A stretch of 64,000 bases of DNA from Alphaproteobacteria bacterium (lineage in GTDB: Bacteria > Pseudomonadota > Alphaproteobacteria > GCA-2731375), in NCBI GenBank assembly GCA_016776605.1, contig JADHTB010000004.1, forward strand, positions 62,001 through 126,000, read 5' to 3'. A model generated the notes under the pieces. It was given only the letters and a program-made list of their open reading frames with translations, was not told where the DNA came from and did no database searches. The position numbers and the translations under genes were made by a program. Below, piece by piece: positions 1-64,000 of the stretch. Each line of letters starts with the position of its first letter. Position 1 is the first letter of the stretch.

Positions 1-2
1 AC

Positions 3-1106
3 GTAATCCGCATCGAAAAAATTGACGGTAGCGAGGATCGTTATACCGCTCCCATCGGCGAGGGCGCGGATGGCGAGATCTGTGTCGGATCCGGCTACCT
101 ACACCTCAACCGTAACAAGCGTGGTATGACCCTGAACCCCATGAAGCCCGAGGGGCGGGAGATCGTCAAACGCCTGGTGGCGACGGCGGATGTGGTAATC
201 GCCAACCTGCCGACCGAGACCCTTGAGGCCATGGGACTGGACTATGACAGCCTGCGCGCGGTGAAGGCGGATATTATCCTGACCACCGTCTCGGCCTTCA
301 GCTCCGTCGGCCCCTACAAGGACCGGGTCGGGTTTGATGGTATTGCGGCGGCGATGTCGGGCATGATGCATTTGTCCGGGCATGCGGACGAACCCATGAA
401 GGCGCATACCCCATGGGTTGATTTCGGGACGGCATCGGCCGCCACCATTGGCACCCTGTCCGCACTCCTGCACCGGAAGGCAACCGGCGAGGGGCAACGG
501 GTCGAGGGCAGCCTGCTGGGCACCGCGCTATTGTTCAACAACGGCGCCCTGATCGAGCAGGCCTTGATCCAGGCTGACCGGGTCGGCTCTGGCAACCGTG
601 GGCAGACCGCCGGGCCGGTCGACGCATTTAAATGCAAGGATGACTGGTTGATCGTGCAAGTGGTCGGCCAACCGCTGTACGAGCGCTGGGCGCGCCTGAT
701 GGGCGATGATTATTGGCTGAATGATCCGAAGTTCAAGGATGACCTGGCCCGTGGCGACAACGGTGTTGAGATATCCGAACATATGCAGAAATGGTGCGAA
801 GACAAAACCCGCGAGGAGGCCATCGCCCTCCTGTCCGAGGCGCGCATCCCCACCGGCCATATTTACACGCCGGCGGATACACTGACTGACCCGCAGGTTC
901 TGGGTGGTGACTTTTTACAGGACGTGGATTACCCCGGCACCCCTGGCCCGGCACCGCTGGTCAAGCTGCACGTACGTATGTCCAAAACCCCGGCCGACAT
1001 CCGCATGCGGGCCCCGACCCTGGGCGAGCACACTGACGATATCATGCGCGATCTGGGCTATGACGATGCCACCATCGCCGAGTTGCATGGGAAACGGGTG
1101 ATTTAG
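3..1106 (+). CDS. CaiB/BaiF family III CoA-transferase, 5'-truncated
   Basis: This is the C-terminal 367 codons of a family III CoA-transferase; the reading frame is open to the window edge, so the true start lies upstream. Family members move CoA between carboxylic acids through an aspartyl-CoA intermediate; the substrate cannot be read from sequence. VIRIEK at the left edge matches the family's early VIKVE strand. The Asp of WVDFGT (codon at about 420) is at the expected place for the catalytic aspartate, and a GEGQRVEGSLL segment follows. The tail GEHTDDIM is also typical. The TAG stop at 1104-1106 is the first three bases of repeat copy A. Confidence 0.85.
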   Translation, partial: VIRIEKIDGSEDRYTAPIGEGADGEICVGSGYLHLNRNKRGMTLNPMKPEGREIVKRLVATADVVIANLPTETLEAMGLDYDSLRAVKADIILTTVSAFSSVGPYKDRVGFDGIAAAMSGMMHLSGHADEPMKAHTPWVDFGTASAATIGTLSALLHRKATGEGQRVEGSLLGTALLFNNGALIEQALIQADRVGSGNRGQTAGPVDAFKCKDDWLIVQVVGQPLYERWARLMGDDYWLNDPKFKDDLARGDNGVEISEHMQKWCEDKTREEAIALLSEARIPTGHIYTPADTLTDPQVLGGDFLQDVDYPGTPGPAPLVKLHVRMSKTPADIRMRAPTLGEHTDDIMRDLGYDDATIAELHGKRVI

Positions 1107-1206
1107 AGCAATTCCGAATTTAAGAGAATCGCGAAGCGATTCTAAGTGATTGGAAAAATTGCTCTAATTCTAAAGTTCTGAGCATTTTCAGAATGAAAAT
1201 GCTCTA
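1104..1206 (+). repeat. Two-hairpin intergenic repeat, copy A (type 1)
   Basis: Complete 103-bp copy. Hairpin 1 (1104-1166) has outer arms TAGAGCAATT and AATTGCTCTA and an inner stem AGAATCGC (1125-1132), GAA loop, GCGATTCT (1136-1143). Hairpin 2 (1180-1204) has arms GAGCATTTTC and GAAAATGCTC, extended by one A-T pair, and also a GAA loop. Two GANTC sites lie in the inner stem (1126-1130, 1138-1142). The first TAG is the stop codon of the CoA-transferase. Confidence 0.85.
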
Positions 1207-1256
1207 GACGAATTTCGAGATCGGTCAAAACCGCCCGATCAAATGCCGAAAAACAA

Positions 1257-1296
1257 TGGCCCCGCCTTTCAAAATAGAAGGCGGGGCCAGTTTTTT
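1257..1296 (-). terminator. Intrinsic terminator downstream of pnp
   Basis: Twelve-pair GC-rich stem (1257-1268 with 1278-1289). Read on the minus strand it ends in a broken T-run (TTGTTTTT) 38 bases beyond the pnp stop, so it probably ends the rimP-to-pnp operon. On the plus strand six Ts (1291-1296) follow it, so it may also stop transcription from the CoA-transferase side. Confidence 0.8.
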
Positions 1297-1332
1297 CCCG
1301 GTGAACCGGGCAGGTTCGTGCAATCAACCGCT

Positions 1333-3450
1333 TTAGTCGGCGGTGGCTTCTGCTTGTACGATTTCCTTGCCGGTTTCCTGGTCGACCATTTTCATGGACA
1401 AACGAACCTTGCCCCGATCATCGATGGCCAGACATTTAACAAAGACCTGATCGCCTTCATTGCAGATATCAGTCACGGTCTTAACCCGGTGTGGGGCCAA
1501 TTCCGAGATGTGACACAGGCCGTCACGGGCGCCCATGAAATTCACGAAGGCGCCGAAATCAACAACCTTGACGACCTTGCCTTTGTATATCGCGCCAATC
1601 TCCGGCTCCGCGATGATGCCGGTGATCCAGGCCGTTGCCTGATCGATGCTCTCCTGGTTGGGTGAAGATACCCGCACGGAACCATCGTCGGAGATATCGA
1701 TCTTGGCACCGGTTTCCTCGGTGATCTGACGGATTATCTTGCCGCCCGTCCCGATGATTTCACGGATCTTGTCGACCGGCACCTTTAACTGGTGGATTTT
1801 CGGGGCGCTATCACGCAACTCGCCGCGATGTTCACCCAGCGCATTGCTCATTTCATCAAGAATATGATTGCGGCCCTCGTTGGCCTGAGCCAGGGCATCG
1901 CGCATGATCGCCTCGGTAATACCGGCGACCTTGATGTCCATCTGTAGCGAGGTAATGCCGTTTTCCGTGCCGGCAACCTTGAAGTCCATATCGCCCAGGT
2001 GATCCTCGTCGCCCAGAATGTCCGACAGGATGGCATAACGATCGCCTTCCAGGATCAGGCCCATGGCGATACCGGACACGGCGGCTTTCAAGGGCACACC
2101 GGCATCCATCAACGATAGCGAGGAACCACAAACCGACGCCATGGAGGAAGAACCATTGGATTCCGTAATCTCGGAAACAATCCGAATGGTATAGGGAAAT
2201 TCTTCCTTGTCCGGCATCACCGCATGCATGGCCCGCCAGGCCAGCTTGCCATGACCGATCTCGCGTCGGCTGGTGAAGCCAAAGCGGCCGGCCTCGCCCA
2301 CGGAATAGGGCGGAAAGTTGTAATGCAGCATGAAGTGCTGGCGGTAGGAGCCAGCCAACGCATCCATGATCTGCTCGTCATCGCCGGTGCCCAGGGTGGT
2401 CACGACCAAAGCCTGGGTCTCGCCACGGGTGAACAGCGCCGCGCCATGGGTGCGGGGCAGTACGCCAACCTGGGCTTCGATCTGCCGCACGGTGCGGGTA
2501 TCGCGGCCATCGATCCGTTTGCCCGAATCCAATATCTGGCCACGTACGATGCTCTTTTCCAGCTTTTTGATGACGCCGCCAATCGCGCCGGCATCAGGAT
2601 CGTCAGACAGGCCTTGCGTGGCCTTGGCCTTGGCCTCCGCCAGCATTTGGGTCCGTGTTTGCTTCACCGGTTCGCTATAGGCGGCACGTATATCCGCGCC
2701 GATCAAATCGGCGACACGGCCTTCCAGGGCGGAATGATCTTCCGGCGCCGCCAGATCCCAGGGCTCCTTGGCGGCAACTTCGGCTAGCTCAATGATGGCC
2801 TGAATTACCGGCTGCATTTCCCGGTGAGCGAACATTACGGCGCCGAGCATGATTTCCTCGGACAACTGGCTGGCTTCTGATTCCACCATCATCACCGCAT
2901 CCGCAGTGCCGGCCACGACCATGTCGAGTTTGGAATTCTCCATTTCGTCCAGGCGCGGGTTCAAAACATATTCGCCGTCGATATAGCCAACCCGGGCGCC
3001 GGCAATCGGCCCCATGAAGGGAATACCCGAGATTGTCAGCGCGGCGGATGCCCCCACCAAAGCGGCGATATCGGGATCGTTTTCCATATCATGGCTGACG
3101 GTGGTGCAGATAACTTGGGTTTCGTTGCGGAACCCATCCACGAACAGGGGCCGGATCGGCCGGTCGATCAGGCGCGAGACCAGGGTCTCTTTTTCCGAAG
3201 GACGCGCTTCGCGCTTGAAAAAGCCACCTGGAATTTTACCGGCGGCATAGGTCTTTTCTACATAATTTACGGTCAATGGGAAAAAATCGATACCCTGGCG
3301 CGCCTCGCGTGCCGCAGTGGCGGCGCACAACACAGTGGTTTCGTCATAGGTGACAAGCACGGATCCATGGGCCTGACGCGCGACGCGCCCGGTTTCCAGA
3401 ACCAGCTTGCGCCCGCCCCACATGATTTCCTTGCGATGAATATTAAACAT
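1333..3450 (-). CDS. pnp: Polyribonucleotide nucleotidyltransferase (PNPase)
   Basis: A 705-residue phosphorolytic 3'-5' exoribonuclease, the usual family length. Two RNase PH-like domains (about 1-215 and 310-540) are joined by a helical linker. They are followed by a KH domain with the GxxG loop in [10 protein letters not shown] (around 565) and an S1 domain (about 620-690, [18 protein letters not shown]). The protein degrades mRNA and normally works as a trimer, often with RNase E. It is the last gene of the rimP-nusA-ylxR-infB-rbfA-truB-rpsO-pnp series, and the rpsO-pnp pairing is widespread in bacteria. A purine-rich stretch (AAAGAGAGAACGAG) precedes the ATG. Confidence 0.97.
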
Positions 3451-3582
3451 CTCGTTCTCTCTTTCTCGTCCGCCATGTATTCATAATTAATCCGACGCCA
3501 TCGCCGGTCAAAACATGGCTTCGCTTACGTTCGGTTTGATTTTGCCATAATCCCGAATGAATCATGGCCATCATTGTCTTTC

Positions 3583-3628
3583 GGCTGCTATGGAGCCGGA
3601 ACCTGCGATGCCCAACGGGCGCGCAGCC
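3583..3628 (-). promoter_or_regulatory. pnp: Possible structured pnp leader
   Basis: The 216-base gap between rpsO and pnp has no gene. It can fold with GGCTGC (3583-3588) pairing GCAGCC (3623-3628), enclosing a small hairpin GCCC-aac-GGGC (3610-3620). In several bacteria the pnp leader folds into an RNase III-cleaved hairpin used in autoregulation. The position fits, but the long unpaired part makes this weak. Confidence 0.25.
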
Positions 3629-3666
3629 GTCAATTTTGATCAGCCTTGATTGGCCTGCCGACAGGA

Positions 3667-3936
3667 TTAACGGCGCAGGCCCAACCGCTTGATCAGAGCT
3701 TCATAACGCCCCTGATCTTTACCTTTTAGATAATCCAACAACCGCCGCCGCCGGCTGACCATTTTTAGTAGGCCGCGTCGGGAATGGTTGTCCTTTTTGT
3801 GTTCCTTGAAATGATCAGTCAAGGTCACGATCCGGCTGGTCAGGATTGCCACTTGCACTTCTGGTGAGCCGGTATCATTCGTTGTCTGCTTGTATTCGCC
3901 AATCAATTCGGTCTTGCGTTCGGCCGTAATCGACAT
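3667..3936 (-). CDS. rpsO: 30S ribosomal protein S15
   Basis: An 89-residue S15, the standard length, starting [12 protein letters not shown]. The conserved [15 protein letters not shown] block and the [12 protein letters not shown] motif, which binds the 16S rRNA three-way junction, are present. The ATG at 3936 is preferred over the in-frame TTG just before it because GGAGA (3946-3942) sits five bases upstream of the ATG. It lies 26 bases downstream of truB and directly upstream of pnp, the usual order. Confidence 0.97.
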
Positions 3937-3962
3937 CAAAATCTCCTATTCGAAATAATACC

Positions 3963-4859
3963 TTACAGATTAAAAACACGAACCGGTCGGACTTCGCCAG
4001 CGTGAATTTCAGCCAGTGCTACCGGCCTGCCGTCGGTCGTCGCGTATACGGTTCCCTCGACGCTATGCGGAACCCGGATGGCTTGTCCAAAACGTAGACG
4101 CTCAGCCTCCGGACCGGTCACGGCCAACGCCGGGATGTCGGCCAGCGCAGCCTCGACCGGCAAAAGCAGGTCGTCGAGGGCCTCCTTATGCCCCATGCCA
4201 TCAAGTTTATCCAGCGAAATCGCCATGCCTTCGTCAAAGTGTCCGACCCGGTTGCGGCGCAGTTCGCTGACATGGCCCAGACAACCCAGAACACGGCCCA
4301 TATCGCGGGCGAGACCACGCACATAGGCGCCCTTGCCGCAGATCATTTCCAGCACGGCATGGTCAGGGTCGGGACAATCGCACAGGCGTAAATCATCAAT
4401 CCGGATCAGGCGCGCGGCCAGTACCGGTGGTTGCCCGCCACGGGCCAGATCATAGGCCCTGGCACCATCCACCTTGATGGCGGAAAAGGCCGGCGGCACC
4501 TGTTCGATCTCGCCAATGAATTGCGCCAATATGGCTTCGATCTGCGCGGCCGTCGGCCGGCGGCTATCGCGGCCGATCACCTTGCCCTCGCCATCGTCGG
4601 TATCGCGCTCTTCCCCCCAGCGGATCGTGAAGCGATAGGCCTTGGCCCCGTCCATGGCCTTGGCCACGACCTTGGTCGCCTCGCCCAAAGCGATCGGCAA
4701 AACGCCGCTGGCCAGGGGATCCAAAGTGCCCGCATGGCCGGCCTTGGCGGCATCGAAAATGTGCCGCACCTTGGCAACGGCCTGAGTCGACGTCATGCCC
4801 AGGGGCTTGTCCAGAATGAACCAGCCGTGGACCGGCCGGCCACGCCGCTTACGTCCCAT
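3963..4859 (-). CDS. truB: tRNA pseudouridine(55) synthase
   Basis: A 298-residue enzyme that makes pseudouridine 55 in the T-loop of tRNAs. GHAGTLDPLASGVLPIALGE (about 41-60) carries the catalytic Asp, preceded by the KP.G.TS substrate-binding block (LDKPLGMTSTQAV). The open frame continues upstream to 5003, but homologs begin near MGRKRRGRPVHGW. The ATG at 4859 also has a GGTGA just before it, so I chose that start. It overlaps the end of rbfA by 11 bases, implying translational coupling. Confidence 0.94.
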   Translation of the reverse strand: MGRKRRGRPVHGWFILDKPLGMTSTQAVAKVRHIFDAAKAGHAGTLDPLASGVLPIALGEATKVVAKAMDGAKAYRFTIRWGEERDTDDGEGKVIGRDSRRPTAAQIEAILAQFIGEIEQVPPAFSAIKVDGARAYDLARGGQPPVLAARLIRIDDLRLCDCPDPDHAVLEMICGKGAYVRGLARDMGRVLGCLGHVSELRRNRVGHFDEGMAISLDKLDGMGHKEALDDLLLPVEAALADIPALAVTGPEAERLRFGQAIRVPHSVEGTVYATTDGRPVALAEIHAGEVRPVRVFNL

Positions 4860-5301
4860 TTTCACCGCCGCCCGGTTCCTCGGTCTGCCCGGCCGTTTTA
4901 TCCGGGGCCAAGTCCGGGGCGACATCGCTACGTTGTAGCAATCGGCTAATATGATCCGCGTTGTCAAAGCTGTGATCGATCTGAAAGCGCAGCCGGGGGG
5001 CAAATTTCAGGTGTACGCGCTTGGCCACCTGGCCGCTCAACCATGGTCCTGTTTGATGCAGCGCCGCCAACACCTTGGCGGAATTCTTGCCACCCAGAGG
5101 CATGATGAAACAGTTGGCCTGGCGCAAATCAGGGCTCATGCGGACCTCGGTCACCGTGACGGTGACACGCCTCAGATCATCGTGATGTATTTCTTCGCGG
5201 GTGAGGACCTCCGCCACGGCATGCCGGATCAACTCACCGGCGCGCAATTGACGCTGCGAAGGGCCACGCGCCCGGTCCCGGGATTCGCGTTGACTTTCCA
5301 T
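4849..5301 (-). CDS. rbfA: 30S ribosome-binding factor A
   Basis: A 150-residue cold-shock/ribosome maturation factor acting on the 30S subunit and the 5' helix of 16S rRNA. It shows the KH-like fold pattern: SQRQLRAGELIRHAVAEVL at the N-terminus, then VTVTEVRMSPDLRQANCFIMPLG and PRLRFQIDHSFDNADHISRLL. A variable, Asp/Pro/Gly-rich tail follows. It sits between infB and truB; the gap to infB holds a truncated copy of the intergenic repeat. Confidence 0.93.
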   Translation of the reverse strand: MESQRESRDRARGPSQRQLRAGELIRHAVAEVLTREEIHHDDLRRVTVTVTEVRMSPDLRQANCFIMPLGGKNSAKVLAALHQTGPWLSGQVAKRVHLKFAPRLRFQIDHSFDNADHISRLLQRSDVAPDLAPDKTAGQTEEPGGGENGT

Positions 5302-5349
5302 TATCCTGCCTTATGGACTGCCATTGTCAGTTACCAAATTAAATGGCCA

Positions 5350-5402
5350 TACCATTTTCATTCTGAAAATGCTCAGATCTTTAGAACTAGGGCAATTTTT
5401 TC
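5350..5402 (-). repeat. Two-hairpin intergenic repeat, truncated copy B
   Basis: Minus-oriented right half of the family. Hairpin 2 is intact apart from its outermost pairs (CATTTTCATTCTGAAAATG), followed by the linker AGATCTTTAGAACTAG and the start of one hairpin-1 arm (GGCAATTTTTT). The rest of hairpin 1 is missing. It lies between infB and rbfA inside the operon. Confidence 0.7.
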
Positions 5403-5428
5403 AGTGTCGCGCCGTCCTAAATCGAACG

Positions 5429-8062
5429 TTAAAGCGAACGTTCGATTTCCTCGACCTCAAAAAACTCTATCTGGTCGCCGGCCTGCATATCCTGATAGTT
5501 TTCCAACGCCACGCCGCACTCGTTACCCTCGCGCACTTCATTGGCGTCGTCCTTGAACCGCTTCAGGGATTTCAGACTGCCGGTATGGATAACCACATTG
5601 TCCCGCAACAAGCGCACGCGAGCCTGACGGCGGGCCATGCCGGTTCTGACCTGACAACCCGCGATCTTGCCTAGTTTGGAAACATTGAAAATTTCCATCA
5701 CATCGGCATTGCCAATAATGGTCTCGCGCATTTCCGGCTTCAGCAGGCCGCTCATGGCCTTGCGCAGATCATCAACCAGTTCATAGATAATCGAGTAATA
5801 ACGAATTTCGACATTTTCCTGCCGGGCCATCTCCCGCGCCTGCGGATTGGCGCGCACGTTGAAGCCGATGACCACCGCGTTTGATGCCCGGGCCAAATCG
5901 ATATCGGATTCGGTGATTGCGCCCGCCGCGCCATGCAGCAGCCGTGCCGAAACCTCGTTGTTACCCAGATTTTCCACCGCCGTTGCGATCGCTTCCAGGG
6001 AACCGCGCACATCGGCTTTAAGAACCAGCGGGAATTCCTTCTTGTCACTGTCTTGCAGATTGCTGAACATTTCTTCCAGGCTGCCTCGCGCGCCTGCGGT
6101 GGCGCGGCGGTCCTGCTCTACACGCTGACGGTATTCCGCAACTTCGCGGGCCCGCGCCTCGCTCTCCACGACATTGAATTCGTCACCGGCGGCAGGGGTG
6201 CCGTTCAGACCCAAAACTACGACCGGCGTTGAGGGGCCCGCCGTTTCCAAATCGTTGCCATTATGATCCTGCAATGCCCGTACCCGGCCCCATTGCGGCC
6301 CGGCGACGAATATATCGCCCACCGACAAGGTACCCCGTTGCACCAACAGGGTGGCCACGGGGCCACGGCCACGGTCCAATTCAGCCTCAACCACCACGCC
6401 GTCGGCGGGGCGATTGGGATTGGCCTTCAATTCCAGCATTTCCGATCGCAGCTGGATGATCTCTTCCAGCCCGTCCAGGTTCATTTTTTTGGTGGCCGAA
6501 ACCTCTACGATCTGAACATCGCCACCCATTTCCTCTGGGACGACTTCGTATTGCAGCAAGGCCTGCTTCACCTTGTTGGAATTGGCGTCAGGTAAATCCA
6601 TCTTGTTGACGGCCACGATCAGGGGCACCTTCGCCGCCCTGGCATGATTGATGGCCTCGACGGTTTGCGGCATGACCCCATCATCGGCGGCCACGACCAG
6701 AACCACGATATCGGTCACTTCAGCGCCACGTGCCCGCATCGCGGTAAAGGCGGCATGGCCCGGCGTATCGATAAAGGTAATTCTGCTCCCGGTTGGCGTC
6801 GTCACCTGATAGGCGCCGATATGCTGGGTAATGCCACCCGCCTCACCGGTAACCACGTCACTTTCCCGAATGGCGTCCAACAACGAGGTCTTACCGTGAT
6901 CAACATGGCCCATGACCGTGACGACAGGCGGCCGCGTTATCAAATCCGCTGCTTCGTCAATATCACCCATCAAGCCGATCTCGACATCGGATTCCGATAC
7001 CCGGCGCAACTTGTGGCCAAATTCCGCCACCACCAATTCCGCCGTGTCCGCATCAATGATCTGATTGACCGTGGCCATCACACCCAAACCCATCAGCGAA
7101 CGCACCACATCGACGCCGCGTTCGGCCATGCGATTGGCCAGCTCCTGCACTGTAATGGTTTCAGGCACCACCACTTCGCGTAAAATTTTGCGCTGGCCTT
7201 CACCGCTTTCGGCAACCAGTTGTTTCCGGCGTTCCCGTTCGCGCTTTATTGAAGCCAGACTGCGAACCCGCTCTTCCCGATCAGCCAAGGCTTCCGTAAC
7301 CGTGATCCGGCCCGCTCGGCGGCGTGGCTCGTTGCGGGCGCGAGGTTGCGGCTTGGGCCGTTCGATCGGGCGGCGCACAATGCGGGCGTCCCTATCTCCA
7401 TCCGGCTGTGCCGGGCGCCGGGGGGCATTTTCATCCGTTGCGGCGGCTTCGGCATTAACGGCGCTCTCCTGCAATTTGCGGGCAGCCTCTTCCTCGGCCT
7501 TGCGGCGCGCATCTTCCTCGGCCTGCTTACGGGCCTCCTCTTCGGCACGCCGTTGTTCACCCGCCTCTCGCTCGCCAGCCAGACGGGAGGCTTCGCCAGC
7601 CTGACGGCGGGCATTTTCGTCGGCCCTGGCACGGGCCGCTTCGTCGGCCGCCTGGGCGTTTTCCAGAGCACGGGAGCGGGCGGATTTTTCTTCGGAAGAC
7701 AAGGTGCGCAGGACATGCCGGGCACGCCCGGCGCCGGCATCCGCAGGTGCCGGCGTCTTTTGCCGTGGCGTGGGGGGGGGCGTGGTGGCAGCGGCATCAG
7801 CCGCCGGCACCGCCGACTCAGGCGCCTGGCTTGTCGCTACCGTGCTAGAAGTCCCGGCAGTCTCGGCCGGAGCGGATTGGCCGGGGCGCGCGGGTGCACG
7901 CCGCCGCCGTACTTCGACTTTAACGGTGTTGCGGCCCCCGCCCATACCGCCACGCGGCGGGGTTGCGCCACCTTCGCCTGGTTTGCGAAGGCCAAGGCGT
8001 TCACCGCCTCCCAGGCTCAGGGTTTTTTTCTCGCCCGATTCACTCACGTCGTCTTGTCCCAT
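5429..8062 (-). CDS. infB: Translation initiation factor IF-2
   Basis: An 877-residue GTPase that places fMet-tRNA on the 30S subunit. The N-terminal third (about 1-300) is a long low-complexity extension rich in Ala, Glu, Arg and Lys ([20 protein letters not shown]), probably coiled coil, followed by the IF2_N helix ([18 protein letters not shown]). The G domain has G1 [10 protein letters not shown]3 [15 protein letters not shown] and G4 NKMDL; beta-barrel domains and the C2 fMet-tRNA-binding domain follow. Copies of the intergenic repeat lie on both sides (C before, B after), so the infB part of the mRNA is bounded by hairpins. Confidence 0.97.
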
Positions 8063-8141
8063 CTCTTTTCAGGCGGTTGCCAACCTGCGCGATCAGCATC
8101 CTGATCGATTTTGTATTCGGCATTTACGGCCGACAACGCAC

Positions 8142-8244
8142 TAGAGCATTTTCATTCTGAAAATGCCCAGATCTTTAGAATTAGAGCAATTTTTCCAATC
8201 ACTTAGAATCGCTTCGCGATTCTCTTTGATTCGAAATTGCTCTA
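8142..8244 (-). repeat. Two-hairpin intergenic repeat, copy C (type 1)
   Basis: Complete 103-bp minus-oriented copy between ylxR and infB. Its inner stem is identical to copy A (AGAATCGC/GCGATTCT), and it contains three GANTC sites. Its hairpin-1 end provides the TAG stop codon of the ylxR-like gene (8244-8242). Hairpin 2 begins TAGAGCATTTTC at 8142. Confidence 0.85.
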
Positions 8245-8991
8245 ACGCGCGGCGAACGCCTTCGGCCCGCCCATGCCAGCCGAACTGCTTTCGCCGCTAA
8301 AATCCGCCAACCGATGGCATTCGCTCACGAAACGATCAGCCAAGCCACCAGCCCGCAGGGCAGCATGTACCACATTTTCACGGCCCAATGCCAAACTCAA
8401 TTCATCTATCATGAACATATCAACAACAACGCGCTGCGGAGAAGCGCCTTCGGCACTGCCGCCCGCGGTCCCACTCAACAGTTTTTGCCGGCCTTTGAGC
8501 GAGCTGTCATGGGCCGTAACGACGATTGCCGTCCGGTCCGCAGCCAACGCGGCGCGTACTTTTTCGTAACCCAACGTCAACTGACCGGCCCGCTTGGCCA
8601 GGCCCAGCAGCGCCAGACAACGCCGCCGCATCGCTGTTTCCACCTGGTCCGGCAGATCCTCGGCTACCATGACCGTCGCCTTGGCGGCGCGCGCGAAAAG
8701 GCGCTTTTTCATCGCCCGTTCCAACAATTCCCGGCGTCCGCCGACCCAGATACCACGGCCTGGCAATTCCCGGCCCAGATCGGCGACAAGGTTACCCTCC
8801 GGCCCGACGACAAAACGCAGCAAACCATCAATCGGCAGCACCTCGCCGGTCGCAATGCAGCGGCGTTCGGGGCAGCGGCGTTCGGGGCAGCGGCGTTCGG
8901 GTGCCCTATCCGCCCGTTTGACCGGGCCCGCCGGACCTATTGCACCCGCCGCGCCCGGCGCCGTGTCGATCATTGCCGTTGCCTTGCCCAT
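8242..8991 (-). CDS. YlxR/L7Ae two-domain RNA-binding protein
   Basis: A 249-residue protein combining a YlxR (DUF448) domain (RRCIATGEVLPIDGLLRFVV and RELPGRGIWVGGRRELL, about 42-100) with an L7Ae-like domain (RRRCLALLGLAKRAGQLTLGYEKVRAAL, about 122-150). This fusion is the alphaproteobacterial form of the gene always found between nusA and infB. It probably binds RNA; its exact role is unsettled. An ATG at 8991 has AAGG eight bases upstream; a TTG at 9006 overlapping the nusA stop is the alternative. Just before the domain the pentapeptide CPERR is tandemly repeated. The stop codon lies in repeat copy C. Confidence 0.88.
   Translation of the reverse strand: MGKATAMIDTAPGAAGAIGPAGPVKRADRAPERRCPERRCPERRCIATGEVLPIDGLLRFVVGPEGNLVADLGRELPGRGIWVGGRRELLERAMKKRLFARAAKATVMVAEDLPDQVETAMRRRCLALLGLAKRAGQLTLGYEKVRAALAADRTAIVVTAHDSSLKGRQKLLSGTAGGSAEGASPQRVVVDMFMIDELSLALGRENVVHAALRAGGLADRFVSECHRLADFSGESSSAGMGGPKAFAAR
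8857..8901 (-). repeat. Perfect 15-bp tandem triplication inside the ylxR-like gene
   Basis: Three exact copies of GCAGCGGCGTTCGGG (8857-8871, 8872-8886, 8887-8901). Read on the coding strand they give PERRC three times, so the conserved RRC entrance of the YlxR domain has been copied twice in frame. Confidence 0.95.
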
Positions 8992-9002
8992 TACCGTTGC
9001 CT

Positions 9003-10577
9003 TCAAGCCTCGTCGGTGCCGGCAGCTTCGACCGCAGCCTCCGGCTGGTTTTCGTCTTCAAACCAATGGGCCCGCGCCACCATGATCATGGCCGATGCGG
9101 TCTCTTCATCCAGTTCGAATTCCCGCAGCAGGCCATCATTTGGATCGACCAACTCGTCGGTCGCCAGCTCGGCGAAATCATCTAGCTCCTTGATACCATT
9201 TTCGCCAAGTTTCACCAACATGCCCGGCGTCAGGCCTTCTATCGCGGCTAACTCCTCGGTGACGCCAAGCTCCGCGCGCTGTTGATCGAATTGCGCGTCC
9301 CGGGCGTCCAGGTAGTCACTGGCCCGTTGTTGCAGGGCTGCCGCCAGATCAAGGTCAAAGCCTTCCAACGAGGTCAGTTCCTCCGCGTCCACGAAAGCCA
9401 CTTCCTCGACCGAATTGAAGCCTTCGGTGGCCAGCAATTGCGCCATCATTTCATCAATGACAAGCGCTTCCATGAATAATTCGCTGCGCAGACGCAGTTC
9501 TTCCTGACGGCGGCCTGATTCTTCCTCTTCAGTCAGAATATCGATTTCCCAGCCGGTCAATTGCGAGGCCAGGCGAACGTTCTGGCCACGCCGGCCAATC
9601 GCCAAGCTTAACATGTCGTCCGGCACCACGACCTCGAATTTCTTGGCCTCCTCGTCCATCACAACCTTCACCACATCCGCGGGTGCCAGACATTTAACCA
9701 GGAAGGCCGCCGGATCGGGCAGCCATTGAATGATGTCGATCTTCTCGCCCTGAAGTTCGTTGACCACCGCCTGAACCCGGCTGCCCCGCATGCCGACGCA
9801 GGCGCCGACCGGATCAATGCTGGAATCATTGGACATCACGGCAATCTTGGCCCGGCTGCCCGGATCCCGGGCAACCGCCTTGATCTCGATAATGCCGTCA
9901 TAAATTTCCGGCACTTCCTGGGTAAACAGTTTCGCCATGAACTGAGGATGGGTGCGGGACAGAAAAATCTGCGGACCCCGCTGTTCTTCGCGCACATCAT
10001 AGATATAGGCGCGGATCCGGTCGCCCTGGCGCAAACTTTCCCGCGGCAGCGCTTCGTCCCGGCGCACGATAGCCTCGGCCCGCCCCATATCGACCAGCAC
10101 GTTGCCGTATTCGACCCGCTTGACAATACCATTGATCACTTCGCCGATGCGGTCCTTATATTCTTCGTAATGCCGTTTCCGTTCGGCTTCGCGGACCTTT
10201 TGCACGATGACCTGCTTGGCGGTCTGGGTCGCGATGCGGCCAAAATCAATCGGCGGCAGAGCTTCGGAGATTAAGTCGCCAACCCTGGCATCGGGATTGC
10301 GGCCCAACGCCTCGGCCAACAGTATTTCCGTGGCGGGGTTTTCCACTAGGTCGACCACTTCCAACAGCCGGGACAAGCCGATGTTACCGGTTTTGCGATC
10401 AATCTCGGCACGGATTTCGTTTTCCATGCCGTATTTGGATCGGGCCGCCTTCTGGATCGCCTCTTCCATCGCCTCGATGACGATTTCCGCATCAATCGCC
10501 TTTTCCCGCGCGACCGCGTCAGCGATCTGCAATAGTTCCAAACGGTTGGCGCCTACGACTGGTTGTGTGTTGGCCAT
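9003..10577 (-). CDS. nusA: Transcription termination/antitermination factor NusA
   Basis: A 524-residue RNA polymerase-binding factor governing pausing, termination and antitermination. Domains in order: NusA N-terminal domain (1-130, LEVVDLVENPATEI), S1 (about 135-200, GIVKRVEYGNVLVDMGRAEA), two KH domains (DPVGACVGMRGSRVQAVVNEL; LSLAIGRRGQNVRLASQLTG), then a C-terminal region with two acidic helix-hairpin repeats around 370-510. The ATG overlaps the rimP TAA by one base. Confidence 0.97.
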   Translation of the reverse strand: MANTQPVVGANRLELLQIADAVAREKAIDAEIVIEAMEEAIQKAARSKYGMENEIRAEIDRKTGNIGLSRLLEVVDLVENPATEILLAEALGRNPDARVGDLISEALPPIDFGRIATQTAKQVIVQKVREAERKRHYEEYKDRIGEVINGIVKRVEYGNVLVDMGRAEAIVRRDEALPRESLRQGDRIRAYIYDVREEQRGPQIFLSRTHPQFMAKLFTQEVPEIYDGIIEIKAVARDPGSRAKIAVMSNDSSIDPVGACVGMRGSRVQAVVNELQGEKIDIIQWLPDPAAFLVKCLAPADVVKVVMDEEAKKFEVVVPDDMLSLAIGRRGQNVRLASQLTGWEIDILTEEEESGRRQEELRLRSELFMEALVIDEMMAQLLATEGFNSVEEVAFVDAEELTSLEGFDLDLAAALQQRASDYLDARDAQFDQQRAELGVTEELAAIEGLTPGMLVKLGENGIKELDDFAELATDELVDPNDGLLREFELDEETASAMIMVARAHWFEDENQPEAAVEAAGTDEA

Positions 10578-11098
10578 TAGCTTTTTCTCTTTTTCAAGGT
10601 GTCTTGGATTAATTCGTCGGTCAGCACCAATTTGGCGCGTGCGATGGTATCGAAGGGGATCGCAAATTCTTTTACACTGTCATCGCTGTCTGTCACGGCG
10701 ATATTTACACGGCCATCGGACAAACCCAGCAGGCGGCCAACAAAGCGGCGGCGGCCATCGATCGAGGTCTCGGCTTCAATCCGGGCCTCGAAATTGATAT
10801 AGCGTTCGAAATCTTCCGGGCGAACCAGGGGCCGGTCAACGCCGGGCGAGCTGACCTCCAACAAATAGGCGGTGGAGATCGGGTCCTCGACATCCAGAAT
10901 GGCCGATATTGCCCGGCTCAACCGGGCGCAATGGTCCACGTTCATTTCGCTGTAATCCAGCGGTTCCGCCATCACCTGCAGGGTCGGCTGCGCGCCCTCC
11001 CCCGTCAGGCTCAAGCGAACAAGACGAAAGCCCATGGCTTCGACCGAAGGCCCGATCAGGCGCTCTACCTCGCCCAGTTGATGGTTTGTTGCCGGCAC
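10577..11098 (-). CDS. rimP: Ribosome maturation factor RimP
   Basis: A 173-residue 30S assembly factor and first gene of the nusA-infB operon. The N-terminal domain is recognised by EVSSPGVDRPLVRPEDFERYI, and the C-terminal SH3-like domain by FVGRLLGLSDGRVNIAV and the IARAKLVLTDELI end. The start codon is GTG at 11098. The leader just upstream contains purine-rich 15-bp tandem repeats. Positioned directly before nusA as in most bacteria. Confidence 0.93.
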   Translation of the reverse strand: MPATNHQLGEVERLIGPSVEAMGFRLVRLSLTGEGAQPTLQVMAEPLDYSEMNVDHCARLSRAISAILDVEDPISTAYLLEVSSPGVDRPLVRPEDFERYINFEARIEAETSIDGRRRFVGRLLGLSDGRVNIAVTDSDDSVKEFAIPFDTIARAKLVLTDELIQDTLKKRKS

Positions 11099-11143
11099 TG
11101 TCTACTCTCGCTTAATCCGCTCTCGCCCAATCCGCTCTCGCCC
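11099..11143 (-). repeat. 15-bp tandem repeats in the rimP leader
   Basis: Two perfect copies of AATCCGCTCTCGCCC (11114-11128 and 11129-11143) and a degenerate third copy (11099-11113) touch the rimP GTG. On the coding strand each contains GCGAGAG, so three purine-rich, Shine-Dalgarno-like boxes are stacked; only the nearest is well placed for initiation. Confidence 0.8.
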
Positions 11144-11201
11144 GATGAGACCTTGATCGACCCGATCTTGATCACAAGATAAAATTCGGCCTAAAAATGC
11201 A

Positions 11202-11226
11202 AAAGGCGGGCCGCTGGCCCACCTTT
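11202..11226 (-). terminator. Hairpin downstream of trmB, terminator-like
   Basis: Eleven-base arms (AAAGGCGGGCC and GGCCCACCTTT, one C-A mismatch) around a GCT loop. On the minus strand it is followed by TTTTGCATTTTT. It lies about 80 bases beyond the trmB stop and upstream of rimP, so it separates the metK-trmB unit from the rimP-nusA operon. Confidence 0.65.
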
Positions 11227-11307
11227 GTTTCCGCCCCGCTGGTCGCCAGGCTATTTATTAGCCCACTATATATGGCCCCCGTGGATGCAAAGCAAGCCTT
11301 ATACTAA

Positions 11308-12021
11308 CTAGTTCACCGGTTGATTGCGGTTCTGCCGCCTGAAACTTAAGAAGGCCGGTGGCCGTCCCGCCTCTATACCCTTCTCTTCATATCTGGTCGC
11401 CGGCCAATCATCGGGCCGCAACCGCCAATCCCCTGGCCGCCGCGCCAGCCATTGAAACTGCCGTGCGGCACCCAGATGGGCCAAGATCCAACGGCAATAA
11501 TCCATATGATCGGTGGCCACGCGCCAGTCCGCGCCGTCGGCGAGGATGCGGGCCATGGCGGCGATGTTTTTCGGTTCCACGAAGCGCCGCTTGTTGTGGC
11601 GGCGTTTTGGCCAGGGATCAGGGAATAACAGAAAAGCCCGGTCTATACTGCCCGCCGCCAGGCAATCCAGCAACAGCCCGGCATCGTCCATGACAATGCG
11701 AATATTATCCAGGCCCTGCTGATCGATCGCCCCCAGCAGGCGGGCAACACCATTGATAAAGGGTTCACAGCCGATAAAGCCGACATCGGGATGCGCCTGC
11801 GCCATGGCCGCCAAATGCTCGCCGGCGCCAAAGCCGACTTCCAACCAGACACCGCGGATTCCTGGTCGGAAAAGGCTGCGGGGATCCAGGGCGCCATTTT
11901 GGTAGTCGGCGGGGAATATTTGCAATTCCGGCAGCCGCCGTTCCAGCACCTCGCGCCGGCCCACGCGCAGCGGCTTGCCACGCCGCCGGCCATATAGTGT
12001 GCGAGGCGGCGCGCTATCCAA
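11308..12021 (-). CDS. trmB: tRNA (guanosine(46)-N7)-methyltransferase
   Basis: A 237-residue SAM-dependent enzyme forming m7G46 in tRNA variable loops. [21 protein letters not shown] is the SAM-binding motif [14 protein letters not shown] follows it, and [18 protein letters not shown] is the family signature loop that contacts tRNA. The N-terminal [10 protein letters not shown] is typical of alphaproteobacterial members. Its start overlaps the metK stop by eight bases. Confidence 0.95.
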
Positions 12022-13192
12022 GAAGGGGTTTCAATTCCTCGGCCAGATCCAGCCGCTCCCAACTGAAATGGCCCGCGTCGTCAGGCTGCCGGCCGAAATG
12101 GCCGTAGGCTGCCGTGGGAACATAGATGGGCCGGTTCAGGGACAACATGTTGCGGATGCCCCTGGGGCTCAAATCCACGTTTTCAGACAGGAAGCCGACC
12201 AGACGATCTTCGTCGCAACGGCCCGTGCCATAAGTGTCCACGTAGATGGACAACGGCTTGGCCACGCCGATGGCATAGGCCAACTGAATACAGCAACGAT
12301 CAGCCAGACCAGCACCGACGATATTTTTGGCCAAATACCGCGCCGCATAGGCCGCCGAGCGGTCGACCTTGGTCGGATCTTTGCCGGAAAATGCGCCGCC
12401 GCCGTGGGGGGCCGCGCCGCCGTATGTATCGACGATAATTTTGCGGCCCGTCAGTCCGGCGTCACCGTCGGGGCCGCCGATGACAAAACGGCCGGTCGGG
12501 TTGACATAGAATTCGTCCTCTGGGCACATCCAGCCTTCAGGCAGAACTTCCAGCACATATTTGCGGACCAGTTCGCGTACTTCTTCGCGTCCGGCATCCT
12601 CCGCATGCTGGGTCGAGACCACGACCGAGGTGGCACCGACCGGACGGCCATCCACATAACGCAGGGTAACCTGGCTTTTAGAATCAGGGCCGAATTGCGG
12701 CGTCTTGCCGGCATGGCGATCCTCGGCCATGCGGCGCAGGATGCCATGGGAATAGTGAATGGGCGCCGGCATCAAAACGTCGGTCTCGTTACAGGCGTAT
12801 CCGAACATGATGCCCTGATCGCCCGCGCCGATATCTTTGTTGCCGGAGGCATCCACCCCTTGGGCGATATCCACGGATTGAGGATGCAGATGTATCTGCA
12901 CTTCCGCATTGCGCCAATGAAAGCCATCCTGCTCGTAGCCGATGCGGCGAACCGTATCGCGGACGGTCTGCTCCATGGCGTCCTTGTCGTTGGCCACCGC
13001 CGCGGGACCGCGCACTTCACCGGCCAGGACAATCAGATTGGTGGTCGTCAGAGTTTCACAAGCGACCCGGCTATCGTCGGGATCGGCGGCAAGAAACATA
13101 TCCACGATCGCATCAGAAATTTGATCGCAAACTTTGTCCGGATGCCCTTCGGACACCGATTCAGAGGTAAAGAGATAATTACCGCTCGACAC
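12014..13192 (-). CDS. metK: S-adenosylmethionine synthetase
   Basis: A 392-residue enzyme making SAM from methionine and ATP. The signatures [16 protein letters not shown] (about 16-31) and [12 protein letters not shown] (about 120-131) and the Gly-rich [18 protein letters not shown] loop (about 271-288) are intact. The start codon is GTG with GGGAGG upstream. It forms a unit with trmB; together with the preceding HTH and lnt genes this is the order seen in many Alphaproteobacteria. Confidence 0.97.
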
Positions 13193-13345
13193 AACGCGCC
13201 TCCCGCCAGATTGAAGCCATAAACCATTCAGGGGCGGTTGTCGCAGGCTTTTCGCCGCTGGTCAAGCCGCGCCGAACCGCCATTACGACCACCGTAACAA
13301 CCGCCCGCCAAAGCAAACAGAAATCAGAAAATAAGGCCGCCCCAA

Positions 13346-13380
13346 GCTTTGCGCGCACCTGTCCCCGATAGGCGCAAAGC
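13346..13380 (-). promoter_or_regulatory. Hairpin between the HTH gene and metK
   Basis: GCTTTGCG (13346-13353) pairs perfectly with CGCAAAGC (13373-13380); an inner CCT/AGG can add three pairs after a bulge. There is no clear T-run on the minus strand. It could be a Rho-aided terminator of the HTH gene or part of the metK leader. I see no core of a known SAM riboswitch class. Confidence 0.35.
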
Positions 13381-13408
13381 CTGGCAACTAAAGCCTTTAA
13401 AAATAATT

Positions 13409-13825
13409 CTAGGGTGTCTCTTCGATGGTCTGGCCGCCAATGGCCTTCACCAGATCAAACAACCGCTTGCGCACCGGGGCGTCCTTGATCTTGTAATAGG
13501 CGCGCACCAACTCCAACGTCTCCCGCTTGGCCAGGTCATCCTGATCAAACGTGGCCTGCGCCGCTTCGGCGAAACCAGGCTGCCCTTCGCTGATTTCTTG
13601 GGCCATATCATCGAAAAAGAAGGAAACCGGCACATCCAGAATTCGGCTTAACAAATAAAGCCGGCTGGAGCCGATACGGTTCGTGCCGCGTTCGTATTTT
13701 TGCACCTGCTGAAATGTCAGACTCAACGCATTACCAAGTTTCTCCTGGCTCATACCCAAAAGGGTGCGGCGAAGCCGAACACGAGAACCGACATGGATAT
13801 CAACAGGATTAGGGTTCGCTGTCAC
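13409..13825 (-). CDS. XRE-family HTH regulator, PraR/PhrR-like
   Basis: A 138-residue regulator. An XRE helix-turn-helix occupies about 10-65 (VRLRRTLLGMSQEKLG, LTFQQVQKYERGTNRIG). The alpha-helical C-terminal half contains FFFDDMAQ and ends KRLFDLVKAIG. This architecture and neighbourhood (lnt-HTH-metK) are those of the rhizobial PraR/PhrR regulators, which repress their targets; the targets here are unknown. The start is GTG at 13825 with GAGGAG ten bases upstream. The AT-rich upstream gap contains a short TATG iteration. Confidence 0.85.
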   Translation of the reverse strand: MTANPNPVDIHVGSRVRLRRTLLGMSQEKLGNALSLTFQQVQKYERGTNRIGSSRLYLLSRILDVPVSFFFDDMAQEISEGQPGFAEAAQATFDQDDLAKRETLELVRAYYKIKDAPVRKRLFDLVKAIGGQTIEETP

Positions 13826-13952
13826 TGGTACTACTCCTCATCTGCAATCTTGAGTGGCAATTTCTATTTTCAATCGCCAAATTACGCCAAACACATCCAA
13901 TTGGTTGCATATGTATGTATGTAGCAGCACCAGTTGCCTGTCAAGTCACATG

Positions 13953-15554
13953 TTACAATTCGCCGTGCCCCGGGTCCGGCTGGCGACGATGGCGCTGTAT
14001 TACCAGGCCGGCCAAGAGCAGACATAGCAGCGCGAAAATCCCATCGCCGAAGCGCCGATACAGGGTTTTGGGCAAAGCGGCCGGTAGTTTGCTGTCTATT
14101 ATGCCGACAGCCGCCATTGGCAATTGGCTGGTAATCCGTCCAAAAGGATCAATCACCGCCGAGATACCGGTGTTGGCCGCACGCACGACGGGAAGTCCCA
14201 ATTCAACCGCCCGAATGCGGGCGATGGCAAGATGCTGTTGGGGTCCAAAATTGTCACCGAACCAGGCATCGTTGGTCAAATTCAACAACCATTCCGCTTT
14301 GCTATCGCCGGTGGATACGGATATTTCCCGTGGAAAAATAATCTCGTAACAGATCAATGGGCGAAATGGCGGCAGGTTGGGCAGCGCAACCACGCGCGGC
14401 CCCGCACCAGACGAAAAGTCCACCGCCCCGTGGGCCAGTTTATCCAGACCCAGGCGTGCCAGAACCTTGCGGAAGGGCAAATATTCACCGAACGGCACCA
14501 GGTGGTATTTATCATAGACCGCTTTTGCCACGCCATCCGGGGCAAGCGTCATAACGCTATTGTACAATTCACGGCGCCTGTCTGGCAGATCGACCCCGCG
14601 CGGCGAACCGGTTATCAGTAAACTACGGCGCGGCAGGGCCTGGGCGATAATACTGCGGCGCCGATGATCTCGCTCCAGAAAAAAGGGCGTCGCCGTTTCC
14701 GGCCAGATCAGATGGCTGAATTCAGCCGGTTGTCCGGCTTTATCCGGGCCCAGACTGAGGCGCAGGTAGAGCGCCAGGTGCTGGTCCCGCAAATCCGGCC
14801 GCCACTTATCCGCCTGGGCAATGCCGGCCTGGACCAACCGCAGACGCACCCCAGGGTGGTATACATCTTCCGCGCCCTGCCAACGGAGCAGGGACAAAAA
14901 CAGGGTCAGGCCGACCAGCGCAATGGCCGTGGCGCTGACCGCAAGGCCCTGCCTTCGGGCCCTGGGGTTTCGGGTCAAAATCAAGGCGGGCGCGGCGGCG
15001 GCCAGCACCGCCAATAGGCCCAAACCGGATGCCCCCAAGTAGGCGGCGGCCTGAAGGCCAATATTGCTGCCGACCCAGACGTATCCGGATGAAAGCCAGG
15101 GAAATCCCGTCAGCAGCGAACCGCGCAGCCACTCCGTCAGACCCCAGAACAGGGTCAGGGCAAACAGACGGCCAAGGCCGGGGTGTGAAAAGCGCCGCGT
15201 CAGAGCCGCGGCCAGGGCTGGAAATAGTCCCAGCCCGGCAGCCAGGGCGAAAAGTGCAAACGGCATCATCCAGGCGAACCGGGCCGCATCGACTAAAAAC
15301 GCGTGCCCTACCCAATGCAGGCCCACCAGAAAATAACCAATGCCAAAAGCCCAGCCGTGAACGAAGGCCCGTCCTGTCGCCCGCCCCGAGGTCTGTCCTG
15401 GGTCCGCCGGCCTTTGCAGCAGCCACAAAAGGCCGCTAAAGCCAAACACCATAAATGGCCACAGGTACCAGGGCGCCTGGGCCAGAGCGGCGGCGGCGCC
15501 AAACAAAACCGCCGCCAATAGCCGTAGCCAGATGATCGCCGGGGGGCGGGTCAT
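13953..15554 (-). CDS. lnt: Apolipoprotein N-acyltransferase
   Basis: A 533-residue inner-membrane enzyme that adds the third acyl chain to lipoproteins. The N-terminal ~200 residues are six or so hydrophobic helices. A nitrilase-like periplasmic domain follows, with the catalytic triad visible as Glu in WPETATPFF, Lys in YDKYHLVPFGEYLPF and Cys in ICYEIIFP. A last membrane helix lies near the C-terminus (GDGIFALLCLLLAGLVI). The window also encodes lipobox-bearing candidates for this enzyme (51671 and 54368). It follows the corC-like gene. Confidence 0.96.
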   Translation of the reverse strand: MTRPPAIIWLRLLAAVLFGAAAALAQAPWYLWPFMVFGFSGLLWLLQRPADPGQTSGRATGRAFVHGWAFGIGYFLVGLHWVGHAFLVDAARFAWMMPFALFALAAGLGLFPALAAALTRRFSHPGLGRLFALTLFWGLTEWLRGSLLTGFPWLSSGYVWVGSNIGLQAAAYLGASGLGLLAVLAAAAPALILTRNPRARRQGLAVSATAIALVGLTLFLSLLRWQGAEDVYHPGVRLRLVQAGIAQADKWRPDLRDQHLALYLRLSLGPDKAGQPAEFSHLIWPETATPFFLERDHRRRSIIAQALPRRSLLITGSPRGVDLPDRRRELYNSVMTLAPDGVAKAVYDKYHLVPFGEYLPFRKVLARLGLDKLAHGAVDFSSGAGPRVVALPNLPPFRPLICYEIIFPREISVSTGDSKAEWLLNLTNDAWFGDNFGPQQHLAIARIRAVELGLPVVRAANTGISAVIDPFGRITSQLPMAAVGIIDSKLPAALPKTLYRRFGDGIFALLCLLLAGLVIQRHRRQPDPGHGEL

Positions 15555-15592
15555 AACAATGGTCCTTGCCGTTGGCCGTTAACCGTCAGCCG

Positions 15593-16546
15593 TTAGCCGT
15601 TGGCCCCTGAATCGGGGCCATCATTCGTTTCGGCCTCGTCAGGGTGATCGGCGAGGGCGGCGCCATGGCGGATCATCAGCCGTTTGACGCGGCGCAAATC
15701 GGCGTCCACGATTTCGAATTCAACGCCGCCCGGATGGGTGATCACCTCGCCAATTTGCGGCACCCGGCCCAGCATGGCGAAAACCAATCCGCCCAGGGTT
15801 TCAATATCTTCGTCCGCCTCGTCGGGCAGTAGATCGACAGCCAGAATTTTTTCCAGCTCCTCAATCTCGGCCCGGCCGTCAGCTTCGATGCTGCCGTCGG
15901 GCCGTTGTTGCAGCAGGGGGCCTTCCTGGGTGTCATGTTCGTCTTCGATCTCGCCAACGATTTCCTCGACGATATCCTCAATCGTGACCAGGCCGTCCGT
16001 GCCGCCATATTCATCGACCACAACAGCCATATGAATGCGCGTGGCCCGCATGCGGGCCAACAGGTCCAGAATAGGCATGGAGGGGGGCACTACCAGCAAT
16101 TCGCGCAGGATGCGGGCCAGAGACAATTCCTCGTCCCGGCCCCAATGGTCCACGATATCCTTGATATGAACAAAACCGGCAATGTCATCCAGGGTTTCGC
16201 GATAAACCGGCAATCGGGAATGATGCGCCTGGCGGAATGTACTGACCACATCCGCCGAAGTGGCGCCCGCCTCCAGCGCCACGATGTCGGTCCGTGGCAC
16301 CATGACGTCATCAACCTCTAATTCACCGAAGCTGATAATATTCAGCAGCATTTCGCGCTGTTCGGGGTTCAGGACCGGTGTCAAGGCCTGGTGCTCGTCG
16401 ATCACCTCTTCGATGCTTTCCCGCAGATCCGTATCGCCGCCGCCACGCAACAGCCCGGCCAGCCAGCGGAGAAAGCCGCCTGCTTCGGGCTCGGATCTGG
16501 CGCCGCGTGTTTTTCCAGAGGGGTTGGAGGCGGATGGATCGTTCAT
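15593..16546 (-). CDS. CBS-domain transporter-associated protein (CorC/HlyC family)
   Basis: A 317-residue cytosolic protein with two CBS domains (VDDVMVPRTDIVAL through VVDEYGGTDGLVTIEDIVEEIVGEI, about 75-205) and a C-terminal CorC_HlyC transporter-associated domain (about 215-300). It lacks the membrane domain of the longer hemolysin-C-like proteins. E. coli CorC (YbeX) is linked to Mg/Co efflux and ribosome biology, consistent with the ybeZ-ybeY neighbours. Its ATG overlaps the ybeY stop by four bases. Confidence 0.9.
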   Translation of the reverse strand: MNDPSASNPSGKTRGARSEPEAGGFLRWLAGLLRGGGDTDLRESIEEVIDEHQALTPVLNPEQREMLLNIISFGELEVDDVMVPRTDIVALEAGATSADVVSTFRQAHHSRLPVYRETLDDIAGFVHIKDIVDHWGRDEELSLARILRELLVVPPSMPILDLLARMRATRIHMAVVVDEYGGTDGLVTIEDIVEEIVGEIEDEHDTQEGPLLQQRPDGSIEADGRAEIEELEKILAVDLLPDEADEDIETLGGLVFAMLGRVPQIGEVITHPGGVEFEIVDADLRRVKRLMIRHGAALADHPDEAETNDGPDSGANG

Positions 16547-17070
16547 TTCAGGTCCACTGTTGTAGGCTGGTCCGGATCGGCCAGCGGGTCGACAAACTGG
16601 TAGGGATCGGCGATGCCCAGGCCAGCCAGGATCGCGACTTCCCGTGCTTCCATCGCCTTCGCTTCCGCATCGTCAATATGATCCTGACCCAACAGATGCA
16701 GGCTACCATGAACCAGCAGATGGCAATAATGGGCCTGTAGCGTTTTGCCTTGAGCCCGGGCCTCGGCGCCGACGACACCATGGGCCAGGACAATATCGCC
16801 AAGCAACACCGGCCCCTTGTGTGCCGGGTCGAATGCCGAGTCTCCGACAAAGGACAATACGTTGGTGGCCTTGTCCTGTTGCCGATAGTCACGATTAAGG
16901 CCGCGCACGGCGGCATCGTCGGTCAAAGTCACCCCGACTTCGATCATGGGACATGCCAGGCCCGCGTCGGTCAACACGGCCGACACGGCCGCCTGCCCGA
17001 TGGCAACCGCCTCAGGCAGATCCATCAGCCACGCCGGGCAAGGGGTGGACACGATGATCTCTATTTGCAT
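16543..17070 (-). CDS. ybeY: Endoribonuclease YbeY (rRNA maturation)
   Basis: A 175-residue zinc-dependent endoribonuclease-fold protein involved in 16S rRNA 3' processing and ribosome quality control. The metal site appears as HLLVHGSLHLLGQDH; the usual Tyr before the last Asp-His is Gln here. The N-terminal MQIEIIVSTPCP strand matches family starts, so the 59-base overlap with the upstream 7TM-HD gene seems genuine. It keeps the usual ybeZ-ybeY-corC linkage. Confidence 0.93.
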   Translation of the reverse strand: MQIEIIVSTPCPAWLMDLPEAVAIGQAAVSAVLTDAGLACPMIEVGVTLTDDAAVRGLNRDYRQQDKATNVLSFVGDSAFDPAHKGPVLLGDIVLAHGVVGAEARAQGKTLQAHYCHLLVHGSLHLLGQDHIDDAEAKAMEAREVAILAGLGIADPYQFVDPLADPDQPTTVDLK

Positions 17071-19408
17071 CGCTGTTTACTTCATCTTCGTGGAACGAAA
17101 CATTGGGAGTAGCCATGGGTGGATAATCAACACGGTTGTGAAAAACGCCCAGGGTCAGGGTGCGGGTGAAGGTCGTCTCGATCATCGCCAAATCCCGCAA
17201 TGTCAAATTACAGTCATCCAGTTCGCCTTCGCCGACACGCATCTCGATCACCTGGCGCACCCGTTCGCCAACCTGTGCCGCCGAAGGATCTTTCAGGGCG
17301 CGGGTCGCCGCTTCGACGGAATCGGCCAGCATCAGGATGCCGCATTCCCGCCGCTGCGGCCGTGGGCCGGGATAACGGTAATCCTCTTCGGGACCGTTGA
17401 AACCCTGGGTCTTGGCTTTTTCGTGGAAGGCGCGGAGCAAGGTGGTACCCTGATGCTGGGCGATGCCCTCTAATATAAGGCGCCCCAGCTTGGCTTTTCG
17501 CGCCATCTCCAGGCCGTCAAGAATATGGTGCAATATCACCCGCGCCGAGATATCCGCGGCCAGGCGGTCGTGGATATTATCGCCGCCCCGCTGGTTTTCC
17601 ATGAAATAGGCCGGACGCTGCATCTTGCCGATATCGTGATATAGCGCCATCACCCGGCAGATCAGACCATTGGCGCCAATCGCATCAGCCCCGGCTTCTG
17701 CCAGATTGGCCACCATGGCGGAATGGAAATAGGTGCCCGGCGCCTTTAACGCCAACTCTTTCAACAACGGATTATCGGCCGAGGCCAGTTCCAACAGGCG
17801 GGTATCGGTGGTTTCGTCGAACAGCCATTCGAAAGCCGGCAACAGACCCAAGGCACCCACCCCAACCAACAGGCCCGACGCCAACGCCCCCAGCATCAGG
17901 GGCAAATGTTCACCGCCCAGGCCGTGGCCCGCCAAGGTTACCGTCACCGGCACCATGACCACTTGGGCCAGGGCCACCACCAAGCCGATGCGCAGCAAAT
18001 CAATCCGGCGCCGGCTGTGCCGGGCGGCGATGCCCGCTACCAGCACGCCAACGACATAGTTCGTCACCAGCCACAGATCGCCATTCACCCGGTAGGCCAG
18101 GAACAAGGTCAGCGCGACCCCCACCAGCAAGGATGTCCGCGCATCGACCAGCAGCGAGACCAATACCGTAGCCAGAGCCAGGGGCACGAAATAAGCGGCG
18201 GCGGCAGGATCGAAACCCATGCCATCGGCAAAGCCCAGGCCGGCATGGAACATGGCGACACCAATCGCGGTCGTGGCAACAACGATCGTCAGGGTCAAAT
18301 ATGCGGACTTTCGCCCAACGCTAAGGGGAACGCGCGCGCGGCTGAAAAAGATCGCGCCCAGCATCATGAAACCGCCTAATAAGCCGGCAACCGCCACCAC
18401 TTCGCGCCAGATCCGGCGGCCGCCAGCATGCTCGTTCAGCGCGCCGATCCGGCGCCAGGCAGACGCGGTAACGCGGTCGCCGCGCCGCACCAGAACTTCA
18501 CCGGCCTTGATCCGCAGAAAAGCCGGCTCGACCGCCGCGACCACTTCGCGCCGCCTTTTCTCGGCCGCCATCTGGTTTGGCGTCAGACTGGCCCGGGCCA
18601 GTTCCTGGGCCGTCTCCAAAATCCAGCTGCGCACAATGCGCGCCTCACCATAGGGCGCATCACCGGCGCGCGCCGTCATCAACCGGCGCAATTGCCGCAG
18701 ATCGATAATACCCGCGGCATTTTCCCGGCGCGATCCCAGCTTAAGGCCCAGATCCCAGATCTCCAGTCCGGCACCGGTCGGCAAGGTGCCGCGATCGGCG
18801 ACCACCAGCCGGTCCAGGCCCATGTTCAGGAAGAAATTAATGGCCAGGGCGGCATCCGCCGGATCCGCCAGACCCTCGAGCAGAGCAAACACGCCGCTGT
18901 TCACGGCTGTGCCCAATTCATCCTGGAATATGGCCCTGCGTTCAGCCGACGACCCGCCAGAATCCAGTTTCCGCGCCCTTAACTTGGCCAGAGCGGCAAA
19001 CACCCGGTCGCCAAGACCGAAATAGAGATCGGAATCATAATCGAATATTTCGCTGATCCCCGCCAAGGCCGCCTGACGGCGCGCCTGGGTGGCGATGTGG
19101 TCTTCAACCAGCACGTCACGGCTGGCGCGAATCGTTTCCTGCGCCACCGTGTCCACGGCCGGCCGCGGCACCTCGCCACCACCCGGCTGGATCAGCAGCA
19201 GGGTCATCACCAGTACAAAACCAATCACGGCGGTCACGTCCGTCACGGGCCGCCAGCGCCGCCACCGGTCATCCGCCAAGGCCGCGTTGGCCGCTGTGCG
19301 CAAGGCTGCCCGCGTCTCCGCCAGTCCGCCCGGGCCCATGGGGCCGGCCGATACCGTGGCCGATACCGTGGCCGATGGCGTTTGAGGGCCCTTGCTACCG
19401 TCCCGCAT
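17012..19408 (-). CDS. 7TM-HD phosphohydrolase, PgpH-like
   Basis: A 798-residue membrane protein. One TM (about 56-75) is followed by an extracytoplasmic 7TMR-HDED domain (to about 330), then seven TM helices (about 335-510), then a cytosolic HD domain with HSAMVANLAE and MALYHDIGKMQRPAYF (HD pair about 565-605). The Firmicutes relative PgpH hydrolyses c-di-AMP, and its gene lies between phoH and ybeY there too. No diadenylate cyclase is visible here, so the ligand is open. It starts two bases after ybeZ. Its N-terminal tail contains a 12-bp tandem repeat (ATVS). Confidence 0.85.
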   Translation of the reverse strand: MRDGSKGPQTPSATVSATVSAGPMGPGGLAETRAALRTAANAALADDRWRRWRPVTDVTAVIGFVLVMTLLLIQPGGGEVPRPAVDTVAQETIRASRDVLVEDHIATQARRQAALAGISEIFDYDSDLYFGLGDRVFAALAKLRARKLDSGGSSAERRAIFQDELGTAVNSGVFALLEGLADPADAALAINFFLNMGLDRLVVADRGTLPTGAGLEIWDLGLKLGSRRENAAGIIDLRQLRRLMTARAGDAPYGEARIVRSWILETAQELARASLTPNQMAAEKRRREVVAAVEPAFLRIKAGEVLVRRGDRVTASAWRRIGALNEHAGGRRIWREVVAVAGLLGGFMMLGAIFFSRARVPLSVGRKSAYLTLTIVVATTAIGVAMFHAGLGFADGMGFDPAAAAYFVPLALATVLVSLLVDARTSLLVGVALTLFLAYRVNGDLWLVTNYVVGVLVAGIAARHSRRRIDLLRIGLVVALAQVVMVPVTVTLAGHGLGGEHLPLMLGALASGLLVGVGALGLLPAFEWLFDETTDTRLLELASADNPLLKELALKAPGTYFHSAMVANLAEAGADAIGANGLICRVMALYHDIGKMQRPAYFMENQRGGDNIHDRLAADISARVILHHILDGLEMARKAKLGRLILEGIAQHQGTTLLRAFHEKAKTQGFNGPEEDYRYPGPRPQRRECGILMLADSVEAATRALKDPSAAQVGERVRQVIEMRVGEGELDDCNLTLRDLAMIETTFTRTLTLGVFHNRVDYPPMATPNVSFHEDEVNSDANRDHRVHPLPGVADGSA

Positions 19409-19410
19409 GA

Positions 19411-20481
19411 CTAGCCGCCGCCATTCGATCGTTTGTCATGGCGATCATAGGCCCGCACAATCGTGGCCACCAGCGGATGGCGGACCACATCATCGGCGCC
19501 GAATTCGATCATCTTGATGGTGTCGATGCCGCCCAGGACCTCTATCGCATCGCGCAGCCCCGACCGGGTTCCCGCCGGCAAATCAACCTGGCTGGGATCG
19601 CCGGTGATCACCATGCGGCTATTCTCGCCCAGGCGGGTCAAAAACATCTTCATTTGCACGGTCGTGGTATTCTGCGCCTCGTCCAGGATAATGCAGGCGT
19701 TGGACAGGGTGCGCCCGCGCATATAGGCCAGGGGCGCCACCTCTATATCGCCGGCATCACGGCGCCGCACGACCCGGTCGCCCGGCATCATGTCATACAA
19801 GGCGTCGTACATGGGCCGCATATAGGGGTCGACTTTTTCTTCCAGGGCGCCAGGCAGGAAACCCAACCGCTCGCCGGCCTCCACCGCCGGCCGGGTCAGG
19901 ATAATGCGTTCTATCTGTTCCTCCAACAACATGGAAACCGCGACGGCGACGGCCAGATAAGTCTTGCCGGTGCCGGCCGGACCCAGGCCAAAGACCAGAT
20001 CGTGGTGACGCATGGCGTTGACATAGGCAGCCTGGTTCGGCGAACGCGGGGTAATCAGCCGCTTCTGGGTGCGGATAAGGGTATCTTCCGATCCGGTCGT
20101 GCGCCGTTGAGAGGCTTGCTCGTCTTCCGGCGGCTTGCCGCCGCGCGGACGCCGGGGCTTCGCCGCGTCCGCCGGGGGTAGAGCCGCCGCCTCCCCGACC
20201 GGTTGCGCCTCGGCCATACGTATGGCGCCATCCACATCCGCCACGGTGACATCCAGGCCCTGTTTTAGGCGCTGATACAGATCCTCGAGGGCGGCGCGGG
20301 CAACCTGCGCCGAATGCGCCTCGCCCAGAATGGCGACCCGGTTGCCGCGCGGCACCAGGGACAAACCCAATCGTTGTTCGATACGGGCCAGGTGACGGTC
20401 ATGCTCTCCAAACAGCGGCGCCAACAGACGGGTATCATCAAAAACGATCACCAGGGCCGGCTCGCCGCCATTCGTTGCCAT
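19411..20481 (-). CDS. ybeZ: PhoH-like ATPase YbeZ
   Basis: A P-loop ATPase of the PhoH family, about 356 residues, thought to act with YbeY on RNA. An N-terminal KH-like region precedes the core, with Walker A LGPAGTGKTYLAVAVA (about 165-180), TRPAVEAGERLGFLPG, and Walker B IILDEAQNTT followed by MVITGDPSQVDLP. I prefer the ATG at 20481; a TTG at 20487 that overlaps the miaB stop is also possible. The region between the domains is Pro/Arg/Lys-rich. Confidence 0.93.
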   Translation of the reverse strand: MATNGGEPALVIVFDDTRLLAPLFGEHDRHLARIEQRLGLSLVPRGNRVAILGEAHSAQVARAALEDLYQRLKQGLDVTVADVDGAIRMAEAQPVGEAAALPPADAAKPRRPRGGKPPEDEQASQRRTTGSEDTLIRTQKRLITPRSPNQAAYVNAMRHHDLVFGLGPAGTGKTYLAVAVAVSMLLEEQIERIILTRPAVEAGERLGFLPGALEEKVDPYMRPMYDALYDMMPGDRVVRRRDAGDIEVAPLAYMRGRTLSNACIILDEAQNTTTVQMKMFLTRLGENSRMVITGDPSQVDLPAGTRSGLRDAIEVLGGIDTIKMIEFGADDVVRHPLVATIVRAYDRHDKRSNGGG

Positions 20482-20483
20482 AT

Positions 20484-22085
20484 TCAAATTATCTGCTCCA
20501 TGCCGCGCGCCGCTTCCACCGTTGCCGAATTCCCTTTTCCCAGGGGCACCTTGCGGGATTCCTGCCCAGAGGTCCGGGCCACCAGTTGCCCTGCCAGGCT
20601 GTTGGCATGAGCAGCGGTAATTTCCACATCCACCAGTTGGCCCAGCATCGTCTCGGGGCCATCAAGATGGACGGCCTGCATATAGGGACTGCGGCCGACC
20701 AATTGGCCGGGCCGCCGGCCCGGACGATCCAGCAGCAAGCTAAGGCGGCGCCCCACCATTTGCTGATTGAAGGCCTGTTGCTGGCTGTCCAACAAAGTCT
20801 GCAACCGTTGCAGCCGCTCAGCCCGCACATCTTCAGGCACCTGATCTTCCAGCAAGGCGGCGGGCGTGCCCGGCCGGGCGCTGTATTTGAAGGAATAGGC
20901 TTGAGCGTAATTAACCGCCCGGACCAGGTCCATGGTGGCCTCGAAATCCGCCTCGCTTTCGCCTGGGAAACCGACGATGAAATCGCCGGACAAGGCAATA
21001 TCGGGCCGGGCCTGGCGTAGCCGTTCGATACTGGCTTGATATTCGGCGACGGTATATCCGCGGTTCATGGCCGCCAGAATGCGGTCCGATCCCGATTGCG
21101 CCGGCAAATGCATATAGGGCATCAGCTTGGCGCAATCACCATGGGCGGCATAAAGCCTTTCGCTCATGTCGCGGGGATGCGATGTGGTGTAGCGGATCCT
21201 GGCCAACCCCTCAATCGCGGCCAGTTGCGCAATCAACTCGGCCAGATCCCAAGTCTTGCCGTCCGGTGTCCCTCCATCCGGCGCGCCGCCATGATAGGCG
21301 TTGACGTTCTGGCCCAATAGGGTGACCTCGCGGACACCGGCATCAACCAGATCGCGGCATTCCGCCAGAACCGCCTGACCCGGCCGGGAAAACTCCATAC
21401 CCCTGGTATAGGGCACGACACAGAAGGTGCAGAATTTGTCGCAGCCTTCCTGAATGGTCAGAAAAGACGCGTGTCCGGCCCCTGCTATATTGGCGGAACT
21501 GGCGGTGGTCCTGGGCAGGTGGTCGAATTTCGCGACCGCTGGAAATTCCGTATCCAGCACCCCCGCCCCCCGTTTGCCATTTCGCCCACTGCCTCGACTG
21601 CCGCCCCGGCCGCCCCGGCCGCCTTGACTTGCCGCGCGTTCGGCCCGGGCGATCATCTCGGGCAGCCGATGATAGGTTTGCGGGCCGAAAACAATATCAA
21701 GGAAGGGCGCCCGCGCCAGCATTTCGGCCCCTTCCGCCTGGGCTACACAGCCCGCCACGGCGAGCATTGGACCCTTTCGGTCGGGATTTTCCACTGCCCG
21801 CCGCTCTCTCAATTCGCGCAGACGGCCCAGTTCGGAATATACTTTCTCCGCTGCCTTTTCACGAATATGACAGGTATTGAGGATGACCATGTCCGCATCC
21901 TCCGGCCCGTCCACCTGGGCATAGCCGAGAGGCGCCAGCACATCGGCCATGCGGGCGGAATCGTACACGTTCATCTGGCACCCATAGGTGCGAATAAAAA
22001 GCTTCTTAATCAAGGAATTTTCGGGGTAAGAGAGACCAAACGCGTTTGCAACTACCACCGCACAATATCTCGCGGCCAGATCCAC
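20484..22085 (-). CDS. miaB: tRNA-2-methylthio-N6-dimethylallyladenosine synthase
   Basis: A radical-SAM methylthiotransferase that adds the ms2 group to A37. The N-terminal UPF0004 domain starts [20 protein letters not shown] and includes [10 protein letters not shown]. The radical-SAM cluster is [15 protein letters not shown], and a TRAM domain ends the protein. The frame starts at a GTG (22085); homologs begin near the TTG at 22013 (LIKKLFIR), so the first 24 residues may not be real. An unusual Gly/Arg-rich insert ([19 protein letters not shown]) lies about residues 155-175, before the radical-SAM domain. Confidence 0.93.
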
Positions 22086-22277
22086 GCCGTTCCAGGCGCC
22101 CGTTATTGCTCTCGCACTCGCGCGTCCAGATTAAATCCAGGCGCCGGCGATGTTGGTTCATTCCCTTATCGCGCTCCACACTGTGTCATTAGGGAAAACA
22201 CTATCAATCAGGGGCAAATAGTCAAGAAGTCACAGCGCCGTCAACCATTAGCTTTATTTCCGGCGATTATCCCTGAG

Positions 22278-22313
22278 GCACCAGACCGTTGCACCAGACC
22301 GTTGCACCAGACC
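22278..22313. repeat. 13-bp tandem repeat in the fur-miaB gap
   Basis: GCACCAGACCGTT occurs as two exact copies (22278-22290, 22291-22303) plus ten bases of a third. It lies in the 282-base gap between fur and miaB, which otherwise shows no gene. Confidence 0.85.
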
Positions 22314-22367
22314 TGGGATTGCCGCCGCCCGCGCTTGAACCGGATAGTCATACGCTATTGGGGGAAA

Positions 22368-22817
22368 TTAATTCCCGTCGCCACTATCGTCATCTTTTGC
22401 CAGGGTGTCCGGCGCCAAAGGCATGCCAAACAATTCCATGCGGTGGCCAACCAGGCGATAGCCCAGATCATGGGCGATTTTCACCTGCAACTCTTCCAAT
22501 TGCGCATTCTGGAACTCGATCACCTTGCCGCTGCCAGTATCAATCAAATGATCGTGGTGATCGCTTTCCGTGCGTTCGAAGCGAGCCCGGCCGTCGCCAA
22601 ATTCCAGGCGTTGAAGAATATCGGCTTCCTCGAAAATGCGCAGGGTGCGGTATACCGTGGCGATGGATATCTTCGAGTCCAGCGCACTGGCCCGGCGATA
22701 GACTTCCTCGGCGTCCGGATGATCCGTCGCGTCCGACAGGACCCTGGCGACAACCCGGCGCTGCCCGGTCATACGCAGTCCGCGCTCGATACAAAGCCGT
22801 TCGACTTGCCCCGGCAT
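22368..22817 (-). CDS. Fur-family transcriptional regulator
   Basis: A 149-residue metal-responsive repressor. The winged helix (about 12-85) includes MTGQRRVVARVL, HPDAEEVYRRA and KISIATVYRTLRIFEEA. The metal/dimerisation region has ESDHHDHLIDTGSGKVIEF. The C-terminal CxxC structural zinc pair of E. coli Fur is absent, as in many alphaproteobacterial Fur/Mur proteins. Whether it senses iron or manganese cannot be told from sequence. It lies between mucR and miaB. Confidence 0.92.
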   Translation of the reverse strand: MPGQVERLCIERGLRMTGQRRVVARVLSDATDHPDAEEVYRRASALDSKISIATVYRTLRIFEEADILQRLEFGDGRARFERTESDHHDHLIDTGSGKVIEFQNAQLEELQVKIAHDLGYRLVGHRMELFGMPLAPDTLAKDDDSGDGN

Positions 22818-22864
22818 GCGCGACTACAGGCCTGCTGGAGGGTAATGCCAAGACTGCTGCACGG

Positions 22865-23287
22865 TCAGACTGCGGGACGGCGGCTTCGCGAGGTGCCCAA
22901 GCCGATTTTTTTCGCTAAATCACGCCGCTGTTCGGCGTAATTCGGGGCAACCATGGGATAATCCGGTGCCAGCCCCCAGCGTTCGCGGTATTGATCCGGG
23001 GTCATGTTGTAGGCGGTTTTCAAATGCCGCTTCAGCATTTTCAATTTTTTGCCATCTTCTAAACAAATAACGAAGTCTGGAGTAATAGATTTGCGGATCG
23101 GCACGGCCGGTTGCGGCTTTTCCGCTGCTGGCGCGACTTCCTTGCCAAGATCCGCCAATGTCGCATACACCTGTTGGATCAATTGTGGTAATTCACTGAC
23201 GGGAACGCCATTATTTGATACATGGGATGCGACAATATCGGCAGTCAGCGTCAATAGTTCACTAAGATCAGCGCCCTGTTCGGCCAT
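22865..23287 (-). CDS. MucR/Ros-family transcriptional regulator
   Basis: A 140-residue zinc-finger regulator starting MAEQGADLSELLTLTADIV, with the conserved C-terminal DNA-binding block FVICLEDGKKLKMLKRHL and MTPDQYRERWGLAPDYPMVA. MucR proteins bind AT-rich promoter DNA, oligomerise and control cell-cycle, envelope and virulence genes. The upstream frame to 23329 is dropped because an AAGGAACAGG ribosome site fits the 23287 ATG. The AT-rich region upstream may be an autoregulatory target. Confidence 0.92.
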   Translation of the reverse strand: MAEQGADLSELLTLTADIVASHVSNNGVPVSELPQLIQQVYATLADLGKEVAPAAEKPQPAVPIRKSITPDFVICLEDGKKLKMLKRHLKTAYNMTPDQYRERWGLAPDYPMVAPNYAEQRRDLAKKIGLGTSRSRRPAV

Positions 23288-23430
23288 GTAACCTGTTCCT
23301 TCAAGAAATATTGGTAATTTCAAATGCACAAATCGATAATGCGGTCCGATACTCTAATGTTTTGTTGCTATTTACGCAATAGCAAAAAATCTATGCAACA
23401 TTATTGCCTTAATTATTTGGAAGATCGACC
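23288..23430. promoter_or_regulatory. AT-rich divergent promoter region, mucR / tusA-like
   Basis: This gap serves both mucR (minus) and the TusA-like gene (plus). It is strikingly AT-rich for this genome and holds the inverted repeat TTGCTA-N9-TAGCAA (about 23366-23386) and further TA steps. Such DNA is what MucR/Ros proteins bind, so regulation of both genes by MucR is plausible but unproven. Confidence 0.4.
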
Positions 23431-23682
23431 ATGAACACCAAAAGATCAGGGTATTTTTTGGACATAACTGACCAAATTTGCCCAATGACCTTTGTTCGCA
23501 CCAAGCTATTAATTGAAAAAATGCCTGGTGGCGAACAGGCCACGGTTCGTCTGCAAGGCGCCGAACCACTGCAAAACGTACCGCGTTCCGTGCGCGAACA
23601 TGGTCACAAAATTATTTCCCTGGAGCCGGAGGACGCCAACCATCCCGATGGTCCGCACCTGATGGTCTTCGAAAAGGCCTAA
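23431..23682 (+). CDS. TusA-family sulfur-carrier protein
   Basis: An 83-residue protein of the TusA/SirA/YedF fold. The signature Cys is in QICPMTFVRTKLLIEKM (about 16-31), in the CPxx position that carries the persulfide in TusA. The rest, GEQATVRLQGAEPLQNVPRSV and a final MVFEK strand, matches the fold. It may relay sulfur for tRNA thiolation or another pathway; no partner is adjacent. GGAAG precedes the ATG. Confidence 0.88.
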   Translation: MNTKRSGYFLDITDQICPMTFVRTKLLIEKMPGGEQATVRLQGAEPLQNVPRSVREHGHKIISLEPEDANHPDGPHLMVFEKA

Positions 23683-23689
23683 TTTTAGC

Positions 23690-23705
23690 TAGAGCATTTC
23701 CGCTT
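23690..23705 (+). repeat. Terminal relic of the two-hairpin repeat
   Basis: TAGAGCATTTCCGCTT matches the first bases of hairpin 1 in type-1 copies (TAGAGCAATTCCGAAT). It lies seven bases after the TusA-like stop. The remainder of the element is not recognisable. Confidence 0.4.
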
Positions 23706-23708
23706 TTA

Positions 23709-24194
23709 TCAGGACAATAGAGAACGGCGCATAACGATGGCATCAACCCCGGCACCGTCAGCGTCCCGATAGTAATCCTTGCGGCGTCCCACCGGCTCAA
23801 ATGCGGCCGATTTATATAGCGCGATGGCCGCTGGATTGTCATCGGCAACCTCCAGCAGCATTTCCTCCGTGTCCAATTCGCCGGCCCGAGCGATGATCGC
23901 GCGCATCAGAGTGGCGGCCGCGCCGGCGCCGCGCTGTTCAGGCACCACGCCCAGGGTGATAATTTCGCATTCGCCGCCCCCCGCCCTGGCCAGGGCGAAG
24001 CCGATAGGCGCCGAATTTTCCGCACCGTCCTGGCTGACGAGCAAGGCAAATGCGCCCGGCATGGCCATCAGATCCGCAAAGGCGTCTTCACTCCAACCTT
24101 TGGTGAAGCACAGAGCATGCAACTTGGCAAACAAGGCGCAAAACGCCCGATCCGCCGATGAAACCCTGAAGCTCATGGCTCCCGCGCCGTTCAT
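23709..24194 (-). CDS. rimI: GNAT acetyltransferase, RimI-like
   Basis: A 161-residue GNAT enzyme. Motif A, with the acetyl-CoA loop EQRGAGAAATLM, follows the strand GECEIITLGV; a conserved ALYKSAAFEPVGRRKDYY segment marks the C-terminal part. RimI acetylates the N-terminal alanine of ribosomal protein S18. Assignment is supported by overlap with tsaB (ATGA), the common tsaB-rimI pairing; substrate specificity itself is not visible. Confidence 0.85.
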   Translation of the reverse strand: MNGAGAMSFRVSSADRAFCALFAKLHALCFTKGWSEDAFADLMAMPGAFALLVSQDGAENSAPIGFALARAGGGECEIITLGVVPEQRGAGAAATLMRAIIARAGELDTEEMLLEVADDNPAAIALYKSAAFEPVGRRKDYYRDADGAGVDAIVMRRSLLS

Positions 24195-24889
24195 GGCAGC
24201 AGTAGGCCCGCCGCGATTGACGCTTGTCCCGGCAATCGCGCATCAGGTGCCCGCAGATACAACGGCGCTGGCGGCCGCCGGCTGGCCCGGTGGCGCCAGT
24301 CTTCGGCGGCCAGGGCAAGGATCGCCGCATCGGGTTGTACGATTTCGCTGTCCAGCCGCCAATCGGGCAGCGCGGCCTGCAATAGCGCCGCCCCGGTGCC
24401 GACGATAACCCCGGCCGGCAAATCGGACGGCGCGAACGCCGGGCTCGCCGGGCCGGCCGCCGCCTCGGCCACGGCCTGCCCAGCCGCATCGAAGGCCTGG
24501 CCATAGAGTTCCCCGCGGCGGGCATCAATGGCGGCGATAATGCCGTGACCCGCGACCGCTTCCGGGTGCCCGCCCCGGACCACGGCTTGGGCCAACAACT
24601 CCAAGGTGCCTATGCCGAGAACGGGAATATCCGCTACCAGCGCCAAGGCCCGCGCCGCCGCCAGCCCGACGCGCACGCCGGCAAAGGTGCCTGGGCCAAT
24701 GGTAACGGCGATGAAATCCAGCTCCTCATAGGCGACGGCGGCGCTCTTTCGCACGGCCTCGACCATGGGCAGCAATTGTTCCGCATGGCCCCGCTCTATC
24801 AGCTTATGGCAATGGGATATTATCTCGCCATCACGGGAAATTGCAGCGGAACAAGCCTGCTGCGCCGTATCGAATGCCAGAATGAGCAT
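24191..24889 (-). CDS. tsaB: tRNA threonylcarbamoyladenosine synthesis protein TsaB
   Basis: A 232-residue ASKHA-fold protein that scaffolds the TsaD-TsaB-TsaE complex making t6A37 in ANN-decoding tRNAs. Visible hallmarks are MLILAFDTAQQACSAAI at the start, HAEQLLPMVEAV and TIGPGTFAGVRVGLAAARALAL (about 65-86). It lacks the metal-binding histidines of TsaD, as expected. Confidence 0.93.
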   Translation of the reverse strand: MLILAFDTAQQACSAAISRDGEIISHCHKLIERGHAEQLLPMVEAVRKSAAVAYEELDFIAVTIGPGTFAGVRVGLAAARALALVADIPVLGIGTLELLAQAVVRGGHPEAVAGHGIIAAIDARRGELYGQAFDAAGQAVAEAAAGPASPAFAPSDLPAGVIVGTGAALLQAALPDWRLDSEIVQPDAAILALAAEDWRHRASRRPPAPLYLRAPDARLPGQASIAAGLLLP

Positions 24890-24942
24890 AATCAGGACCT
24901 ATCCGACCTTATGACGGCAGTATGACGACGGTTCGGCGCTGG

Positions 24943-25536
24943 CTATATTATCGCCGCCACATCCGTGAAGCTTAGGCGCGGCTTGCGCGGCGGCAATGCA
25001 CCGGGGTCGCCATGGCCCAGGTTGCACAGAAAATTCACCCGTATGGTGCTGTCGGGAAAAAATTCACCATTCACTCCAGCCATATCGAAGCCTGACATGG
25101 GTCCGCAATCCAGGCCCAGGGCACGCGCGGCAATAATCATATAAGCCCCTTGCATGCTGCCATTGCGGAAGGCTGTTTCCAGTAGTTTTTCGTCGTTACC
25201 GGCGAACCAGCCGCGGACCTGATCATTGCCCGGCCACAGGGTTTCGAATTTGTCGCAGAAGGCCAGATCATAGCCAACAATGGCAACGATGGGCGCGGCC
25301 ATGGTTTTCTCTAAATTGCCGGCGCTCAAATGAGGGCGCAACCGCTCTTTCGCCTCTTGCGAGCGCAGGAACAGAAACCGCGCCGGCGAGCTATTGGCCG
25401 ATGTGGGTCCCAGGCGCAACAAATCATAAAGCGCCTGTAACGTGACATCGGACACCGGCTTATCCAGCCAAACCGAATGGGTACGCCCGTCACGGAATAT
25501 GATATCAAAGCTTTTATCGTTCACAATTCCGCTCAT
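24943..25536 (-). CDS. Nitroreductase-fold enzyme, RutE/HadB-like
   Basis: A 197-residue FMN-dependent oxidoreductase-like protein. FRDGRTHSVWLDKPVSD, LGPTSANSSPARFLFL and MIIAARALGLDCGPMSGFD are typical of the malonic semialdehyde reductase/RutE subfamily. Without other rut genes nearby, a role in pyrimidine degradation is not supported, and a general nitro- or aldehyde-reductase role is equally possible. I chose the second ATG (25536) because the GAGGA ribosome site is too close to the first (25542). Confidence 0.82.
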   Translation of the reverse strand: MSGIVNDKSFDIIFRDGRTHSVWLDKPVSDVTLQALYDLLRLGPTSANSSPARFLFLRSQEAKERLRPHLSAGNLEKTMAAPIVAIVGYDLAFCDKFETLWPGNDQVRGWFAGNDEKLLETAFRNGSMQGAYMIIAARALGLDCGPMSGFDMAGVNGEFFPDSTIRVNFLCNLGHGDPGALPPRKPRLSFTDVAAII

Positions 25537-25615
25537 CGTCATTTCCTCAAAATAGGTTCGCCCCTGTTGCCAAACGGCCAGCATATATCCTAGGGAGTAT
25601 GATATAGTGGCGCAA

Positions 25616-25655
25616 TTAACCTAGTGTATTAAAGACATCGTTAACTAAGTGTATG
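25616..25655 (+). promoter_or_regulatory. TTAA-rich direct repeat upstream of the deacetylase gene
   Basis: TTAACCTAGTGTAT (from 25616) and TTAACTAAGTGTAT (from 25641) form an imperfect direct repeat 14-53 bases before the ATG. Three TTAA boxes are spaced by nine and eight bases, close to but not the CtrA spacing of seven. The core ACCTAGTGTATT recurs in the same orientation upstream of the DUF3108 gene. Confidence 0.35.
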
Positions 25656-25668
25656 ACACAAAATCCGC

Positions 25669-26760
25669 ATGCAATTCATAAACACCCAATATAGCCCCTC
25701 GACGGCCCGGTTCCAGTGCCGAAACCTGATAATCGGCCTCACCCTGATTCTGTTCCTGCTGCTGGGAGGGCCGATTTCGCCCAGGGCCGCCCAGGCGGAA
25801 GAAGCAGTAACATCAGCGGTGATCTTCATGTATCACCGCTTTGGCGATGATCGCTATCCCACCACCAGTGTCACGATCAAACAATTTGAAACGCATTTGG
25901 CCGAGATTGCGACGGGCCATTATAACGTCATCTCCCTGCGCGATATTGTGCTTGCTTTTCGCCGCAAGGAAAAGCTGCCAGATCGCACCATCGCGTTGAG
26001 TATTGATGATGCCTTTCTCTCCATGCATGATCAGGCTTGGCCGTTGTTGGCCAAGGCGGGGCTGCCCTTCACTTTATTCGTTGCCACCAATGCCATCGAC
26101 GCCAAGCGGTCCGACTATATGTCCTGGGCGCAATTGCGGGACGTGATGGCGGGCGGGGCGACCATTGGCAGCCAGACCGCCAGCCACCCCCATCTTCCCG
26201 ACGTCACACAGAAGCGCCTGGAGCGTGAACTGGCCCGCTCCAACGAACGGTTTCGCGCCGAACTGGGTGTCGTGCCGGATTTACTGGCCTATCCCTATGG
26301 CGAGTTTGGCCTGCGGGAAAAAAAGGCGGCACGCGAAGGGGGCTTCATCGCCGCATTTGGGCAACATTCCGGCGTGGCCCACAGCGGTGAAGATATTTAT
26401 GGTCTGCCGCGATTTGCCATGAACGAGCGTTTTGGCACGGTGGAGCGGTTTCGCATGGCGGGTAACGGCCTGCCCCTGCCGGTCAGCGATGTGCTGCCCG
26501 CCGACACCGTCATACGGGGTAACAATCCGCCGTCCTTTGGTTTTACCGTGGCGGAAGGTATCGGGAGCCTCAAAACCCTTGCCTGTTTTGCCTCCCATCA
26601 GCCCAACGCGGCGCAACTGGAGCGTCTCGGCAGCCGGCGTTTCGAAGTCCGACTGAACAAGCCCTTCGGCACCGGCCGGGGCCGGATCAATTGCACCCTG
26701 AGGAGCAAAGACAATCGTTGGCGCTGGTTCGGGACACAATTCTATATCCCCCGACGCTAG
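25669..26760 (+). CDS. Secreted polysaccharide deacetylase-family protein
   Basis: A 363-residue exported protein with a long signal peptide (hydrophobic core about 20-35, cleavage near ARAAQA|EE). The NodB-like domain begins FMYHRFGDDRYP. Motif 1, normally TFDDG, is SIDDA; motif 2, normally HTxxHP, is QTASHPHL, so one of the usual metal-binding His residues is Gln. LLAYPYGEFG corresponds to motif 3. It likely acts on an envelope or exported glycan, but the altered motifs leave activity uncertain. Its TAG stop begins a repeat relic. Confidence 0.85.
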   Translation: MQFINTQYSPSTARFQCRNLIIGLTLILFLLLGGPISPRAAQAEEAVTSAVIFMYHRFGDDRYPTTSVTIKQFETHLAEIATGHYNVISLRDIVLAFRRKEKLPDRTIALSIDDAFLSMHDQAWPLLAKAGLPFTLFVATNAIDAKRSDYMSWAQLRDVMAGGATIGSQTASHPHLPDVTQKRLERELARSNERFRAELGVVPDLLAYPYGEFGLREKKAAREGGFIAAFGQHSGVAHSGEDIYGLPRFAMNERFGTVERFRMAGNGLPLPVSDVLPADTVIRGNNPPSFGFTVAEGIGSLKTLACFASHQPNAAQLERLGSRRFEVRLNKPFGTGRGRINCTLRSKDNRWRWFGTQFYIPRR

Positions 26761-26772
26761 AGCGTTTCCGAG
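26758..26772 (+). repeat. Terminal relic of the two-hairpin repeat at a stop codon
   Basis: TAGAGCGTTTCCGAG resembles the left end of type-1 copies, and its TAG is the stop codon of the deacetylase gene. A complete element (copy D) follows 36 bases later in the opposite orientation. Confidence 0.4.
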
Positions 26773-26808
26773 ATATTGTCGCTATCTGGATTATTTTCGA
26801 AGCCGGGC

Positions 26809-26911
26809 TAGAGAATTTTTATTCTAAAAATGCTCAGATCTTTAGAATTAGAGCAATTATTCCAATCACTTAGAATCGCTTTGCGATTCTCATTAATTCG
26901 GCATAGCTCTA
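26809..26911 (-). repeat. Two-hairpin intergenic repeat, copy D (type 1)
   Basis: Complete 103-bp minus-oriented copy between convergent genes. Inner stem AGAATCGC/GCGATTCT with an AAA loop on the element strand; two GANTC sites. Its hairpin-1 end supplies the TAG stop of the Bax-like gene (26911-26909). Hairpin 2 is slightly diverged (GAGAATTTTTATTC). Confidence 0.82.
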
Positions 26912-28024
26912 GGACGGCAGGGGCTCGGAATTTTCGGCAAGCAGGCGTGCATTGTCAAAATCGTGTAGACGGTTGGCCCGCATAATTACCCGAATGGTAT
27001 CGATGTAATCATGACCCCGTTCGGAATAGCTCCGCATGGTGCCGATCAACGCATAACCATCCAATGGTCGCCCATTGCCACGAAATGCCGCCCGTTTGCC
27101 GCGAAAATTCTCGTAGGCTAAATGAGTGTTCAAGTTCAAGATGTAGGAGCGCACGGAGGTGTACAGGTTGTTAAACGCCTTGACCTCGTAACGCTGGTTC
27201 GGCGCACGTTCCCGCGGCACCAAACCGCCCCCTTTGCGAAATGTCCGCTGCCCAAAAACCGCATTTCCCAGGCGCGCGAAGCGCGAGGTGCCCCAACCGG
27301 ATTCCTCGGCCCCCTGGGCCAAGGCGAGTGAAGCCGGGATCACATCGACGCGTCGCTGCAACTCGTTAAGATTACCGCCTGGAACGCCATATTGCTTCGC
27401 CAGATTTTTTAGGAAACCGCGGTCGCTTACCGACAGATCGCTCAACGCCCGCCCGCCCTGGATAAGCGAAAGCATGCGCTGGCGGGTAGAGCGCACTTCA
27501 TTATTCGCGCGCAGGACGAGGGGCAGAACGGTCTTAATAAAAATATCCTTGCGCTTCTTGGCATCGCGCAAGCCGGCCATATGTGTCGGGAACCGGCCCA
27601 AATAAACCGGCAACACGGCGGCCTTGCCCTGACGCAGGGCGGCCAGAGGCAGATCCAACAGCTCCTGCGCGCTGAAACGCCCGCGCCGCCGCCAATCAAA
27701 CCGTTGTCCCGGCACAGTCATCAGACTAGCCAATTGCAAGGGCTGAACAAGCATTGATGCCGCCGTCGTTGGCTTAAAGGTGGGGACCGTGAATAATTTT
27801 GTAACCGCCGGCGACGGGGATTTGGTCGTCGATTTGGTCGTCACCGCGATGTCCGACAGTGTGGTGTCCGCCAGTGCGGCTGCCTCTGTGGTCGCGCCCG
27901 GGCTTTGGCCAGGCGCCATCCGGGGGGCAGCCTGAGAGGTGATAGCCAGGAACAGCCCCGCGCAGGTGACCGTGACCGCGGCAGCCATGACATCTTGTCT
28001 ATAAAACTTCATCGTCAACGCCAT
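26909..28024 (-). CDS. Exported Bax-like glucosaminidase
   Basis: About 371 residues, starting MALTMKFYRQ (28024) or MKFYRQ (28012), with a signal peptide (VTVTCAGLFLAITSQA). A Thr/Ala/Pro-rich linker follows. The C-terminal half (about 200-350) matches the Bax/FlgJ-type glucosaminidase domain: VIPASLALAQGAEESGWGTS with the catalytic Glu, RLGNAVFGQ, and ALIGTMRSYSERGHDYID. It should cut peptidoglycan glycan strands in the periplasm. Upstream lies a complex noncoding region with tandem repeats and a CtrA-like box. The frame runs further upstream to 28165, but that part is low-complexity Arg/Ser. Confidence 0.85.
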   Translation of the reverse strand: MALTMKFYRQDVMAAAVTVTCAGLFLAITSQAAPRMAPGQSPGATTEAAALADTTLSDIAVTTKSTTKSPSPAVTKLFTVPTFKPTTAASMLVQPLQLASLMTVPGQRFDWRRRGRFSAQELLDLPLAALRQGKAAVLPVYLGRFPTHMAGLRDAKKRKDIFIKTVLPLVLRANNEVRSTRQRMLSLIQGGRALSDLSVSDRGFLKNLAKQYGVPGGNLNELQRRVDVIPASLALAQGAEESGWGTSRFARLGNAVFGQRTFRKGGGLVPRERAPNQRYEVKAFNNLYTSVRSYILNLNTHLAYENFRGKRAAFRGNGRPLDGYALIGTMRSYSERGHDYIDTIRVIMRANRLHDFDNARLLAENSEPLPS

Positions 28025-28115
28025 TCGGATAAGTGGTTGCCCACCGATCCCCCTACACCCTGCCGTTTTACCGGCTTCTAGTTTTTTGCTCCGACCCCTG
28101 CCCGCCTCAAGGTCA

Positions 28116-28202
28116 GATCGATTTCGTCTGGATCGATTTCGTCTGGATCGCTTCGTCTCGATCACTTCGTCTCGATCACTTCGTCTTGATCATTTCCGTC
28201 TT
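28116..28202. repeat. Six-copy 14-15-bp tandem array
   Basis: Units start at 28116, 28131, 28146, 28160, 28174 and 28188 and follow GATC(G/A)(A)TTTCGTCT or GATCACTTCGTCT. The first two are identical. Every unit starts with GATC, and one carries the end of the CtrA-like box. It lies upstream of the Bax-like gene and outside any supported CDS. Confidence 0.85.
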
Positions 28203-28233
28203 AACGATTTATTAACCCGCCGTTTGCTATTAT
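28201..28233 (+). promoter_or_regulatory. CtrA-type box with a possible promoter
   Basis: TTAACGATTTATTAAC (28201-28216) fits the CtrA consensus TTAA-N7-TTAAC exactly. A TATTAT (28228-28233) lies downstream so that the box covers the expected -35 position (28205-28210, 17-base spacer), the arrangement of CtrA-activated promoters in Caulobacter. It could drive the plus-strand transcript proposed here, or, being near-palindromic, act on the Bax-like gene about 180 bases away. Confidence 0.45.
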
Positions 28234-28239
28234 CGAGTT

Positions 28240-28441
28240 CGCTACCAGGAGAGTTTCCGAAATTTGCCTGGTAACTCTTTTTTTTACCGCCCGGCTCTGC
28301 TTGGCCAGGTTCGGTCAATTGGACAAAACTCAATTGAATTTTCTGGTATTTTTTCTGGAATTTCGACGCCTGGGCGAACAGTACTCAGACCAAAACGCGC
28401 GCCGCTTTGCGGCTACTGACCGGCCATTCTGGCCGGTTTTT
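28240..28441 (+). ncRNA. Candidate orphan small RNA
   Basis: No plus-strand gene lies just upstream, yet a promoter-like site (above) and two terminator-like structures occur on this strand. TACCAGG (28243-28249) pairs with CCTGGTA (28267-28273), and an overlapping alternative, AGAGTT with AACTCT, leads straight into eight Ts (28278-28285). Then come GCCGC-TTT-GCGGC (28401-28413) and a strong terminator. No convincing ORF fills the interval. It matches no RNA family I recognise. The adjoining 28442-28626 holds no feature I can support. Confidence 0.4.
28419..28441 (+). terminator. Strong intrinsic terminator without an upstream gene
   Basis: ACCGGCC (28419-28425), loop ATTCT, GGCCGGT (28431-28437), continuing into five Ts to 28441. 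The T-run is only on the plus strand, where the nearest upstream CDS ends about 1.7 kb away. This argues for a separate short transcript. Confidence 0.75.
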
Positions 28442-28626
28442 CGCTTCTTCAGATAAAAAAGTTACCAGAAAATTAACTGAAAATCAACCCAGGAGATTCT
28501 AATCCTCCTTGCTACGGGCGCTACAGGCGCTCTAGCTACAGACCGGCTTGCAACCGATGCCAATCCGGAACATTCATCGCAGACCAGCCTTTGGTGCTTA
28601 CGACCATGATTCGGGCTAGAAGTATA

Positions 28627-29214
28627 TCAGATTGCGCGGACCTCCGTTACCTCCGGCACGAAGTGTTGCAACATTCTTTCGATGCCGTTTTTCAGGGTCA
28701 TGGTGGAACTGGGACAGCCCGCGCAGGCACCGCGCATCTGCAAAAAAACAACGCCTGCCTCGAAACCGTGAAAGACGATGTCACCGCCGTCCCGGGCCAC
28801 CACCGGCCGCACGCGGGCTTCCAGCAATTCGGTAATCTGCGCCACCACTTCGCCATCCGCCCCTTCATAGGTAGCCCCAGCTTCATAGCCGGCCCCCACT
28901 GGCGCCGGCGCCATGGGCGCCGCCGCCAGGGCTTCGATGATCACCGGCAAGCCCTGGCTGAAATGCGCCATGATGGCGCCCAGGATCAATGGTTTGAGAT
29001 GGAACCATTCAGCCACGCCCTTGGTAACCGAGATAAAATCCTGACCAAAAAATACGCCGCTGACGCCCTCGATAGCGAACAGGCTCTGCGCCAGAGGCGA
29101 TGCACCAGCCTCGGACAGGCTGCGGTAGTCGATCGTGCCAGAGGGCAATACCGTCAGCCCCGGCAAAAATTTCAAGGTCTCTGGATTTGGCGTAGGTTCG
29201 GTCTGAATAAACAT
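28627..29214 (-). CDS. NfuA-like Fe-S cluster scaffold/carrier
   Basis: A 195-residue protein with an Nfu N-terminal domain (MFIQTEPTPNPETLKFLPG, about 1-90) and a NifU C-terminal domain (about 110-190). The latter contains RGACAGCPSS, the CxxC pair that binds a shared 4Fe-4S cluster. It delivers clusters to client apoproteins such as radical-SAM enzymes, several of which are in this window (miaB, rlmN, PA0069-like). The frame extends to a TTG at 29256, but family members begin at MFIQTE. The stretch upstream is rich in inverted repeats. Confidence 0.93.
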   Translation of the reverse strand: MFIQTEPTPNPETLKFLPGLTVLPSGTIDYRSLSEAGASPLAQSLFAIEGVSGVFFGQDFISVTKGVAEWFHLKPLILGAIMAHFSQGLPVIIEALAAAPMAPAPVGAGYEAGATYEGADGEVVAQITELLEARVRPVVARDGGDIVFHGFEAGVVFLQMRGACAGCPSSTMTLKNGIERMLQHFVPEVTEVRAI

Positions 29215-29229
29215 CTCGCTACCCCAGTG

Positions 29230-29334
29230 CTGGTCACCGTCAACAGGGTCCAGCAATTAGGGCAGCGGGACGCTGGCGTCAAGGCGAAGCGTCCGTGGCT
29301 ATTTGACGCTATGGTTGGAGGCTAAATCCGCTGC
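29230..29334 (-). promoter_or_regulatory. Structured intergenic element between ccrM and nfuA
   Basis: Two foldable units. GCAGCGG (29262-29268) pairs with CCGCTGC (29328-29334), closing exactly 73 bases within which GCGTCAA and TTGACGC, or alternatively GACGCT and AGCGTC, can pair. Next to the nfuA start, GCTGG (29230-29234) pairs with CCAGC (29251-29255) with an additional ACC/GGT. No T-arm or anticodon pattern of a tRNA is present. It may be an nfuA leader structure or the end of the ccrM transcript. Confidence 0.35.
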
Positions 29335-29361
29335 GATGAAAATCGAAATTGGATCAGAGGG

Positions 29362-30468
<1,107 letters not shown>

Positions 30469-30506
30469 TCAGCGAATCGATCGTCAACCCATTTTTTTGT
30501 GTGGAG

Positions 30507-31142
30507 TCAGCCGCTTAGCGGCGAGTCTAAAAGTTTTCGGATAGGTGCGTAAGATCGCCGGTGCATTTCGTTCGGTCCCAGCCGCGTCAGGGCCTCCCTG
30601 TGTTCCGCTGTGCCATAGCCGGCATTGCGCTCCCAGCCAAAGCCTGGAAAGCGCCCGGCCAGGGCCACCATCTCCCGGTCCCGGGTCACTTTGGCCACGA
30701 TCGAAGCGGCGGCGATGGAAACACAGCGGGCATCGCCCTTGACCAGACATTCGACACGACAGGGCAGATCGGGTGGGTGGTTGCCGTCCACCAATGCGTG
30801 GCGGGGCGCCGTGGCCAGATCAGCTACCGCGCGGGCCATGGCCAGCATGGTGGCGGCCAGGATGTTGAGACGGTCGATTTCCACCACCTCGGCCCGGCCG
30901 ACGCCAATCACGGCAACCTCGCGCAGCCTGTCAAACAGCGCTTCCCGGTGCTGTCTGGACAAGGTTTTGGAATCTGCCAGGCCGTGGGGAATATTGTCAG
31001 GCCGCAGGATCACCGCCGCCGCCACCACCGGTCCAGCCCAAGGCCCCCGGCCCGCCTCGTCAATGCCGCAAACCGGGGCCAGGCCCAAGGCCACGGCGGC
31101 CGCCTCGTGGGCGTAGTCCGCTTCAAACCTTGGTTTTGCCAT
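30507..31142 (-). CDS. rnhB: Ribonuclease HII
   Basis: A 211-residue nuclease that removes ribonucleotides and RNA from DNA. VCGIDEAGRGPWAGPVVAAAV holds the first two acidic metal ligands (DEAGRG), HALVDGN the third, and SIAAASIVAKVTRDREM is the conserved substrate-binding helix. The upstream part of the frame (to 31241) is a translation of the antiporter's C-terminal coding region, so MAKPRFEADY is taken as the start. It overlaps the antiporter gene by 20 bases. Confidence 0.94.
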   Translation of the reverse strand: MAKPRFEADYAHEAAAVALGLAPVCGIDEAGRGPWAGPVVAAAVILRPDNIPHGLADSKTLSRQHREALFDRLREVAVIGVGRAEVVEIDRLNILAATMLAMARAVADLATAPRHALVDGNHPPDLPCRVECLVKGDARCVSIAAASIVAKVTRDREMVALAGRFPGFGWERNAGYGTAEHREALTRLGPNEMHRRSYAPIRKLLDSPLSG

Positions 31143-32550
31143 CACTGCCACCAGCCTCGTCATCGGGGCCATCATCCTCGAAACGGACATCACCGTCATC
31201 TTCAACGTCGGCATTGGTATTGGTATTGGCATCGTCACCATCGGCCCCGTCGTCCAGCATATCCTTGGCGGCGCGATAGCGCTTCTCTCCCAACCGCATG
31301 GAAAAGCCCACGGAATATTGCCGCATGGTCGCCACCGCCTTGACTTCCGGTGCGAACAGGCTTTGCAAATATTCCCGCAGGGTCTGAATATTGCTGCCGA
31401 CCAGGCGTTCCAGCCGCCGGGCCAATATAAACCATAGGGGCGAGAGCATCAGGCTCAAGGCGATGACGGAAACAGCTATGCGGCCACCAGTGTCCAAAAC
31501 CAGGCCGGCCCCGACCGCCGCCGCCACCAGGACAAACGAGAATTCGCCGATCTGACCTATGGAGACGCCAACAATCCAGGCCCTGGGCCAGGGTTCCCGC
31601 AGCAGCCGCAATACGGCGACGTTCATCATGGTTTTCAGCACCGTGACGACCAACAGGATGCTCAAGACTTCCGCCAGATGATCCCAGATGAAGCCAAGGT
31701 CCAATAACAGGCCGATGGAAACGAAAAAGACCATCAACAGGGCGCCCTGGATAGGCCGGGCCGCCGCCAAGAGCGGCGCCCGCGCGGTCGAGTTGCCGAT
31801 CCACAGGCCCGCCAAAAAGGCGCCATAGGCCGGCGACAGCCCCATCAGGGCGGATACCAGCGCCGCGCCAAAGCAATAGGCCAGGGCGGTGACCGCCGCC
31901 AGTTCCACATCGCCATGCAGGGCGCGGGAAAACGGCAAGCCAACCCGCGAGCGCCGCGTCAGCACGGCGATCATAGCGGCCAGCAAGCCCATTGCCAGGA
32001 ACAGCTTCAAATAACCGGCCAGGGCAATACCCTCGCCGCCAGCCAGGCCATCGACGATAAGCAACATCGGCACGACCGCCAGATCCTGGGCGATCAGCAC
32101 GCCAATCGCCGTACGCCCGACAGCGGTGCGCAATTCGCCAATATCTTCTAATAGCTTAATCGCTACGGCGGTGCTGGACAAAGCAACGACAAAGCCCATG
32201 ACGACAGCGGTTTCGAGACTGCGCCCGAAGAAATGCATCACAATCAGCATAACGCCGATGGACAGGACAATCTGTGCGCCCGCCCCCAGCAACGCCAAGC
32301 GCAGCACCCGGCGAAAAGCCCGCAGGGATAATTCCATGCCGATCACGAACAGCAACAGCAACACGCCCAGTTCTGCCAGGGTTTCAATCGGCGCCCGATC
32401 GGGAAACAGATTAAACCCGGATGGGCCGACGACGACACCAGCGACGATGTAACCGACAATCGCCGGTTGGCGCAGCCGCTGCAGAACCAGACCCAGAATC
32501 AGGGCACTGGCCGCCAACAGGGCAATTTCAAAAAGACCGTTCGTATGCAT
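31123..32550 (-). CDS. CPA2-type cation:proton antiporter
   Basis: A 475-residue membrane protein with 11-13 predicted TM helices, starting IALLAASALILGLVLQRL and including GYIVAGVVVGPSGFNLFP, typical of KefB/RosB/CPA2 exchangers for K+ or Na+. The C-terminal RCK/TrkA-N nucleotide-binding domain of KefB/KefC is missing. Instead a cytosolic linker and a very acidic tail follow (DDGADGDDANTNTNADVEDD and beyond). Ion specificity cannot be assigned. Its start lies 14 bases from repeat copy E. Confidence 0.85.
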   Translation of the reverse strand: MHTNGLFEIALLAASALILGLVLQRLRQPAIVGYIVAGVVVGPSGFNLFPDRAPIETLAELGVLLLLFVIGMELSLRAFRRVLRLALLGAGAQIVLSIGVMLIVMHFFGRSLETAVVMGFVVALSSTAVAIKLLEDIGELRTAVGRTAIGVLIAQDLAVVPMLLIVDGLAGGEGIALAGYLKLFLAMGLLAAMIAVLTRRSRVGLPFSRALHGDVELAAVTALAYCFGAALVSALMGLSPAYGAFLAGLWIGNSTARAPLLAAARPIQGALLMVFFVSIGLLLDLGFIWDHLAEVLSILLVVTVLKTMMNVAVLRLLREPWPRAWIVGVSIGQIGEFSFVLVAAAVGAGLVLDTGGRIAVSVIALSLMLSPLWFILARRLERLVGSNIQTLREYLQSLFAPEVKAVATMRQYSVGFSMRLGEKRYRAAKDMLDDGADGDDANTNTNADVEDDGDVRFEDDGPDDEAGGSDGKTKV

Positions 32551-32563
32551 CTGGCCCTTAGTC

Positions 32564-32668
32564 TAGAGCAATTTTCAATTACTTGAAGTCGCTTTCGCGA
32601 CTTTAAGTAATTGGTTCAATTGCTCTATCCTAGAAAAGTCCCAGCGCATTTTGACTAAATGCGCTCTG
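32564..32668 (+). repeat. Two-hairpin intergenic repeat, copy E (type 2)
   Basis: About 105 bp. Hairpin 1: outer arms AGAGCAATT (32565-32573) and AATTGCTCT (32618-32626). The inner stem AATTACTT-g-AAGTCGC, TTTC loop, GCGACTT-t-AAGTAATT (32577-32612) gives about 16 consecutive pairs including one G-T. Hairpin 2: AGCGCATTT/AAATGCGCT. The stem sequences differ from type 1 but the pairing is kept. The TAG stop of the downstream-oriented methyltransferase gene lies in hairpin 2 (32657-32655). Confidence 0.85.
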
Positions 32669-33923
32669 GCACAGCGCCGGCGAACAACAGCAGGTTGAGA
32701 GGATGAAGAACGGCAAAAAGCGCGGCGAACTCTGCCTCGAATTCAGCCCAGTTCAGCTTTGCGCCGCCGGCCCGCAGACGGCCATGGATCTGCCGTAAAC
32801 TGCGCCGGCCATCAATCAAGGCAACCATGGCGGCGGCCCCGTCACACACTTGGAATTGCCTTTCAACGCCACCCAATGTGGCCGTCAATCGCGGCGCCTT
32901 CGCCAGGCTTGCGGCCAGGCGGTCGGGCGCTATTTCATGCAGCACGGGGACCATGGCAGGGGCAAAACCCTGCGCCGCGCCACTCTGTTCATTGCCCGGG
33001 CGCACCGCGTAGAAGACATGGGTTTTCATGGCGCCGGATAATTCCTCGGCCAGGGCCCAGCGCTCCTGCTGGGGCAGCGCCGCGGCACGGTCCCGCAAGT
33101 CCGGATCGTCCAGATAATGGCCTGGATCATAGGCGCCGGCAGGCAAAAAGCCGCTAATAGACAAACCGGCGGCGGCAGCCATATCGACGATCTCCCCCAC
33201 CAGATAGGCGCGATCGCGGCTGTGCAGCAGCAGATCATAAAACCCGGCGTCATCACCAGCCAGATGATCCGATAGATAGTCGTTGCGTTTCAACCAATTG
33301 CCAACTGGCAGGGCCTCTACCAGACGCCGGGCCAGGGCGAGCCGCTCCGGCGCAGTGGGGGGGGCGGCAGTGGGGGCGGCGGCCAGACGGGCAATGGCGC
33401 GCTGTGCCGGATAAACCCCGGTGCGGCCCAGTTCGCCATACAGCATCAGGCCCAGACCACCGTGTTCCGCCAAGACCGATACCAGCGCCGCCAGGCCCGC
33501 CTCGGGCGCATCAAGATGATGCAGCACGCCGCAACAGTCGATGTAGTCGAACGGGGCCCAGCCAAGACCGGGCAGATCCAGCAGAGATCCGTGGTGGAAG
33601 GAAATATTGCCCAGGCCACGCGCCTCGGCCCGCCCCTTGGCCACTGCAAGCGATGCCGCGGACATGTCCAGGTAGGTGACCGTGCCGGCCCCACGGTCGG
33701 CCAATTGCTGCGCCAGCATGATCGCGCCATCACCCGTGCCGCCGCCTGCCACCAGCGCCCGCAAATTGCCGGCACGGCCACCGGCAAAGACAAAATGCTC
33801 AATCTCTAGAATATGGCTGGGCGAGCCGGTGATCAGGCGGTGCGCCTCGTCCGCCGGATCCCGGGCCGGATAGGGATAAGCTTCGTACTGAGCCCGGACA
33901 GTACGATCATCACTCCCAGTCAT
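32655..33923 (-). CDS. Class I SAM-dependent methyltransferase with C-terminal extension
   Basis: A 422-residue protein. The N-terminal motif VRAQYEAYPYPARDP precedes a Rossmann domain with RALVAGGGTGDGAIMLA (about 54-70) and DYIDCCGVLHHLDAPEAGL. The second half (about 190-420) resembles a methyltransferase regulatory domain, with a small winged-helix-like end (VCDGAAAMVALIDGRRSLRQI). The YPYPxR opening occurs in a family of uncharacterised bacterial methyltransferases. Substrate unknown. Confidence 0.8.
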   Translation of the reverse strand: MTGSDDRTVRAQYEAYPYPARDPADEAHRLITGSPSHILEIEHFVFAGGRAGNLRALVAGGGTGDGAIMLAQQLADRGAGTVTYLDMSAASLAVAKGRAEARGLGNISFHHGSLLDLPGLGWAPFDYIDCCGVLHHLDAPEAGLAALVSVLAEHGGLGLMLYGELGRTGVYPAQRAIARLAAAPTAAPPTAPERLALARRLVEALPVGNWLKRNDYLSDHLAGDDAGFYDLLLHSRDRAYLVGEIVDMAAAAGLSISGFLPAGAYDPGHYLDDPDLRDRAAALPQQERWALAEELSGAMKTHVFYAVRPGNEQSGAAQGFAPAMVPVLHEIAPDRLAASLAKAPRLTATLGGVERQFQVCDGAAAMVALIDGRRSLRQIHGRLRAGGAKLNWAEFEAEFAALFAVLHPLNLLLFAGAVPERI

Positions 33924-33941
33924 GGCAACGTCAAATCCCGC

Positions 33942-34919
33942 CTAGTCCATCGTCACCACGGCCTTGCCCACGACCTTGCGTTCGACCAGAACGTTCAGGG
34001 CTGCCGGTACTTCCGCCAAGGGGAAACGGTGCGAAATATTGGGCCGCAATTTGCCTTCCCGCAGCCACTGGAACATAATTTCCATGTTGGCGCGGTGGCG
34101 TTCCGGGTAGCGCTCTGTCCAGGCGCCCCAAAAGACACCGACGATGGAGCAATTCTTCAACAGCGCCAGATTGGCCGGCGCCGCCGGGATCCGCCCAGAG
34201 GTAAAACCGATCACCAGAAGCCGGCCATCCCAATTGATACAACGCAGGGATTCATCGAAGATATCGCCACCGACCGGATCATAGATCACATCCGCGCCCG
34301 CGCTGCCGCAAATCTCCTTCACCCGATCCTTGAACGGACCTTCATTGTAGTTGATGACATGATCGGCGCCATGTTCGGTGACAATTTTTAGCTTTTCGTT
34401 GTTGCCACCCGTGCCAATGACCTTGGCCCCCATGGCCTTGCCTATTTCCACCGCCGACAGGCCAACACCGCCCGAAGCGCCGTGCACCAGCAGCCATTCA
34501 TCCTTTTGCAATTTCCCCATCTGCATCAGGGCATAGGCGGAGGTGCCATAAGTCAGAACGAAGGCGGAGCCCAATTCGTAGCTAATATCCTCGGGCAGAT
34601 GCAGGCATTTGACGGCCCGGGCATTGACCTCTTCGGCAAAAGCGCCATGGCCGGTCAAGGCGATGACCCGGTCTCCGGGCTTGAAGTCGCTAACGCCGGG
34701 GCCAATGGACAGCACATCGCCGGCGCATTCGGAGCCGGGGGAAAACGGAAAGTCCGGTTTAAACTGATACTTCCCCTCGGTGATAAGAATATCGGGAAAA
34801 TTGACCCCGGCGCAGCGCACCCGGATACGCACCTCGCCCTCGCCCGGAGGCGGCAATTCATGCTCTTCCAGCACCAGACTTTCAGGCGGGCCGTATTTCT
34901 TGCACAACATCGCTTTCAT
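33942..34919 (-). CDS. NADPH:quinone oxidoreductase-like MDR protein
   Basis: A 325-residue medium-chain dehydrogenase/reductase without the catalytic zinc ligands. An N-terminal GroES-like domain begins MKAMLCKKYGPPESL; the Rossmann domain has the cofactor loop VHGASGGVGLSAVEIGKAMG. YDPVGGDIFDESLRCI and FWGAWTERYPERHR are typical of the quinone-oxidoreductase branch. The physiological substrate is unclear. The upstream open frame (to 35021) is discarded because homologs start at MKAML. Confidence 0.87.
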   Translation of the reverse strand: MKAMLCKKYGPPESLVLEEHELPPPGEGEVRIRVRCAGVNFPDILITEGKYQFKPDFPFSPGSECAGDVLSIGPGVSDFKPGDRVIALTGHGAFAEEVNARAVKCLHLPEDISYELGSAFVLTYGTSAYALMQMGKLQKDEWLLVHGASGGVGLSAVEIGKAMGAKVIGTGGNNEKLKIVTEHGADHVINYNEGPFKDRVKEICGSAGADVIYDPVGGDIFDESLRCINWDGRLLVIGFTSGRIPAAPANLALLKNCSIVGVFWGAWTERYPERHRANMEIMFQWLREGKLRPNISHRFPLAEVPAALNVLVERKVVGKAVVTMD

Positions 34920-35037
34920 CAGTGTCTTCCCCATAATTTCGGACGTACGAATTTCGAACCTGGAATTAACACAAAGCATGAGCCTTTGTCGCCTATAGGC
35001 GTTATTCTCGATCTTGGACAAAATGGAACAGGTGGAT

Positions 35038-35565
35038 ATGCGCGGTTATTTTGGCATCGGCGTTGAGCGTTTAAGCAAGCCCATGAACGCGGGCAATCTG
35101 TTTCGTTCGGCCCAGGCGTTTGGCGCCGGCTTTCTATTTACCGTCGCCGGCAGTTATCAACAGCGCGAGGCGCATTCCGATACCTCGCAATCCACCCACC
35201 AAATTCCGTTTTACGAGTTCGACGACGTGGCCAGCATGCTGTTGCCTGAAGGCTGTCAGCTTGTGGGCATCGAATTGATGGAGGGTGCGGTTGATTTGCC
35301 GACCTTCAAGCATCCGGCCCGCGCGGCCTATGTCCTGGGACCGGAGCGTGGCAGCCTATCGCCTGAAATGGCGGCGCGCTGCGATCATCTGATCAAAATC
35401 CCGACAGCATTCTGCATTAACGTGGCCACGGCGGGCGCCATCGTCATGTACGACCGCGTGGTCAGTCTGGGCCGCTTTGGCCAACGGGCCACGTTCAGCC
35501 GCAATGCCGGCGAACCGCCTACGCCCCATGTTCAAGGCACCCAGATCTTTCGCAACAAAAAATAA
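35038..35565 (+). CDS. SpoU/TrmH-family RNA 2'-O-methyltransferase
   Basis: About 175 residues of SPOUT fold. MRGYFGIGVERLSKPMNAGNLFRSAQAFGA contains motif 1 (N.GN..R.A..FG); AYVLGPERGSLSPEM and IPTAFCINVATAGAIVMYDRV are motifs 2 and 3 forming the knotted SAM site. It probably methylates a tRNA or rRNA ribose; the nucleotide is unknown. The ATG at 35038 is chosen by similarity and an AGGTGG just upstream; two earlier ATGs (35014, 35023) are in frame. Confidence 0.88.
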   Translation: MRGYFGIGVERLSKPMNAGNLFRSAQAFGAGFLFTVAGSYQQREAHSDTSQSTHQIPFYEFDDVASMLLPEGCQLVGIELMEGAVDLPTFKHPARAAYVLGPERGSLSPEMAARCDHLIKIPTAFCINVATAGAIVMYDRVVSLGRFGQRATFSRNAGEPPTPHVQGTQIFRNKK

Positions 35566-35616
35566 TAAGACCATCAGGGCCTGGAATATGCCGTGATCGG
35601 GCCCTATGTTGTCGCC

Positions 35617-36147
35617 ATGAGACAATCCATAGTCATTCTGGGCATCGTTGCGGTACTGTTTGCCGCTGCGTTTAGCTCCACGCCAACGGCGGCGGCCAAG
35701 GCGCCCAAATCGTTGTTGAACAATCCCGGTAGCTGGGGCGCCTTTATGCTCAAGGAAGGCAAAGGCAAGGCCTGCTATATGGCCGGGCAGCCAAAGAGCA
35801 GCACACCGGCGGGGGTCAAGCGCGGCCCAATCTGGCTGCTGATCACCCACCGCCCCTACAAAAAAATCAAGGGCGAGGTCGGGATCTATGTGGGTTATCC
35901 CTTCAAGACCGGCAGCACGGCCGTCATTGATGTCGATGGCAAAAAATTCAAGCTCTACACGGTGGCGGACACCGCCTGGGTAGATGATCCCAAAGTCGAG
36001 AAAAAATTGGTGGCCGCCATGCGGGCCGGCAAAAAAATGGTCGTTCGGGGCACTTCGAAACGCGGCACCAAGACCACCGACAGGTACTCCTTGAAGGGCT
36101 TTACCCGCGCCCACAAGGCGATCAATCGGGCCTGCAAAGTAAAATGA
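35617..36147 (+). CDS. Invasion-associated locus B (IalB) family protein
   Basis: A 176-residue exported protein with a signal peptide ([19 protein letters not shown], cleavage near TAAA|KAP). The mature part, with [40 protein letters not shown] and a final NRACKVK, has the paired cysteines and beta-rich pattern of IalB-like proteins common in Alphaproteobacteria. IalB promotes erythrocyte invasion in Bartonella; in free-living relatives the role is unknown. Its stop overlaps the rlmN start. Confidence 0.82.
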
Positions 36148-37295
36148 CCGCAAAACTCACCAGCGCGGCAGATCTTCCCATCGCCGATTTCGCCAGTCCG
36201 GAAACACGGCTAAATCTGATTGGCCTGACGCGCCCGGAACTGTCGGACGCCATGGCCTCGCTTGGCGTACCCGAGCGGCAGCGCAAGATGCGGGTCAGCC
36301 AGCTTTGGCGTTGGATGTACAACCGGGGTGCGGGCAGCTTTGAGGCAATGAGCGATCTAGGCAAGGACTTGCGCCAACGCCTGCTGGAAAGCCACAGCGT
36401 CGCGCGGCCGGGCATCGCCACGACCCAGAAATCAACGGACGGCACCATAAAATGGCTGTTGCGGCTGGCCGACGGCAATGAGGTTGAAATGGTCTATATC
36501 CCGGACCTGGATCATGGCGCCCTGTGCATTTCCAGCCAGGTCGGCTGTACCTTGAATTGCAGTTTTTGCCATACCGGGACCATGCCATTGGTGCGCAATC
36601 TGACCGCTGGCGAGATCCTTGGTCAGTTCATGCTGGCCCGGGATTGTCTGGATGATTGGCCCAACCCCGAGGGCCTGCGAAAAATCTCCACCATTGTCAT
36701 GATGGGCATGGGCGAACCGCTTTTGAATTACGACAATGTCGCCAAGGCCTTGACCATCATAATGGACATGGAGGGGATTGCCCTTTCACGGCGGAGTATT
36801 ACGCTGTCCACGGCCGGTCTGGTGCCGGCGATGGAGCGGTGCGGGCGCGAATTAAAGGTCAACCTGGCGGTTTCCCTGCATGCCGTGAATGACAAGGTGC
36901 GCGATCAACTGGTGCCCTTGAACCGGCGTTACCCCATCGCGGAATTGATCCAGGCTTGCCGCGACTATCCGTCCGCCAACAATGCCCGGCGCATCACCTT
37001 TGAATATGTCATGTTGCAGGAGGTCAATGACAGCCTGGAGGATGCCCATGAACTGGTGCGCCTGCTGCGGGGCATTCCGGCCAAAATCAACCTGATCCCC
37101 TTCAATCCATGGCCTGGCGCGCCTTATGAATGCAGCTCTAACAACCGCATTCACCGCTTTGCCGACGTGCTCAACGATGCCGGCTATGCCGCCCCGGTTC
37201 GCACGCCCCGGGGCCGGGATATCATGGCTGCCTGCGGTCAGTTAAAATCCGCCAGTGAAAAGAAGCCAGCCGCAACGAAGGTCGAAAACGCCTAA
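36144..37295 (+). CDS. rlmN: Dual-specificity 23S rRNA/tRNA adenine C2-methyltransferase
   Basis: A 383-residue radical-SAM enzyme that makes m2A2503 in 23S rRNA and m2A37 in some tRNAs. The radical-SAM cluster is [11 protein letters not shown] (about 135), [14 protein letters not shown] follows, and the catalytic Cys near the end is in [26 protein letters not shown] is also diagnostic. The ATG overlaps the IalB stop (ATGA). It depends on Fe-S supply, which nfuA elsewhere in the window could help provide. Confidence 0.96.
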
Positions 37296-37885
37296 CGATC
37301 GATGCCGGCTTTGCGAAAGATCGCCGTAACCTGTTTGCGGCGATTTTCCGAGGCGCGGTCAAAGGCCGTGCGGCCGGTAAAATCGGTCAAAGTCGGATCG
37401 GCGCCGGCCGCCAGCAGGCCGGCGACGGCGTTATCGCTGCCCTCGCCCGCCGCGCGCATCAGGGCGGTTTCGCCTTGTTTATTGCCGCGATCGATCATCG
37501 CGCCGGCCCCCAATAACAAGGTTATGACATGATCATGATTATTCAGAGCCGCATGGACCAGGGCGGTATTGCCTGCGCCGTCGAACAAATCAACGATGGC
37601 GCCGCGCGCCAGCAACAGTGTGACGATGTCCACCGCCCCCTGACTGGCCGCCAACATCAGCGCGGTATAGCGATTTTGGCCGCGAATATTGGCCGAGGCG
37701 CCAGCCAAAAACGCCTTTTGCACATCCTCCATGTTGCCACGCTCCACCGCATCAATTAGGGGCGGTGCATCCAGCAACTGCGCACGGACGATACCGGGCG
37801 ATAGCGACAACGCCAACGTCAGCAAAAACAACCGTGCCAGGGCCTGTAATTTCAACAAAGGCATTGCGTCCTTTTTCTGCCGCAT
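37292..37885 (-). CDS. Secreted ankyrin-repeat protein
   Basis: A 197-residue protein with an N-terminal signal peptide ([21 protein letters not shown]) and four to five ankyrin repeats over about 45-190 ([60 protein letters not shown]). Such small exported ankyrin proteins occur widely in Proteobacteria, probably as periplasmic protein-binding modules. It is convergent with rlmN, with stops overlapping by four bases. A shorter start at MPLLKLQ (37864) is possible. Confidence 0.8.
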
Positions 37886-37961
37886 TATGGCAATATGCGC
37901 GAGTCCGGGCGCAGGTCAACCTTATATCAACGCGCCCGCATCATTGTGCTAAATTGCCACC

Positions 37962-38336
37962 ATGATAGGAAAACAATTCATTTTCGCGGCGCTACTGGCA
38001 CCCTGGTTGTTGTCATTAATGCCAAGCACGGGTTATGGCGATGGCGGCTTCCTGCCTGGGATCGAGGATCTGCCCCTGATGCCGGGACTGCGGGAAATTC
38101 CGGAAGCGACGCTGATTTTCGACAAGCCCGTTGGCCGGCTTGTCCAGGCCATGGCGAAAGGCAAAAGCGATCCGGCGGCGCTATGGCGGTTTTACGACGA
38201 GACCCTGCCCCAATTGGGCTGGCGCCGCGTGGCAACCGGCCACTTTGTCAGGGACGGTGAAGGATTACGCATCACCGTGGAGAAAAATGGCCCTACGTTG
38301 ACGGTTCACTTTGCCATTGCGCCCGGAACCGAGTAG
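37962..38336 (+). CDS. Small exported protein of unknown function
   Basis: A 124-residue protein with a signal peptide (MIGKQFIFAALLAPWLLSLM) and a compact mature domain beginning GFLPGIEDLPLMPGLRE, followed by FYDETLPQLGWRRV and GEGLRITVEKN. I recall similar small proteins in Alphaproteobacteria but no function. It precedes the enoyl-CoA hydratase gene by 83 bases on the same strand, so co-transcription is possible. Confidence 0.7.
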   Translation: MIGKQFIFAALLAPWLLSLMPSTGYGDGGFLPGIEDLPLMPGLREIPEATLIFDKPVGRLVQAMAKGKSDPAALWRFYDETLPQLGWRRVATGHFVRDGEGLRITVEKNGPTLTVHFAIAPGTE

Positions 38337-38419
38337 GACGGCAGGCGCAATAGCTGATCGGGGGACCGGGCCGGAAATCAGTCCCCATTGTCTGGATGAA
38401 TGGCGAGGAGATTAAGGTC

Positions 38420-39196
38420 ATGGCATACGAAAATATCCTGGTGGAAACCAAGGGTGGCGTCGGTATCATCACCCTGGATCGGCCCGAAGCGCTCAATGCC
38501 CTGAATTCGGCATTGATCAAAGATCTGGGTCACGCCCTGGACAATTTCGAAAGTGACGGCGACATCGGTTGCATCATTTTGACCGGCAGCGCCAAGGCAT
38601 TCGCCGCCGGGGCCGATATTTCGGAGATGGCGCCGAAATCCTACATGGATGTTTATCGGGAGGATTTCATCACCGCCGGTTGGGAGCGGGTCAGCCAGAG
38701 CCGCAAACCGATCATCGCCGCGGTCGCCGGTTTCGCCCTGGGGGGCGGCTGCGAAATGGCAATGATGTGCGACTTCATCATCGCCGCGGATAATGCCAAA
38801 TTTGGTCAGCCGGAAATAAACCTGGGCATTATCCCCGGTGCCGGCGGAACGCAGCGTCTGACCCGGTTCCTGGGCAAATCCAAGGCAATGGAGATGGTGT
38901 TGACCGGCCGCATGATGACGGCGGAAGAAGCGGAGCGCGCGGGCCTGGTCAGCCGGGTGGTGGCGCTGGATGATTTGCTGGATGAGGCCCTGGCGGTGGC
39001 TGAAAAAATCTGTAAATTATCTCAACCCATCGTGATGATCGCCAAGGAATGCGTCAATCGGGCCTATGAGACAACCCTGGCCGAGGGCGTCCGATTCGAA
39101 CGGCGGATGTTCCATTCCACCTTTTCGACCGATGACAAGAAGGAAGGCATGGCCGCCTTTTTGGAGAAGCGAACCGCACAATTCAAACATCGTTGA
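38420..39196 (+). CDS. Enoyl-CoA hydratase (crotonase family)
   Basis: A 258-residue crotonase that hydrates trans-2-enoyl-CoA in beta-oxidation or related pathways. [19 protein letters not shown] forms part of the oxyanion hole. The Glu pair is seen in [18 protein letters not shown] and [19 protein letters not shown]. Length and start ([14 protein letters not shown]) match short-chain enoyl-CoA hydratases. GGAGATTAAGGTC precedes the ATG. MaoC, ETF-QO and CoA-transferase genes elsewhere in the window fit active acyl-CoA metabolism. Confidence 0.92.
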
Positions 39197-39353
39197 GAGC
39201 ATGGCCAGGGTAAATATTTATCTGAGCGTTTGCAGGCGGCAAAACCATTTAATATGACTGCATTCTGGAACAGAGGCACAGCCCCATCACGTTGTGCCGA
39301 GTTTTGTGGAGTATCGTTATGAAGAGTTCTTTCGGGAAAGGTCGCCAGGCGCC

Positions 39354-40286
39354 ATGAAGCTGCTTTCGGGAAATAGTAACCGGCCCTTGTCGGAGGCCAT
39401 CGCCGCCTATCTGGAAACGCCACTGACCAGCGCGGATGTACGGCGGTTTTCCGATATGGAAGTGTTCGTTGAAATTCACGAAAACGTACGTGGAGAGGAT
39501 GTATTCATCATCCAGTCCACCTCGTCACCGGCGAATGATAACTTGATGGAATTGCTGGTCTGCATCGATGCCTTGCGCCGCGCCTCGGCCCGCCGCATTA
39601 CCGCCGTGCTGCCCTATTTCGGCTATGCCCGGCAGGACCGCAAATCGGGGTCCCGCACACCGATTTCCGCCAAACTGGTGGCCAACCTGATTGCCACGGC
39701 CGGGGCCAACCGGGTTCTGACCATGGATTTGCATGCCGGTCAGATCCAGGGCTTTTTCGATATCCCCACGGATAATTTATTTGCCGGACCGGTTTTTACC
39801 CGCGAAATCGCCGAACAGTACGGAGAAGAAAAATTAGTCATGGTATCGCCTGATGTGGGCGGCGTGGTCCGCACGCGGGCGCTGGCCAAACGGCTGAATG
39901 CCGATCTGGCGATCATCGACAAGCGGCGGGAGAAGGCCGGCGTGTCCGAAGTGATGAATATTATTGGCGACGTGGAGGGGCGCAACTGCATACTTGTTGA
40001 TGATATCGTCGATTCCGCCGGCACCTTGTGCAATGCGGCCGAAGCCTTGAAGAAGGCCGGCGCGGAGCGGGTTTTCGCCTATGTCACCCATGGTGTCCTC
40101 TCGGGCGGCGCTGTGGCGCGGGTCACCGCTTCAGCGTTGGAACATCTCTCCGTAACCGATTCCATTGCCGCCACCGACGCCATGCGCCATGCCCGCAACA
40201 TCCGCACAATTCCCATCGCCCCCCTGTTGGGTGAAGCGATCCGGCGCATCAGCGAGGAAACCTCGGTCTCGTCGCTGTTCGAATAG
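39354..40286 (+). CDS. prs: Ribose-phosphate pyrophosphokinase
   Basis: A 310-residue class I PRPP synthase making PRPP from ribose-5-phosphate and ATP for purine, pyrimidine, His and Trp synthesis. [16 protein letters not shown] binds [15 protein letters not shown] is the conserved flexible region, and [18 protein letters not shown] is the PRPP loop. The upstream frame to 39294 is not conserved, so [12 protein letters not shown] is taken as the start. Confidence 0.96.
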
Positions 40287-40311
40287 TCATTCGATCCCGC
40301 CGCCAAAGGGT

Positions 40312-40340
40312 TTGAATTTTCCTGACAATCCGCGTATATG
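40312..40340 (+). promoter_or_regulatory. Possible sigma-70 promoter before rplY
   Basis: TTGAAT (40312-40317) and TATATG (40335-40340) are separated by 17 bases in the 189-base gap between prs and rplY, each matching four of six consensus positions. This suggests a transcript starting near 40347. Confidence 0.35.
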
Positions 40341-40475
40341 GGCGGCTTCCTACGGTACGCACAGGCTCGGCACCGGGAAATTGACGGATTGGGCGGCACC
40401 CCTGGAGGCCGCGAAGCCGTTTCCCGATAGTTGAAGCCGTCAGGCGAATGCCGCATTTTATCGGAGCGAACGAAA

Positions 40476-41132
40476 ATGTCTGAAGACATCATTACAGTTG
40501 AATTACGCGACCGGGTCGGCAAGGGGGCCGCCCGGGCGGCAAGGCGCGAGGGCTTGGTGCCCGGCGTGATCTATGGTGCCAAGATGCCGCCCCAGCCGAT
40601 TACGGTCAACCGCAAACAGATGGATTTACTGCTGCAAAAGCCGGGGCTTTTTAACACCCTGTTCGTGCTGCAGGCCGGCGACAAGAAGCAACAGGTCTTG
40701 CCCCGCGACGTGCAACTGCATGTGGTCACGGATGTCCCCCTGCATGTGGATTTCCTGCGCCTATCGGATACGACCGAGATCACCATTAACATCCCCGTGG
40801 TCTTTGTGAATGAAGAGGAATCGGAGGCTCTGCGTCAGGGCGCCGTGCTGAATATTGTCCGCCATCAGATCGAAGTCCGTTGTTTGGCGGGCTCTATCCC
40901 CTCGTCGATCGAAGTCGATTTGGCCGGCACGGAGATTGGCGATTCCATCCACATCGGCGCCGTGCCGTTGCCCAAAGGTGTCGTGCCAACCATTACCGAC
41001 CGTGACTTCACCATCGTCACCCTGGCCGCGCCAACCGTCCAGGCCGTGGAAACGGTCGTGGAAGGTGACGAAGACGCCGAAGGCGAAGAGGCTGTGGAAG
41101 GCGAAGCCACCGAGAGCAGCGACGACGACTAG
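40476..41132 (+). CDS. rplY: 50S ribosomal protein L25 (CTC form)
   Basis: A 218-residue L25 with the general-stress CTC extension. The 5S rRNA-binding domain (about 1-90) has ELRDRVGKGAARAARREG and VPGVIYG. The TL5-type C-terminal domain (about 95-185) is followed by an acidic Glu/Ala tail. CGGAG lies nine bases before the ATG. The rplY-pth-ychF order is typical of Alphaproteobacteria. Its TAG stop is the first three bases of repeat copy F. Confidence 0.95.
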   Translation: MSEDIITVELRDRVGKGAARAARREGLVPGVIYGAKMPPQPITVNRKQMDLLLQKPGLFNTLFVLQAGDKKQQVLPRDVQLHVVTDVPLHVDFLRLSDTTEITINIPVVFVNEEESEALRQGAVLNIVRHQIEVRCLAGSIPSSIEVDLAGTEIGDSIHIGAVPLPKGVVPTITDRDFTIVTLAAPTVQAVETVVEGDEDAEGEEAVEGEATESSDDD

Positions 41133-41232
41133 AGCAATTTTCAATTAGCGTGGGTCGCAATTGCGACCCACGTGATTGGCTCAATAGCTCTATTTTGAAG
41201 GGTCTGAGCACATTGCAAATAAATGTGCTTGA
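41130..41232 (+). repeat. Two-hairpin intergenic repeat, copy F (type 2, diverged)
   Basis: Hairpin 1 has outer arms TAGAGCAATT and AATAGCTCTA around a perfect 24-base palindrome (41149-41172, arms CGTGGGTCGCAA/TTGCGACCCACG). Hairpin 2 is GAGCACATT/AATGTGCTT. Both stems differ in sequence from copies A and E while pairing is preserved. The leading TAG is the rplY stop codon. Confidence 0.8.
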
Positions 41233-41244
41233 GGAGCTAACACC

Positions 41245-41877
41245 ATGCTGTTGTTGGTAGGGTTGGGCAATCCCGGAGACAAATACGCCGACAACCGGCA
41301 CAATATTGGCTTCATGGCGGTGGATGAAATCATCCGCCGCCATGGCTTTGCCCCCCCGCGGCGGCGCTTTCAGGGTCTGACCAGCGAAGGCACCATGGCG
41401 GGGCAAAAGGTCATGGTACTGAAGCCCATGACTTTTATGAATGAATCCGGCCGCAGCGTCGGGGAAGCGGCCCGCTTTTTCAAAATCGATGCAGACCATA
41501 TCGTCGTTTTTCACGACGAGCTGGATCTGGCACCGGGCAAGCTGCGCGTCAAAAATGGTGGCGGGCTAGCCGGACACAACGGCTTGAAAAGTCTGGCCGC
41601 GCATATCGGCAGGGATTTCCGCCGCGTGCGCCTGGGGGTCGGCCATCCGGGCCACAAGGATAAGGTCCTGCGGTACGTGCTACAGAATTTTGCCAAAGCG
41701 GACGATACCTGGCTTGACCCACTGCTGGATGCCATGGCCGAGGCCGCCCCCCTGTTGACCAGCGGTGATGATGCGGCCTTTGCCTCCAAGGTCGCTTTGA
41801 TCCTAAAGCCGCCGGAGCATAGGCCACGCCCCCTGCCGGCGGCATCGAACACGGACGAAAATCAGTCAACTGATTGA
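41245..41877 (+). CDS. pth: Peptidyl-tRNA hydrolase
   Basis: A 210-residue esterase that frees tRNAs from prematurely released peptidyl-tRNA. [19 protein letters not shown] (about 6-24) holds the catalytic His and Asn; [13 protein letters not shown] and [25 protein letters not shown] (about 91-115) supply the Asp and second His. GGAGC lies just before the ATG. Placed between rplY and ychF, with repeat copy F directly upstream. Confidence 0.96.
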
Positions 41878-41942
41878 CCAACCGGAAAGTACGCCACCGG
41901 CACATGGTGCGGACAAGACCCCCGTGGTGAAGATACCGGTCT

Positions 41943-41994
41943 AACCCAGCCGTGGAACCCAGTTGTGGAACCCAGCCGTGGAACCCAGCCGTGG
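41943..41994. repeat. 13-bp tandem repeat, four copies, upstream of ychF
   Basis: AACCCAGCCGTGG occurs four times in a row (41943, 41956, 41969, 41982); the second copy has two substitutions (GTTGTGG), the others are exact. It fills part of the 214-base pth-ychF gap and precedes ychF by about 100 bases. Confidence 0.93.
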
Positions 41995-42091
41995 AACTGG
42001 GGCTGGACATTCCGGGGCGGTGGCGGTATGCCCCGCCGTCCCCCAGACAATTTTCGCCCAAGAGGGCGTCGGCAAAGCAGCGGAGCAGCGA

Positions 42092-43192
42092 ATGGGTTTC
42101 AAATGTGGCATCGTCGGGCTGCCCAATGTGGGTAAATCGACCCTGTTCAATGCCTTGACCAAGACGGCGGCGGCAGCGGCGGAAAATTATCCCTTTTGCA
42201 CCATCGAACCCAATGTGGGTCAGGTGCCGGTGCCAGATCCACGCCTGCACCAGATCGCCAATATCGCCAAACCGAAAAAAATCGTGCCCACCCTATTGGC
42301 CTTTGTTGATATAGCCGGGCTGGTGCGTGGCGCCTCGAAAGGGGAAGGTTTAGGCAATCAGTTCCTGGGCAATATCCGCGAGGTGGATGCCATCCTGCAC
42401 GTGCTGCGCTGTTTCCAGGACGATGACGTCACCCATGTGGACGGCCGCATCGATCCCATCAGCGATGCCGAAACGGTGGATACTGAATTGATGCTGTCCG
42501 ATCTGGAAAGCCTGGAACGACGCATCCACACGGCGGTCAAACGCCAGCGCGGCGGTGACCAGGAGGCCACGGCGCAATTGGATCTCATGGGCCGAATTAT
42601 CGAGGCCCTGCAGGCGGGCCGGCCGGCGCGGGATGTGAAGATCACGGCGGACGAGGCAAAAGACTTTCAGCAACTGCAATTATTGACCGGCAAGCCGGTA
42701 CTCTACGTTTGCAACGTGGACGAGGCCTCGGCCGGCACCGGTAACGAATTCAGCCGGCTGGTCGGGGAAATGGCCGCCAGACAAAACGCCGGCATGGTGG
42801 TGATTTCCGCCAGTATCGAGGCGGAATTGGCGCAATTGGACGATGGCGAGGAGAAAGATGCCTTTCTCGAAGACCTTGGCCTGTCCGAAGCTGGCCTGGA
42901 CCGGGTCATTCGGGCCGGGTACGAGCTGTTGGGTCTGCTGACCTATTTCACTGCTGGACCGCAGGAAGTCCGCGCCTGGACCATCACGGATGGCACCCTG
43001 GCGCCGGGCGCGGCGGGCGTGATCCATGGCGATTTCGAACGCGGCTTCATCCGCGCCGAAACCATCGCATACGAAGATTTTCTGTCATGCAACGGCGAAC
43101 AGGGTGCCCGCGACGCCGGGCGCATGCGTTCCGAAGGCCGCGATTACCGGGTCAAGGATGGCGACGTGATGCTGTTCCGCTTTAACGTCTAG
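42092..43192 (+). CDS. ychF: Redox-regulated ATPase/GTPase YchF (OLA1 family)
   Basis: A 366-residue OBG-family P-loop ATPase. G1 is GLPNVGKSTLFNALT at the very start, then FVDIAGLVRGASKGEGLGNQFL (G3 and switch). YVCNVDEASAG marks the altered G4 that favours ATP, and a C-terminal TGS domain ends YRVKDGDVMLFRFNV. The frame opens earlier (41963) through the tandem repeat, but MGFKCGIVGLPN is the conserved start. Its TAG stop begins repeat copy G. Confidence 0.96.
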   Translation: MGFKCGIVGLPNVGKSTLFNALTKTAAAAAENYPFCTIEPNVGQVPVPDPRLHQIANIAKPKKIVPTLLAFVDIAGLVRGASKGEGLGNQFLGNIREVDAILHVLRCFQDDDVTHVDGRIDPISDAETVDTELMLSDLESLERRIHTAVKRQRGGDQEATAQLDLMGRIIEALQAGRPARDVKITADEAKDFQQLQLLTGKPVLYVCNVDEASAGTGNEFSRLVGEMAARQNAGMVVISASIEAELAQLDDGEEKDAFLEDLGLSEAGLDRVIRAGYELLGLLTYFTAGPQEVRAWTITDGTLAPGAAGVIHGDFERGFIRAETIAYEDFLSCNGEQGARDAGRMRSEGRDYRVKDGDVMLFRFNV

Positions 43193-43292
43193 AGCAATTC
43201 CGAATCAATGAGAATCGCGAAGCGATTCTAAGTGATTGGAACAATTGCTCTAATTCTAAAGGTCTGAGCATTTTAAGAATGAAAATGCTCTA
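43190..43292 (+). repeat. Two-hairpin intergenic repeat, copy G (type 1)
   Basis: Complete 103-bp copy nearly identical to copy A: inner stem AGAATCGC-GAA-GCGATTCT, hairpin 2 GAGCATTTT/AAAATGCTC. Three GANTC sites (43202-43206, 43212-43216, 43224-43228). The leading TAG is the ychF stop codon. Confidence 0.87.
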
Positions 43293-43337
43293 TTCCCAAC
43301 CGGCGCTGATAGCAATTCCCAACCGGCGCTGATAGCA
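43292..43337. repeat. Perfect 23-bp direct duplication
   Basis: Two exact, adjacent copies (43292-43314 and 43315-43337), each starting ATTCCCAACCGGCG and ending CTGATAGCA. They fill the gap between repeat copy G and the MaoC stop codon. Confidence 0.95.
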
Positions 43338-43340
43338 GGC

Positions 43341-43799
43341 TTAAGCGTAGGCGATGCTGATGGTTTCGGCGACCATTACGGGCCGGTCCTCGCCCTCGCG
43401 CTCCATGGATACTTCGGAAATAACGCGCACGCCGTTGTCCTTCACGTCCTCTACCGCCTTTAAGGTAGAGCGCAGGCGAACCCGGCTGCCGGCCGGCACC
43501 ATGCCCGTGAACCGAACCTTGTTGGAGCCATAGTTGAGGCCACGGCGTTTTTTCTTGATCAGCAGATTTTGCGTCGACAGGTTCGACACCAGGGACAAGG
43601 TCAAATAGCCGTGCGCGATGGTCGAGCCGATGGGCAATTCCCGCCTGGCCCGTTCCACATCAACGTGAATCCATTGATGATCGCCGGTGGCCTCGGCGAA
43701 TTTGTTGATCATTTCCTGATCCACGGTGACCCATTCGCTGACGCCCATTTCCTCGCCGATATGTTGTTTCAGATCATTTGGTGTTTCGACGGTAAGCAT
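43341..43799 (-). CDS. MaoC-family dehydratase
   Basis: A 152-residue single hot-dog-fold enzyme. FAEATGDHQWIHVDVERA is the hydratase-2 motif with the catalytic Asp and His; GSTIAHGYLTLSLVSNL follows, as in R-specific enoyl-CoA hydratases and NodN-like proteins. Substrate unknown. The long upstream frame to 44024 overlaps the radical-SAM gene; the ATG at 43799 has GAGGAACACC directly before it and matches homolog starts. Confidence 0.9.
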   Translation of the reverse strand: MLTVETPNDLKQHIGEEMGVSEWVTVDQEMINKFAEATGDHQWIHVDVERARRELPIGSTIAHGYLTLSLVSNLSTQNLLIKKKRRGLNYGSNKVRFTGMVPAGSRVRLRSTLKAVEDVKDNGVRVISEVSMEREGEDRPVMVAETISIAYA

Positions 43800-43899
43800 G
43801 GTGTTCCTCGCTATATGGCAGTTGCTTTCCTTTATCTTAGTATCGCTTAAATCATACCCCGCGCGGCCCGGCGAGTCGCTCCTGAACATGCCGGCACCA

Positions 43900-45009
43900 T
43901 CATAACAGCGACAGTTGATCGTCGCCGGGCGAAGGTGGTCCGGGCGGTGGGCGGAACTGCCCGCGGTCCAATTGCTGCTCCCCCCGGCCCTGGCGCAGGC
44001 CCAGACGCCGGCAGGCCAATTCAAAGCGCCGGGCGATCAATTCCGCGTACGGTCCCGCGCCAACCATGCGTTGGTAAAACTGGCTGTCATAGTCCTTGCC
44101 GCCACGGGCCTCGCGGATGTGGCGCATGATGCGTTCGGCACGGTCGGGATAATGCTCGGTCAGCCATTCCCGCCACAGCGCCTTGATCTCCAATGGCAGG
44201 CGCAACAGGATATAGCCGGCCGCCTGGGCCCCGCCGGCGGCGGCCCGGCCCAGGATCGCCTCCATCTCCATATCCGTCAGGGCCGGGATCACCGGCGCCA
44301 CCATGACCGCCGTGGGGATTCCGGCCTTGGCCAAACTGGCCAGGGCCCCCAGGCGGCGTTCGGGCGTTGCCGCGCGTGGTTCCATGCGCCGGGCCAGATG
44401 GCGGTCCAGGGTCGTGACGGATACCGCCACCTTGACCAGGCCCCGCGCCGCCATGCCACCAAGAATATCAATATCACGGCAGATCAGATTGGATTTCGTC
44501 ACGATGGAAACGGGGTGGTTGAAGTCATCCAGCACTTTCAACAGTTCCCGGGTCACCGCCAGGCGCCGCTCTATCGGTTGATAGGGGTCTGTATTGGTAC
44601 CCAGGGCGATGGGGCGGCATTGATAGCCTTGGCGGCGCAATTCCCGCGCCAGGACTGCCGGGGCGTCGGGCTTGAACGACAGCCGGCTTTCAAAATCCAG
44701 CCCGGGCGACAGGCCCAGCCAGGCGTGGGTCGGCCGGGCAAAGCAATAGATGCAGCCATGTTCGCAGCCCCGGTAGGGATTGATCGATCTGTCAAAGCCA
44801 AGATCGGGCGATTTATTATAGCTGATGACCTTGCGGCTGCTATCCTTGGTCAGAGAGGTGCTTAAGGGGGGCGGGGCGGTGTCCAGGTTGCCCCAGCCAT
44901 CATCGCACCATTCACGATCCTGAGCCTCGTAACGGCCCGATTGGTTGCTGGCCGCGCCACGGCCACGGCGGCTGGCGGGGTGCATATTGCTTGTGCTGCT
45001 TTCATCCAT
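43900..45009 (-). CDS. PA0069-family radical SAM protein
   Basis: A 369-residue radical-SAM enzyme of the spore-photoproduct-lyase-like PA0069 group. The N-terminal segment SRRGRGAASNQSGRYEAQ is typical of the group. The cluster motif is INPYRGCEHGCIYCFARPTH (CxxxCxxC, about 78-97). ALGTNTDPYQPIE and VSIVTKSNLICRDIDIL complete the barrel core. Its reaction is unknown. It lacks the markers of the arsenosugar enzyme ArsS although arsenosugar-type transferases are divergent neighbours. Confidence 0.87.
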   Translation of the reverse strand: MDESSTSNMHPASRRGRGAASNQSGRYEAQDREWCDDGWGNLDTAPPPLSTSLTKDSSRKVISYNKSPDLGFDRSINPYRGCEHGCIYCFARPTHAWLGLSPGLDFESRLSFKPDAPAVLARELRRQGYQCRPIALGTNTDPYQPIERRLAVTRELLKVLDDFNHPVSIVTKSNLICRDIDILGGMAARGLVKVAVSVTTLDRHLARRMEPRAATPERRLGALASLAKAGIPTAVMVAPVIPALTDMEMEAILGRAAAGGAQAAGYILLRLPLEIKALWREWLTEHYPDRAERIMRHIREARGGKDYDSQFYQRMVGAGPYAELIARRFELACRRLGLRQGRGEQQLDRGQFRPPPGPPSPGDDQLSLL

Positions 45010-45085
45010 GAGGGATGGACTCTACGGCACATACAGAACAAATCAAGAACATAATGCAGCGCGATTTTCCGCTATAATGGCCGCC

Positions 45086-45766
45086 ATGATTTCAGTCGTC
45101 ATACCCACTCTGAACGCCGCGTCCAGCCTGCCCGGCACCTTGGCGGCCCTGAAGCCGGGCCGGGATACCGGCCTGGTGTCAGAAGTGCTGATCAGCGACG
45201 GCGGCTCCACCGACGGGACCCAGGCGCTTGCCCTGGCAGCCGGCGCCCGTGTGGTAGGTGGACCGGCGGGGCGGGGCGGGCAATTGCAACGCGGCGCCGT
45301 GGCGGCGGGCGGCGAGTGGCTGTTGTTCCTGCACGGCGACACCGTGCTGGCGCCCGAATGGCTGTTCGCGGTGGAGGACTTCGTGGCCAATACCAATAAT
45401 AGCGCCCGGGCGGCGGCATTCCGCTTCTCCCTGGATGACGAATGCCCGGCAGCCCGGCGTCTGGAGCGGATCGTGGCCTGGCGCTGCACCACATTCGGCC
45501 TGCCATTCGGTGATCAGGGTTTGTTGCTGTCCCGGCGCTTTTATGGCCAGGTTGGCGGCTTCCGTGACCTTCCCCTGATGGAGGATGTCAATCTGGTCCG
45601 CCGGATTGGACGGCGGCGGTTAAGCATGCTGCCGGTGGCGGCCACGACCTCGGCCCGGCGTTATCAGCGCGGCGGCTATTGGCGCCGCCCGGCCCGCAAT
45701 CTGCTTTGCCTGGGCCTGTATTTTCTAGGCGTACCGCCGCGCTTCCTTATCCAGCTGTACGAATGA
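45086..45766 (+). CDS. Glycosyltransferase, TIGR04283 family
   Basis: A 226-residue GT-A (GT2-like) transferase. ISVVIPTLNAASSLPGTLAAL starts the fold; EVLISDGGSTDGT and LLFLHGDTVLAPEW provide the nucleotide-sugar and metal site. LMEDVNLVRRIGRRR is the acceptor-side motif. Members of this family are linked to arsenosugar biosynthesis when they sit beside TIGR04282 proteins, as here, but many genomes have the pair without arsenic genes. The longer frame from 44945 has no support. Confidence 0.85.
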   Translation: MISVVIPTLNAASSLPGTLAALKPGRDTGLVSEVLISDGGSTDGTQALALAAGARVVGGPAGRGGQLQRGAVAAGGEWLLFLHGDTVLAPEWLFAVEDFVANTNNSARAAAFRFSLDDECPAARRLERIVAWRCTTFGLPFGDQGLLLSRRFYGQVGGFRDLPLMEDVNLVRRIGRRRLSMLPVAATTSARRYQRGGYWRRPARNLLCLGLYFLGVPPRFLIQLYE

Positions 45767-45773
45767 GGGCGGC

Positions 45774-46358
45774 ATGAGACGGGGCCAGTTGATTCTATTC
45801 GTCAAAGCGCCACGGCTGGGCGCCGTCAAGACCCGCCTGGGCGCGGCCATTGGCAGGCTGGCTGCCTGGCGCTTCTATAATGCCATGCTAACCGGACTAT
45901 GGCGCCGCCTGGGCCGCGATGGCCGCTGGCGGACCGTGCTGGCCGTCAGCCCGGATCAAGGCGCCGCGCGCTGGCCCACGGGTCTGCCCCGCCAGCCCCA
46001 GGGCCAGGGCGATCTGGGCCAGCGCATGGCCAGGGCCATGCTGGCCCATGTAGGCCCGGTGGTTCTTGTCGGTGGTGATATTCCAGATCTGGACAGGCGC
46101 CACATAGCGCAGGCGCTGCAGGCACTGAAACGGGCCGACGTGGTCTTCGGACCGGCCGCCGACGGTGGTTTCTGGTTGGTTGGTCTGCGCCGCGGCCAGT
46201 GGGCCGGGCGGCTGTTCCGCCAGGTACGCTGGTCCAGTCCGCACGCCCTGGCCGATACCCTGGCCAATCTGCCGCCGACGGCACGGACGGCCATGCTGGA
46301 AACCCTAGCGGATGTGGATACGCCCGCCGACTATGCCAGCTATTTGGCGGATCAATAA
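45774..46358 (+). CDS. DUF2064/TIGR04282 glycosyltransferase-like protein
   Basis: A 194-residue nucleotidyl/glycosyl-transferase-like protein. LILFVKAPRLGAVKTRLG at the start and VVLVGGDIPDLDRRHIAQAL and FGPAADGGFWLVGLRRG (about 100-142) are diagnostic of DUF2064. It follows the TIGR04283 gene by seven bases, and the two probably act on the same product. Its TAA stop is separated by one base from repeat copy H. Confidence 0.85.
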   Translation: MRRGQLILFVKAPRLGAVKTRLGAAIGRLAAWRFYNAMLTGLWRRLGRDGRWRTVLAVSPDQGAARWPTGLPRQPQGQGDLGQRMARAMLAHVGPVVLVGGDIPDLDRRHIAQALQALKRADVVFGPAADGGFWLVGLRRGQWAGRLFRQVRWSSPHALADTLANLPPTARTAMLETLADVDTPADYASYLADQ

Positions 46359-46359
46359 C

Positions 46360-46462
46360 GAGAGCAATTTTCAATTAGTTGGAGTCGCTTTCGCGACTTA
46401 AGTGATTGGTTCAATTGCTCTATCTTTAAGAGTCCGAGTGCATTTTCTTCAAATGCGCTCTA
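46360..46462 (+). repeat. Two-hairpin intergenic repeat, copy H (type 2)
   Basis: Complete 103-bp copy between convergent genes. Hairpin 1: AGAGCAATT and AATTGCTCT around GAGTCGC/GCGACTT with a TTTC loop. Hairpin 2: GAGTGCATTT/AAATGCGCTC (one T-G pair). The hairpin-2 end supplies the moaB stop codon TAG (46462-46460). Confidence 0.85.
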
Positions 46463-47005
46463 GGCGTTCGTCGGCAAATGTTCCTGCAGGCGGGGCATCA
46501 TTTCGGCAAAATTACAGGGCCGGAAGCGGATATCCAGTTGATCCTTGAGGATGTGGTCCCAACCATCCCGGCAGGCCCCCGGCGAGCCCGGCAAGGCAAA
46601 CAAATAGGTGCCGCCCGCGACCCCGGCCGTGGCGCGGGACTGGATTGTCGAAGTGCCGATGAGTTTGAAACTGATCTGGCGAAAAATTTCACCAAACCCG
46701 GCGATTTCTTTTTCGTAGACCTGGGCAAAGGCTTCCGGTGTGACATCCCGGCCCGTGACCCCGGTGCCGCCGGTGGAAATCACCACCTCTATCGCCGGAT
46801 CCGCGATCCAGGTCTTCAACTGCCCGATAATCGCGGGCACATCGTCCTTTACGATGGCCCGGCCGGCCAGTTCGTGGCCGGCCTTGCTTAACCGCTCGAC
46901 CAAAATATCGCCCGACTTGTCATCGGCCAGGGAACGGCTGTCGGAGACCGTCAGAACAGCTATTTTGATGGGGCGAAAGGTGATTTTTTCATCAATTCCG
47001 GGCAT
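46460..47005 (-). CDS. moaB: Molybdenum cofactor biosynthesis protein B
   Basis: A 181-residue MoaB/Mog-fold protein. FRPIKIAVLTVSDSRSLADD starts the fold, and VVISTGGTGVTGRDVTPEAF is the conserved molybdopterin-binding signature; LFALPGSPGACRDGWDHIL follows. It probably adenylylates molybdopterin or assists this. No other moa gene is in the window. The start overlaps the end of the transglycosylase gene by 14 bases. Confidence 0.92.
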   Translation of the reverse strand: MPGIDEKITFRPIKIAVLTVSDSRSLADDKSGDILVERLSKAGHELAGRAIVKDDVPAIIGQLKTWIADPAIEVVISTGGTGVTGRDVTPEAFAQVYEKEIAGFGEIFRQISFKLIGTSTIQSRATAGVAGGTYLFALPGSPGACRDGWDHILKDQLDIRFRPCNFAEMMPRLQEHLPTNA

Positions 47006-48890
47006 TGCGGGCTACCGCCTCCGTTGCATTGTCCAAGTTGAAATAGATCGGCCAATGGCCGCTCGCCGCCGCATCCAGAGACGGGCTGTCTTCGCCCAGG
47101 CGTTCCCGGTAGATCCAGAAATTAGTCAGCACCCGTTCGACGAATAGACGGCTTTCCCGCCAGGGGATACTTTCCACGAACAACAAGGGGTCGCCTTCGA
47201 ACTCCGCCTTGCCCAGCCATTTACGCAGGTTGCCGGGACCCGCGTTGTAGGCGACAGCCAAGTGGAATAGATTACCCTTTATCAAGTCATCCTTCAGCAG
47301 ATGTGTAAGATATTTCTGGCCCAGTCCAAGATTGAATTCCGGATCGAAAAGTTTTGCCTTGTTGCCTCTGTGCAAACTGCGGTCGTCAGCCATGAAGGAC
47401 GCGGTCCGGGGCATCAATTGCATCAGACCACGGGCACCCACGGGACTTTTAGCGCGGGCGTTGAAGCCAGATTCCTGCCGCATGAAGGCAAACAAAAGAG
47501 CCCGGTCCACGGCGAAGCCCTTTGTCGGTTGCCAGGGTGGCATGGGGAACAGCGCCTGATCATAAGGCCTGTCATCGCTGCCGCGCACCCCGCGGGCCAT
47601 GCGCATTTGCGTCGCCGGCAAATCCAATTTATGGGCCAGAGCCAGCAGGGATGGGCCGCTCAAATGATCGCTGCCCAGGTAACAGCGGCGCAGTTCGCGT
47701 TCCGCCTGATGCACATTGCCCACCTGGGCCAGGGCGATGGCGCGGCGGGCGCCTGGGATAGCAGCAAGCAGTGCCATGCCATTGGAGGTCAAGGGTGGCG
47801 GCGTCCAGTGCAGATCCAGATCGACGCCCAATTGCCGCGCCGCGATCAGACCATAAAAAGTACGGGGATGTTCCGCCGCCAACCGCAGCAAGGGGTTCAC
47901 CCGATCCGGCTGCCGGGCGATCAGATAGGCCCGTGCGGCCCAGAACGCACCTGCCGTGCGGTTCCATGCATCGGCTGTCTTGGAATAAGCCAGGGCCTCG
48001 AAATGCCGGGCCGCCAGATCGATTTTTTGCAGGCGCCAGGCGGACAGGCCGGCAACCCAGTCGGCATTCGAGATATGGGCGCGGGAGCGGTCCGCCGCCG
48101 GGCTGGCCAGGGCCAGGGCCCGTTTCGCGTTGCCCCGATAGAACCACCCGGACGCCACCTGGCTCAACAACGCATCGCGCTCGACCATATCCAACAAATT
48201 AGTGACGTCCCTGCGGGCCAGAAATTTCTCCGACTGCGTCAGAATTTCGCGCCGTACGTTGCGGCGAATTTTCGCTGCGATCTGGCGTACCCGGCGACGC
48301 TGGCCCGCGTTTCGCTTGCGGGGGGAACGATAATCGGGATCGGGTGCCAAATCAGCGTAGCCACGGGCGGTCCGGGGGCCGACCGGCGCAGTCGGGGCCC
48401 GATGGTTTTTCGGCTGCCGCCGCTTGGCCAGCTTGTATAGTCTGACAGCCCCCGGATGATCGGCGTATTCGGCCAGCCAGCCCTTTAATTCCCGATAGCG
48501 GGAGCGGTATTTCCTGGGATGCATATAGCGCTGGTATAGCACGTGGCCCAGCAGCAGATTGTCGTCAAGGCGCGCGATCAGACGATCCGCCGCCTTCCAC
48601 TTGCCCGTCTCCTGCAACGCGAATATAGCCTGATAGGCCGCAATGTCCGCCGGACCCAAAATCTTCGGCAGGGCCAAATTCTGGCCCAAATCCCGGCCCA
48701 AATCCTGAATTAGGCCCTCCGGCATGTTGGCGACCGGTGGCGCGACAGGCGCCGCAACGGGGCCGGTCTGTACGGCCTGGGCCGCGAATGACCCCGCCAG
48801 ACAAAATACCACGGCCAAGCCAATGGCCCGCCTTGACGCGCGAAAGCGCCAAGTAGGGCGACCGTTGTTATGGTAATGAACCTCCGGCAT
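46992..48890 (-). CDS. Soluble lytic murein transglycosylase (Slt70-like)
   Basis: A 632-residue periplasmic enzyme cutting peptidoglycan to 1,6-anhydro ends. After a signal peptide (AIGLAVVFCLAGSFAAQAVQ) comes an alpha-helical superhelical region (about 60-450). The C-terminal SLT domain (about 455-600) shows FMRQESGFNARAKSPVGARG with the catalytic Glu, LMQLMPRTA and AYNAGPGNLRKWLG. An internal basic segment (about 165-215, RRQPKNHR, RKRNAGQRRRVRQ) is unusual. It is one of three envelope hydrolases in the window. Confidence 0.92.
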   Translation of the reverse strand: MPEVHYHNNGRPTWRFRASRRAIGLAVVFCLAGSFAAQAVQTGPVAAPVAPPVANMPEGLIQDLGRDLGQNLALPKILGPADIAAYQAIFALQETGKWKAADRLIARLDDNLLLGHVLYQRYMHPRKYRSRYRELKGWLAEYADHPGAVRLYKLAKRRQPKNHRAPTAPVGPRTARGYADLAPDPDYRSPRKRNAGQRRRVRQIAAKIRRNVRREILTQSEKFLARRDVTNLLDMVERDALLSQVASGWFYRGNAKRALALASPAADRSRAHISNADWVAGLSAWRLQKIDLAARHFEALAYSKTADAWNRTAGAFWAARAYLIARQPDRVNPLLRLAAEHPRTFYGLIAARQLGVDLDLHWTPPPLTSNGMALLAAIPGARRAIALAQVGNVHQAERELRRCYLGSDHLSGPSLLALAHKLDLPATQMRMARGVRGSDDRPYDQALFPMPPWQPTKGFAVDRALLFAFMRQESGFNARAKSPVGARGLMQLMPRTASFMADDRSLHRGNKAKLFDPEFNLGLGQKYLTHLLKDDLIKGNLFHLAVAYNAGPGNLRKWLGKAEFEGDPLLFVESIPWRESRLFVERVLTNFWIYRERLGEDSPSLDAAASGHWPIYFNLDNATEAVARNARN

Positions 48891-49006
48891 ATGGTTGCTA
48901 AATAGCCCATCGGGCCAAAACCGGCAAGTCGGCGAATCAGCACGGGACCCTAGCGCGGGGCACTGCCTATTCCCGGTTACCCGGCCTTGTACGCCCGCAT
49001 ACGACG

Positions 49007-49873
49007 TCAGTTTATATCCTGTAGCCGCGCCTTGATGGCAAGAAGATCGATCCAGGCCAACCTTTTCAGCGCCGGCTGGCGCAAAAGGTAGGCGGGGTGA
49101 AAAATCGGCATGGCGGGAATAGCGTCGCCAGAGACGTTGCTACCGTCAGGCGGATATTCGAACCAGCGGCCGCGCATGCGGGTAATGCCGTCACGGCGTT
49201 CCAACAGAGTGGCGGCGGAAGTCCCGCCGACAAAGACCAGTATACGGGGAGCCACCAGTTCGACATGCCGGCGAATAAACGGCAGGCACATGGTGGTTTC
49301 TTCGATCGTCGGCTTGCGGTTGCCCGGCGGGCGCCAGGCCAGCATGTTGGTGATATAGACGCTGCCACGATCCAATCCGATAGAAGCCAGCATACGGTCA
49401 AGCAGTTGCCCCGAAACCCCGACAAAGGGCTGCCCCTGACGATCCTCGTCGGCACCGGGGGCTTCTCCGATCAACATGACCTTGGCTGCCGGGTTGCCGG
49501 CGCCGAAAACCGTAGTGGCGGCGGTCTTTTTCAGTGGACACAGATCAAAATTATCCATCACTGCCCGCAATGCAGGCAAATCGACAGCCCCCGCCGCCAG
49601 GGCGCGGGCTGAAATCTCAGCCTCGGTCCGCGCCTGCAGGGGTACCGTGGCGGCAGCCGTGGCAGCAGTCGTGGCGGCGGGCGCGACAGCGGGTCGGCTG
49701 GGCGCGCGTGACGGGGCGGGCGATAATGCCTCCACCCCGGCCCCAGCCCCGGCCGCCGCCGCCGCCATTTGGCTTTCAGCGAAACGATCGACGGGGGCCG
49801 TGCCAATGACCTCATCGACGCCGGCATCAATGTAGAAGTTCAACGCGGCGAGATAATTCCCTGTATGCTCCAT
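49007..49873 (-). CDS. Uracil-DNA glycosylase, family 4-like
   Basis: A 288-residue base-excision repair enzyme. [20 protein letters not shown] is motif 1 of family 4 UDGs, and [16 protein letters not shown] motif 2. [10 protein letters not shown] and [10 protein letters not shown] hold cysteines usable for the 4Fe-4S cluster. The first ~105 residues are an Ala/Pro/Thr-rich low-complexity extension after a short conserved start ([16 protein letters not shown]), common in alphaproteobacterial members. Confidence 0.9.
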
Positions 49874-50022
49874 GGCAGCAAATTAGCACGCCTTGGGGAT
49901 TTGAAACAGCGCGCGTGGTCCGCGCGCGCCATAGGTCCATGTGGGGTCTCATATCGGGACCATTGACCCGCCGGATGGTTCGGCGGCATAACGGGCCACA
50001 TTCATAAGCTGGTGCAGTAAGG

Positions 50023-51696
50023 ATGAATGCCATGGAACGCGAATCGATGGAAGTGGATGTGCTGATTGTCGGCGCGGGGCCGGCTGGCCTGTCGGCGGCG
50101 ATCCGGCTGATGCAGATGGCCCAAGAGGCCAGCGTCGAGCTGTCGGTTTGCGTGCTTGAAAAAGGCTCCGAGGTCGGCGCCCATATCATGTCGGGCGCAG
50201 TGCTGGAGCCCCGCGCCCTGGACGAGCTGATCCCTGATTGGGCCGAGCGCGGGGCGCCCTTGAATGTTCCGGTGACAGCCGAAAAATTCATGTTTCTAAC
50301 GGCGGTCAATTCAATCCCGTTGCCAAACATCGTGTTGCCCAAGGCAACCCATAACGACGGCAATTACATCGTCTCGCTGGGCAATGTCTGCCGCTGGCTG
50401 GCAGAGCAGGCCGAGGCGATGGGGGTCGAAATTTTTCCAGGCTTTGCCGCCTCCGAGCTGTTGTTCCACGACGATGGCCGGGTCAAGGGCGTGATCACCG
50501 GGATCATGGGCATCAATGCCCAGGGAGAGCAAAAGCCGGCCTACGAGGCGGGCATGGAACTGCATGCCAAATACACCCTGTTTGGCGAAGGCTGCCGGGG
50601 CTCGTTGTCGCAGCAATTGCTGAAACGCTTTGATCTGGACAAGGATTGTCAGCCGCAGACCTATGGCATCGGCCTCAAGGAACTTTGGGAGGTTCCCGAC
50701 GACGTGCACCGCGAAGGCCTGGTGGTGCATACCGCCGGCTGGCCCATGGACAATGCCACCTATGGCGGCTCGTTCCTGTATCACCTGGACAACAATCAGG
50801 TCGCCATCGGCTTCGTCATCGCCCTGGATTACCAGAACCCCTATCTCTCGCCGTTCGACGAATTTCAGCGCTACAAGACCCATCCCGACATCAGCTGCCA
50901 CCTGAAAGGGGGCAAGCGTATCGCCTATGGCGCCCGGGCCCTGAACGAGGGCGGTTTGCAATCCATACCCGGTCTGGTGTTTCCCGGCGGCGCCTTGATC
51001 GGTTGCAGCGCCGGCTTCCTGAACGTGCCTAAAATCAAGGGCAGCCACAATGCCATCAAGACCGGCATGCTGGCGGCCGAAGCGGCGTTCGAGGCAATCC
51101 AGACCGCGAATACCGCGGGCGAGGAGATGCCCCAGGCGGTACTGGAAAATTATCCGGCCGCTCTGCGCGAATCCTGGGTTTGGAAGGAATTGATCGCGGC
51201 CCGCAATTTCCGCCCGGCATTCGCCAAATGGGGCTTGATTGGCGGCACGCTTTACAACGGCATTGATCAATTCCTTGGCGGCCATGTGGGCTGGACCCTG
51301 AACAATCCGCATAAAGATCACGAAAGCCTGAAGCCAAAGGAACAATCGCAGGCCATCGACTATCCCAAACCCGATGGGATATACAGTTTCGACAAATTAT
51401 CCTCGGTCTTTATTTCCAACACCAATCATGAAGAAGATCAACCGGTGCATCTGCGTCTGGCCGACCCGAACGTGCCGGTGGAACACAATCTGGCTCTTTA
51501 TGATGCACCGGAACAGCGTTATTGCCCCGCTGGCGTCTACGAAATCCTGACCAATGACGATGGCGGCAACGCGCGGCTGCAAATCAGTGCGCAGAATTGC
51601 CTGCATTGCAAAACCTGTGACATCAAGGATCCAACACAGAATATTACCTGGACAACGCCGGAGGGAACGGGTGGCCCGAACTATCCAAATATGTAG
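50023..51696 (+). CDS. Electron transfer flavoprotein-ubiquinone oxidoreductase
   Basis: A 557-residue membrane-associated flavoprotein that passes electrons from ETF to ubiquinone. FAD binding: VDVLIVGAGPAGLSAAIRL; FAD/quinone domain with EKGSEVGAHIMSGAVLEP. The C-terminal 4Fe-4S site is in QNCLHCKTCDIKDPTQNITW. It serves acyl-CoA dehydrogenases, in keeping with the hydratase and CoA-transferase genes here. The ATG at 50032 is better spaced from the AAGG than that at 50023, so either start may be used. Confidence 0.96.
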   Translation: MNAMERESMEVDVLIVGAGPAGLSAAIRLMQMAQEASVELSVCVLEKGSEVGAHIMSGAVLEPRALDELIPDWAERGAPLNVPVTAEKFMFLTAVNSIPLPNIVLPKATHNDGNYIVSLGNVCRWLAEQAEAMGVEIFPGFAASELLFHDDGRVKGVITGIMGINAQGEQKPAYEAGMELHAKYTLFGEGCRGSLSQQLLKRFDLDKDCQPQTYGIGLKELWEVPDDVHREGLVVHTAGWPMDNATYGGSFLYHLDNNQVAIGFVIALDYQNPYLSPFDEFQRYKTHPDISCHLKGGKRIAYGARALNEGGLQSIPGLVFPGGALIGCSAGFLNVPKIKGSHNAIKTGMLAAEAAFEAIQTANTAGEEMPQAVLENYPAALRESWVWKELIAARNFRPAFAKWGLIGGTLYNGIDQFLGGHVGWTLNNPHKDHESLKPKEQSQAIDYPKPDGIYSFDKLSSVFISNTNHEEDQPVHLRLADPNVPVEHNLALYDAPEQRYCPAGVYEILTNDDGGNARLQISAQNCLHCKTCDIKDPTQNITWTTPEGTGGPNYPNM

Positions 51697-53476
51697 CCCG
51701 TTGTCACGCGTTACGCCATTGTCCCGCGCCACGGCGTTGTTGGCGGCCGCGGCGCTGTCGCTGCCGCTGTTGTCGGGTTGCGCCAATTCCGCGTCCGAAC
51801 AGAGTGGCAAAGCGATGGCGGCAACCGCCGGGGTATCGGCGCGCACCTCGCCATTGGGGTATTATCTATCGGGGCGGCTGGCCCGTGACGAACAGGACGC
51901 GGTCCGCGCGGCGGACTTTTACAATATCGCCCTTGCCGCCGATCCCGGCAATCAGACCCTGTTGCAAAGAACCATGGTCATGATGCTGGCCGAAGGGCGT
52001 GTGCCCCGCGCCATGGAGTTGGCGAAACGCCGGATCGTCCATCAGGACGATGCCGCAATGGCGCGGTTGATTTTAGCGACGGACGCCATTCGCGCCAACG
52101 ATCTGTCGGTGGCCCGCATGCATCTGCAACGCGCCTCCCGGGCGGACTATATGTCATTGCTACAGCCTTTGCTGTTAGCCTGGGTCGAGGCCGGGGACAA
52201 TCAATTCGACAAGGCCAAAAAGGCCCTGGATCAGCTTAACAGCCGGACTGTCTTCGCCCCTTTTCGCACCTATCACACCGCCCTGGTCAGTGATTTTGCC
52301 GGCCATGATAAGATAGCCGCGGCAGCCTTTACGGAAACCCTGAAAAGCAGCGCCCGGCGCGTCACCAGGGTAACCCTGCATTATGGCGGTTTTTTGAGCC
52401 GCAGCGGCCAACAGGATAAAGCGGAAGCACTGTTCGACAGTTTCCTGACACGGGTTCCCGGCAATCCGGTGATCAGCGATGCCCGCGATCAATTGCGCCA
52501 GGGCAAGTCCCTGTCGGCGCCGGTAAATTCAGTGGCCGACGGCGTGGCCGAGGCATTTCTGTCCGCCGGCTTCGCCATAACCGGGACGCGGGGGAGTGAG
52601 ACAGCCAGGATTTATTCCCATCTTGCCCTGCATCTACGCCCCGACCTGGGCGCGGCGCGCATGCTCCTGGCCGAGGTTTTAGAGGGTCAGGAGCGATTTG
52701 AAGACGCGATCACCGCCTATGGGAAAATCCCAAAAACTTCATCCTATCATTGGAATGCCCGCATCCGCACGGCCGCCAATATGAACAATCTGGATCGAAT
52801 TGAAGAAACCGTGGCGTTGCTGCGCGGCATGGCGAAAGAACGCCCCGAGGATACATCTGCGCTGGTTACGGTGGCCAGAATTCTGCGGTCCCAAGACCGT
52901 TTTGAAGAAGCGATCGCGGCCTTTGGAGAGGTTTTCGCGCGCATCGGCAGCCTGAAACAGCGCCATTGGAGCCTGCTATACGAGCGGGGTATCGCCCTGG
53001 AGCGGTCAAAGCAATGGAAAGCCGCCGAAGCCGACTTCCTGAAGGCATTGGAATTCAGACCAGACGAGCCCAGAGTGCTCAATTATCTGGGTTACTCCTG
53101 GATTGATCAGGGCCTCAATCTGGACCGGGCCCGCGAAATGATCGAAAAGGCTGTTTCGCAGCGGCCGAACGACGGCTACGTGGTGGATAGTCTCGGCTGG
53201 GTATATTATCGTCTGGGACAATATGACGAAGCTGTCAAACATCTGGAGCGGGCAGTGGAATTGCGGCCCCAGGACCCCATTATAAATGACCACCTGGGCG
53301 ACGCTTATTGGCGGGCCGGACGGAAGCTTGAAGCTAATTTCCAATGGAGCCATGCGATTGCCCTTGGCGCCGAGAAAAAATCGATCCCTGGCATCCTGGA
53401 CAAGCTGAGCAACGGCCTGGGCCCGCCCGAAGCCCTGGGCCATGGCAAAGGCAATAAAAGCAAAAACGGTGACTGA
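51671..53476 (+). CDS. TPR-repeat lipoprotein
   Basis: A 601-residue protein with a lipoprotein signal (SLPLLSGCAN, lipobox Cys about 37) and tetratricopeptide repeats along nearly the whole length; the last ones are clearest (VLNYLGYSWIDQGLNLDRAR, YVVDSLGWVYYRLGQYDEAV, IINDHLGDAYWRAGRKLEA). It is probably an outer-membrane-anchored scaffold. The GTG at 51671 with GGAGGG six bases upstream is preferred to the longer frame from 51554, which lies inside the ETF-QO gene; the overlap is 26 bases. Confidence 0.87.
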   Translation: MARTIQICSPLSRVTPLSRATALLAAAALSLPLLSGCANSASEQSGKAMAATAGVSARTSPLGYYLSGRLARDEQDAVRAADFYNIALAADPGNQTLLQRTMVMMLAEGRVPRAMELAKRRIVHQDDAAMARLILATDAIRANDLSVARMHLQRASRADYMSLLQPLLLAWVEAGDNQFDKAKKALDQLNSRTVFAPFRTYHTALVSDFAGHDKIAAAAFTETLKSSARRVTRVTLHYGGFLSRSGQQDKAEALFDSFLTRVPGNPVISDARDQLRQGKSLSAPVNSVADGVAEAFLSAGFAITGTRGSETARIYSHLALHLRPDLGAARMLLAEVLEGQERFEDAITAYGKIPKTSSYHWNARIRTAANMNNLDRIEETVALLRGMAKERPEDTSALVTVARILRSQDRFEEAIAAFGEVFARIGSLKQRHWSLLYERGIALERSKQWKAAEADFLKALEFRPDEPRVLNYLGYSWIDQGLNLDRAREMIEKAVSQRPNDGYVVDSLGWVYYRLGQYDEAVKHLERAVELRPQDPIINDHLGDAYWRAGRKLEANFQWSHAIALGAEKKSIPGILDKLSNGLGPPEALGHGKGNKSKNGD

Positions 53477-54368
53477 ACCGTCAGCTTTGGCGGCGATGGC
53501 CGGCAATGGCCGGCAATGGCCGGCGCGGGCAAAAATTAATCTCTATCTGCATGTTAACGGGCGGCGGGCGGACGGTTATCATTGCCTGGACAGCCTGATT
53601 GTGTTCGCCAGCCTGGCCGATACCATCACAGTCGAGGCCAGCGACGACCTGACGCTGACCATAGATGGCCCCTTCGCCGCCGGTCTGCCCGTGGACCAGA
53701 CCAATTTGGTGTTGCAGGCTGCGGAGTCGCTGGCACGGGCCGCGGGCATCCAGGCGCGGGCCCGGATCAAGTTGCACAAGGTATTGCCGGTCGCGGCGGG
53801 CCTTGGCGGCGGCTCGGCCGATGCCGCGGCAACCTTGTTGGCATTGCGGGCGCTGTGGCAATTGCCCATCGACGATGCCACGCTGCATACCCTGGCTGCC
53901 CGCCTGGGCGCTGATGTTCCGGTTTGCCTGACCACCCGGCCCAGCCTGATTGGCGGTGTTGGCCATGAGGTGCAATGGGCGCCGCTCCTGCCACGCTTCG
54001 CTTTGCTTTTGGTCAATCCGGGACAGGCCGTCTCGACGGCTGCGGTATTCAAAGCTTTGCAAAACACCTTTCCCCCTAGCCGCCCCTGGCAGGAAAGCAC
54101 CGGTCAGGCGGCGGCATTGGCGCAGGCCTTGGCCCAACGCCGCAATGATCTGGAGCCGGCGGCCCGTCGATTGGCCCCCGCCATCGGTGACGTCATCGAA
54201 GCCGTGGCGGCCCTGCCCCATTGCCGGCTGGCGCGGATGTCCGGTTCCGGGGCGACCTGTTTTGGCCTATTCGATAACTTGGCCCACGCCGAGGCGGCCG
54301 CGGGTGAATTGGCCGCCGCGCGCGCCGATTGGTGGGTGCAAGCCAGTGCAATCGAGAGGTTGGATTGA
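53469..54368 (+). CDS. ispE: 4-diphosphocytidyl-2-C-methyl-D-erythritol kinase
   Basis: A GHMP kinase of about 299 residues in the MEP isoprenoid pathway. ARAKINLYLHVNGRRADGYH is the start motif, LPVAAGLGGGSADAAATL the ATP-binding GHMP loop and RMSGSGATCFGLF the C-terminal Gly-rich motif. The start is uncertain: GTG at 53469 overlaps the TPR-gene stop; ATGs at 53442 and 53496 are alternatives. A 10-bp triplication (GGCCGGCAAT) lies near the last. Confidence 0.93.
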   Translation: MTEPSALAAMAGNGRQWPARAKINLYLHVNGRRADGYHCLDSLIVFASLADTITVEASDDLTLTIDGPFAAGLPVDQTNLVLQAAESLARAAGIQARARIKLHKVLPVAAGLGGGSADAAATLLALRALWQLPIDDATLHTLAARLGADVPVCLTTRPSLIGGVGHEVQWAPLLPRFALLLVNPGQAVSTAAVFKALQNTFPPSRPWQESTGQAAALAQALAQRRNDLEPAARRLAPAIGDVIEAVAALPHCRLARMSGSGATCFGLFDNLAHAEAAAGELAAARADWWVQASAIERLD

Positions 54369-55195
54369 TGCCGTCGTGGGTCGGGGTCTTCCTGGTGGCG
54401 CTGCTGTTGCTGACGGCTTGTGAAAGTGAACAGTGGAACCGTAGCGAGCTTTTAAATCCCTCCATTCTGACCGAGGGCGACAGTGATATCGCCCGGACAT
54501 TCGACCAGGCAACGATCCTTCTGCCCCGGCAAAAAGGCCTGGAACCGCTGGTCGGAAAATTGTCCGAGAGGGCGGTGCGCGATCATCTTGCCGCCTTGCC
54601 CCCGTCCCGACGTTACCCAACAATCGTTTATATGCATGGCTGCAATGGCCAGGGGCGCCTGGCGCCATTGCAGGCCTTTGCCAATGCCGGTTTCGCCGTC
54701 ATCGCGCCAAACAGTTTTGCCAGGCGTTTTCGCCCCCTGCAATGCAGCCCCTCGAAACGCACGGGTGGCCAAAATATTTTCGTCTTCGATTTCCGCCTGG
54801 TGGAAATCAGTTATGCCCTGCAGCGCATGGCCACGCTGCCGTGGATCAACAACGACCGCCTGTATCTGATCGGCACCAGCGAGGGTGGCGTCGCCGCGGC
54901 CCTGTATCGGGGCGAAGAATTCAAAGCCCGCGTCATTGCCCAATGGACCTGCCACGGGGCGCCGTTCATCCGCGGACTGGCAGCGCCGAAAGGGGAACCG
55001 GTATTGGCAATCGTACGGAGCGACGACCCCTGGTACCAACCTGAGAGGACGACCGGGCAGTTAGGTGACTGCAGCGCCTTCTTCAAAACCCTAGACCGCT
55101 CCCGCTCGCTGGTTATTGACGGCGGCGCGACGCACGATGTCTGGGGCCATTCCGGCGCGATGGGCGCGGCGCTGGAATTCCTGCGACAAGACTAG
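54368..55195 (+). CDS. Alpha/beta-hydrolase lipoprotein
   Basis: A 275-residue lipoprotein (VFLVALLLLTACES, lipobox LTAC). The hydrolase fold shows VYMHGCNGQG (oxyanion HG), LYLIGTSEGGVAAAL with the nucleophile Ser in GxSxG, and a late Asp/His pair in GGATHDVWGHSGA. Of the dienelactone-hydrolase-like type; substrate unknown. Its ATG overlaps the ispE stop (TGATG), so the genes are co-translated. The TAG stop begins with the repeat-like TAGAGC. Confidence 0.8.
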   Translation: MPSWVGVFLVALLLLTACESEQWNRSELLNPSILTEGDSDIARTFDQATILLPRQKGLEPLVGKLSERAVRDHLAALPPSRRYPTIVYMHGCNGQGRLAPLQAFANAGFAVIAPNSFARRFRPLQCSPSKRTGGQNIFVFDFRLVEISYALQRMATLPWINNDRLYLIGTSEGGVAAALYRGEEFKARVIAQWTCHGAPFIRGLAAPKGEPVLAIVRSDDPWYQPERTTGQLGDCSAFFKTLDRSRSLVIDGGATHDVWGHSGAMGAALEFLRQD

Positions 55196-55207
55196 AGCCG
55201 TTCCGGG
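55193..55207 (+). repeat. Terminal relic of the two-hairpin repeat at a stop codon
   Basis: TAGAGCCGTTCCGGG matches the end of type-1 copies (TAGAGCAATTCCGAA) at most positions, and its TAG is the stop codon of the hydrolase lipoprotein. No hairpin remains. Confidence 0.3.
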
Positions 55208-55208
55208 A

Positions 55209-56099
55209 TCAGCGCTGCGAATTAGCATCGGGCGCTACGGCCTCTCCCTGTGCCTGTTCAGATGGCTCCTCGCCCGGCGGATATTTTCGGCCGCCGATGG
55301 CCACCAATTTCGCGACCATGGAACCAAGGCCCGCGTCGGCTTCCAGGCGCACCGGCAAGGCTGGCAGATCATCTTGCACCTTGGCCACCCATATGTCCGT
55401 CCATTCCGGACGAATCAGCTGTGGCAACCAGGCGTGTTTCGCGAATCCGGCAATGGGAATTTGCCGCACTCGGCAAACATAGGCCGAACCGGAAAAGAGC
55501 GGCCCGGCGACGGGACGGCTCGCAACGGCCGCAAATAAAAAATCGTAGCGCCGCCGTCCATCGAACACCTTGCTCGTACCGTCGCATTTTTTTCCCTCCT
55601 CATAGCGCAAGATTGCCTGATACAGCGCACTGAAGGGGTCCACGGTGCCGGATAAAAGTTTCGCGGGTACAGGCTCACGCTCGTCCTCGAGCGCACTCGG
55701 CCGCGCCGTAAACCGTAAACCGCTTGCGTCCGAGTAATTAACGAGAACAGAACGCGCCTCGCCGGCCCAGACGCCTGTCGCCGCATATTTCGAAGGCATG
55801 GCCGCATGTTCGATTATTTGGCCCATGACATCATTTTGCCGTCTGAAGTTAACCAGTAAATCCAACACACCATGGCTGCGGGCGACATTGTTAATCCTGT
55901 AACGCTTGCCATCCAATGCAATCGTGACGTCAACAGAGCCCGCCAGAAACCCGCCCAGATAAATATTATAAGCCAATTCAAGACGTTGCGACCGGGCCAA
56001 ATCGCTGCCCGCATGGCCGGGAAGAGCCAAGCCGGCAGCAGAAAAACTTAATGCAATCAGATAGATAGATAATTTTTTTGCTAGGGCGATGAGGGGCAT
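55209..56099 (-). CDS. DUF3108 exported protein
   Basis: A 296-residue protein with a signal peptide (LSIYLIALSFSAAGLALPGHA). The mature part (LELAYNIYLGGFLAGSVDVTI, RVRQIPIAGF, PEWTDIWVAKVQDDLPALPVRLEADAGLGS) matches the beta-rich DUF3108 domain, which covers almost all of it. Function unknown; family members are periplasmic and may bind lipid or glycan. It is convergent with the hydrolase lipoprotein. The motif ACCTAGTGTATT lies 47 bases upstream. Confidence 0.8.
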   Translation of the reverse strand: MPLIALAKKLSIYLIALSFSAAGLALPGHAGSDLARSQRLELAYNIYLGGFLAGSVDVTIALDGKRYRINNVARSHGVLDLLVNFRRQNDVMGQIIEHAAMPSKYAATGVWAGEARSVLVNYSDASGLRFTARPSALEDEREPVPAKLLSGTVDPFSALYQAILRYEEGKKCDGTSKVFDGRRRYDFLFAAVASRPVAGPLFSGSAYVCRVRQIPIAGFAKHAWLPQLIRPEWTDIWVAKVQDDLPALPVRLEADAGLGSMVAKLVAIGGRKYPPGEEPSEQAQGEAVAPDANSQR

Positions 56100-56530
56100 T
56101 ATCAGGGTTCGCAGTATGGAAATCGGCGGTCATCCTTAAAGAAGTATTGAATACACTAGGTAAGTTTATTAACCTTTCCACACTAGAACACGGCGTGTTT
56201 GATATTACCATCCTGACTTGGATTTATGCAGCTGTTGCATTGTAGCCACAATATGTGATTTTCTTGCGGCATAGTTCGAATTACACTTGCAAAGGTCCAG
56301 GAGAATCCGTAACTTGCTGCTGTTCTTTGAGAGTAGAGTTTACTGGTTTATGTCTAAATTTGATTTTCTTTGTGCCTAAGCAGAATAGAAGATTGAGTTA
56401 CTGAACTGAGGGTGTCACGCACAAGGTTTTAGCTCCGGGGTTTCTTTCGTACCCTTTGGCCTTTAGCAGTTGCTTGATGTTGGTAAAGTCGCTAAGTTTC
56501 TTACGTGTTTTTAATTGGAGGTCCTCGGCA
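56100..56530. promoter_or_regulatory. AT-rich intergenic region before the small secreted protein
   Basis: This 431-base gap has no supported gene and is clearly richer in A+T than its surroundings. It must hold promoters for DUF3108 (minus) and the small secreted protein (plus). ACCTAGTGTATT (minus strand, 56158-56147) and a nearby GGTTAATAAAC stand out. I cannot assign a -10/-35 pair with confidence. Confidence 0.4.
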
Positions 56531-56821
56531 ATGGTCGTTAAAAATAAACTTACAGCATTTGGTTTGGCAATCGCCCTGGTGGCGGCGCCGACAACGGTGG
56601 TCTACGCCCAGTCACAAGCTGCGAAAACGGGTAGCGGCACAACAACTGGCGTGACGGCAGGTCAGTCCGAAACCGGTGGTGGCTTGGCTGGTTTGAGCGC
56701 TGGCGCGATCGCGGCTGGTGTCGCCGTTGCCGCCGCTATTGCGGTCGCAGTTGCCGCCGCAGCAAGCGATAGCAATACGACGTCCACGACGAGCACTTCT
56801 ACTTCGACCGCTACCAACTAG
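56531..56821 (+). CDS. Small secreted Gly/Ala/Thr-rich protein (YjbE-like layout)
   Basis: A 96-residue protein with a Sec signal (TAFGLAIALVAAPTTVVYAQ), a Gly/Ser/Thr segment (about 27-50), a hydrophobic Ala/Val/Gly stretch (about 52-78) and a Ser/Thr/Asn tail (SNTTSTTSTSTSTATN). GGAGG precedes the ATG. The layout recalls E. coli YjbE, a small exported protein linked to exopolysaccharide, but low complexity prevents a firm homology call. It stands alone with its own long leader and downstream hairpin, suggesting a separately controlled, possibly abundant transcript. Confidence 0.75.
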   Translation: MVVKNKLTAFGLAIALVAAPTTVVYAQSQAAKTGSGTTTGVTAGQSETGGGLAGLSAGAIAAGVAVAAAIAVAVAAAASDSNTTSTTSTSTSTATN

Positions 56822-56845
56822 CGTCACTCGTGCTTAATTGATTGT

Positions 56846-56873
56846 AGGCAACTCGCCGGTTGGCGGGTTGCCT
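56846..56873 (+). terminator. Hairpin after the small secreted protein gene
   Basis: AGGCAACTCGCC (56846-56857), loop GGTT, GGCGGGTTGCCT (56862-56873): twelve pairs with one T-G. The T content after it is modest (GCTGTCGTTT). It begins 25 bases after the stop codon, so termination is likely. Confidence 0.6.
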
Positions 56874-57144
56874 GCTGTCGTTTCGGCTGCAGATTTTCCG
56901 CAGTTTTCTGCAGTGTGCCCTGTTGGTATGAATGCCCTTTTGGTATGAGTGACGGCGTCATTCGCATTCTGTTGGCGGCCCGCCAATTATTCCCCGATTA
57001 ATCTACCAGTCTGTTCTTCGTTTGCGCGAGGCTGGACTGCGTATGGATATCCGGCCCAATGGTGACTGCAGGCAAAGCTCTGCTCTGCCACCTGCATCTG
57101 GTCATTGCATGCTCGCCTGCATGTTCGATTGCATAGGCAATCGC
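56874..57144. other. Intergenic stretch, no gene seen
   Basis: Between the terminator and the degenerate repeat copy I see no supported CDS. It contains short repeated phrases (TTGGTATGA twice near 56923-56948, and CTGCAG-rich segments near 56891-56910) but no clear function. Confidence 0.4.
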
Positions 57145-57206
57145 CTTAAGCAATTGAACCAATTGCTTAAGTGGCAAAAGCACTCCAATTACTTGAACAT
57201 TGCGTA
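57145..57206 (-). repeat. Degenerate copy I of the two-hairpin repeat (hairpin 1 only)
   Basis: On the plus strand it reads AGCAATTGAACCAATTGCTT, then AAGTGGCAAAAGCACTCC, then AATTACTTGAACATTGC, aligning with the reverse complement of hairpin 1 of copies E and H. It also forms a perfect 12-base inverted repeat CTTAAGCAATTG-aac-CAATTGCTTAAG (57145-57171). It ends about 40 bases before the thioesterase start. Confidence 0.55.
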
Positions 57207-57247
57207 GGCCTTTGTCTTCTCGTTGCGTCGGGCTAAGATGCCGGCCC

Positions 57248-57829
57248 ATGACACAGAATGACACCGAAAGCCTGGCTCAAGGCAATCACGCAGCCACGCC
57301 AGCCGTGCATGATTTACATATTCCCCTGCGTCCCGGCCTGGACGTGGTACCCCCGGCACCTCTGGACATCCACCGCGCCACGGTGTTGCCGGAATGGATC
57401 GATTACAATGGCCACCTGAACATGGCCTATTACGTCCTGATGTTCGACAACGCCACTGATCGGTTTTTTGATTTGATCGACTTGGGCGTTGATTATGTAG
57501 AACGGCGCCGGCATTCCGCCTTCGTACTGGAAACCCATGTCACCTATCAACAAGAAGTGGGATTGGGCGATCACCTGCGATTTACCATGCAGTTGATCAA
57601 TGCGGACGAAAAGCGCCTGCATTATTATTTCGAGATGTATCACGAGGAACAAGGCTTTCGGGCCGCCACTTCGGAACAGATCGCAATGCATATAGACCTT
57701 GGCGCGCGGCGCGCGGCACCATTTCCAGACCTCATGCGGCAGCGAATCGATGCCGTCATGCTGGCGCACGCGGACCTGCCCCAGCCCGATGAGGTTGGCC
57801 GCTCCATCGGCATCCGCGCCAGGCGCTGA
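57248..57829 (+). CDS. Hot-dog thioesterase (4HBT family)
   Basis: A 193-residue protein. The 4-hydroxybenzoyl-CoA thioesterase-like domain (about 35-165) starts ATVLPEWIDYNGHLNMAYYV, with the catalytic Asp/His-loop region (DYNGHLN). FVLETHVTYQQEVGLGDHL and HYYFEMYHEEQGFRAATSEQ complete it. It resembles thioesterases associated with carnitine dehydrogenase, but no such gene is adjacent. The start is the ATG at 57248; the frame upstream (to 57200) is unsupported. It is followed by the ClC gene after seven bases. Confidence 0.85.
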   Translation: MTQNDTESLAQGNHAATPAVHDLHIPLRPGLDVVPPAPLDIHRATVLPEWIDYNGHLNMAYYVLMFDNATDRFFDLIDLGVDYVERRRHSAFVLETHVTYQQEVGLGDHLRFTMQLINADEKRLHYYFEMYHEEQGFRAATSEQIAMHIDLGARRAAPFPDLMRQRIDAVMLAHADLPQPDEVGRSIGIRARR

Positions 57830-57836
57830 AATCTCC

Positions 57837-59606
57837 ATGGGTCTAGCAGAGCAATTCGCGCACGTCAGGCGCCTACTGCGCAACGATCAGGCGCTGTTGA
57901 CCGTCGCCGCCGCCCTGATCGGTGTGCTGGTCGCCTATGCCGCCATCGCCTTTCGCCTGGCAATCGGCGGCGTGCAATGGCTGTCCTACGGCGTCTCCGC
58001 GGAACGCTTGATCGACAAAGTGGCGGAACTGCCTATATGGCAGGTTCTGCTGGCGCCGACGGCGGGCGGCCTGCTGGTGGGTCTGTTCCTGCATTTTGTC
58101 ATGCCCGGCGGTCGCCCCATGGGCGTTTCCAATGTGATCGAGGCCATGGCGTTGCGGAACGGCCACATGCGCTTGCGCGATGGCTGGGCCGCCGCCTTTG
58201 TCAGCGTTGTTTCCCTGGGCGCCGGCGCCTCGGCCGGACGCGAAGGCCCCATGGTGCATTTGGGTGCCTCTATTGCCGGCGGCATAACCCGACGCCTGGG
58301 ACTGTCGCCCCATCTGGCCCGCACTTTGCTGGGTTGCGGCGTGGCCGCATCCGTGGCGGCGTCCTTCAACGCTCCCATTGCCGGCGTATTTTTTGCCCTG
58401 GAAGTGATCGTTGGCCATTACGCCCTGTCCGCGTTTGCCCCCGTTGTCATCGCCTCGGTTGTGGGCACGGTGATCTGCCGGGCGCACCTGGGAGCGCAGC
58501 CAGCCTTTTTGTTGCCCGCCTTCGGCATCAATTCCCCCTGGGAATTTCCGGCCTTCATGGTGCTGGGCGCGGTCTGCGCCGTCATCGCCATAATATTCAT
58601 GTGGTCCATATTTTATGCGGAACGGGTGGTCGATAGTCTGCCGGTCCCCGATTGGCTAAAGCCCGCCGCCGGCGGTCTGGCCCTGGGCGCCATTGCGGTG
58701 GAATTCCCGCATGTCCTGGGTGTCGGTTATGAGGCGACCGACGCCGCCCTGAACCAGCTATACCCCCTCTGGCTGCTTATATGTTTAATCCTGTTAAAGA
58801 CGGCGGCCACCGCAATCAGCCTTGGCTGCCGGTTCGGGGGGGGTGTTTTTTCACCATCCCTGTACCTCGGCGCCATGACCGGCGGGGCCTTTGGCATTAT
58901 CGCCGCCAGCGTTTTCCCCGATCTTGCCGCCTCCCACGGTGCCTATGCCATTGTCGGCATGAGCGCCCTGGCCGCCGCCACGCTGGGCGCCCCGATCTCG
59001 ACCATATTGATTGTCTTTGAGCTGACCGGCGACTATCAAATCACTGTCGCGGTCATGGTGGCAACGTCAATCGCCACGGTGATCGTGCAGCAGGTCAAGG
59101 GCCGCAGTTTCTTTCATCGGCAACTGGAAAACCGCGGCCTGCATCTGCGTGGCGGCCGCGCCCGCCATTTGCTGCAAACTCTGACGGTACGCGATGTTCT
59201 GGCCAAGGATTTCGATAAAATCCCCGAGCGTACTTCAATCGCGGAAATCAAGTCCATGTTCAGCCGCCTGCCCCACGGCACCTTTGTCGTCGTCGACGGC
59301 GACGACAAACTGGTCGGCACTATTTCCTTCGCCGATTTGAAACACATTGCCTTCGATAGCGACCTGGACAGTCTTATCAACGCCCGCGATGTGGCCCGCA
59401 CGCAAGCCCCGGCACCCAAACTTGACGACACCTTGGAAGCAGTCCTGGCGTTGATGGATGTATCAGGCGAGGAGCATCTGGCGGTCGTTTCCGACGCCGG
59501 TGATCGCAACGTTTTGGGCATAATCCATCATGGTGATGTTTTGCGCGCCTATAACCGCGCCTTGTTGCAGGCCCAGGCCGAAGAGCATGACGACCCCCGG
59601 CCATGA
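57837..59606 (+). CDS. ClC-family chloride channel/antiporter with CBS domains
   Basis: A 589-residue membrane protein. The ClC core (about 20-430) shows MGVSNVIEAMALRNG, SAGREGPMVHLGASIAGG, in which the gating Glu of GREGP is kept (favouring Cl-/H+ exchange), and GGGVFSPSLYLGAMTGGAFG. A cytosolic pair of CBS domains follows (VRDVLAKDFDKIPERTSI; LDDTLEAVLALMDVSGEEHL). The longer frame from 57699 overlaps the thioesterase gene and is not used. Confidence 0.92.
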   Translation: MGLAEQFAHVRRLLRNDQALLTVAAALIGVLVAYAAIAFRLAIGGVQWLSYGVSAERLIDKVAELPIWQVLLAPTAGGLLVGLFLHFVMPGGRPMGVSNVIEAMALRNGHMRLRDGWAAAFVSVVSLGAGASAGREGPMVHLGASIAGGITRRLGLSPHLARTLLGCGVAASVAASFNAPIAGVFFALEVIVGHYALSAFAPVVIASVVGTVICRAHLGAQPAFLLPAFGINSPWEFPAFMVLGAVCAVIAIIFMWSIFYAERVVDSLPVPDWLKPAAGGLALGAIAVEFPHVLGVGYEATDAALNQLYPLWLLICLILLKTAATAISLGCRFGGGVFSPSLYLGAMTGGAFGIIAASVFPDLAASHGAYAIVGMSALAAATLGAPISTILIVFELTGDYQITVAVMVATSIATVIVQQVKGRSFFHRQLENRGLHLRGGRARHLLQTLTVRDVLAKDFDKIPERTSIAEIKSMFSRLPHGTFVVVDGDDKLVGTISFADLKHIAFDSDLDSLINARDVARTQAPAPKLDDTLEAVLALMDVSGEEHLAVVSDAGDRNVLGIIHHGDVLRAYNRALLQAQAEEHDDPRP

Positions 59607-59620
59607 GCAGATGAGAAACC

Positions 59621-59824
59621 TCAGGCTGGTTCGTCCCCGCCGGGGCCGTCATCGCCTAATTGGCGGCCATCCAGGTCCTGCCGCCGGCGCTCCGCTTCCC
59701 CGTCCTGGCGCTGGCGGTCATCTTTGCGGCGGCCATGGCGCACCCGGTTTCGCGCGGCCTGGGTATCCTTGTCAGCCTTTTGCCGCGCCTTGCGAAAGTG
59801 ATTGAGATTGACGATCTCGGCCAT
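59621..59824 (-). CDS. DUF4169 small basic protein
   Basis: A 67-residue, highly charged protein beginning MAEIVNLNHFRKARQKADKD, the hallmark of DUF4169, and continuing with NRVRHGRRKDD. It is a conserved alphaproteobacterial protein without known function, often next to a ribbon-helix-helix protein, which is not the case here. AAGGAG lies eight bases before the ATG. It is convergent with the ClC gene. Confidence 0.85.
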   Translation of the reverse strand: MAEIVNLNHFRKARQKADKDTQAARNRVRHGRRKDDRQRQDGEAERRRQDLDGRQLGDDGPGGDEPA

Positions 59825-59869
59825 GGCATCACTCCTTCGATCAATTCCTGTATAGCTGCAACCGCATGC

Positions 59870-59895
59870 TGTTTAATCACAGCACCGATTAAACA
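59870..59895. promoter_or_regulatory. Perfect 9-bp inverted repeat, operator-like
   Basis: TGTTTAATC (59870-59878), eight-base spacer, GATTAAACA (59887-59895). It lies 45 bases upstream of the DUF4169 start and about 130 bases before the AsmA gene, in the divergent gap, as expected for a dimeric repressor site. No T-run of a terminator follows. Confidence 0.4.
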
Positions 59896-60026
59896 ATTTT
59901 CCACCCCCTAACGTTGCGTAATAGATTAGGCTATATGGTCGCTCATGCAACCCGTCTGATCCAACAACCGTCAGGGCTGTCCGACGCGAATCAATGTCGC
60001 GCCTTGGCGTGTCTTAGGAGTCTGCC

Positions 60027-63000
60027 GTGAAAAAACTGCTCGTCGGCGTCGTCATATTGCTGGTGGTGTTCATTGCCGCCGCGTTGATCGGGCCCAGCTT
60101 CATTAATTGGAACGACCACAAGGCGGAAATCATCAACGCCGTCCGTGACGCCACCGGCCGCGAGCTGTCCATAGACGGTGATATAAGCCTGGACATTTTG
60201 CCCGCGCCCGCATTTTCGGCAGGTAATGTCCGTCTGGCAAATCTACCCGGTGCCGCGGCGGCGGATATGTTGACCTTGAAGGCGCTGGAAATACGGCTTG
60301 CCCTGGCACCGCTGATATCAGGGGAATTTCAAGTGACCTCCGTGCGCCTGATCCAGCCACGGCTAGTCCTGGAAGTCTTGCCCGATGGGCGGATCAATTG
60401 GCAATTTCAACCAACGGGCAGCAACGCAGCCTCGACGGAAGGCGGCGCAAAAGACTCCGGCTTGGCCCTGACGTTGGATAATCTCGCCGTCGAAGACGCC
60501 CTATTAATCTACCGCGACGGCCGCACCGGTATGGAAGAGCGGTTAACGCAGATTAATCTGGATGGTTCCGCCGCCTCGCTGCAGGGACCATTTCAATTCA
60601 AGGGCAATGCAACGGCGCGCAATCTTCCCCTTGGCTTCGATCTATCCGTCGAGGGCATGGCGAAAGGCAAGCCAATTGGCCTGCGCCTGAACCTGAAGAT
60701 TGCCGGTGACAAGGCCGCGGCCGGTTTTTCCGGCCGCATCGAAGCCCTTGAGACAGCGCCCCGCCTGATCGGGCAACTCAATATATCCGCGCCGGATGTG
60801 GCGGCCTTACAAAACGCCGTACAGAAGGGGGTAGACGCGTCAGCGATTTTGCAACAAGCCCTGCAATTGAGGGCCTCCGTGGAAGCCACGGCCACCGCGG
60901 CAACCCTGAATGAAGTCGATCTTACCTTCGGTCCCCTACAAGCCGGCGGCGCGGTCATTGCGAATTTTGGCGAAAATCCCAGTTACGATCTGGCCCTTGC
61001 CATCGGCCACCTGGATCTGGACCAGTTGCTAAAGGGCATGGGAAACCCCGGCCAGCCGTCGACTGAAAAAAGCCCCAATGAAACCACGGCCGTGGCCGAT
61101 GCTTTGCTGCCCGCCATTCCCAAAAACCTGCGTGGCGCCGCGGTTGTAACGATCGAGGGTTTAAGATATCGCGGCGGCGTCGTCAGCCAGGTGCAACTGG
61201 ACGCCATGGTTGAGAACGGCGCCCTGCGCCTGGAGAGGCTTTCCGCCCTGCTGCCGGGAGGTTCCGATCTGCGCCTATCGGGCGATGCGCGGGAGGCCGA
61301 TGGCGGCCCGCGCTTTGACGGCAAGGTCGAATTGGCATCGAATAATTTACGCGGCTTGCTGACCTGGCTCGACGCCAATCCAACGGCTGTCCCGGCCAGC
61401 CGGTTGGCGACCATGGTCCTGACCAGTGATTTCAACGTCACCGGGCAACAGGCCCAGATCAGCAACATGAACCTGCGCATGGACAGCACCGCCATCGAGG
61501 GGGCGGCGACAATATTACTACAGTCCCGGCCATCATTTGGTTTGGCCCTGAATATCGACCGCATCAACCTGGACGGCTATCTGCCAAGCGCCGGAGCGGC
61601 AGAAAAGACTGTGCAGCCAGGCCCTGGGAAAGCCGCAACCGGCAGCAAGGACGAAGACCAAAGCAACGCCAACCCATTGGCGATACTGGAAACATTTGAC
61701 AGTAATTTCATCCTGAACATCGGCGAATTGGCCTATAACGCGGCACCTATCCGGGGACTATCGGTGGAATTGGGTCTGGCGGCAGGCAAATTGACCGTGC
61801 ACCGGGCGGCGGTGCGGGACCTGGCCGGGGCCAATGTTTCCATCAGCGGCAGCGGCCAGGGCTTTGCCGGCAAACCCAAGGGCGCGTTGAAATTGCGGGT
61901 GCGGGCCAAATATATCAACGGCCTGGCGCAACTGGCGGGCATGGAGTTGCCGGTGCCGCCCAAACGCCTGCAAGGCTTGACCTTGGATGGCCAATTCGAC
62001 GGCGATGCCGATAGCCTGAATTTTGACATCAAGACCACCCTGGCCGGGCTGCGGGGCGCGGCCAACGGCAAGGCATCGGATCTGATGGGTCAACCGAAAG
62101 CCGACCTGAACCTGGAACTGAGCCATACAAGTTTAGCGGCCCTTTCCAGGACCTTCGAGCTGGGCCTCAAACCACTGGCCCGTTCCGATACCCCTGTATC
62201 CCTGCGCGGCAATGTCAAAGGTGACGGCCGCGCCCTGGCCCTGGATCTGGTGGCGCAACTTGCCGGGGGCCAGGTAAAGGCCAAGGGCGCCATCGACGGC
62301 CTGGACAAGACAGCGCGGTTCGATCTGACGGCCGCGGCCGCGCACAAAGACCTGGTGCGTCTGCTGGCCGCCCTGGGCAATCGGTACGACCCTGGGCAAA
62401 AATCGCCCGGCGGCGTGACCCTGACAAGCAGAATTCTGGGTGGCGGCGATAGCTTCGAATTGCAGGATGTGCAGGGCACGATTGGCGACATCACCCTGGC
62501 TGGCACTGCCGGCGTGCGCACGGATGGCCCTCGTCCCATGTTGACGGCGAATGTGCAGGCTGGCGAAATTGTGCTCGATCATTTTCTGGGCACCGGCCAG
62601 ACGAGGGCTGGGACAACCAACAAGCAAAGCGGCCAAAACCAACCGGCGCGCCGGCAGGGCGATGGCCGCTGGTCGCGGGAAGCCATCGATTTGAACGCCC
62701 TGCAAGCCTTGGACGCCGACATCAACCTGACGGCCAAACGATTGGTATTTCAACGCTATCCTTTCGAGGAACCGCGCCTGCATCTGACCGTAACCGACGG
62801 GGTCATGCGGGTTGAGGATTTGTCGGGACGTCTCTTCAAGGGGAAGGTCGGGTTGCGGGCAACCTTGAATTCGCGGCCCCTGCCCGGCCTTGGCCTGTCG
62901 GTACAATTGCAGGGCGCCGACATTAACCAGGCCATGCGCACGGCATTGGAAATGGACCAGGTGACGGGCCAACTGGATTTCACCGGCCAGTTTCAGACCG

Positions 63001-63647
63001 CCGGCTCCAGCCAGTGGGATTTGGTCAACGCCCTGTCGGGGCAGGCCAAGATCCACGCGGCGAAAGGCCTGTTTCGGGGCTTCGATATGAAGAATTTTTC
63101 CCAACGCCTGGGCCAATTGAACAAGGGGCCGGACTTCTTAAATTTGGCGCAAGGGGCATTTTCCGGCGGCCAGACTCAGTACCAGAGCATCAATGGCAAT
63201 TGGCGCATCAAGAACGGTGTGGCCGAAACCAACGATACCAAAGCCATTCTGGATGCCAGTGAAGCAACAGTGACCGGCAGAGTGCATTTGCCCGCCTGGA
63301 AATTGGATCTGCGCGCCGCCATGCGCCTGACCGAGCACCGCGGCGCCCCGAACATGGGCGTGCATCTGTACGGTCCGCTGGATCAGCCCCGCCGCGACCT
63401 GAAAACAGCGGAGTTGGAGCGTTGGTTACTGGCGCGTCTGGGCCGGGAGCTGCTGGACAAAAATGTTAAATCGAAGGGCCTGGGGCAATTACTGGATGCG
63501 GTCACGGGGGGCGGTGGTTCCCAATCCGGAACCGCCCAGCCGGCGACAAAGCAGCCGGCGCAACCCACGGAAAGTCAGCCGCAGCCGGCAAAGGACCCCA
63601 AGCAGCAACTGCTGGAAGGTTTGCTCAAGGCATTGCAAAAGAAATAA
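60027..63647 (+). CDS. AsmA-family large envelope protein
   Basis: A 1206-residue protein of the AsmA/TamB-like group. A single N-terminal TM anchor (LLVGVVILLVVFIAAALIG) is followed by the AsmA N-terminal domain (FINWNDHKAEIINAVRDATG, LSIDGDISLDILPAPAFSAG), a long repetitive beta-strand region typical of periplasmic lipid-transfer grooves, and the AsmA_2 C-terminal domain (about 830-1150, FDMKNFSQRLGQLNKGPDFL). The final ~40 residues are Gln/Pro/Lys-rich. It starts with GTG after TTAGGAG. It likely takes part in outer-membrane lipid homeostasis. Confidence 0.9.
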   Translation: MKKLLVGVVILLVVFIAAALIGPSFINWNDHKAEIINAVRDATGRELSIDGDISLDILPAPAFSAGNVRLANLPGAAAADMLTLKALEIRLALAPLISGEFQVTSVRLIQPRLVLEVLPDGRINWQFQPTGSNAASTEGGAKDSGLALTLDNLAVEDALLIYRDGRTGMEERLTQINLDGSAASLQGPFQFKGNATARNLPLGFDLSVEGMAKGKPIGLRLNLKIAGDKAAAGFSGRIEALETAPRLIGQLNISAPDVAALQNAVQKGVDASAILQQALQLRASVEATATAATLNEVDLTFGPLQAGGAVIANFGENPSYDLALAIGHLDLDQLLKGMGNPGQPSTEKSPNETTAVADALLPAIPKNLRGAAVVTIEGLRYRGGVVSQVQLDAMVENGALRLERLSALLPGGSDLRLSGDAREADGGPRFDGKVELASNNLRGLLTWLDANPTAVPASRLATMVLTSDFNVTGQQAQISNMNLRMDSTAIEGAATILLQSRPSFGLALNIDRINLDGYLPSAGAAEKTVQPGPGKAATGSKDEDQSNANPLAILETFDSNFILNIGELAYNAAPIRGLSVELGLAAGKLTVHRAAVRDLAGANVSISGSGQGFAGKPKGALKLRVRAKYINGLAQLAGMELPVPPKRLQGLTLDGQFDGDADSLNFDIKTTLAGLRGAANGKASDLMGQPKADLNLELSHTSLAALSRTFELGLKPLARSDTPVSLRGNVKGDGRALALDLVAQLAGGQVKAKGAIDGLDKTARFDLTAAAAHKDLVRLLAALGNRYDPGQKSPGGVTLTSRILGGGDSFELQDVQGTIGDITLAGTAGVRTDGPRPMLTANVQAGEIVLDHFLGTGQTRAGTTNKQSGQNQPARRQGDGRWSREAIDLNALQALDADINLTAKRLVFQRYPFEEPRLHLTVTDGVMRVEDLSGRLFKGKVGLRATLNSRPLPGLGLSVQLQGADINQAMRTALEMDQVTGQLDFTGQFQTAGSSQWDLVNALSGQAKIHAAKGLFRGFDMKNFSQRLGQLNKGPDFLNLAQGAFSGGQTQYQSINGNWRIKNGVAETNDTKAILDASEATVTGRVHLPAWKLDLRAAMRLTEHRGAPNMGVHLYGPLDQPRRDLKTAELERWLLARLGRELLDKNVKSKGLGQLLDAVTGGGGSQSGTAQPATKQPAQPTESQPQPAKDPKQQLLEGLLKALQKK

Positions 63648-63794
63648 TCGGGCGGACGGACGACGGACCCGCGTGCCGAGGTTAAAGCGCGCGACCGCCG
63701 CCTTGGTGGCGCCGAAGGGCATGACGCTGAAATGACCCAGCGTCACCGCGGCCCGGCGCACGAAGGGCGAAGAATTTCGGCCAATCAATCGCAT
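63640..63794 (-). pseudogene. Remnant of a glutathione S-transferase-like gene
   Basis: The minus strand encodes MRLIGRNSSPFVRRAAVTL, close to the start of bacterial GSTs (xLIGRxxSPFVRRVAVxL). Then comes FGATKAAVARFN, which resembles the helix before the NPLGRVP motif. After FN the expected NPLG.RVP is only recovered by shifting frame (NLGTRV), a linker of about ten residues seems lost before it, and the rest runs into the end of the AsmA gene. A decayed GST fragment is the best reading, but the match is short. Confidence 0.4.
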
Positions 63795-63807
63795 CGCAGC
63801 CCCCGGT

Positions 63808-64000
63808 TTAATCGCGCGTTCGTTGCCGGGTGATCTTCGATTTGCGAAATATATTCAGGTGAGCAAAATTTCTTAGTGCGTCATCTAGTTGCTGAATTCC
63901 GCTCCTAAGCGATCCAAAGAAGACTCCCAACACAAGGTATGGTATACGATTCCCCAGGATCCACCAGAGTACAAGTCTGGGCGTTGGCAGACCGATGAGG
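63808..64000 (-). CDS. 3' end of a membrane-protein-like ORF (partial)
   Basis: Sixty-three codons are open from the window edge to a TAA at 63810-63808, with no internal Met. The translation has a hydrophobic stretch (PRLVLWWILGNRIPYLVLGV, continuing FFGSL) followed by a basic tail ending KITRQRTRD. The region is richer in A+T and uses codons rare elsewhere here (ATA, AGA, CTA, GTA). It could be the C-terminus of a membrane protein acquired by transfer, or a chance frame. Confidence 0.35.
   Translation of the reverse strand, partial: LIGLPTPRLVLWWILGNRIPYLVLGVFFGSLRSGIQQLDDALRNFAHLNIFRKSKITRQRTRD

Follow-up and report, generated by a model that had tools for sequence, protein, structure and literature searches.

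In the alphaproteobacterial genome analyzed here (4.6 Mb in 44 contigs), the segment upstream of a gene for a bax-like glucosaminidase is predicted to contain two facing promoters with overlapping transcripts. The reading that we favor, and to which we give an even chance, is that a CtrA-driven cis-antisense RNA directed against the glucosaminidase leader lowers or retimes the hydrolase. Comparison with relatives supports the two promoter-like blocks, the sense direction of the predicted structured RNA, and a box of the CtrA type in one of the promoters. The segment lies in a window of 64 kb, which is the whole stretch of DNA that was analyzed, and was compared across nine orthologous loci from the 11 available genomes of the same genus, which are marine Rhodospirillaceae-type MAGs labelled Rhodospirillaceae or Alphaproteobacteria.

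The adjacent gene (26909–28012, minus strand) encodes a protein with a Glucosaminidase domain. Its top NCBIfam match was "protein bax", at 112 bits against a cut-off of 193; the protein is related to this family but is not an equivalog. An ortholog was found in 9 of the 11 genomes, and the segment was present upstream of the gene in all nine. The conserved block at 28200–28490 adjoined the glucosaminidase gene even where the neighbor on the far side had changed, this being nifU in three of the nine genomes and other genes in the rest. Because the far neighbor varies and the glucosaminidase linkage is constant, the segment belongs with the glucosaminidase gene rather than with nifU or ccrM, and the domain matches together with the linkage make this gene the probable target. 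A previous sequence-only reading of this DNA had rightly named a peptidoglycan hydrolase gene and a CcrM-type methyltransferase gene as neighbors, but the nearness of ccrM is incidental, since only the glucosaminidase gene stays linked in the relatives. The stretch without an upstream plus-strand gene, which had been put at about 1.7 kb, is about 1.44 kb long, as a plus-strand polysaccharide deacetylase gene ends at 26760. A literature search for CtrA together with a Bax-type glucosaminidase returned nothing relevant.

As had been proposed from the sequence, TTAACGATTTATTAAC at 28201–28216 (plus strand) is an exact match to TTAA-N7-TTAAC, and TATTAT is present at 28228–28233, within the –10 element GCTATTAT (28226–28233). 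When the start of transcription is placed at ~28240, six to seven bases past TATTAT, the 5′ base of the box (28201) falls at –39, so that the box covers the –35 position, with the conserved GCTATnnT downstream. The full CtrA motif of Caulobacter, TTAA-N7-TTAA, is described as activating when its 5′ base is at –39 (PMC4287350), the same placement as that predicted here. TTAA-N7-TTAAC occurred once in the 64-kb window against 0.11 expected by chance, and the box followed by a correctly spaced TATNNT gave no match in 100 shuffles. No textbook sigma-70 promoter was called in a scan of 801 bases. The box was exact in six of the nine orthologous loci and carried one mismatch in the other three; in two sister species (G004 and G005) its second TTAA was TTTA or TTCA. 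The –10 element (GCTAT, GTTAT or GTAAT-like) followed 10–11 bp after the box in all nine loci. The alignment consensus over 28200–28234 read TTAAYGnTTTGTTAAC and then GCTATnnT, with conservation dropping directly past the –10. These data support a predicted plus-strand promoter with a CtrA-type box, conserved as a unit across the genus. RNAalifold further identified a dyad, AACGAT...GCCGTT, extending from the box into the flank downstream of it (28203–28225, assigned to neither strand), the arms of which change together between species (AACGGT/ACCGTT, AACAGT/ACTGTT and CACG/CGTG). The dyad may be the operator of a second regulator or a leader hairpin; it was not present at the ctrA and divK boxes described below. 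On the sense-downstream side of the box, a 14-bp tandem repeat, TTCGTCTCGATCAC, occupied 28123–28201 in 5.5 copies and was absent from the aligned relatives.

CtrA governs envelope and division genes at their promoters and, in Caulobacter, acts also through some non-coding RNAs. The present genome encodes CtrA, with a match of 426.8 bits to the NCBIfam CtrA equivalog (cut-off, 350) and 76% identity over 227 residues to a Caulobacter CtrA query sequence. The sequence TTAACGNTNNNTTAAC occurred five times in the genome, as compared with once for the reversed control. Near-identical boxes, TTAACGGTTCGTTAAC and TTAACGCTTCGTTAAC, precede ctrA and divK-pleD; the ctrA copy lies 65 bp before the gene, and the other copy stands before the divK-like/pleD pair. 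The ctrA box was found at the same position as TTAATGRTTCATTAAC in G005, G007 and G010. Because near-identical boxes precede these cell-cycle genes and the –39 position is activating, the sequence at 28201–28216 is a credible, if predicted, CtrA box. Full-length ctrA was recovered from only 3 of the 11 genus MAGs, and in a fourth the gene was split between two contigs. No CtrA-like gene was found in G002, G003, G004 and G009, and only a divergent or partial one in G001, G006 and G008. The gene is very conserved, and its absence from several relatives' MAGs may well reflect assembly loss. The CtrA-like genes of G006, G008 and G001 (L122, L123 and L135, respectively) had a conserved receiver domain and a degenerate or truncated DNA-binding half. 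An exact TTAACGATTTGTTAAC box was also seen at L091:1501–1517, where the flanking ORFs had no identity.

The RNA predicted from the promoter geometry would run from 28240 to 28441 on the plus strand, both ends being estimates. It had been described as an orphan small RNA, a term that does not suit a predicted transcript that would be antisense, over its whole length, to the conserved 5′ leader of the glucosaminidase gene next to it. At its far end, a terminator-like hairpin, GACCGGCC-ATTCT-GGCCGGTT, with a T tail was present at 28418–28443 as claimed, and a terminator scan of 801 bases returned a plus-strand match at 28418–28438, where 1.0 ± 0.8 such sites are expected by chance. A conserved role in terminating plus-strand transcription is nevertheless unsupported, since the pattern of covariation points to an RNA from the minus strand and no locus but this one has a canonical U-tract. 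A switch between RNAs of ~45 and ~200 nt had also been put forward, based on two mutually exclusive early hairpins. Both can fold in this genome, TACCAGG/CCTGGTA giving the lowest-energy structure for nucleotides 1–52 (–13.0 kcal/mol) and AGAGTT/AACTCT being a real alternative, and the run of eight Ts after the latter is present at 28278–28285. The switch itself is unsupported, as these elements are lost beyond the closest relative: only G002 keeps AGAGTT/AACTCT, and neither TACCAGG/CCTGGTA nor the T8 run is kept.

In the alignment, conservation was high at 28200–28234 and at ~28398–28490 and lower between them, and RNAalifold placed two hairpins at 28401–28437 in addition to the box dyad. On the minus strand, hairpin I (28401–28413) reads GCCGC-AAA-GCGGC, as indicated by covariation, and hairpin II (28419–28437), the supposed terminator, reads ACCGGCC-AGAAU-GGCCGGU, as indicated by covariation and single-sequence folding. 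Since a G-U pair corresponds to an A-C mismatch when the opposite strand is read, the direction of wobble pairs across species can be used to assign a helix to a strand. Hairpins I and II are short helices with 12 pairs in all, seven of them in hairpin II when its optional outermost pair is not counted. Across these pairs in the nine loci, the minus strand showed 10 G-U cells and no A-C cells. On the tree of the adjacent protein, this amounted to seven parsimony events to none in favor of minus over plus, and the share of paired cells was 96.3% for the minus strand and 87.0% for the plus. In hairpin II, the optional outermost pair runs in the opposite direction, being a plus-strand G-T (minus-strand A-C) in six loci, although three of these have a plus-strand A-C mismatch as the pair on which it would stack. 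In single-sequence folding, the plus-strand hairpin II of G004 and G006 collapsed (–15.8 against –21.1 and –12.7 against –19.8 kcal/mol, respectively), and both species retained the hairpin on the minus strand. Because the hairpin covariation and the G-U direction favor the minus strand, we assign the structured RNA to the 5′ leader of the glucosaminidase mRNA. This case shows that an intergenic "terminator" can be assigned to its RNA strand by the direction of wobble across species.

A minus-strand promoter-like block, TTGATT/TTGCCT followed by a TAA-containing block, was conserved at 28487–28460 in all nine loci. In this genome, the predicted sense promoter of the glucosaminidase gene (28460–28487) comprises a –35 TTGATT (28487–28482) and a –10 region TGGTAACT (28467–28460), the latter a weak match to known consensus sequences, and would start transcription at ~28452. 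The strand assignment of hairpins I and II, together with a hairpin near the start codon described below, supports a predicted leader of ~440 nt starting near that position. Conservation stopped at 28490 although the genes beyond it differ, and the alignment of the nine loci showed none past 28490 or just before 28200; the minus-strand promoter explains the conserved 28460–28490 stretch, which a plus-strand small RNA ending at 28441 does not. A minus-strand –10 beside the CtrA box was sought by eye in the alignments and none was seen. GANTC (CcrM/GcrA) sites lay within 40 bp of the sense –35 (window, 28460–28530) in seven of the nine loci at varying positions, possibly by chance.

A model search for the 5′ leader element (R3; 28397–28452, minus strand), consisting of GAAGAAG and hairpins II and I, found one copy per genome in 9 of the 11 genus genomes and no match in 105 genomes of other genera. 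Because R3 matches nothing outside the genus, the class-wide matches obtained with a different model, R1 (E, 0.001–0.01), were taken as chance. Farther along the leader, an unpaired block with the sense consensus GRCGTCAAAAnnTCnGAnGAACYGCCAAAT was conserved at 28344–28375. No Rfam 15 family, riboswitches included, matched at gathering thresholds, and loose E-values gave only a chance match (E, 2.5); a tRNA/tmRNA scan was likewise negative. No small ORF or peptide was conserved across the loci on either strand: a plus-strand "RRFAAT" peptide resemblance in some loci arises from the conserved hairpin, and an upstream ORF (MGNxLSEWR-stop and similar) ending just before the glucosaminidase start was found in four of the nine loci and was out of frame or fused elsewhere.

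Next to the start codon, a further hairpin, GGATCGGTGG-GCAA-CCACTTATCC (28027–28050, minus strand), separates the glucosaminidase start from a GGGGG Shine-Dalgarno-like run, a position that places it in the sense leader. It covaried strongly: 93.8% of its cells were paired, both sides had changed in five of the pairs, and there were 12 G-U cells (11 events) on the sense strand against none. A second genus of this family gave a weak match (L062; E, 0.0022). GNRA tetraloops cap the hairpin in several species, and when the hairpin is open, at least ~30 nt separate the GGGGG run from the AUG. This region is possibly a structured ribosome-binding site.

Three other explanations were weighed. The nearest rival, which we hold to be appreciably less probable than the antisense reading, is that only the leader matters: the CtrA box would be a site within transcribed DNA at which CtrA blocks or represses the sense transcript, and the plus strand would give rise to no functional RNA. 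The sense leader is indeed the better supported of the two transcripts, most relatives have no good plus-strand terminator, and in Caulobacter there are positions at which CtrA acts as a repressor (PMC4287350). A pure roadblock, however, needs no –10 element, whereas in all nine loci GCTATnnT follows the box on its plus side at a near-fixed distance, and conservation ends there. We regard it as improbable, though less so than the last alternative, that the promoter drives an orphan, CtrA-activated ~200-nt plus-strand RNA that ends at 28418–28443 and acts in trans on distant mRNAs, like CcnA or EcpR1, which are precedents for cell-cycle RNAs of this type. Conservation of the plus-strand promoter, the canonical T tail of hairpin II in this genome and the good fold of the plus strand here (z = –3.1) would agree with it. 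The covariation nevertheless favors the opposite strand by seven events to none, the middle of the predicted RNA is poorly conserved, the conserved region extends past the supposed terminator to 28490, and the word "orphan" cannot apply to an RNA whose opposite strand is the neighboring gene's leader.

The last alternative, that the plus-strand promoter is real but unimportant, as in pervasive antisense initiation, and that only the leader matters, seems to us very unlikely. Antisense initiation is common, with ~16% of the coding genes of Caulobacter having at least one antisense start (PMC4287350), but the CtrA box and –10 element have been kept across species in which the adjacent protein is only ~54–70% identical to the copy in this genome.

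According to the antisense reading, transcription from the minus-strand promoter at 28460–28487 would produce a glucosaminidase mRNA with a leader of ~440 nt, which would carry two hairpins at its 5′ end and a last one between the Shine-Dalgarno-like run and the start codon. The CtrA-box promoter (28201–28233, plus strand) would be situated inside this leader and aimed at the sense promoter, yielding an RNA of ~200 nt with full complementarity to the leader's initial ~210 nt. At high levels of CtrA~P, this antisense RNA, along with the convergent polymerase or bound CtrA itself, would result in less, or retimed, cell-wall hydrolase. CtrA-activated antisense transcription of this kind would be the simplest mechanism; possible routes include pairing with the leader hairpins, interference by the convergent polymerase and a CtrA roadblock, among which the comparative data do not choose. 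We infer the existence of both transcripts, the end of the antisense RNA near 28441 and the sign of the effect. More tentatively, the locus may represent a genus-wide device that places one peptidoglycan hydrolase under CtrA control by way of an antisense RNA arising from the gene's own structured leader, the hairpins serving as pairing or stability elements. If this is true, it would provide a direct RNA link from cell-cycle state to wall cleavage, and a conserved CtrA promoter directed against the leader of one hydrolase would offer a simple case in which the cell-cycle circuit of uncultured marine relatives times the cleavage of peptidoglycan by antisense transcription.

Structured 5′ leaders of envelope-protein mRNAs are known from the ompA-type 5′ stem-loops. 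The glucosaminidase leader resembles these in having hairpins at the very 5′ end of a long leader, with unrelated sequence and a stabilizing role that is putative here. Among CtrA-linked RNAs, CcnA of C. crescentus uses a CCCC loop to act in trans on the leaders of ctrA and gcrA (PMC8959179), whereas the present RNA is predicted to be antisense to its neighbor; no sequence relationship between the two was found, on the basis of Rfam scans without a match. EcpR1 of Sinorhizobium meliloti is likewise an alphaproteobacterial RNA tied to the cell cycle, but is trans-acting and stress-induced and has a conserved GC-rich loop (PMC4414408); here too, the sequence comparison consisted of the Rfam scans. 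The closest likeness is to the cell-cycle antisense transcripts of C. crescentus, the promoters of which contain sites for core cell-cycle factors, with the full CtrA motif at –39 (PMC4287350). The arrangement described here differs from these in that the predicted antisense start lies within a structured 5′ leader between facing promoters and is conserved across a genus. CtrA-linked antisense starts are thus already known in Caulobacter (PMC4287350), and we propose, with moderate confidence, that the present locus is a further predicted case.
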